A program made the translations under genes and the position numbers. Positions 1 to 22,789 of a DNA stretch of 22,789 bases are shown here, piece after piece; positions within the stretch are counted from its first letter, which is position 1, and every line of letters begins with the position of its first letter. The stretch is from a virus, in IMG/VR virus record IMGVR_UViG_3300020160_001183, positions 1 through 22,789 of that record; one strand, 5' to 3'. The notes beneath the pieces were generated by a model, which did not search any database, was not told the origin of the DNA, and saw nothing but the letters and a program-made list of their open reading frames with translations.

Positions 1-1234
1 CTATTAACTCTGACTTGAGTTCATTTCTCTCAATTCTAGCTAATGCAGTTTCTATATCTTCATCAGATATTTCAATGTCATCTGCAACCCCCGCAACCCC
101 TGGAGTGTTATCCTCAAGAGAACTAAGATCTGCAAGGTCTCCATGTATTTCAGGTACCTCTACATCACCTTCAGGAATGTAATCTGGGAATGTCTGATGA
201 ACATAGTTAGCATTAAGAAGTTTTGCAGTGTCCTCACAAAGAGTTACACTTTTAATTTCAAAATGAGTAGTACCTCCTTGATTTGCAATTTCCTGACCAT
301 AATGTTTCATGATAACATTTACTTTGTCTACATCTAAAACATCTTTGTTAATCAGGGAGTTTACAATGTCATCAATACTAGTACTCATGTAGTTTTTATT
401 CTTGCCTAAGAAACTAATCAAAGACTTAAAATTTACATGGTTCCTAGTATGACAGTTACCCATATGACTATAGAATTCTTTAAATAACATTTCAATGTAT
501 AGCAAACTCTCTATATAGTTACAATTGGCCATAATCTCCATTGCAAGTATATGATTATCTTGATCTGAGCTCTTGAACATGTCAGAGATCTGATTAAACA
601 TAGTTTCATCAATAGTAGCAGCATCATCACCATTGATATGTTTTAGCAACTTGCTTTCACTATACAGATCCAAACTAAGAATACCCGGAAATAAATCTTT
701 ATGATCATCGTCAACTGTATAATAAACATTAGAAGATCTCAAAGCACCATTACCAATATGTTTTTGTATGACTGATAACTCAGCATTTCTAAGTTCACTT
801 GCTGAAGTATAATCTACAACAACAACATCTTCAGTATAGTGCTCTAGAGCTTCTCTAAGATTTTCTTTGTAGTATTCATCCATCATATCATCAGTATCTG
901 CCAACAAATCTCTTAACTTTTGTGTAGGCATCTGATAATACCAGTGGCTAGTTACTAATTTATCTTTAGTATTCTTACCACAAAATACATGTGTTGCTTG
1001 GTCAATATCTCTCACAGTTTTAACACCATGTTGCAGAGACAAATCTTTAAGCTTTACTCTTGGAATATTCACTCCAGGAAGGAAATAAAGCTTATCTCCT
1101 TTTGTAGGAGTATAATCTTTATCATTGATTGGTAGAAAATCTACCTTATCATTGGCACAATATAAAGGCTGAACCTTCATAATTAGCTCTGTACTATCCA
1201 CTTCTACGTCATAAATAAATAAGTATGTTTTCAT
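1..1234 (-). CDS. Large hypothetical phage protein, 3' end cut by window edge
   Basis: An open frame of 411 codons runs from the ATG at 1232-1234 to the left edge with no stop; I checked every triplet. The start is supported by a terminator just upstream (1250-1271) and an A/T-rich leader. The product begins MKTYLFIYDVEV. Residues 222-231 read SSDQDNHILA, a motif shared with the proteins at 3670-4089 and 12443-12850. The visible C-terminal part (last about 50 residues) is rich in Asp and Glu and looks disordered. I see no catalytic signature. A stretch near residues 58-90 (LPGVNIPRVK, then ATHVFCGKN) is vaguely BRCT-like, but I would not assign it. It is the first gene after the MoxR/VWA block and may act with it. 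The coding call is solid; the function is unknown. Confidence 0.85.
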   Translation of the reverse strand, partial: MKTYLFIYDVEVDSTELIMKVQPLYCANDKVDFLPINDKDYTPTKGDKLYFLPGVNIPRVKLKDLSLQHGVKTVRDIDQATHVFCGKNTKDKLVTSHWYYQMPTQKLRDLLADTDDMMDEYYKENLREALEHYTEDVVVVDYTSASELRNAELSVIQKHIGNGALRSSNVYYTVDDDHKDLFPGILSLDLYSESKLLKHINGDDAATIDETMFNQISDMFKSSDQDNHILAMEIMANCNYIESLLYIEMLFKEFYSHMGNCHTRNHVNFKSLISFLGKNKNYMSTSIDDIVNSLINKDVLDVDKVNVIMKHYGQEIANQGGTTHFEIKSVTLCEDTAKLLNANYVHQTFPDYIPEGDVEVPEIHGDLADLSSLEDNTPGVAGVADDIEISDEDIETALARIERNELKSELI

Positions 1235-1249
1235 AGAATTAAATTTAAA

Positions 1250-1271
1250 AAGGGGAGTATTACCTCCCCTT
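1250..1271 (-). terminator. Intrinsic terminator after the MoxR gene
   Basis: An 8-bp stem (1250-1257 with 1264-1271, AGGGGAG/CTCCCCT core) encloses a 6-nt loop. On the minus strand it is followed by a run of five T (1247-1251 on plus). It lies between the MoxR stop (1330) and the next start (1234), so it ends the MoxR/VWA operon. A weaker hairpin (AAAAGG 1302-1307 with CCTTTT 1315-1320) precedes it. Confidence 0.85.
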
Positions 1272-1329
1272 ATGTTTGTATTAATTAGCTTATTGTTTAA
1301 TAAAAGGGGGAAAACCTTTTACGTTTCAA

Positions 1330-2499
1330 TTACTTGACAGCCATCTTCACCACCTCTTGATTCATCATCAACTGAGAAAACTTAACTTTATTACCGTTAA
1401 CAATCTCTTTGACCATGTAATATCTAAGGTCGTCAGTGAAAGCATCACAGTCTGTAGTAAGTTTAGCTATCCTGTCAATAATAGGTTTAGCAATTGCACC
1501 TTTGTCAGCTAAAGTAAGTGAATAGTTAATCACCCTTGTTGCAATAACACTAGATATATCAGCACGGAAATCATCATCTTTACCAACTGCATTGGTTAAG
1601 CTATTCATTACATACTGCTCATCTTTAGTCATGATGTCTTCAGGACTGATGATTCTATCTAGTTTGTTATTAATAAACATAGTAAACATAGAACTAAAGT
1701 CTGCTCCAACAGAACCCTCACCAATCATTTGAATCAATGGTAAGTTATCTTCAAACTTAGGTACAGAACTAATAGCATTAAAGAAAGTAGTAATTGCTCT
1801 TGGATTAATTCTTTGAGTCACCAATTCCGGGTGCATCAACATGAAGTTAATACATCTACCATCAATACCTGCTTTCTCTGCCCACTTAGCCCACACATCA
1901 GAATCATATTTCAACTCAACTGAGATAAATCTTGTCTTCTGAGCTACGTCAAGAGAAGTAACATTATAGTCACCGTTGTCTGGATTAGTAGTCAAGATAA
2001 CATGCCAGTTCTTTGGTAGTTTCCAAGATACATATTCTTGTCTATCTAGGATTTCCATGGTAGCTTGCATAAATCTTGCATCAGCACGAGTATAGTCATC
2101 TAATACCAAGAATCCACCTTCTCCTTTACCCTGAATCCATTCAGGAGCAGCATGTGACATTCTCTTTCCTACAACTTTGTACCCTTTAGCACTAGCTGCA
2201 TTTATCTGAGATTCATTTATCCAGGTAGTCTTACCTTCAGCATTTGAAATCTGAAATTCTTTTACAGGAAAACCTACCAAGTCACCTAATTCTTCCAGCT
2301 GAGATAAATTCAGCTTTACAACATCCATTTGCAATTCTTTACCCAACTGCATAATTGCAGAAGTTTTACCCAAACCTGCATCACCCTCAATATTAATAGC
2401 CACAGGTACTTTACCTTCAGACTGAATGTGCTGGTTATTCTTAACCATATGCTTAATGAAATCCTTTAATTCTGTAACATTTAATTGTACTTGACTCAT
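1330..2499 (-). CDS. MoxR-family AAA+ ATPase
   Basis: AAA+ ATPase, 389 aa. Walker A is GDAGLGKT (residues 39-46), followed by a GDLVGFPV block (72-79) characteristic of MoxR-type ATPases. Walker B is FLVLDDYTRAD (about 130-140), sensor 1 is LTTNPDNGDYN (169-179), and Arg190 is a possible arginine finger. MoxR proteins act as chaperone-like remodellers, usually with a VWA-domain partner encoded beside them; here that partner starts 11 nt upstream (2511-3695). The start has the leader AATTAAAGTTATG. Length fits a single-ring MoxR with a C-terminal helical lid. The family call is firm. The substrate is unknown; assembly or inhibition of a phage or host metal-dependent complex is inference. Confidence 0.9.
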   Translation of the reverse strand: MSQVQLNVTELKDFIKHMVKNNQHIQSEGKVPVAINIEGDAGLGKTSAIMQLGKELQMDVVKLNLSQLEELGDLVGFPVKEFQISNAEGKTTWINESQINAASAKGYKVVGKRMSHAAPEWIQGKGEGGFLVLDDYTRADARFMQATMEILDRQEYVSWKLPKNWHVILTTNPDNGDYNVTSLDVAQKTRFISVELKYDSDVWAKWAEKAGIDGRCINFMLMHPELVTQRINPRAITTFFNAISSVPKFEDNLPLIQMIGEGSVGADFSSMFTMFINNKLDRIISPEDIMTKDEQYVMNSLTNAVGKDDDFRADISSVIATRVINYSLTLADKGAIAKPIIDRIAKLTTDCDAFTDDLRYYMVKEIVNGNKVKFSQLMMNQEVVKMAVK

Positions 2500-2510
2500 A
2501 ACTTTAATTT

Positions 2511-3695
2511 TTATAATTCTAATTTAATAACTTTACCTGGTAAACTTGGATTCATATAAGATCTTTCTGACAAAACCCATAGAGTATTACCTCTAGGTTT
2601 TACAGAATAACCACATTCTCCATCAGTAAAATACACCAGGCTTGTATATTTCTGAAGGTTGGCATTAAAATATTCTAGGACAGGATCAAATTCAGTCCCA
2701 CCTCTTCCAACTACACTCATCTCAAATTTGCCCTTGTAAGGCTCAACTGATCTAATTGTAGTATCACATTGTACAATAGTAATATCTACTCCACATTTAT
2801 AGATATGAAAGATTTCACCCATAAATTCTTGTAACTCAGAATCACTTACTGATCCTGAAGTATCAATTGCCAACAACATATGTTGTCTCATTTTTACTTT
2901 CAGGCCGGGATTAGCATCAAATCTACGGTTCTCTTTTCTTCTGATTTTCTTAGTAAATACCTTAGTACTTACACCAGTAAATCTTCTGATATAACCTCTC
3001 CAATTAAATTTAGGCTTGGCAATCTCTTCAATTATTATCAACCCTTCTATCTCCCCAGGAACAGTACCTCTCTTCTTTTCTGTCTGTTCCTTAGCATCAC
3101 TAAGAACTTTTTGTAATTGTCTCTCAATTAACTTTTGCTCAGCTTCACTAAGATCTTCAAATTCTTCCCATGTACTATGATCAGGAATATCACCAGATTC
3201 AATATTATCTAGTAATTGATCCATGGGTTCATTTCCACAAGTACCATTCTTGTTTTTCTCATCTTGAAGTTGTTTAAGCTTGTCATAGTAATATCTACAA
3301 CCTGCTTTTGTATCAAGATTTAAGTCAGCATAATCATCTATATCAATACCACCTTCTGGTAGCCATTCCTTAGATATATACTGATTGATTTCCATGTCCA
3401 TTGCCACATTAGCAAGTTTCTTATCAGAAAACTTAAAGAATGTAGTCAAGTGACCAAATGCAATATGAAGCAACTCATGCTTCAATAATCCAAGTCTGTG
3501 ATTATCACTCAGACTTTCCCAAAATTCAGGATTAATAGCAAGTTGATAATTAATACCATTCTTACTTACACCTGCTGTAGGAACTCTCTTACTGTCCCAT
3601 AATTTATTCAGCATAATAAGAAAGAACCCGTAGTAGGGCTCTTTCAACATTAGCTCTTTACCAATTTTACTAAGACTCTGTTGTTTGTCCATCAT
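2511..3695 (-). CDS. Metallopeptidase-like plus VWA-domain protein (DUF2201 type), MoxR partner
   Basis: 394 aa with two parts. The N-terminal half carries HELLHIAFGH (73-82), a HExxH zinc-peptidase-like motif, followed by an AMDMEINQ helix (98-105) typical of the DUF2201 N-terminal putative metallopeptidase domain. The C-terminal third is a VWA fold with a complete MIDAS: DTSGS (278-282), Thr334 in RGGTEFDPV, and Asp358 in FTDGE. An acidic and Lys-rich linker (about 145-215) joins them. The gene overlaps the upstream ORF by 26 nt and is followed 11 nt later by the MoxR ATPase, the usual partner arrangement. The start is 3695 or 3692 (two consecutive Met). Whether it cleaves proteins is not shown; the zinc motif is intact. 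This organisation is known in bacteria, and its role in a phage is unclear. Confidence 0.88.
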   Translation of the reverse strand: MMDKQQSLSKIGKELMLKEPYYGFFLIMLNKLWDSKRVPTAGVSKNGINYQLAINPEFWESLSDNHRLGLLKHELLHIAFGHLTTFFKFSDKKLANVAMDMEINQYISKEWLPEGGIDIDDYADLNLDTKAGCRYYYDKLKQLQDEKNKNGTCGNEPMDQLLDNIESGDIPDHSTWEEFEDLSEAEQKLIERQLQKVLSDAKEQTEKKRGTVPGEIEGLIIIEEIAKPKFNWRGYIRRFTGVSTKVFTKKIRRKENRRFDANPGLKVKMRQHMLLAIDTSGSVSDSELQEFMGEIFHIYKCGVDITIVQCDTTIRSVEPYKGKFEMSVVGRGGTEFDPVLEYFNANLQKYTSLVYFTDGECGYSVKPRGNTLWVLSERSYMNPSLPGKVIKLEL

Positions 3696-4089
3696 CTTTA
3701 AATTTAATGTTTATTTCAAATTTATCTGTTGGGTATCCGATGGATTCTAACATCCTTGTCATATCCCTAATAAAGAATTCCATAAATAGCTCAACCGAAG
3801 CTTTAGAACCTTTGTGTTTTGTAATCAGAGCTAAAGTTTTAGGACTACTAAGTGGAGTTTGGTCTGATATAAGTTTCTCTAACTTACTTGTTATCTTTCC
3901 ATAACCAACCTTCCAGTCTGCTAAAGCATGCCCACCAAACTTAAGAAGAACTAGTAGTTCTCCAATATACTTATCAAAATCAACATTCTGTAGAGTTTTA
4001 AAAGCTATAACATGATTATCTGCATCTTCAGATTGCAACATCATCATTATATTCTTTGTCTCTTCTTTACTAAAAATCATTTTTGCCAT
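3670..4089 (-). CDS. Hypothetical helical protein with SxDxDN motif
   Basis: 139 aa, not assigned to a named family. The N-terminus forms a Met/Leu-rich helix followed by SEDADNHVIA (20-29), which matches motifs in the left-edge protein (222-231) and in the protein at 12443-12850 (82-90). The rest looks alpha-helical and soluble with a basic middle (ITKHKGSK). It ends inside the start of the VWA gene (26-nt overlap) and shares 1 nt with the gene upstream (TAATG), so it is translationally coupled to the MoxR/VWA pair. An accessory role in that system is inference. No catalytic residues are evident. Confidence 0.8.
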   Translation of the reverse strand: MAKMIFSKEETKNIMMMLQSEDADNHVIAFKTLQNVDFDKYIGELLVLLKFGGHALADWKVGYGKITSKLEKLISDQTPLSSPKTLALITKHKGSKASVELFMEFFIRDMTRMLESIGYPTDKFEINIKFKDDGQTTES

Positions 4090-4436
4090 CAGTCTTCAAT
4101 TTTTAATGTTTTTATGGCCCACATATGTGGTTTACCACTTTCAATCATATCAACCCATTCTTTTGCAGTAGGAATGTAATTATTACAATCCTCTTTTACA
4201 TGCTGTTCTCCAATATATCGGACATATACATCTTTACCGTCAGAGTTGGTAATTACCATACCAAATCTTTTTTCACATTCAAATATTCCTTCTGAATGAT
4301 GTCTAAACATTCTGTGCATACTATGACCTACCCAGGCCTTAGTTTCATCAAACCAATTATGTATCTCCAAATAATCTACAGGAGAACCACCAAATTTCTT
4401 AGCTGATGATTTTGCATGCTGCCAAGGATGTGCCAT
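4089..4436 (-). CDS. DUF6915-like His-rich protein
   Basis: 115 aa. It opens MAHPWQHAKSSAKKFGG and contains HSMHRMFRHHSEGIFECE, VITNSDGK and YIGEQHVKED, in the order I recall for the DUF6915 family found in bacteria and phages. The His/Asp/Glu-rich conserved blocks suggest metal binding or an HD-like helical site, but no activity is established that I know of. It overlaps the next gene downstream by 1 nt and the upstream one by 1 nt (TAATG junctions), so it belongs to the primase-to-MoxR operon. The family call rests on memory of the motif pattern; the coding call is secure. Confidence 0.75.
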   Translation of the reverse strand: MAHPWQHAKSSAKKFGGSPVDYLEIHNWFDETKAWVGHSMHRMFRHHSEGIFECEKRFGMVITNSDGKDVYVRYIGEQHVKEDCNNYIPTAKEWVDMIESGKPHMWAIKTLKIED

Positions 4437-4621
4437 TACTTTTTTTCTAAATGTTGAATAACTCTTTCCCAGTAACTTCTTGCAGGTAGTTTACCATCTC
4501 TAAATGGTGCCAATGCAAGTGTTGCTTTTGCTGATTTCAAAGATTCTTCTTTAGCTTTTTCAATACCATGTAGTTTTATGGCATTGTTATACATTTCTTC
4601 AGCTTTTTCTTTTTCTCTCAT
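4436..4621 (-). CDS. Small charged helical protein
   Basis: 61 aa, rich in Lys, Glu and Ala, predicted to be almost entirely helical (begins MREKEKAEEMYNNAIKLHG). No recognised family. It shares 1-nt TAATG junctions with both neighbours, which supports real translation by coupling. Its small size and charge would fit an accessory or host-interaction protein, but nothing in the sequence fixes a role. Confidence 0.65.
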   Translation of the reverse strand: MREKEKAEEMYNNAIKLHGIEKAKEESLKSAKATLALAPFRDGKLPARSYWERVIQHLEKK

Positions 4622-5028
4622 TAGTCTTCTTTTACTTTATCTAGAAGACTACCATCATGAAAATAACTCTCATGATCAGTAATTCTCACATTATTATTAA
4701 TGATATACTTACCTGAAGGAACACAAATACACAACTCTCCCCAACCACCTTCATTATTCCACCAATCTTCTATATCATCAAGAAGTCTTTCATGAGCAAA
4801 TTCATCAATTGCATTATGTGCATCTGCAGAAATTTTTGCTAATACCCAATCATTTTCCCAATCATCCACATTATCATTTACATCTTCTGGAGTTTCACAA
4901 GGTTTATTTGTATAACCTATCCATTCTATGGCACCTGAGTCTCCTCCACCATCATATTTTACTTTAACACCGGTCACACCATGATCAGCCAACTGAAACA
5001 GGAGGCTTGTTAATTCTAATTCTGTCAT
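4621..5028 (-). CDS. DUF6878-like acidic protein
   Basis: 135 aa, strongly acidic. Key blocks are VKVKYDGGGDSGAIEWI (about 22-38) and WWNNEGGWGELCICVPSG (about 88-105), then a beta strand with NNNVRI. The GGGDSG...GGWGE...N pattern is what I associate with DUF6878, found on plasmids and phages; its biochemical role is unknown. It lies 2 nt after the SegE-like gene and overlaps the following small gene by 1 nt. Family assignment is moderate. Confidence 0.7.
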   Translation of the reverse strand: MTELELTSLLFQLADHGVTGVKVKYDGGGDSGAIEWIGYTNKPCETPEDVNDNVDDWENDWVLAKISADAHNAIDEFAHERLLDDIEDWWNNEGGWGELCICVPSGKYIINNNVRITDHESYFHDGSLLDKVKED

Positions 5029-5030
5029 AA

Positions 5031-5456
5031 TTATTTGATTTTGTAAAACCTACCTAAGATATTCCCATTTAGGAATTCTTCTTTTTCAAGTACTTCATGA
5101 ACAAACTGATGTTTGGTCTCCTGATATGTGAGCTCCATACCTGAGTAACATATCAATAAGATTTCTCTTTTGATTAGAACTCCAGCTTTGTGAGCATCTT
5201 TAAGAATTTTATTACTACTGTAGTAGTTTCTAAAATCAGGTTTTATCTCTCTTTTGTACTTTTTCAACCTTTTATCAGTAGTTAAAGCCAGTGCTTTTTT
5301 ACCTAGAGGTCTCTTTATATTGGCAAAGAAGTTCTTCTTACCAATGTATGCAACAGACTTACCATCTATAATAGCAGTCATACTGTAAATAAATCCTACA
5401 GCTCCTTGAGGAATATCCCCGTCTTCAAACTCTTTACCTTTATAAATCCAACTCAT
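5031..5456 (-). CDS. SegE-type GIY-YIG endonuclease-like protein
   Basis: 141 aa. GFIY (21-24) and AYIGKKNF (36-43) form a GIY-YIG-like core, followed by YYSSNKILKDA (78-88), Glu113 in LTYQETKHQ and FLNGNILG (128-135). This order matches the GIY-YIG domain of T4 SegE-like putative endonucleases. Such proteins can be free-standing homing nucleases or have been co-opted for host DNA attack; neither is shown here. It is a single-domain form without an obvious DNA-binding tail, except for a basic run KRLKKYKREI (62-71). Its start overlaps the primase stop by 4 nt (ATGA), so it is co-translated with the primase. Confidence 0.75.
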   Translation of the reverse strand: MSWIYKGKEFEDGDIPQGAVGFIYSMTAIIDGKSVAYIGKKNFFANIKRPLGKKALALTTDKRLKKYKREIKPDFRNYYSSNKILKDAHKAGVLIKREILLICYSGMELTYQETKHQFVHEVLEKEEFLNGNILGRFYKIK

Positions 5457-6433
5457 AATGCTTGTTTTAGTATTGGTAATAATGCATTTCTGACAGCATC
5501 AATACCGTGTACTTTAACTGAGTCAGAAAGATCTTTTTCCATTGGAAGATTGACTGTAGTAATACCAAACATGTTCTGATATTTTTGTGCTGCCTTCTGG
5601 CCGGGCTCATCATTATCAAATAATACAAATACACTTTTGTAGTGTTTAATTGCATTAACCATGAAATTTGTAGGTATCATAGAATTCTCACTGTCTGGAG
5701 CAACACATTCTGCATCATTAATCTTGAGTTTATTAAATGCCATGAGATCTTTGAGTGAAGAAGTAACTATAAGAAACTTTTTGTCTCCTCTAAGTTGCTC
5801 ACTTCCCTGAATATAATCCCGGACTTTTATAAACTTACTATCCTTTACTTTAGGTTGATAGATCTTATATAAAGTTCCATCCTCTTTAAAATAACCATAA
5901 ATATAGTTTGCAGATATTCTCATGCTTGTTTGCATGCCTAGGTTGTCTTCCTTAGTCATAACATAGAAATCTAATGGAGCTACGTTGTAATGTTCTAACA
6001 TCTTAGAACCAATACCAAATCCTGTCCAATAGTTTTGATCTAAGTTATTCCAGTGTCTTATTTCATAATCAGAAACTCTAAATTTAGAGTGAGCTTTTAA
6101 TTCAATTACTGGTGCTGGTTCATGAGTTTTAACATACTCATTATAGTCATCAATAATTTTAAATGATGCACGGCCTCTACTTGGAAAATTAAACAATGTT
6201 TGAACAAGGTTTAATGCATCACCACCATTACCAGAAGAAAAGTCTTTGTACTTATATGTATTGTTGTTATCCATATAAATATACATTGATGCAGTTTTCT
6301 CTCTGCTATTAAAAATTGACTTAATTTTTACACTTTGACCGGTAAGTTTTTCAGTTAGCTTTAGATAATATTCAAATACCCATTCTTTAGGTACATCTTC
6401 TAACTGTGATACAAGGTTTTTAGTAGAAATCAT
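5453..6433 (-). CDS. DnaG-like primase (Toprim), lacking zinc ligands
   Basis: 326 aa. The N-terminal segment FNSREKTASMYIY...YKDFSSGNGGDALNLVQ (41-77) has the DnaG/phage primase zinc-ribbon layout, but the Cys/His ligands are absent. The Toprim domain has KDLM (228-231) and LFDNDEPGQKAAQ (271-283) with DND 273-275. The Toprim catalytic Glu that normally precedes the SLKD-like strand is replaced: the sequence is LIVTSSLKD (221-229). A late KDLSD (300-304) is also typical of these primases. It presumably makes primers for the DnaB-like helicase encoded in the next block. It is the first gene after the terminator at 6451-6476, with the leader GTGAAGTTATG. Identity is firm; activity is uncertain given the missing residues. 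Confidence 0.87.
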   Translation of the reverse strand: MISTKNLVSQLEDVPKEWVFEYYLKLTEKLTGQSVKIKSIFNSREKTASMYIYMDNNNTYKYKDFSSGNGGDALNLVQTLFNFPSRGRASFKIIDDYNEYVKTHEPAPVIELKAHSKFRVSDYEIRHWNNLDQNYWTGFGIGSKMLEHYNVAPLDFYVMTKEDNLGMQTSMRISANYIYGYFKEDGTLYKIYQPKVKDSKFIKVRDYIQGSEQLRGDKKFLIVTSSLKDLMAFNKLKINDAECVAPDSENSMIPTNFMVNAIKHYKSVFVLFDNDEPGQKAAQKYQNMFGITTVNLPMEKDLSDSVKVHGIDAVRNALLPILKQAL

Positions 6434-6450
6434 AACTTCACAAAATAAAA

Positions 6451-6476
6451 TAGGGGGAAGCCGTGACTCCCCCCTA
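6451..6476 (-). terminator. Terminator between SSB-like and primase genes
   Basis: A 7-bp stem (TAGGGGG 6451-6457 with CCCCCTA 6470-6476) has a 12-nt loop and, on the minus strand, a T-rich tail (ATTTTATTTTG). It lies directly after the SSB-like stop and 18 nt before the primase start, so the replication block and the primase block are probably separate or partly separate transcripts. Confidence 0.75.
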
Positions 6477-6488
6477 CACTATTATTAA

Positions 6489-7175
6489 TTAGTCTAGGCT
6501 GAAATCAGTAGATAAACCACCTGGAGATGTGAAATCATCATCATCACCAAAATTGTTTACATCTTTAACTTCCAACTTTTTAAGATGTTTAGCTTCATCA
6601 TAAGTAATGACTTTACCAGCTTCAACTTCACCAAATGCATACTTTTTGTTTTCTGCTTTTGGAAGCCACATGTCATAGCTTGTATAAGAGTTTTTATTCA
6701 AATACTCTTTACCAGCAACACATACTTCAAGATATTTATCTTTGATTGGTGCTGTCTTGTTAAATGCTTCTACAAAGTCATCAATAGTCTCATGTTGACC
6801 ATCTTGTTCTAAAAACCACTCATTGATTCCAAGAGCTTTAGATAATCCTTGTAAAAAGATAAGAACGGATCTATCTCTTTGAATTTTAATCCCGGACTTA
6901 GTTGCACCATCTGCATATGCATATTGAGATGCTTTCACTCTACCTATCTGACCTTTGAAGTGACCTTTTTCTGGATTATCTTTATCTAGTGCAAATCCTT
7001 CAAAACCTTCAATAGGTTCAGTTTCTACATGTAGAATCAAATGCTTAGCTCCTTCAATAAATTTGAAGTCTTCTAATTCTACATGGTTAATTTTTAATAC
7101 GTGATTACCAGGAGCAATTGTTTTTGCCATTGATGAGCCACTCCCTGAGCCCAAATCTGTTGTACTTAAAGCCAT
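6489..7175 (-). CDS. Probable phage single-stranded DNA-binding protein
   Basis: 228 aa. The N-terminus is Gly/Ser-rich and flexible. The body is beta-rich (APGNHVLKINHVELEDF, then HLILHVETEPIEGF) and compatible with an OB fold. The C-terminus is strongly acidic and ends in a DDDDFTSPGGLSTDFSLD tail, like the partner-binding tips of SSBs. It directly follows the Sak4-like ATPase gene; phage SSBs and Sak4 recombinases are commonly encoded together. The role as SSB/annealing partner is inferred from tail, fold impression and neighbours, not from a diagnostic motif. The terminator at 6451-6476 ends its operon. Confidence 0.75.
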   Translation of the reverse strand: MALSTTDLGSGSGSSMAKTIAPGNHVLKINHVELEDFKFIEGAKHLILHVETEPIEGFEGFALDKDNPEKGHFKGQIGRVKASQYAYADGATKSGIKIQRDRSVLIFLQGLSKALGINEWFLEQDGQHETIDDFVEAFNKTAPIKDKYLEVCVAGKEYLNKNSYTSYDMWLPKAENKKYAFGEVEAGKVITYDEAKHLKKLEVKDVNNFGDDDDFTSPGGLSTDFSLD

Positions 7176-7193
7176 TTTTTTTGTTTTAAATTA

Positions 7194-7913
7194 TTAAATA
7201 AATACTTTTTCCCATGATGTTGTTAAGACACCATCTGTCATCTCTGTAATTACAATTTCTTCATTACGTAAATGTTCAGGTCTTGCACCACATGTAACTT
7301 CTTCATTAGTCTTGAAAGACAAAATAGTTTTGTTACCTTTTCGGTACATGTACCCAATAGCATCTGCATTTGCACAAATTAAAGATTTAATCTTACCTGT
7401 CAAGTCTATATTTGCAGACATGACCATCTCTCCCTTATCATCAACTACCTTGTCTTTGATGTGACCAGATAGGATAATTGTAGGAGCTAAGGTATCAATA
7501 AAATCTAAAACTTGGAAAAATGCTTGACGGATATATAAATATCCTGCACCATTTGGTAATGTAGTTACTGTATCTCCATCAAAATTCTTACCCATTGGTG
7601 TTTGCTTATAAAGCTTAATAGCCAGGGGCATAATCATATCTTCTAATGCAGTAACAGTATCAACAGTAATAAACTTGTATGGATTACCAGCAGCTTTAAT
7701 AGCTTTGCCAGTGTCCAATAGTTCTTGTAAACTACTTACTTTTACTTTTAATGCATCAACAAAATCAGAACCATTCTCTAAATCAATAATTAAATTGTCA
7801 TCAAGACCAGCATAAGCTGTTGTTTTACCGGTCTTTGGTTTAGAATAAATCACTATTCTTTTAGGATTTAATCTCTCTGCTTTAACTTTCTTAGTTGGAA
7901 GTACTATACTCAT
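7194..7913 (-). CDS. Sak4-like RecA-type ATPase (phage recombinase)
   Basis: 239 aa single-domain P-loop protein. Walker A is SKPKTGKTT (24-32), Walker B is YKFITVDTVTALED (79-92) with Asp85, and IILSGHIKDK later forms the core strand with the polar sensor. Size and motif spacing fit the Sak4/phage nucleotide-binding AAA family, which anneals or exchanges strands with its phage SSB. The SSB-like gene is immediately downstream (18-nt gap) and the start overlaps the preceding gene by 4 nt (ATGA). Family call firm; recombinase activity by family. Confidence 0.88.
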   Translation of the reverse strand: MSIVLPTKKVKAERLNPKRIVIYSKPKTGKTTAYAGLDDNLIIDLENGSDFVDALKVKVSSLQELLDTGKAIKAAGNPYKFITVDTVTALEDMIMPLAIKLYKQTPMGKNFDGDTVTTLPNGAGYLYIRQAFFQVLDFIDTLAPTIILSGHIKDKVVDDKGEMVMSANIDLTGKIKSLICANADAIGYMYRKGNKTILSFKTNEEVTCGARPEHLRNEEIVITEMTDGVLTTSWEKVFI

Positions 7914-8578
7914 AAATCTTTTCTTGCTTCTGTTATTAAATCATTTAACCATTTCTTATCACTTACAGGTTTTACTAACATTATAGCAGCAAAATCTTGT
8001 AAAGAAATATTAGCTAAAGTAGATTCTCCCCCTACTTGCATAGGTGTTGCTTTAACAGGTTCATCAAGAACAAGTTCTTCTTTTTTAGAAGGAAACTCAT
8101 CCTCAAAGTCAGGAAATACTGAAAGTGTTTTCTGTAGTTTTGGAAGACTGTCTTCTTGTTTCTTAAGATCATCTCTTCTTTTTTCATAAAGAGCATAAGA
8201 AATCTCAGTACCATCTTCTTGTACCATCATTAATTCACTAGCAGAAATGACATATGCAGAGTATCCACCAGCTCTTTCTCTAAGCTCATATTCTTCTGCA
8301 TAAAAAGGATTTGCTTTGAATTTAAACAGTGGTCTATCCTCATACATAGGAGTATAGTCCTGTTCAGCACCCTTTTCATCTCTCACAACATCTATAAATT
8401 CCATATAAATGTCTTCATTCTTCTTTAATTCACTTTCATAAAGTTGAATGTTTCTCCCAAATCGGCCTTTTTCATAAAATGCCATTTTTAGAGTAAAATT
8501 TGGACTTGCAAGCTTTAATTTCTTAAAGATCTCAGCATGTTTACCAAAATACTCTCTTTCTTTTTGTTTTCTATCCAT
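7910..8578 (-). CDS. Conserved-type hypothetical replication-block protein
   Basis: 222 aa, between the DnaB-like helicase and Sak4-like genes. The N-terminus is basic and helical (MDRKQKEREYFGKHAE), the middle aromatic/charged, residues about 150-185 look disordered, and the C-terminus ends with a compact block LQDFAAIMLVKPVSDKKWLN. I do not recognise a family. The disordered linker leading to a short hydrophobic tail suggests a docking protein for a replication partner; that is inference. Its stop overlaps the Sak4-like start by 4 nt. Confidence 0.75.
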   Translation of the reverse strand: MDRKQKEREYFGKHAEIFKKLKLASPNFTLKMAFYEKGRFGRNIQLYESELKKNEDIYMEFIDVVRDEKGAEQDYTPMYEDRPLFKFKANPFYAEEYELRERAGGYSAYVISASELMMVQEDGTEISYALYEKRRDDLKKQEDSLPKLQKTLSVFPDFEDEFPSKKEELVLDEPVKATPMQVGGESTLANISLQDFAAIMLVKPVSDKKWLNDLITEARKDL

Positions 8579-8588
8579 AATTTAAATT

Positions 8589-9620
8589 TTACTTTTTTGT
8601 ACTTAGAGTATTTGTTGCCTGAGCTGGAGGATCAATTTCAACAATCCTCATAGCTGCTCTGTCAAGTTTAAAGAAACTCATCTTTGTTAGACCATTCCTT
8701 GATTTTAGGAAGTGGAAAACTAATATGTCATCATCATCTATGATGAACTTTTCCGGACCATATTGTCTAATCTTTCTTATAGAAGGTTTATTTATACCTA
8801 GAACAACATCAGCATGCTGCAACAAAGCATCTGCGCCAAATAAATCAGAATCCAATACATAGTTACCATATTCTCCATCTCTAGCTCTGTCAGGGTTATC
8901 AATATTTCTATTGAGCTGACTAAGTACTACAAAAGCTACAGGATAGTGTTTCTTCATATAAGTTAGTGCTTCTCCAAGAGCATATAGCATCTCAAACTTA
9001 TCTTTTTCTTGTCCTTTTGCTACTTTAAATAGTGCAGAGTGGTCTATGGTGACAAGCATATTTGTGTATTTCTTTACAAGCTTGCCATCTTTATCTTTTA
9101 CCATTTTTGCATGATCTTCCATATGTTGGTGTATTGTTGCACACATTACATCAACTGTACATGGATCATAAATGACATCAATAACATCTCTGTCTTTTGA
9201 TTTTTGATAAAGTTCAACACACTTGTTAAATACAGCATCATCTAAGGGTTCTGCTTTACTCATCAATGTATTATAATCATATCCTGTGTTTAGACTCAAC
9301 TTCCGGATACCGTTGGTTTCATCTAACATTTCAAACTGAAACTTAAGCATTCTAAATTCTTGGTCTTGATTGTTCTTGATAATATCATCAATCAACTGTT
9401 CCATGAATAAAGTTTTACCTGTTCCAGGTCTAGCACCTACTACGGTGATAGTTCTCCATTCTAAGCCATCACAAAAGGCATCATTAAATTTTGGCCATGC
9501 ACTCTTCAGTGACTTCAGTCTTCCTTTTCTTCTTGCATCTAACTTATAGATTGCTTTCTTGAGAGCATCTCTCTCACTTACCGGTATTAAAGGTGCCGCA
9601 CCATTAAATAATTGACCCAT
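8589..9620 (-). CDS. DnaB-like replicative helicase (RecA-fold core only)
   Basis: 343 aa. Walker A is GARPGTGKT (62-70), the H1a-like block is FQFEMLDETNGIRKL (94-108), Walker B is MLVTIDHSAL (188-197) with Asp193, H3 is VVLSQLNR (231-238), and an ADALLQHADVVLGI segment precedes H4. These are the DnaB/GP4 family motifs. The usual DnaB N-terminal collar domain is missing; only about 60 residues, basic near 29-45, precede Walker A. This suggests the primase contact is made another way. It is co-transcribed with Sak4 and SSB; the primase lies in the next block. The gene starts 1 nt after the small membrane-protein stop. Confidence 0.9.
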   Translation of the reverse strand: MGQLFNGAAPLIPVSERDALKKAIYKLDARRKGRLKSLKSAWPKFNDAFCDGLEWRTITVVGARPGTGKTLFMEQLIDDIIKNNQDQEFRMLKFQFEMLDETNGIRKLSLNTGYDYNTLMSKAEPLDDAVFNKCVELYQKSKDRDVIDVIYDPCTVDVMCATIHQHMEDHAKMVKDKDGKLVKKYTNMLVTIDHSALFKVAKGQEKDKFEMLYALGEALTYMKKHYPVAFVVLSQLNRNIDNPDRARDGEYGNYVLDSDLFGADALLQHADVVLGINKPSIRKIRQYGPEKFIIDDDDILVFHFLKSRNGLTKMSFFKLDRAAMRIVEIDPPAQATNTLSTKK

Positions 9621-9621
9621 A

Positions 9622-9801
9622 TTATGATTTTTTAATTACATCTGTTTTTGCTATATTGTATAATTCATGCATTACTGTTATAGTAAGTTCAATAAGTAAA
9701 AACTGTCCAATTCCTATTGTAATAATAAAATTGTCAGTTAAGACCCAACCTACTAAGGTTCCAATAATAGCCAATACAATCAATAGTGCTTTGTTTGCCA
9801 T
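9622..9801 (-). CDS. Small membrane protein (59 aa)
   Basis: ATG at 9799-9801, TAA at 9622-9624. The product begins MANKALLIVLAIIGTLVGWVL, a clear membrane helix (about residues 5-21), followed by a second hydrophobic stretch (FIITIGIGQFLLIELTITV, 25-43) and a short charged tail. Two membrane segments in 59 residues recall holin- or inner-membrane effector-size proteins, but its place in the replication operon argues against lysis. The start overlaps the upstream stop by 1 nt (TAATG) and the stop lies 1 nt before the helicase start, so it exactly fills the gap. Confidence 0.72.
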   Translation of the reverse strand: MANKALLIVLAIIGTLVGWVLTDNFIITIGIGQFLLIELTITVMHELYNIAKTDVIKKS

Positions 9802-10388
9802 TAATCTACTCTTTCTTTAAAATAATCTACTATTTCATCTTCCCCATCATTAATCAAATCACAATATGTTGCTAGATCTGAATCCCATGTTTTATCAGTA
9901 TTCTGTTTTCTTATGAAATATTGAGAAGTTCTCATATAATCATATCTACGGATACTGAATTCATCAACATATTTTCTAGTAGCTCTTAAGATAGTATCCC
10001 AGGTGTAGTCATAAGTTTCAAAAAACCATCTGAAACTATTCTCAAGAGTCTTTGGATTGACTCTTGCATACTTTCCACTAGACAGTTTTTTATTAGGGAA
10101 TATCTCATTGTATTCCTTAATATTATCAAGAAAATTACTGCCAAGTAAGTTTGTAGTGGTTTTCTTCTTTGACTTTCTAAAATAGCCATCAATTTCAGTA
10201 ATAAAGATAATGCTTTTTGAGGTCAAATGCAAGTTTTCATCAAGCCATGCTTCACTTTGCAGCCTTTTGCACTCTATTGCTTTATTAACAAAATTTGCTA
10301 CTGTTATTTTTTCTTTAATACAGTATAATACATAAAATGCATTAGGAGTTAAACCCTCCTTTAAGCACTTAAGAAATATCTCCGTCAT
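9801..10388 (-). CDS. Putative replication protein (helicase loader or initiator candidate)
   Basis: 195 aa, mostly helical. LTPNAFYVLYCIKEKITVANF (13-33) reads like the first helices of a winged-helix domain. The C-terminal part (TWDTILRATRKYV, then YDYMRTSQYFIRK) resembles the helical C-termini of phage replisome-organiser/DnaD-like proteins. It sits just upstream of the DnaB-like helicase, where a loader would be expected. No Walker motif, so not a DnaC-type ATPase. The assignment is by layout and context and is tentative; the coding call is strong. Confidence 0.7.
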   Translation of the reverse strand: MTEIFLKCLKEGLTPNAFYVLYCIKEKITVANFVNKAIECKRLQSEAWLDENLHLTSKSIIFITEIDGYFRKSKKKTTTNLLGSNFLDNIKEYNEIFPNKKLSSGKYARVNPKTLENSFRWFFETYDYTWDTILRATRKYVDEFSIRRYDYMRTSQYFIRKQNTDKTWDSDLATYCDLINDGEDEIVDYFKERVD

Positions 10389-10389
10389 A

Positions 10390-11100
10390 TCACCAAGTTA
10401 TAGTTTCATTATAAGTTTCTAGTACCAGTTTAGATATCTTATTAAAGATATCATCAGAATCCCATTTAGAGCCGTTATAAGCAGCAGAAGCAGGATGTCT
10501 AACAGTAAACTTATGGTTACTATTGTTAGTAATGACAGACCACTCTTCAGCTTTTTTCCCCATGTACACATAAATCAATCCCGGATTATAATTATTCAAC
10601 CAATCTAACAAGTATGCAGTAAAAGGTTTCCATATATCATAATGACTACCAATTTTACCTACTTCAACTGTAAGAGCTGTATTAAGCATTAGTATACCTT
10701 GATTAGACCATCTTGTTAAATCAGGATCTTGATAAGAAGGATACTCTTGATATACTGTTCTTTCAATCTCTCCAAAGATATATCTTAAACTAGGTTGTAC
10801 TTTTTTAGTATTACCACAGCTAAAAGATATACCATCTGCTACTCCTAGTTGAGGATAGGGATCTTGACCCACTATTACAACTTTGAGCTTATCATAAGGA
10901 CATTCTTCAAATGCTCTAAATACTTGTTTCAATGGAGGAGTGAATCTCTTATCATTTACACTTTGTCTGTATAATTCACTGAGAATCTCAGTAAACTCAG
11001 AGCTAAATATAAAAGATTTAAGAACTCTACCCCAACCACTAGGTTCAAGTTTATCAAACAATTTTTGTTTAATTTCCTCAATTTCGGGTTCTATTTTCAT
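10390..11100 (-). CDS. ung: Uracil-DNA glycosylase, family 1
   Basis: 236 aa from ATG 11100. The water-activating motif GQDPYP (78-83, Asp80) stands where family-1 enzymes have GQDPYH; LMLNTALTV (137-145) is motif 2, and HPASAAYNG (202-210) corresponds to the HPSPLS leucine-loop motif with His202. It removes uracil from DNA and is a common member of crAss-like and other Bacteroidota phage replication modules. A longer in-frame start at 11193 would add a hydrophobic leader, but that stretch is the antisense of the plus-strand gene at 11132-11455, so I use 11100. It opens the minus-strand replication block, 31 bp from the divergent gene. Confidence 0.93.
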   Translation of the reverse strand: MKIEPEIEEIKQKLFDKLEPSGWGRVLKSFIFSSEFTEILSELYRQSVNDKRFTPPLKQVFRAFEECPYDKLKVVIVGQDPYPQLGVADGISFSCGNTKKVQPSLRYIFGEIERTVYQEYPSYQDPDLTRWSNQGILMLNTALTVEVGKIGSHYDIWKPFTAYLLDWLNNYNPGLIYVYMGKKAEEWSVITNNSNHKFTVRHPASAAYNGSKWDSDDIFNKISKLVLETYNETITW

Positions 11101-11108
11101 TTTTTTTC

Positions 11109-11116
11109 TATTTTTG
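11109..11116 (+). promoter_or_regulatory. Candidate Bacteroidota-type promoter (-7 element)
   Basis: TATTTTTG fits the Bacteroidota -7 consensus TAnnTTTG and lies 15 nt before the ATG of the plus-strand gene (11132), leaving a short leader. A matching -33 TTG is not obvious, so this is a half-supported promoter. Confidence 0.4.
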
Positions 11117-11131
11117 ATAAAAATTATTATT

Positions 11132-11455
11132 ATGAGCACCATTAAAGTCAAAGAAATCAAAGATGATGCTATCATCCAGGTTCCAGTAAACAAAACTTAT
11201 TACGTGATGGTAAAAGCTGTTCTATATGATTTGTTTACCATTCTTCAAGAAAAAGGTATTTCTGAAGAAAGTTTGCAAAACATATTGAAAAAGCAATACA
11301 ATGAACTTTCAGCACATGAAAGATCTTTTTACACAGTAACTCTTTTGTTAGCTGAAATTGAAAGACAAGCATCAACAAATGATTTGATTGAAGAAAAAGA
11401 AATTGATAAGAAAGAAATTGAAGACAGTATAACTAACATAGATTCTAAAGATTAA
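11132..11455 (+). CDS. Lone plus-strand hypothetical phage protein
   Basis: 107 aa, begins MSTIKVKEIKDDAIIQVPVN, then KTYYVMVKAVLYDLFTIL and RSFYTVTLLLAEIERQA, ending in a Lys/Glu/Asp-rich tail (from about 85). The beta-then-helix plan and the RSFYTxTLLLAEIE block look like a conserved protein I have seen in Bacteroidota phages, often near structural genes, but I cannot name a function. It is the only plus-strand gene in the window. It diverges from ung and converges with the NinB-like gene, overlapping it tail to tail by 11 nt. Start ATG 11132 is preferred over the longer in-frame start because the upstream part lies antisense to ung. Confidence 0.82.
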   Translation: MSTIKVKEIKDDAIIQVPVNKTYYVMVKAVLYDLFTILQEKGISEESLQNILKKQYNELSAHERSFYTVTLLLAEIERQASTNDLIEEKEIDKKEIEDSITNIDSKD

Positions 11456-11795
11456 TATTAAAATTATCTTTACCTAGTTTTATACAAGCTTCAATAGCTA
11501 ACATAATCTCATCCTTACTGCAATCAGCAAAAGATTTTCCGGCTAGTCCGGAATTTTCTTTTATTATATCTTTCATTTCTTCAAAAGCATATCCTGATTC
11601 TTTGGCTAATTCTCTAATACAAGCATGTACTTTTGCAAGTTGTGCTTTACTATGATCTGCATTTGCAAGATCTAAATACATATCTATTACCTGTCCTTCT
11701 TGCATCTTATCTACAAAAATCTCATAAGCAAGTCTGTCTTTTGGACTATTGAAGATAAGCTTTCCATTTTTCTTAATGAACTTACCGCTAAACAT
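11445..11795 (-). CDS. NinB-like recombination protein (tentative)
   Basis: 116 aa. DSxKAQLAKVHACIRELAKESGY-type block (about 47-70; here ADHSKAQLAKVHACIREL) followed by FEEMKDIIKENSGL and SFADCSKDEIMLAIEACI. The order matches the NinB/Orf-like family of phage recombination mediators, which bind ssDNA/SSB. Length is slightly short for NinB (about 140 aa). It ends the block of small genes coming from 13.2 kb and overlaps the convergent plus-strand gene by 11 nt. The assignment is by pattern recall and should be read as moderate. Confidence 0.68.
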   Translation of the reverse strand: MFSGKFIKKNGKLIFNSPKDRLAYEIFVDKMQEGQVIDMYLDLANADHSKAQLAKVHACIRELAKESGYAFEEMKDIIKENSGLAGKSFADCSKDEIMLAIEACIKLGKDNFNINL

Positions 11796-11796
11796 A

Positions 11797-12048
11797 CTAA
11801 CAAGTTATATTGTCCATAATTTCAAGAAACTGTTTGTAGTGTGTTGTATTTGTTATATAGAGTGCTGGAACATCAAAAGATTTGAGTTCCCATTTATCAT
11901 CTACAACATCAAGATTATCTGTACTATGAAGTACTAATCCTGAGCACAGCTCTTTTTGGTAATAATAATAGTCATATCCATTTTGGCTTTGTTCATCAGT
12001 AATAACTACCTTTTCAAAACCAAAGTCAATTAGTTCTTGTTCTGTCAT
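11797..12048 (-). CDS. Small hypothetical acidic protein
   Basis: 83 aa. It begins MTEQELIDFGFEKVVITDEQ, has an aromatic YDYYYYQ stretch and a beta-rich body, and ends with a helix. This type of short 'MTEQELIxxGFE' protein is common in Bacteroidota genomes and their phages; the function is unknown. It overlaps the upstream zinc-finger-like gene by 23 nt and is followed 1 nt later by the NinB-like gene. Confidence 0.7.
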   Translation of the reverse strand: MTEQELIDFGFEKVVITDEQSQNGYDYYYYQKELCSGLVLHSTDNLDVVDDKWELKSFDVPALYITNTTHYKQFLEIMDNITC

Positions 12049-12217
12049 CTTTTAAATATTTTTTTTCAAACTTTTCCCAACCTTTTGGTTCAAACTGTGT
12101 AACAAGCAAATCAAGTTTAATTTCTTCTTCATGCTCATCACACATTCCTATACCTTTGATATCAAGATCAGGACTATACCTTTTGGTAGCCGGAGCTCCA
12201 CATTTAATACATTCCAT
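12026..12217 (-). CDS. Small Cys/His zinc-binding-like protein
   Basis: 63 aa. Cys3-x2-Cys6 near the N-terminus and Cys26-x2-His29 (MCDEHEEE) could make one zinc site. The rest is a charged helix with an FEPKGWEKFEKKYLK segment. No named family. It overlaps the upstream gene by 1 nt and the downstream gene by 23 nt. The zinc site is inferred from spacing only. Confidence 0.65.
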   Translation of the reverse strand: MECIKCGAPATKRYSPDLDIKGIGMCDEHEEEIKLDLLVTQFEPKGWEKFEKKYLKDDRTRTN

Positions 12218-12441
12218 TATTCTATGTTTAAATTGTTGTCACTTAAAATTTCTCGGATTTTTTGTCTGATATTTTCATAAGCTTTATCAGTTTCACTAGA
12301 TATTTTTTCATTATACTTTAATTCAGCTCTGAGATGTTGATCTAGTTCCCACATAGCATTTTTCCATCTCCAACCGTCTAATGCTGTTCTTGCATCATCT
12401 GCTTCTTCAACAGAATCAAACTTTAAAATTATTTCGGCCAT
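12217..12441 (-). CDS. Conserved small phage protein, function unknown
   Basis: 74 aa, mixed beta-helix: MAEIILKFDSVEEADDARTA, then ALDGWRWKNAMWELDQHLR and a C-terminal helix ending REILSDNNLNIE. The 'xxWELDQxLRxxxKYNE ... LSDNxLN' arrangement is one I recognise as a widespread small phage/prophage protein without assigned role. It follows the upstream gene by 1 nt and overlaps the downstream start by 1 nt. Confidence 0.72.
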   Translation of the reverse strand: MAEIILKFDSVEEADDARTALDGWRWKNAMWELDQHLRAELKYNEKISSETDKAYENIRQKIREILSDNNLNIE

Positions 12442-12442
12442 A

Positions 12443-12850
12443 TTACATGTTTTTCATAAATAATTCAGGATTAACTATGTCTCTTACATAATTAATGTCT
12501 TTGTACTTTTCATTGTCAAGAGTCCATAATCCCATCTCGTCTACTCTTTTCTTTCTAAGTGTAAGTATAGAGTATCCAGTAAGATGAGCATTATCATCAT
12601 CCTCACTCAACAACATGCCAAGCATATTTTGTTTCTCTTCTTCAGTAACATGACTTGTCTTAACAAGTAAATTTAATTCTGATAAAAAGATAAAAGGTTT
12701 AAACTCTCCTTTCTTTGTACCTGCAGCATACATATACCATAAGTATCCCATATTGCTGTCTTCAAGTTTTGCAATTTCCCAATGTTCATTGCAAATATCT
12801 ACAATCAAATTCTTTAGTTTCTGATCTTTAAATTGAAAATGTCTATTCAT
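12443..12850 (-). CDS. Hypothetical protein with SxDxDN motif
   Basis: 135 aa, soluble, with an aromatic N-terminal half. Residues 74-90 (QNMLGMLLSEDDDNAHL) repeat the hydrophobic-helix plus SEDxDN motif seen in the proteins at 3670-4089 and 1-1234; outside the motif I see little similarity. Its start overlaps the upstream stop by 4 nt (ATGA). Function unknown; the shared motif suggests a common binding partner or a repeat fold. Confidence 0.75.
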   Translation of the reverse strand: MNRHFQFKDQKLKNLIVDICNEHWEIAKLEDSNMGYLWYMYAAGTKKGEFKPFIFLSELNLLVKTSHVTEEEKQNMLGMLLSEDDDNAHLTGYSILTLRKKRVDEMGLWTLDNEKYKDINYVRDIVNPELFMKNM

Positions 12851-13125
12851 GATCTTATAAATTTAAACATTGCTTGTAACTTCTTATGTTCTTCTACTAA
12901 ATCTTCTGGAGTAAATACAGCTTGACGGCCATCAAGTTTAACTTCAGTACGTGCATCTATTTTATGGGTTATTATTGCAGCCCATACACCACCATATATT
13001 TTAAATTCTACATAAATTCCTCCAGTTGTTCCCCAATATTGATAAAGTTGATGATCCTCATTATCTCTATAAAACCTATACTTTACAAGCTTCTTACCTA
13101 TTAGTTCTGTATCTCTAAGTGTCAT
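12847..13125 (-). CDS. Small beta-rich hypothetical protein
   Basis: 92 aa: beta-rich middle (QLYQYWGTTGGIYVEFKIYGG) and a C-terminal helix (LVEEHKKLQAMFKFIRS). No recognised family or catalytic motif. Its ATG overlaps the stop of the membrane protein at 13122-13262 as ATGA, and its own stop overlaps the next start by 4 nt, so it is translated by coupling. Confidence 0.68.
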   Translation of the reverse strand: MTLRDTELIGKKLVKYRFYRDNEDHQLYQYWGTTGGIYVEFKIYGGVWAAIITHKIDARTEVKLDGRQAVFTPEDLVEEHKKLQAMFKFIRS

Positions 13126-13262
13126 GGTTTTTTATTTTTCCACTCCTTCCAGACATCAAAGTCTTTTAGTTCTTCTATTTCTTTTCTCCATTCTATCTGA
13201 AGTCTTTTTGCTATAGCCCACATAATAAACATGCCTAATAGCATTCCTAATGCAAAGTCCAT
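13122..13262 (-). CDS. Small single-pass membrane protein (46 aa)
   Basis: ATG at 13260-13262, TGA at 13122-13124 overlapping the next ATG. It begins MDFALGMLLGMFIMWAIAKR: a membrane helix (about 3-18) followed by a charged helical tail (RKEIEELKDFDVWKEW). The ATGA coupling and the clear helix support it despite its size. It starts 26 nt downstream of the putative structured RNA, so that RNA could be its 5' leader. Function unknown. Confidence 0.68.
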   Translation of the reverse strand: MDFALGMLLGMFIMWAIAKRLQIEWRKEIEELKDFDVWKEWKNKKP

Positions 13263-13288
13263 CTTATTCTGATTTAAAGGTTAATTCA

Positions 13289-13382
13289 ACATTAGCTCTT
13301 CAGCTTTCTACTCCCAGCCCCGAGGAATTGTATATAACTTAGCCCATCTCACCGCTGTGTGGGAACTGAAGTTTACTAATGT
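13289..13382 (-). ncRNA. Putative structured RNA, three nested helices, unknown class
   Basis: Read on the minus strand, the gap between two genes folds into three nested helices: ACATTAG/CTAATGT (13376-13382 with 13289-13295), CTTCAG/CTGAAG (13366-13371 with 13298-13303), and TTCCCA/TGGGAG (13360-13365 with 13311-13316, one G-U pair). That is 19 bp, with a 4/2-nt internal loop, a 7-nt bulge and a 43-nt terminal region. Within it, CAC-AGCG-GTG makes a small hairpin; an alternative pairs CCCACAC with GTG...TGGG. There is no T-tract, so it is not a simple terminator. It starts 1 nt after a stop codon and ends 26 nt before the next ATG. It fits a leader element, a small RNA or a ribozyme-like element; I cannot match it to a known family. 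Confidence 0.55.
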
Positions 13383-13383
13383 C

Positions 13384-13665
13384 TTATTTTGATTTAACAG
13401 CAAGTTCTAGAAAGTATTCACCTATACCTAATGCAAGCATATCATTTTCAATTGGAATATTTGTAAAGTCAGAGACTTCTTTTAATTCCTTTTCAGTAAT
13501 ATACCATTTAAATACAAAATCATATGATACATCATATATTCTTAACTGAAACTGTTTAATAGATACATGTTCCCCTTTTTCATCATCAGGATTACTCCAA
13601 AAGTTGAAAAAGCCAACTATTTTATCTATAATTTCTGGTGCTTTATTTTCTTCTACCATATCCAA
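13384..13665 (-). CDS. Small acidic hypothetical protein
   Basis: 93 aa with an amphipathic N-terminus (IIDKIVGFFNFWSN), a beta-rich middle (RIYDVSYDFVFKWYI) and a C-terminal helix. It overlaps the membrane-protein gene upstream by 13 nt. Its stop is immediately followed by the putative structured RNA. No recognised family. Confidence 0.68.
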   Translation of the reverse strand: MDMVEENKAPEIIDKIVGFFNFWSNPDDEKGEHVSIKQFQLRIYDVSYDFVFKWYITEKELKEVSDFTNIPIENDMLALGIGEYFLELAVKSK

Positions 13666-14045
13666 TTTATTACTTCAGGATGAAAATGAGCAAAGAATAA
13701 AAATGTAATTGTTGCCATTGATAAAGCACAATCCAATCTTTTAAATTGTACTAAAGTTTCCCAATACTCTTTACTTTTAAGATATTTTGTAATAGGACTT
13801 TGTATAATTGATAAAGCAAATATAAATAAGTAAACATACCATAATTCACTAATGGCCATTCCTAATATTAGGAATATCACATAAATTAATGAGAAACAAC
13901 CTACTCCAAACTTTACAGTTTTATCATCTTCTTCACTGAGTTTTGTTTTGTAAAAAACTCTTATATAAGATCTAGCTTTAATAAATATAACTAACTCATA
14001 ACAAAATGCTGTGCCCAACATAAGGGCTAAAATTACGTCTTTCAT
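13653..14045 (-). CDS. Multi-pass membrane protein (about four helices)
   Basis: 130 aa. Hydrophobic segments lie at about residues 3-20, 48-64, 66-82 and 108-126, separated by short charged loops (YKTKLSEEDDKT and TKYLKSKEYWETL). It overlaps its neighbours by 4 nt upstream and 13 nt downstream. It belongs to a run of membrane proteins at 13122-14336. Possible roles include membrane remodelling or exclusion of other phages; the sequence alone does not decide. Confidence 0.75.
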   Translation of the reverse strand: MKDVILALMLGTAFCYELVIFIKARSYIRVFYKTKLSEEDDKTVKFGVGCFSLIYVIFLILGMAISELWYVYLFIFALSIIQSPITKYLKSKEYWETLVQFKRLDCALSMATITFLFFAHFHPEVINWIW

Positions 14046-14236
14046 GGTTTCTTTTTTTGTTCTAAATAATCAATAATAAATCCAGCAGCAACTAGTATAT
14101 TCATACCAAATGATGCTAATATCTCATATATGTCTTCATATACATTTACAGAGAGGTGAACATGGCCCACCATCCAAAATGGTATGGACAAGTTTTGGCT
14201 TATCCATACCACTAGATACTTAATAAAATGACCCAT
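14042..14236 (-). CDS. Small membrane protein (64 aa)
   Basis: 64 aa, begins MGHFIKYLVVWISQ, has a hydrophobic stretch from about residue 40 (ILASFGMNILVAAGFIIDYL) and a Lys-rich end (EQKKKP). The N-terminal part is amphipathic. It overlaps the upstream small gene by 17 nt and the downstream one by 4 nt. Its first codons include one copy of a 12-bp direct repeat (14211-14222) whose other copy is in the upstream gene. Confidence 0.68.
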   Translation of the reverse strand: MGHFIKYLVVWISQNLSIPFWMVGHVHLSVNVYEDIYEILASFGMNILVAAGFIIDYLEQKKKP

Positions 14237-14250
14237 ATACTAGATACTTA
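14211..14250. repeat. 12-bp direct repeat pair
   Basis: ACTAGATACTTA occurs at 14211-14222 and again at 14239-14250, 28 bp apart start to start, spanning the junction of two overlapping small membrane genes. It may record a slippage duplication that created the overlapping start. Confidence 0.7.
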
Positions 14251-14336
14251 CATATCCCTAATACACCTATAACAGCTAAGGAATAAATAATTATCCAGTA
14301 AGTAGTAATTAATTTGTCTTTAGTCTCCTTCTTCAT
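14220..14336 (-). CDS. Very small membrane protein (38 aa)
   Basis: ATG at 14334-14336 overlaps the preceding stop as ATGA; TAA is at 14220-14222. Product: charged N-terminus (MKKETKDKLITTYW) then a membrane helix (IIIYSLAVIGVLGICKYLVY, about 15-34). The coupling at both ends and the clean hydrophobic segment make it a likely gene despite 38 aa. Function unknown. Confidence 0.6.
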   Translation of the reverse strand: MKKETKDKLITTYWIIIYSLAVIGVLGICKYLVYGSFY

Positions 14337-14590
14337 TGTTCACTCCTTTTTGTTTTGGTTTTTCTGAGAGACGGGGAGAACTTTTCTTGGACTTGTTCAA
14401 TCTTTCCAATCTCTCCTGAATTTTCTGATTGACTAAACTGATTTCTTGCTTTCTCTTGTTGTCTTTCATATTCTCTCCAATTATAAATTTCTAAATCTCT
14501 CATTCTAGCTACATCAGCTATAGTCATACCTTCTGGTATACCATTGTTAGCTTCCATTATTTGAATGCATACTTCTTTCATTCGTCCCAT
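14333..14590 (-). CDS. Small hypothetical protein with basic tail
   Basis: 85 aa. The N-terminal half (MEANNGIPEGMTIADVARMR) looks helix-turn-helix-like but is short; the C-terminal half is polar and ends with a basic SLRKTKTKRSEQ tail. The combination suggests nucleic-acid contact, but no family is recognised. It overlaps the upstream DNA-binding-like gene by 13 nt and the downstream small gene by 4 nt (ATGA). Confidence 0.65.
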   Translation of the reverse strand: MGRMKEVCIQIMEANNGIPEGMTIADVARMRDLEIYNWREYERQQEKARNQFSQSENSGEIGKIEQVQEKFSPSLRKTKTKRSEQ

Positions 14591-15015
14591 AACTTCAAAC
14601 TTTTTTCTAAAAACAACATGATTGTTACCCTAATGTCTTTATGACCAAGAATAGATCCTGCTGCTTTTAACTTATTATAAAACTTCTTATCCATATCTAG
14701 CTCAACTCTCTTTGCTCTTTGAGTAACTGAAACTACTTCAATCACACTAAAATCAAATGGAAACATTTGAGCATAGACATAAACATTTTGTTTGTACAGC
14801 TTATCATTATAAAACTGTACTGCTAACTTCTTATTGTAGTTAACCTTGTCTCTTTTTATGTTGATTCTATCAGCAATTTGATGTTCTGTCATCATAAATC
14901 TATAGGCTAGAATACCAATCAAATAACTTCTTTGATCTACAAGAACTCTTGTTCTCTTCTTCATATCTAGAGACAATAATGCATTTAGAATATCTGCCTT
15001 GCTATAATCTTCCAT
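14578..15015 (-). CDS. Putative DNA-binding regulator (HTH-like)
   Basis: 145 aa. YRFMMTEHQIADRINIKRDKV (about 38-58) fits a helix-turn-helix with a basic recognition helix. The C-terminal part (ELDMDKKFYNKLKAAGSILG, then a leucine-rich end helix) resembles a ribbon-helix-helix-like dimerisation module. Placement at the head of the small-gene block after the ClpS-like adaptor would suit a regulator. No close family recognised; the HTH call is by eye. Confidence 0.66.
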   Translation of the reverse strand: MEDYSKADILNALLSLDMKKRTRVLVDQRSYLIGILAYRFMMTEHQIADRINIKRDKVNYNKKLAVQFYNDKLYKQNVYVYAQMFPFDFSVIEVVSVTQRAKRVELDMDKKFYNKLKAAGSILGHKDIRVTIMLFLEKSLKLWDE

Positions 15016-15016
15016 A

Positions 15017-15295
15017 TTAAATAAGATCTAATTCTAACTCCTCTTCATTAATTTTCTCAGCTTCAGCAAACAATCCTTCTATAGGAAGGAATCTACTGCT
15101 GTCATAATACTCATAAGGAAAAGATTTCTGTGTAAGACTAACTTCTTTTAGTCTAACTCCAAGTTTACCAGGTTGTAAACCCATATTGATAACTTCAACA
15201 ACGGTATAAACTATACCTTCTTGTATCCATTCATCTGATGATATTTTTGATGGTTTTTTACTAGAGTCAATGCATATAACTTTCATAGGTTTCAA
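15017..15295 (-). CDS. Conserved small Bacteroidota phage protein
   Basis: 92 aa, beta-rich SH3-like pattern: MKVICIDSS, EGIVYTVVEVINMG, GVRLKEVSL, FPYEYYDSSRFLP, then an acidic tail (EEELELDL). This 'MKVxCID...W...G..YTV.E' plan is familiar from short proteins in Bacteroidota phages, with no function assigned to my knowledge. The start is 15295 or the in-frame Met at 15286; both overlap the ClpS-like stop at 15267. Confidence 0.7.
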   Translation of the reverse strand: MKPMKVICIDSSKKPSKISSDEWIQEGIVYTVVEVINMGLQPGKLGVRLKEVSLTQKSFPYEYYDSSRFLPIEGLFAEAEKINEEELELDLI

Positions 15296-15521
15296 TTTCT
15301 GTTTTCAGGTCTAATTCTTCAAAGTTACTTTTTAACTCAAATAAATTTAAATAATCACCTGACTTAACAGCACATTTTCCTACATTATGTGTTATCAATG
15401 CACACTGCTCTGCCTGTAATGGCTCATGTTCACAATATCTTATTAAACATGCTATTACATATAAAAAATCATGAGACTCATCATTATACAATACTAACTT
15501 ATGTGTTTTTGTATCTTCCAT
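15267..15521 (-). CDS. ClpS-like N-degron adaptor protein
   Basis: 84 aa. HKLVLYNDESHDFLYVIACL (7-26) aligns with the ClpS core block in which Asn-Asp (here N13-D14) contacts the N-terminal residue of substrates; ALITHNVGKC (41-50) carries the matching His45. The spacing from ND to H (31) equals that in E. coli ClpS (N34/D35 to H66). The flexible N-terminal extension that enters ClpA is nearly absent. ClpS delivers N-end-rule substrates to the ClpAP/ClpCP protease. Encoded by a phage, it could redirect host proteolysis or act as a competitive inhibitor; both are inference. It is the first gene after the terminator at 15544-15569, with the leader TTGAAGTTATATGG. Confidence 0.75.
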   Translation of the reverse strand: MEDTKTHKLVLYNDESHDFLYVIACLIRYCEHEPLQAEQCALITHNVGKCAVKSGDYLNLFELKSNFEELDLKTEIETYESYMH

Positions 15522-15543
15522 ATAACTTCAATATACAAAAAAA

Positions 15544-15569
15544 TCAGGGTTAATCTATGTTAACCCTGA
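15544..15569 (-). terminator. Strong intrinsic terminator after SF2 helicase
   Basis: A perfect 10-bp stem (15544-15553 with 15560-15569, TCAGGGTTAA/TTAACCCTGA) has a 6-nt loop and a T7 tract on the minus strand. The stem includes the last codons and stop of the helicase gene. Confidence 0.92.
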
Positions 15570-16644
15570 AATCTTTCCATGCAATTTTATTTTGATCAAA
15601 ACCTTCTAAGGCTTCTTTTACCCATTTTTCATCTACAGTATCCATGTAGCATAGAATGTGGACAATAGCCTTATCATCCGGATTTAATCTTAATAATCTA
15701 CCAATTCTTTGACTTGCTTTCCGTTCATTACCATAAGCATGAAGAATAATACCTTGCTTAAGATTAGGAATATTTACACCCTCATTCAACTGCAATACAG
15801 TTGAGAGTTTAGTAATCTGACCATCTTTAAACATCTGAAGGTTTTCTTCAGAAGTATTATTATTACTATGATAACTATGCGGGCAAAGCTTATCAGCCTG
15901 TGCTTGTGTGTTTGCAAATAGAATGCACTTACTATCTATAGAGTCAAATAAAATCTTTGCATACTTTTCTTTAGTAGGATACTCCATCATTGCTTTCATT
16001 CTCATAACTCTCAATATATGAGTAGGTCCTGAGCCTGTATCAATACGGGTGCCCCAATATGAATAATTCTTTTCTTCTGAAGTAGGGAATTTCTTTCCCT
16101 TGGATTCAACCATGTAATTATTCTTATTGCTTAGATGAAGCTGATGTACAATGATTTGATAATCATTGAGTATTTTATTTTCTATAGCATCATCTGCACC
16201 AAAATTAAATACTATTGGACAAAACTCAGCTACCAGACGACCCTTTTCAGAATCTTTATACTTAGGTGGAGTACCAGTTAAACCTAGTACTCTACCTTTG
16301 TAATTTTCCAAGAAACTTCTGTGACTGTCTAGTAGACTGTGAGCTTCATCTAGATAAACCAACTCATAATCATTAGGATTATGCTTGCTAAGACTTAGAT
16401 AAGTTGTAAATGTTACTCTCTGTAAAAGATGATCCATGCTAAACTTCTCAGCATCATCTTTCCAGGACTGAAAAATAGATTTCTTTGGTGCAACAACAAG
16501 TACTCTATCCAATTGAGTAGAGTTTTGCTCTATATGTGTTAGGCCTACCAGGGTCTTTCCAACCCCGGTACCTAACACCACACCACATCTGATCTTATTT
16601 TTAGTAGATTCTAATGCTTTTGCTTGAATCTCATCTTTTGTCAT
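15550..16644 (-). CDS. SF2 DNA helicase (DEAH-type)
   Basis: 364 aa with the full SF2 motif set: GTGVGKT (25-31, motif I), LVVAPKK (49-55, Ia), YLDEAH (97-102, II), LTGTPP (122-127, III), and QRIGRLLR (312-319, VI), plus LNEGVNIPNL (286-295, V). It is compact, without extra domains, like phage UvsW/RAD3-independent repair or fork-remodelling helicases. It likely unwinds branched or stalled DNA during phage replication. It overlaps the ParB-like stop by 4 nt, and its 3' end lies inside the terminator. Confidence 0.92.
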   Translation of the reverse strand: MTKDEIQAKALESTKNKIRCGVVLGTGVGKTLVGLTHIEQNSTQLDRVLVVAPKKSIFQSWKDDAEKFSMDHLLQRVTFTTYLSLSKHNPNDYELVYLDEAHSLLDSHRSFLENYKGRVLGLTGTPPKYKDSEKGRLVAEFCPIVFNFGADDAIENKILNDYQIIVHQLHLSNKNNYMVESKGKKFPTSEEKNYSYWGTRIDTGSGPTHILRVMRMKAMMEYPTKEKYAKILFDSIDSKCILFANTQAQADKLCPHSYHSNNNTSEENLQMFKDGQITKLSTVLQLNEGVNIPNLKQGIILHAYGNERKASQRIGRLLRLNPDDKAIVHILCYMDTVDEKWVKEALEGFDQNKIAWKDFRVNID

Positions 16645-17393
16645 TTTGTAAGATTAAATATGTTTTTACTAATAAAGGCTTCAGCAGCACATGTATCACT
16701 CATTGCTTTAATAGTCTTGATATGTTTATCAAGATTCTGTAAAGACTTTTCATGATCATATGTACCCCAAGCTCTCATAAATACTTGTAAGAATTGATGC
16801 TTAACCCATCTGTCTGCTCTACCAATTCTTAAGAAAAACTCATTAAAGGCTTTTGCCATGTCATGAGATTCAGGATTGGTAATCTTAAAATGTCCAGACT
16901 TGATCAATTTAGATCCAGATACTACAGCTGATGTACCACGAGTACATATTGCAGCCAACATCAATGGCTCAATATTATACTGGTTTCTCATCTTGTGTAG
17001 TTTCTGATAGTCAGGTAAATAAGGTTTGAAGGCATTCACATAATTCATCAATGTCCAAGATTTAGATGAATTATTCATTTTTGCCATTTTGACAACTAAT
17101 TCTATCTCATCATCTACATCTAAAACAATGTAAGGAATCTCTGCTCCTTCTGCTACTAATCCAGTAAACAAGTGTTGACCATCTGTGATGTATCTTTCTT
17201 TTTTACCAGATATAACATCTGTTTCAATACATACTACAGGTCTAATTACACCCATAGTACGGACACTTTCAATCATTGTTTGAACATGTCCTGGATTTAA
17301 TATCCTATTATTATCTAGAAATTTAAATTTCTCGTAGTCTTTACTGTACTTAACATTAATTTTTGAACTCATAATCATACTTTTTAAAATCAT
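16641..17393 (-). CDS. ParB/sulfiredoxin-fold domain protein
   Basis: About 250 aa. The N-terminal ParB-like fold shows FLDNNRILNPGHVQTMIESVR (ParB box I-like), GVIRPVVCIE, and RYITDGQHLFTGLVAEG (box II-like, DGQH in place of DGERR/DGHHR). The rest is helical with no recognised domain. ParB folds can bind CTP, act as a nuclease, or partition DNA; no ParA is nearby, so a role in replication or DNA processing is more likely. Start choice: ATG 17393 overlaps the HNH stop as ATGA; longer (17402) or shorter (17378, 17372) starts are possible. Family call moderate to good. Confidence 0.82.
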   Translation of the reverse strand: MILKSMIMSSKINVKYSKDYEKFKFLDNNRILNPGHVQTMIESVRTMGVIRPVVCIETDVISGKKERYITDGQHLFTGLVAEGAEIPYIVLDVDDEIELVVKMAKMNNSSKSWTLMNYVNAFKPYLPDYQKLHKMRNQYNIEPLMLAAICTRGTSAVVSGSKLIKSGHFKITNPESHDMAKAFNEFFLRIGRADRWVKHQFLQVFMRAWGTYDHEKSLQNLDKHIKTIKAMSDTCAAEAFISKNIFNLTK

Positions 17394-17800
17394 TTTAACC
17401 AATTCATAATTCTAGCTTCTGCAGGATGTGCATGAATCCAATCATGACAATTCCTACAAACTGCTTTCCAAGTACTTTGTACTAAGTAAAAGGCTTCTCT
17501 ATTTGCACCAGCATATGTGTGATGTATATCAGTTGCACCATTAGTACAACCAGATACAACAACCTGACATAAGTGATTCTCTGTTAGAAATCTTTCTCTT
17601 AGCTTTAAGTATTCTTGGTCTTTTTTCTTTCTTTTAGAAGAAACCTGAGAGATTCCAGAACTTGTTGGTTTCTGTAACTCAGTATTATCTTTGCTTTTGT
17701 GGCAACTCCAGCAATGTTTGCAATACCGGAACCCCTCATGGTTCTTCCATATGATAGTTAATTTATTACAACCATCACATTCTTTAAGCTTTTTCTGCAT
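17390..17800 (-). CDS. HNH endonuclease-like protein with N-terminal zinc finger
   Basis: 136 aa. The N-terminal Cys8-x2-Cys11 and Cys27-x2-Cys30 form a probable zinc ribbon, followed by a Lys-rich linker (55-61). The HNH part has Cys78, Cys85, IHHTYAG (92-98), VCRNCHDWIHAHP (114-126) with Cys115/Cys118 and His119/His123, fitting a zinc-stabilised ββα-metal nuclease. In phages such proteins act as homing nucleases, packaging nickases or recombination nucleases; its place in a replication block favours recombination or host DNA attack. It overlaps its neighbours by 17 nt (upstream) and 4 nt (downstream). Confidence 0.85.
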   Translation of the reverse strand: MQKKLKECDGCNKLTIIWKNHEGFRYCKHCWSCHKSKDNTELQKPTSSGISQVSSKRKKKDQEYLKLRERFLTENHLCQVVVSGCTNGATDIHHTYAGANREAFYLVQSTWKAVCRNCHDWIHAHPAEARIMNWLK

Positions 17801-18266
17801 TTTTTAATCTAGGTAATGTTACCGGAGCTTCCTTTAAACTTAAAAAGTTTTGTGGAAGTATTCCTTCACTAATAAAGATAGTGATAATATCATCTTTACC
17901 TATATTTAAATCTTTAAAAGTTAAAGTGTTCTTAAACTTTTCATCTGTTTCAGAAGAGTCTATTAACATCTGAGTTAATGGGCTTTTAGGAAACAATGTT
18001 TTAAAGATAAAATTTGTGTAATGTATTGTAGCTTTCTGTTTTGCAATATTTAAAACAGTTTGAGCTCTCTTGTATACATTAACAATTCTTTGTTTTTTTC
18101 TGCTACACATAGTAGCAAGTTCTTCTTGATTAAGAGCTTCTAGACCATAGAGTGCTCTTTTATAAAGATAGTTTTGATAAGCTGAATACTTATCTTGTTC
18201 ATATTGCATGTAGGTCTTACCTGCATGTAATTGGTAATCTCTTACCTGTTGTTTTAACTTTTCCAT
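17784..18266 (-). CDS. Hypothetical basic helical protein
   Basis: 160 aa from ATG 18266. The N-terminal half is helical and basic (KQQVRDYQLHAGKTYMQYEQ, CSRKKQRIVNVYKRAQ); the C-terminal part has a beta/helix mix ending LPRLKNAEKA. An in-frame start at 18314 would lie inside the terminator at 18305-18328, so I reject it; ATG 18275 is possible. It is the first gene of the HNH/ParB/SF2 block and may bind nucleic acid; no family recognised. Confidence 0.72.
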   Translation of the reverse strand: MEKLKQQVRDYQLHAGKTYMQYEQDKYSAYQNYLYKRALYGLEALNQEELATMCSRKKQRIVNVYKRAQTVLNIAKQKATIHYTNFIFKTLFPKSPLTQMLIDSSETDEKFKNTLTFKDLNIGKDDIITIFISEGILPQNFLSLKEAPVTLPRLKNAEKA

Positions 18267-18304
18267 TTTAATCATACAATTTTTAAATTCAGAAATAAAA
18301 ATAG

Positions 18305-18328
18305 AGAGGGACATTAGTGTCCCCCTCT
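18305..18328 (-). terminator. Intrinsic terminator after the gene at 18342-18812
   Basis: The stem GGGACA/TGTCCC (18308-18313 with 18318-18323) extends through AGA/TCT after a 2-nt bulge, with loop TTAG/CTAA and a T5 tract on the minus strand. It separates 18342-18812 from the HNH/ParB/SF2 block. Confidence 0.85.
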
Positions 18329-18341
18329 AAATTTTGAGATA

Positions 18342-18812
18342 TTATCCCTCAATAGAGAAATCCTCATTTGGCTGTACAGCCGCATTGCTAGCTTGTGCTG
18401 CATATGCTGCACGTAGCTCATCAATGTTATCATGATCTACTGTTGAATCTTGTGTAGACTCATTAAAAGTAAATTTGGTTCTACGGTAGATTGGAAGACC
18501 ACCAAGGGTACAAACAATCCCTGTTTCCCCTGCAATTTTCAAATCACGCTCTGGGTTCTTCTTGTTAAAAGGGCTCAATGCCTCTTCAATAACAATTTTA
18601 CCATCTAGTGCTTGACCACCATAAAGGTTCATTGCTTTCAAGTCTTCTACAAGACCTGGCATCAATGCACTAATTGTTTTTCTACGGACAAATCCATTGT
18701 CATCAATCATTGTTCTAGTTTGTTGTACACGTACATAACCATAATCTGAATTTTCAGAAACATTGATAACTGCATTTGTTTCATCTGCTACTACAAAAAC
18801 TTTAGAGTTCAT
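18342..18812 (-). CDS. Small, separately transcribed protein, candidate nucleic-acid-binding
   Basis: 156 aa, flanked by its own leader (with AATA repeats) and a strong terminator, so it is a monocistron probably made in quantity. It begins MNSKVFVVADETNAVINVSE; the body is beta-rich (YVRVQQTRTMIDDNGFVRRK, IVCTLGGLPIYRRTKFTF), compatible with an OB-type fold, and the tail is flexible and acidic (NEDFSIEG), like the tail of the SSB-like protein at 6489-7175. A DNA- or RNA-binding role is inferred from this pattern and from expression layout, not from a known motif. Its leader is ACTAAAGTTATG. Confidence 0.75.
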   Translation of the reverse strand: MNSKVFVVADETNAVINVSENSDYGYVRVQQTRTMIDDNGFVRRKTISALMPGLVEDLKAMNLYGGQALDGKIVIEEALSPFNKKNPERDLKIAGETGIVCTLGGLPIYRRTKFTFNESTQDSTVDHDNIDELRAAYAAQASNAAVQPNEDFSIEG

Positions 18813-18832
18813 AACTTTAGTTTTAAAAAATT

Positions 18833-18852
18833 AATAAATAAATAAATAAATA
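18833..18852. repeat. AATA tandem repeat (5 units)
   Basis: Five perfect AATA units lie in the 5' leader of the gene at 18342-18812. An A/T-only unstructured leader of this kind could aid ribosome access in a host that does not rely on Shine-Dalgarno pairing. Confidence 0.85.
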
Positions 18853-18875
18853 GATGTTTTGAGTAGATACTATTA

Positions 18876-18896
18876 TGCCAGTTACTCACTCTGGCA
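18876..18896 (-). promoter_or_regulatory. Hairpin in the gap upstream of 18342-18812
   Basis: TGCCAG/CTGGCA (18876-18881 with 18891-18896) has a 9-nt loop and no T-tract on the minus strand. It could be an operator dyad, an mRNA-stabilising 5' hairpin or a weak terminator for the gene at 18918. The 105-nt gap around it holds no gene. Confidence 0.4.
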
Positions 18897-18917
18897 AAAA
18901 GTGTATAATCCTAAAGA

Positions 18918-19199
18918 TTATATATCCAAATCACTTGATAAATCAATAATATCATCAAAAGGGATGTCATCCGATATGATATTATTTATGTCTTCATCAT
19001 CCTGAGATAGGAATTCAAAGTCATAATATTTTTCTTTGGTATTTTGGTCAACGGCTGACCCAGTAAAAGGATCCCTAACATGTTCACCATAGTCTATAGA
19101 CATGAGGTACTGTACATCTTCATCTGTAAGATCTAGATATTCCTCCACAGTGAGGTGAATTACTTTCCCGTTAGGGAGTTGATATAACATTACCGGCAT
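18918..19199 (-). CDS. Conserved-type small acidic phage protein
   Basis: 93 aa from ATG 19199 (MPVMLYQLPNGKVIHLTVEE); an upstream in-frame ATG at 19226 would add a hydrophobic MLYIYLHIY leader, which I consider less likely. The core block LTVEEYLDLTDEDVQYLMSID and the DPFTGSAV turn are familiar from short proteins of Bacteroidota phages. The second half is strongly acidic (SQDDEDINNIISDD, DDIIDLSSDLDI) and may mimic DNA or dock onto a basic partner. It is preceded by a palindrome-rich regulatory gap and appears to be transcribed alone or with 18342-18812. Confidence 0.7.
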   Translation of the reverse strand: MPVMLYQLPNGKVIHLTVEEYLDLTDEDVQYLMSIDYGEHVRDPFTGSAVDQNTKEKYYDFEFLSQDDEDINNIISDDIPFDDIIDLSSDLDI

Positions 19200-19241
19200 A
19201 TAAATATGCAGATAAATATAGAGCATTTATAAAGAAGTTGA

Positions 19242-19253
19242 TGGTTTAAACCA
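19242..19253. promoter_or_regulatory. 12-bp perfect palindrome, operator candidate
   Basis: TGGTTTAAACCA lies 43 bp before the preferred start of the gene at 18918-19199. A second dyad, TTTAGC/GCTAAA (19260-19265 with 19274-19279), follows. Both lie between a double terminator and the gene, where a promoter must be if the gene is expressed independently. Confidence 0.4.
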
Positions 19254-19288
19254 ATAAAATTTAGCACTATATAGCTAAACAATGAAAA

Positions 19289-19306
19289 GGGAAGATTTCT
19301 CTTCCC
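19289..19306 (-). terminator. Intrinsic terminator, distal of a pair
   Basis: GGGAAGA/TCTTCCC (19289-19295 with 19300-19306) has a GAAA tetraloop on the minus strand and a TTTT tail. It closes the operon ending with 19350-19769. Confidence 0.85.
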
Positions 19307-19323
19307 CGTATCATTTGGTCAGG

Positions 19324-19349
19324 AAAAGTATATCAACAGATACACTTTT
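19324..19349 (-). terminator. Stem-loop directly after the 19350-19769 stop, proximal of a pair
   Basis: A 10-bp stem, AAAAGTGTAT/ATATACTTTT with loop CTGTTG on the minus strand, has one G-U pair that would be A-C on the plus strand, so the fold belongs to the minus-strand transcript. Its own 3' arm supplies the U-rich end. Confidence 0.7.
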
Positions 19350-19769
19350 TTAAAACTCTTCAACAACTTCTAAGTCTTTTGCTTGAACATAGGTACTATC
19401 TTTCTTTGTAGCACCATTGTCTAAAACATCTGTATACTCAATATGATATTGACTATACTCATGAAAGCCTCTAAATTCTTTTACAGTAACAACTACTTTA
19501 CCATCTTCATCAGCAAATTTCTCTCTGATAGCTTCTTTATTACTACCATAACCAAGACTGGCTACAGGTACTTTGCATAAAGTACCATCAGGTATTAGAT
19601 CAGGTAGTTTATTACCTAACATAAGCTTGAAGAAATACTCAGTTCCTTGCTGACTTGTACAAATCATAGGAGTAAGTAACTTAACAAACTCCTCAGCATT
19701 TGGGTCTTTGATGATCTTACTGAATGCTTTTGCTACATCAGTATCATCATAAGTAACACTTATCCTCAT
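19350..19769 (-). CDS. Hypothetical phage protein
   Basis: 139 aa. The N-terminal half is helical (DVAKAFSKIIKDPNAEEFVK), followed by PDLIPDGTLCKVPVASLGYG and a beta-rich C-terminal half (VVVTVKEFRGFHEYSQYHIE) that could be an SH3/OB-like barrel. No recognised family. It is the last gene before the double terminator, 2 nt after the preceding gene. Confidence 0.73.
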   Translation of the reverse strand: MRISVTYDDTDVAKAFSKIIKDPNAEEFVKLLTPMICTSQQGTEYFFKLMLGNKLPDLIPDGTLCKVPVASLGYGSNKEAIREKFADEDGKVVVTVKEFRGFHEYSQYHIEYTDVLDNGATKKDSTYVQAKDLEVVEEF

Positions 19770-19771
19770 TG

Positions 19772-19990
19772 TTAATCATTTAGAGTTTTGTGATCTCTTA
19801 CTTTATTTAGTAAACCTTCATTGAATGTAGTAAAGAATCTTTTATCAAATAATCTGACATTAACTCTTTCTGCAATCTCAATAGGATACACTGTCTTTCT
19901 TACTCCGGAAGGAATTACATTTCCATCTTTATCCCGGATGTCTACCTTAAGTTTAAAACCTAAGACAGACGTAATAGTATATCTATCCAT
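19772..19990 (-). CDS. Small beta-rich hypothetical protein
   Basis: 72 aa from ATG 19990 (MDRYTITSVLGFKLKVDIRD). A longer frame starting at 20050 is antisense-free but runs deep into the upstream gene; the 8-nt overlap ATGGATAG with the upstream stop (19983-19985) is the normal junction here. The body is beta-rich with basic residues (GVRKTVYPIEIAERVNVRLF). Function unknown. Confidence 0.68.
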   Translation of the reverse strand: MDRYTITSVLGFKLKVDIRDKDGNVIPSGVRKTVYPIEIAERVNVRLFDKRFFTTFNEGLLNKVRDHKTLND

Positions 19991-20318
19991 TACCAAACAT
20001 GTCTTTAAGCATTGACAATGCTTTCTCTTTAGACTGAAATCTATCAACAACCTTTTGAGTTATTAATGTAGCAAAGACAACTTCATTAGTATGCTTACAA
20101 TGATCAATCACATCTACCAATGTAGAATGATAATGATCATTATTCTTGTATGCTTCAATAGCAACTGTAGTCAATTCCTCACATCTTTCTTCAGCAATAC
20201 CAAAGATTTTATGTAATAATTCTTCTTTCTCATCAATGATGAGTAGTTTGTAGTTACAATCTGTATTGTAACTCTTTTTCTTTTTCTTGAACATTTTTCC
20301 TAACCAGTTCATAATCAT
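19983..20318 (-). CDS. Hypothetical protein, helical
   Basis: 111 aa (or 109 from the third-codon Met at 20312). It begins MNWLGKMFKKKKKSYN, an amphipathic basic N-terminus, then YKLLIIDEKEELLHKIFGIA and a helical body, ending KDMFGNG. A TAG stop is used. The basic amphipathic start may touch membrane or nucleic acid. No family recognised. It is the first protein gene after the tRNA. Confidence 0.7.
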   Translation of the reverse strand: MIMNWLGKMFKKKKKSYNTDCNYKLLIIDEKEELLHKIFGIAEERCEELTTVAIEAYKNNDHYHSTLVDVIDHCKHTNEVVFATLITQKVVDRFQSKEKALSMLKDMFGNG

Positions 20319-20338
20319 AAATTTAAATTAAACAATAG

Positions 20339-20412
20339 TGATCCCAATAGGAGTCGAACCTATAACCTATACCTTAGAAGGGTAGTGCTCTATCCAGTTG
20401 AGCTATGGGACC
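20339..20412 (-). tRNA. tRNA-Arg (anticodon UCU)
   Basis: A 74-nt cloverleaf on the minus strand: acceptor GGTCCCA/TGGGATC (one G-U), D-arm GCTC/GAGC, anticodon stem CTACC/GGTAT (27-43 pair mismatched), loop CTTCTAA giving anticodon TCT, T-arm ATAGG/CCTAT with TTCGACT loop, discriminator A. The 3' CCA is not encoded. It reads AGA, the Arg codon favoured by this AT-rich genome, so it probably supplements the host pool. Confidence 0.93.
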
Positions 20413-20416
20413 AAGT

Positions 20417-20473
20417 AAGTAGACTATCATACCTTTTATCTACTTAATGCGTTCAAGGGTACACGCAAGGGTA
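20417..20473 (-). promoter_or_regulatory. tRNA leader: two hairpins and an 8-bp direct repeat
   Basis: Just 5' of the tRNA are AAGTAGA/TCTACTT (20417-20423 with 20439-20445) and TGCGT/ACGCA (20448-20452 with 20463-20467). CAAGGGTA on the plus strand occurs at 20454-20461 and 20466-20473. These may guide tRNA processing or form a regulatory site; no tRNA-like second cloverleaf is visible. Confidence 0.45.
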
Positions 20474-20474
20474 A

Positions 20475-20855
20475 TTACATAATTACTTGTTTCTCTTCAT
20501 ACTTATTTTTAAGTATTCTAGAAATCAATTCTAAATGGTACATAACATCATCAGGTGTAATTGCACCTGCTTCCATTTGAAGACCTCTTAGAGCATCTGG
20601 GAATCTTGCAATCCATCTATCTAACTCAGCAAAGATAAGATCTTTCTGTACTGCAGCTTCTGCACGAAGATATTCTGGATGGTTTTCTGGCCCATCATAC
20701 TGTGGTTGTGGTTGAACATCTAATTCTGGTTGTTGCTTTAGATGTTTTCTCCAATTATAAGGAGTTTTAGGTTCTCTCTTTAAAGGAGTTTTTGCATCAG
20801 TTTTTTTTCTGTAAACTCTCTTTGGTTTTTCTGTTTTTTCTGCTTTTCTAGCCAT
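20475..20855 (-). CDS. Basic N-terminal tail protein, putative nucleic-acid-binding
   Basis: 126 aa. The first 40 residues are very Lys/Arg-rich (MARKAEKTEKPKRVYRKKTD, histone-tail-like), followed by a Pro/Gln linker (about 42-55) and a helical, acidic C-terminal domain (LRAEAAVQKDLIFAELDRWI, LELISRILKNKYEE). The architecture suggests a DNA- or RNA-coating protein with a folded helical end. No family recognised. Confidence 0.73.
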   Translation of the reverse strand: MARKAEKTEKPKRVYRKKTDAKTPLKREPKTPYNWRKHLKQQPELDVQPQPQYDGPENHPEYLRAEAAVQKDLIFAELDRWIARFPDALRGLQMEAGAITPDDVMYHLELISRILKNKYEEKQVIM

Positions 20856-20871
20856 TTTTGTTTGTTATTAA

Positions 20872-21156
20872 TTAATATGCTTCTTCTGCTGTTCCAAGAC
20901 TCAGCCAGTCACCATCTTCCAGGATCCATGTTTCACCAATAAATCCATCAGGTTTTAAGACAACCATTGTTGATTTAAACTCAATAACAATATGGTTGTC
21001 AATCCTCTTTGTTATTTCAACAGGTTTTTCATTTTGTACTTTAATTACATTTTTTACAAATCTTCTTTCACTCTTTGAAAGACCCGTCATTGATTGTGAA
21101 TATACATCACTACTTACAAAGCTTAATAAGCTTGCCACTAAAATCATACTTTTCAT
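20872..21156 (-). CDS. Small exported protein with signal peptide
   Basis: 94 aa. The N-terminus MKSMILVASLLSFVSSDVYS is a Sec signal: a Lys, a hydrophobic core, and a likely cleavage site near VYS-QS (20-21). The mature part is a helix (LSKSERRFVKNVIKVQNEKP) and beta strands (IVIEFKSTMVVLKPDGFIGE), ending acidic. A periplasmic phage protein next to a membrane coiled-coil protein suggests envelope action such as superinfection exclusion; that is inference. It starts 1 nt after the membrane gene stop. Confidence 0.75.
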   Translation of the reverse strand: MKSMILVASLLSFVSSDVYSQSMTGLSKSERRFVKNVIKVQNEKPVEITKRIDNHIVIEFKSTMVVLKPDGFIGETWILEDGDWLSLGTAEEAY

Positions 21157-21157
21157 A

Positions 21158-21409
21158 CTACTTTCTTACTAAAAATGCCCATGTAAGTAACCCAAAACTT
21201 GCAACTATAAATCCATAAAGCATTACTTTAAATGGAAACATTCTGTTTTCAAAGTCAAGTTGGTCTTCAAGAGCAACAATTTTAAATTCTATATCTGATA
21301 TTGCAATTCCTGCATACTCAGCATCTTTTCCTTTGTAATCAGAATAAAGAATTTCTTTTCTTTCTTCTTCTAATCTTGCTATTTTCTTTTTTAATTCTTT
21401 TCTATTCAT
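21158..21409 (-). CDS. Coiled-coil protein with C-terminal membrane anchor
   Basis: 83 aa. Residues 1-22 and about 40-55 form charged coiled-coil-like helices (MNRKELKKKIARLEEERKEI); residues about 60-80 are a membrane helix (FKVMLYGFIVASFGLLTWAFLV) ending in RK. It is the first gene after the terminator at 21429-21452 and pairs with the exported protein. Its small size resembles spanin-like or envelope effector proteins, but no lysis genes are nearby. Confidence 0.72.
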   Translation of the reverse strand: MNRKELKKKIARLEEERKEILYSDYKGKDAEYAGIAISDIEFKIVALEDQLDFENRMFPFKVMLYGFIVASFGLLTWAFLVRK

Positions 21410-21428
21410 ATACTTAAATAATTAAAAA

Positions 21429-21452
21429 CTGCCGGCTATAAAAAACCGGCAG
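21429..21452 (-). terminator. Intrinsic terminator overlapping PcfJ-like stop
   Basis: CTGCCGG/CCGGCAG (21429-21435 with 21446-21452) has a 10-nt loop and a T5 tract on the minus strand. The TAG stop of the PcfJ-like gene (21436-21438) lies in the loop. Confidence 0.92.
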
Positions 21453-22575
21453 GCTCTGATACTTTGTGTTTGATTACTTCATTCATAAAGTGGTATTGAA
21501 CTTCACTTTGGTTTATCCATTCTTCCATACGTATTCTATGTTCAGGATCTACTGAAGTATTACCAATACCATACATTTGATCAATAACCAATTTTGGTAC
21601 TGCTGTAACACCATCATAATATGAATCAACTTTTAAACCAACTGTTGCTCTTACACCATTGTAATTATACCTTAATGCAAAATACTGTTTGTGTTCAATT
21701 CTATATTCATAATTAGAATAGATACAGTGTTTCATAATACTACCTTCTTCAAAAAGCTCATAGTTATTAGAAATCAAATGAACACCTTCTGGAAGGTCAA
21801 TGAGAGAATATTCATATTCTTTCTGCTTCATTCTTTTTACTTTGATTTCCATAATCTCTCTTGTCCATTGAGCATGAACTTCATGTCTTCTTTTTTCAGA
21901 CCAAGCAGGATTAACTTTTCTATTAAGCATTTGTGCTTGTTGGTATAAATCATCAAAATGCCATGAAGGAGATAAACCCTTTGATAACATTTGCATAGCC
22001 TTGTTTACATCAGTGGATTGTTCTAACTTTCTTCTTAATGCTCTTGGTGAAGGTGCATTTTCATCTTGAAATGTTAGATAGAATAATCTTGGTGATATAT
22101 CCAAATTTCTAAAAGGACTTATTTTAATATAAGCCTTGATGAAATCATCCGGATTTGTAATCTTACCCTTAATCATTCTATTAAGTAAACCATTACTTAT
22201 TAAACTTTTAAGAGCATTAGACATATTCTTATACCAATCTAACTTAAAGTAATCAAGTATATCTTCTGATATTTCAGGTGTAAGTTTTGTAAATGATTGA
22301 TTAAACCAAATCTTTAAAGATTTAGATTTCTTATCAAAACTAGCACCACAAACATTTTCAGATTTATAAAACAATTTGTTATTCTCAAACATTGGTTTCT
22401 TACTCTGACAGCCCCAATAGATATTATCTTCTGTTTCTGCCCTAGTAGAAAAACCATAGGCATGTAGTTCATTACCAAAGAACATAAATCTTTGCATTTC
22501 TGGTGATTCAGTCAACATTTGCTGTGCTGTTTCATGATATTGTTGATATCCTAATATTTTAATTTCTTTTTCCAT
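21436..22575 (-). CDS. PcfJ-like protein
   Basis: 379 aa from ATG 22575; the longer in-frame start at 22626 lies in the terminator and is rejected. The C-terminal block NNYELFEEGSIMKHCIYSNY (270-289) with His283-Cys284, followed by a strand pair (FALRYN, RATVGLKV) and a conserved MYGxxN-like turn, is the signature of the PcfJ family, first seen on conjugative plasmids and common in phages. The rest is helical with basic stretches (RRKLEQ, RHEVHAQW). PcfJ function is not established. It is flanked by two terminators, so it is a monocistron. Confidence 0.83.
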   Translation of the reverse strand: MEKEIKILGYQQYHETAQQMLTESPEMQRFMFFGNELHAYGFSTRAETEDNIYWGCQSKKPMFENNKLFYKSENVCGASFDKKSKSLKIWFNQSFTKLTPEISEDILDYFKLDWYKNMSNALKSLISNGLLNRMIKGKITNPDDFIKAYIKISPFRNLDISPRLFYLTFQDENAPSPRALRRKLEQSTDVNKAMQMLSKGLSPSWHFDDLYQQAQMLNRKVNPAWSEKRRHEVHAQWTREIMEIKVKRMKQKEYEYSLIDLPEGVHLISNNYELFEEGSIMKHCIYSNYEYRIEHKQYFALRYNYNGVRATVGLKVDSYYDGVTAVPKLVIDQMYGIGNTSVDPEHRIRMEEWINQSEVQYHFMNEVIKHKVSEPAGFL

Positions 22576-22607
22576 TTTTATACATTTTCTGACCATAATA
22601 AAAATTG

Positions 22608-22636
22608 TGGTGGCTTCTGTTGCCAAGGTGCCACCA
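22608..22636 (-). terminator. Intrinsic terminator at the end of the edge gene
   Basis: GGTGGC/GCCACC (22609-22614 with 22630-22635), plus one A-T pair, has a 15-nt loop and a T5 run on the minus strand after ACAA. It separates the right-edge gene from the PcfJ-like gene. Confidence 0.75.
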
Positions 22637-22647
22637 ACCTCCGAATC

Positions 22648-22789
22648 TTATTCAACTCCAATACAGGAATACCGCGCAGTGCCCACAGTATCAAGCATCA
22701 ATTGCTCAGGAGAATAAATCTCACCTTGCAATACACTCTTCAAAATTGAAGGGCTGAAACCTGATACCAAGCCAATGCCTGAATCTTTA
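22648..22789 (-). CDS. C-terminal fragment, possibly TROVE/DUF2828-type VWA-like protein
   Basis: The last 46 codons and TAA stop (22648-22650) of a gene entering from the right edge. The visible product has GIGLVSGFSPSILKSVLQG followed by SPEQLMLDTV and RYSCIGVE. The VSGFSxxxLK...PExxM...Y pattern resembles the C-terminal end of the VWA-like domain in DUF2828/DUF7788 proteins, relatives of the Ro60/TROVE RNA-binding group. The fragment is short, so the family call is tentative. The frame is supported by the terminator after its stop. Confidence 0.6.
   Translation of the reverse strand, partial: KDSGIGLVSGFSPSILKSVLQGEIYSPEQLMLDTVGTARYSCIGVE

Follow-up and report, generated by a model that had tools for sequence, protein, structure and literature searches.

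The tRNA arrays of phages are a long-standing puzzle, and several stable non-tRNA RNAs encoded there (T4 rnaC and rnaD, GOLLD and ROOL) have no known role. GOLLD and ROOL are phage non-coding RNAs of unknown function, often found near tRNA islands (PMC12286853), and the annotation of NC_000866 places T4 rnaC and rnaD in a phage tRNA cluster. HDV-like theta ribozymes of gut phages, compact pseudoknotted RNAs, also occur in phage tRNA arrays, and by definition their cleavage site lies at the start of P1, about 1–5 nt from a tRNA 3′ end (PMC10879173). The general idea that phage tRNA islands carry extra RNAs is not new; the RNA family described here we rate as new. It resembles GOLLD and ROOL in being a phage RNA located near tRNAs. 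Unlike these RNAs, which measure 600–800+ nt, it is about 95 nt long and has no Rfam match: the GOLLD model (RF02032) was not matched over the element, GOLLD lying elsewhere in the contigs, and ROOL membership was examined through the Rfam scan alone. It also resembles T4 rnaC and rnaD, small non-tRNA RNAs of a phage tRNA cluster (stability being a feature of the T4 RNAs), and our covariance model, run with filters off, gave no match at either. Like freshwater-1 (RF02979) it is a small structured RNA of the same arrays, but freshwater-1 is 62 nt long, occupies a separate locus in L053 and L107, and was found in only 3 of 34 large contigs carrying our RNA.

The starting point was a 22,789-base IMG/VR virus record, hereafter the window (the whole stretch analysed), whose genes lie on the minus strand. 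Neighbouring genes in the window are separated by a median of 1 nt, whereas positions 13263–13383 form a 121-nt gap between an upstream gene for a 93-aa protein (13384–13665, minus strand) and a downstream gene for a 46-aa membrane protein (13122–13262, minus strand), whose adjacency to the RNA is not conserved. A preliminary description of this DNA had placed an unclassified RNA of three nested helices in that gap, and its coordinates, strand and gap length were borne out. When folded as a single sequence, the 94 nt gave a minimum free energy of -26.2 kcal/mol (z = -1.95), and 6 of 200 shuffled sequences folded equally well, a modest signal that is suggestive and not decisive. The minus-strand frames across 13263–13383 are broken by stops, with only plus-frame segments shorter than the gap uninterrupted, and homologues differ by indels of 1–2 nt inside the core and by other frame-changing variation; on these grounds protein coding was rejected. 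In L010, L050 and L057 short ORFs extend into the RNA or across it but are not conserved in the family as a whole, and in L050, L056, L057 and L140 a tiny hydrophobic ORF of about 20 aa (MTPLLL...RKRR or RKRH) ends inside or beside the 5′ strand of P1. As had been noted, there is no T-tract (no T-run follows P1 in the window sequence, as expected of an intrinsic terminator) and there are no tRNA arms, neither ARAGORN nor Rfam calling a tRNA over the element. Judged by the comparison of homologues, the minus strand of the gap does encode a real structured RNA.

Exact copies of a 28-nt stretch of the minus-strand core were found in 22 IMG/VR viral contigs, and looser patterns were found in 29, 50, at least 119, 103 and at least 120 contigs, the scan with 103 including a few unrelated coding sequences such as L192 and L240. 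With a relaxed detector, the core was recovered at 244 of the IMG/VR phage contig loci retrieved, representing 118 distinct cores from lake and marine phage genome fragments. For structure analysis we used 141 distinct sequences including the outer stems, which fall into group I (80, including the window) and group II (61); the two differ in their loop sequences and are linked by a few intermediates (L292, L296 and L298). The whole element of the window, from P1 to P1, spans 13289–13382 on the minus strand and belongs to group I; covariance model R1 matched it at 13284–13381 with 112 bits (E 2e-27), a score to be read with the window sequence itself among the model's sequences. No credible match was found in the sequenced phages of INPHARED or the plasmids of PLSDB, and two group I patterns had no match in 84,980 GTDB genomes. 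In Rfam 15 (4227 models) the window copy had no match at E<=10 and the group II member L190 none at E<=5, while for the group II member L204 Rfam matched only the adjacent tRNA, together with weak sub-threshold hits inside that tRNA. These results, with the strong covariation described below, uphold the label of an unclassified RNA, and we found no description of it in the open-access literature searched. Several unusual copies were seen: in L140 (2590–2864) a group II copy and a group I copy lie in tandem, separated by about 175 nt, L210 and L220 carry two copies each, 1011 nt apart, and L151 (412–515) and L156 hold degenerate copies with a scrambled 5′ half and an intact 3′ half (31–36 bits).

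Compensatory substitutions among the homologues are extensive in two of the three helices first drawn. In alignment numbering the pairings are P1 2–8:90–96, P2 12–19:81–88, P3 C20–C22:G41–G43, P4 58–61:73–76 and K1 26–29:68–71. P1, drawn with seven pairs between ACATTAGT (13375–13382) and GCTAATGT (13289–13296), changes on both sides at all 7 tested pairs. P2, between CTTCAGTT (13364–13371) and AGCTGAAG (13298–13305), had been drawn with six pairs and really has eight, with both-sided changes at 6 of the 8, including U-A/A-U at 13364:13305; this pair (19–81) alternates among A-U, U-A and U-G in the alignment, so that P2 extends further than drawn. The third nested helix, TTCCCA/TGGGAG, can be drawn on the single sequence as well, but it did not survive the comparison: no compensatory pair was found, and among 73 homologues two of the pairs are broken, one in 41 sequences and the other in 15. 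We rejected it in favour of two hairpins with kissing loops.

The first of these, P3, pairs CCCA (13360–13363) with TGGG (13343–13346). Its CCC:GGG pairs are invariant or U-G and its fourth pair is A-U/G-C in part of the sequence set; P3 is short, and both this and the partial support for pairs beyond CCC:GGG count against our preferred reading. The second, P4, pairs ATTC (13325–13328) with GAGT (13310–13313), and its inner pair 61–73 is C-G in 90 sequences, U-A in 43, U-G in 7 and C-A in 1, with about 16 changes on the tree. Two kissing segments connect the loops: K1 joins CAGC in the P3 loop (13354–13357) to GCTG in the P4 loop (13315–13318), and K2 joins GAG (13348–13350) to CTC (13322–13324). 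K1 occurs as CAGC:GCUG, CCGC:GCGG, CUG:CAG and CAGU:ACUG, the CCGC:GCGG swap appearing in L298 on a group I background, and K2 occurs as GAG:CUC in group I and as ACG:CGU, GCG:CGC or CAG:CUG in others. The second pair of K1 is A-U in 81 sequences, C-G in 50, U-A in 9 and G-U in 1, without a mismatch in 141 and with about 6 changes on the tree; the tree includes the scored columns, so that these change counts are approximate. Covariation was 0.358 in group I versus 0.149 when shuffled, and in group II alone, where 90.2% of cells are paired, 0.324 versus 0.145. As loci were fetched by exact patterns, conservation within the pattern bases is inflated. The scans in which the alternatives at the key K1 pair (27–70) came to light placed no constraint on that pair, and none of the scans constrained P1.

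From these patterns, the core of about 80 nt is a three-way junction of the short hairpins P3 and P4, closed by P2, and covariation supports pairing of the P3 and P4 loops with each other through K1 and K2. The junction strand J3/4, CTAAGTTATATACA (13329–13342), is mostly invariant in groups I and II, and J4/2, AGAA (13306–13309), is invariant in the 141 sequences, though it lies within the detector pattern. The unpaired GGGNTAA, AUACAAUU and AGAA are likewise nearly invariant, although the search patterns account for part of this. The loop contact would fix the near-invariant strands CUAAGUUAKAUACA and AGAA in position relative to each other. Ligand-binding or catalytic RNAs, for example the purine riboswitches, are laid out in this way, with a three-way junction, a loop-loop contact and invariant junction strands. 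The outer stem P1 is variable; in most copies it closes the element, but a few group II members have almost none of it. In L224, L237, L260 and L261, where P1 is nearly absent, the core lies between tRNA-Gly or tRNA-Tyr (1–2 nt) and tRNA-Gln (5 nt); for this reason P2-P3-P4 looks like the functional unit. We also considered a mimic of E. coli 16S, 23S or 5S rRNA and rejected it: core strings such as AGCGGUGARAUG resembled the 16S 690 loop, with similarity not above that of shuffles (consensus, shuffle p 0.11–1.0, with one of ten tests at 0.037).

The genomic surroundings point to tRNA arrays. A tRNA lies within 2.5 kb of the RNA in 118 of 141 copies, and all 698 neighbouring tRNAs are on the same strand, with 0 on the opposite one, although not all are independent because the surroundings of related contigs overlap in content. 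Our first context set gave the same picture, with 347 same-strand tRNAs versus 0 opposite. The spacer between RNA and tRNA is often 1–10 nt, and the distance from a tRNA end to the core ranges from 1 nt up to hundreds. Arrays hold up to 26 tRNAs, and large contigs (91–296 kb) generally have one copy of the RNA. GOLLD occurs in 15 of the 34 large contigs that carry it, and neither GOLLD, freshwater-1 nor the tmRNA of L057 overlaps it. A second conserved tRNA-like RNA, GTCAGGAGTGTAATGAGGC...GTGGGTTCGAATCCCACCCTGAC, often follows the element (L057 2115–2232, L140 2862–2978); it has an acceptor and a T arm with an odd middle, and ARAGORN made no call for it in L057. No tRNA was found within 2.5 kb in 17 of 85 distinct contexts, the window included. 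Among the roles first proposed, a trans-acting or processed structural RNA is favoured by the association with tRNAs. A leader of the membrane gene is disfavoured: unrelated genes or tRNAs come after the RNA in other contigs, and most loci that have the downstream 92-aa gene are without the RNA, only the window and L010 carrying it among 48 sources with the 92-aa or 93-aa gene families.

The window copy is unusually placed, between protein genes. A 96% identical relative of the upstream 93-aa protein is encoded in L048, with no RNA after its stop codon, and nearly identical RNAs precede different genes in L010, L052, L067 and L070; a short 3′ flank, AACCTTTAAATCAGAATAAGATG, is common to the window, L010, L052 and L070. 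The L010 contig has a second copy (L125) beside a tRNA. Elsewhere in the window, the slot before the MNWLGKMFKKKKKSY gene holds a tRNA-Arg-like gene; in L116 and L178 this slot is occupied by the RNA, followed by a related gene, and in L049 by the RNA together with that tRNA. These locus comparisons (L048, L010/L125, L116, L178 and L049) lead us to infer that the RNA behaves as a cassette: like a tRNA gene, it is swapped, lost and copied. ARAGORN called the window tRNA (20338–20412, minus strand) as 'Pyl' with anticodon CTA. The call is probably a register artefact, because its close relative in L049, tRNA-Arg(TCT), has the identical loop CTTCTAA; of the 42 window genes, 7 have TAG as their stop codon. 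Before this tRNA (~20420–20450, minus strand), and directly before the RNA in L116, lies a small hairpin around GATAAAAGGTRTRATAGTC, possibly another conserved array element. Another kept gap of the window (19227–19349, minus strand) contains two strong hairpins (-35 kcal/mol), 86–90% identical in L106, L125, L146 and L179, which may be terminators or another RNA. The window DnaB-type helicase is about 30% identical to that of crAss-like phages, and this similarity suggests Bacteroidota hosts for the phage.

Taken together, we assign a probability of roughly 0.62 to the reading in which these sequences form a new family of phage RNAs that are small, probably stable and active in trans, that would be made together with tRNAs and would bind a putative partner through the junction, and in which the window copy would have moved out of an array. 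Transcription would take place within phage tRNA arrays, cleavage at the flanking tRNAs would release the RNA, and it would accumulate as tRNAs do. Trans action is favoured because there is no constant downstream gene and because the spacing from tRNA ends is not fixed. Release by tRNA processing cannot account for all copies, since some contexts have no tRNA nearby. During infection the junction would serve as a putative binding site for a protein, a ribosomal site or a small molecule. The most plausible role would be in safeguarding or promoting phage translation, for instance by acting as a decoy for, or an antagonist of, host defences directed at tRNAs or translation, and the group I copy of the window would have moved from a tRNA array into its slot between two protein genes. 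It is the location of the RNA from which a link to translation or defence may be drawn. As described in two reports (PMC10264068, PMC11555353), phage tRNAs can evade tRNA-targeting host defences, which makes a defence-related partner plausible for the RNA. A more specific proposal, which we regard as rather unlikely, is a counter-defence agent: an aptamer or decoy scaffolded by kissing loops and made with tRNAs, which would capture a host tRNA-cleaving effector or signalling nucleotide, or else a self-assembling multimer joined through the loops.

The RNA might instead be a new self-cleaving ribozyme through which the transcripts of tRNA arrays are processed. The theta ribozymes are a precedent (PMC10879173), and the location in arrays, the compact pseudoknotted core and the highly conserved junction strands would agree with such a role. 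We consider it unlikely, because the distance between tRNA ends and core varies and P1 may be present or nearly absent, unlike the fixed position of theta cleavage sites. Self-scission with a catalytic C in J4/2 is a further trait of theta/HDV-like ribozymes. The topology deduced here, a closing stem with kissing hairpins, differs from theirs, P1 and P2 close the whole element in a manner unlike HDV, and no Rfam ribozyme model matches.

We are more doubtful about a ring- or dimer-forming RNA in which the P3 and P4 loops would pair between molecules. The loop-loop covariation fits intramolecular and intermolecular pairing alike, and a three-way junction with two complementary loops is the layout of the phi29 packaging RNA. 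GOLLD, a homo-oligomer to which such an RNA would be akin, as to ROOL (PMC12286853), is found in many of the same genomes. However, the location is in tRNA arrays and was not seen at packaging genes, and the Rfam pRNA model had no match.

That the RNA acts in cis on the downstream gene, as a leader or riboswitch, appears very improbable. The window RNA lies 26 nt ahead of a gene, the 3′ flank is common to four copies, and like a purine riboswitch the RNA has a closing stem, a three-way junction with a conserved junction sequence and two kissing-loop hairpins, if the kissing indicated by covariation of K1/K2, P2 and P4 is intramolecular. Against this, the RNA is free-standing in tRNA arrays in the majority of copies; tRNAs or varied genes come next instead of purine-related genes, Rfam gave no match to the family-specific purine-riboswitch core, and neither a terminator nor an alternative pairing was seen. 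A switch role is disfavoured because no downstream gene is constant. We give equally little credence to a processing or spacing signal in the tRNA transcript, such as an RNase landing site without function after cleavage, which would suit the strict co-orientation with tRNAs and the very short spacers but not the usual single copy per contig in arrays of many tRNAs, the near-invariant junction bases, unexpected for a simple stem signal, or the copies that persist outside arrays.

In summary, the usual position between phage tRNA genes in hundreds of fragments points to a stable RNA that would benefit the infecting virus. It adds to the non-tRNA RNAs of phage tRNA arrays a member that is compact, widely shared and extremely conserved. 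The family also provides a three-way junction with kissing loops, supported by covariation, and the invariance of the junction sequence indicates a specific, putative partner. Its small size suits crystallography, in-line probing and pull-downs, making the role of the extra RNAs in phage tRNA arrays directly testable.
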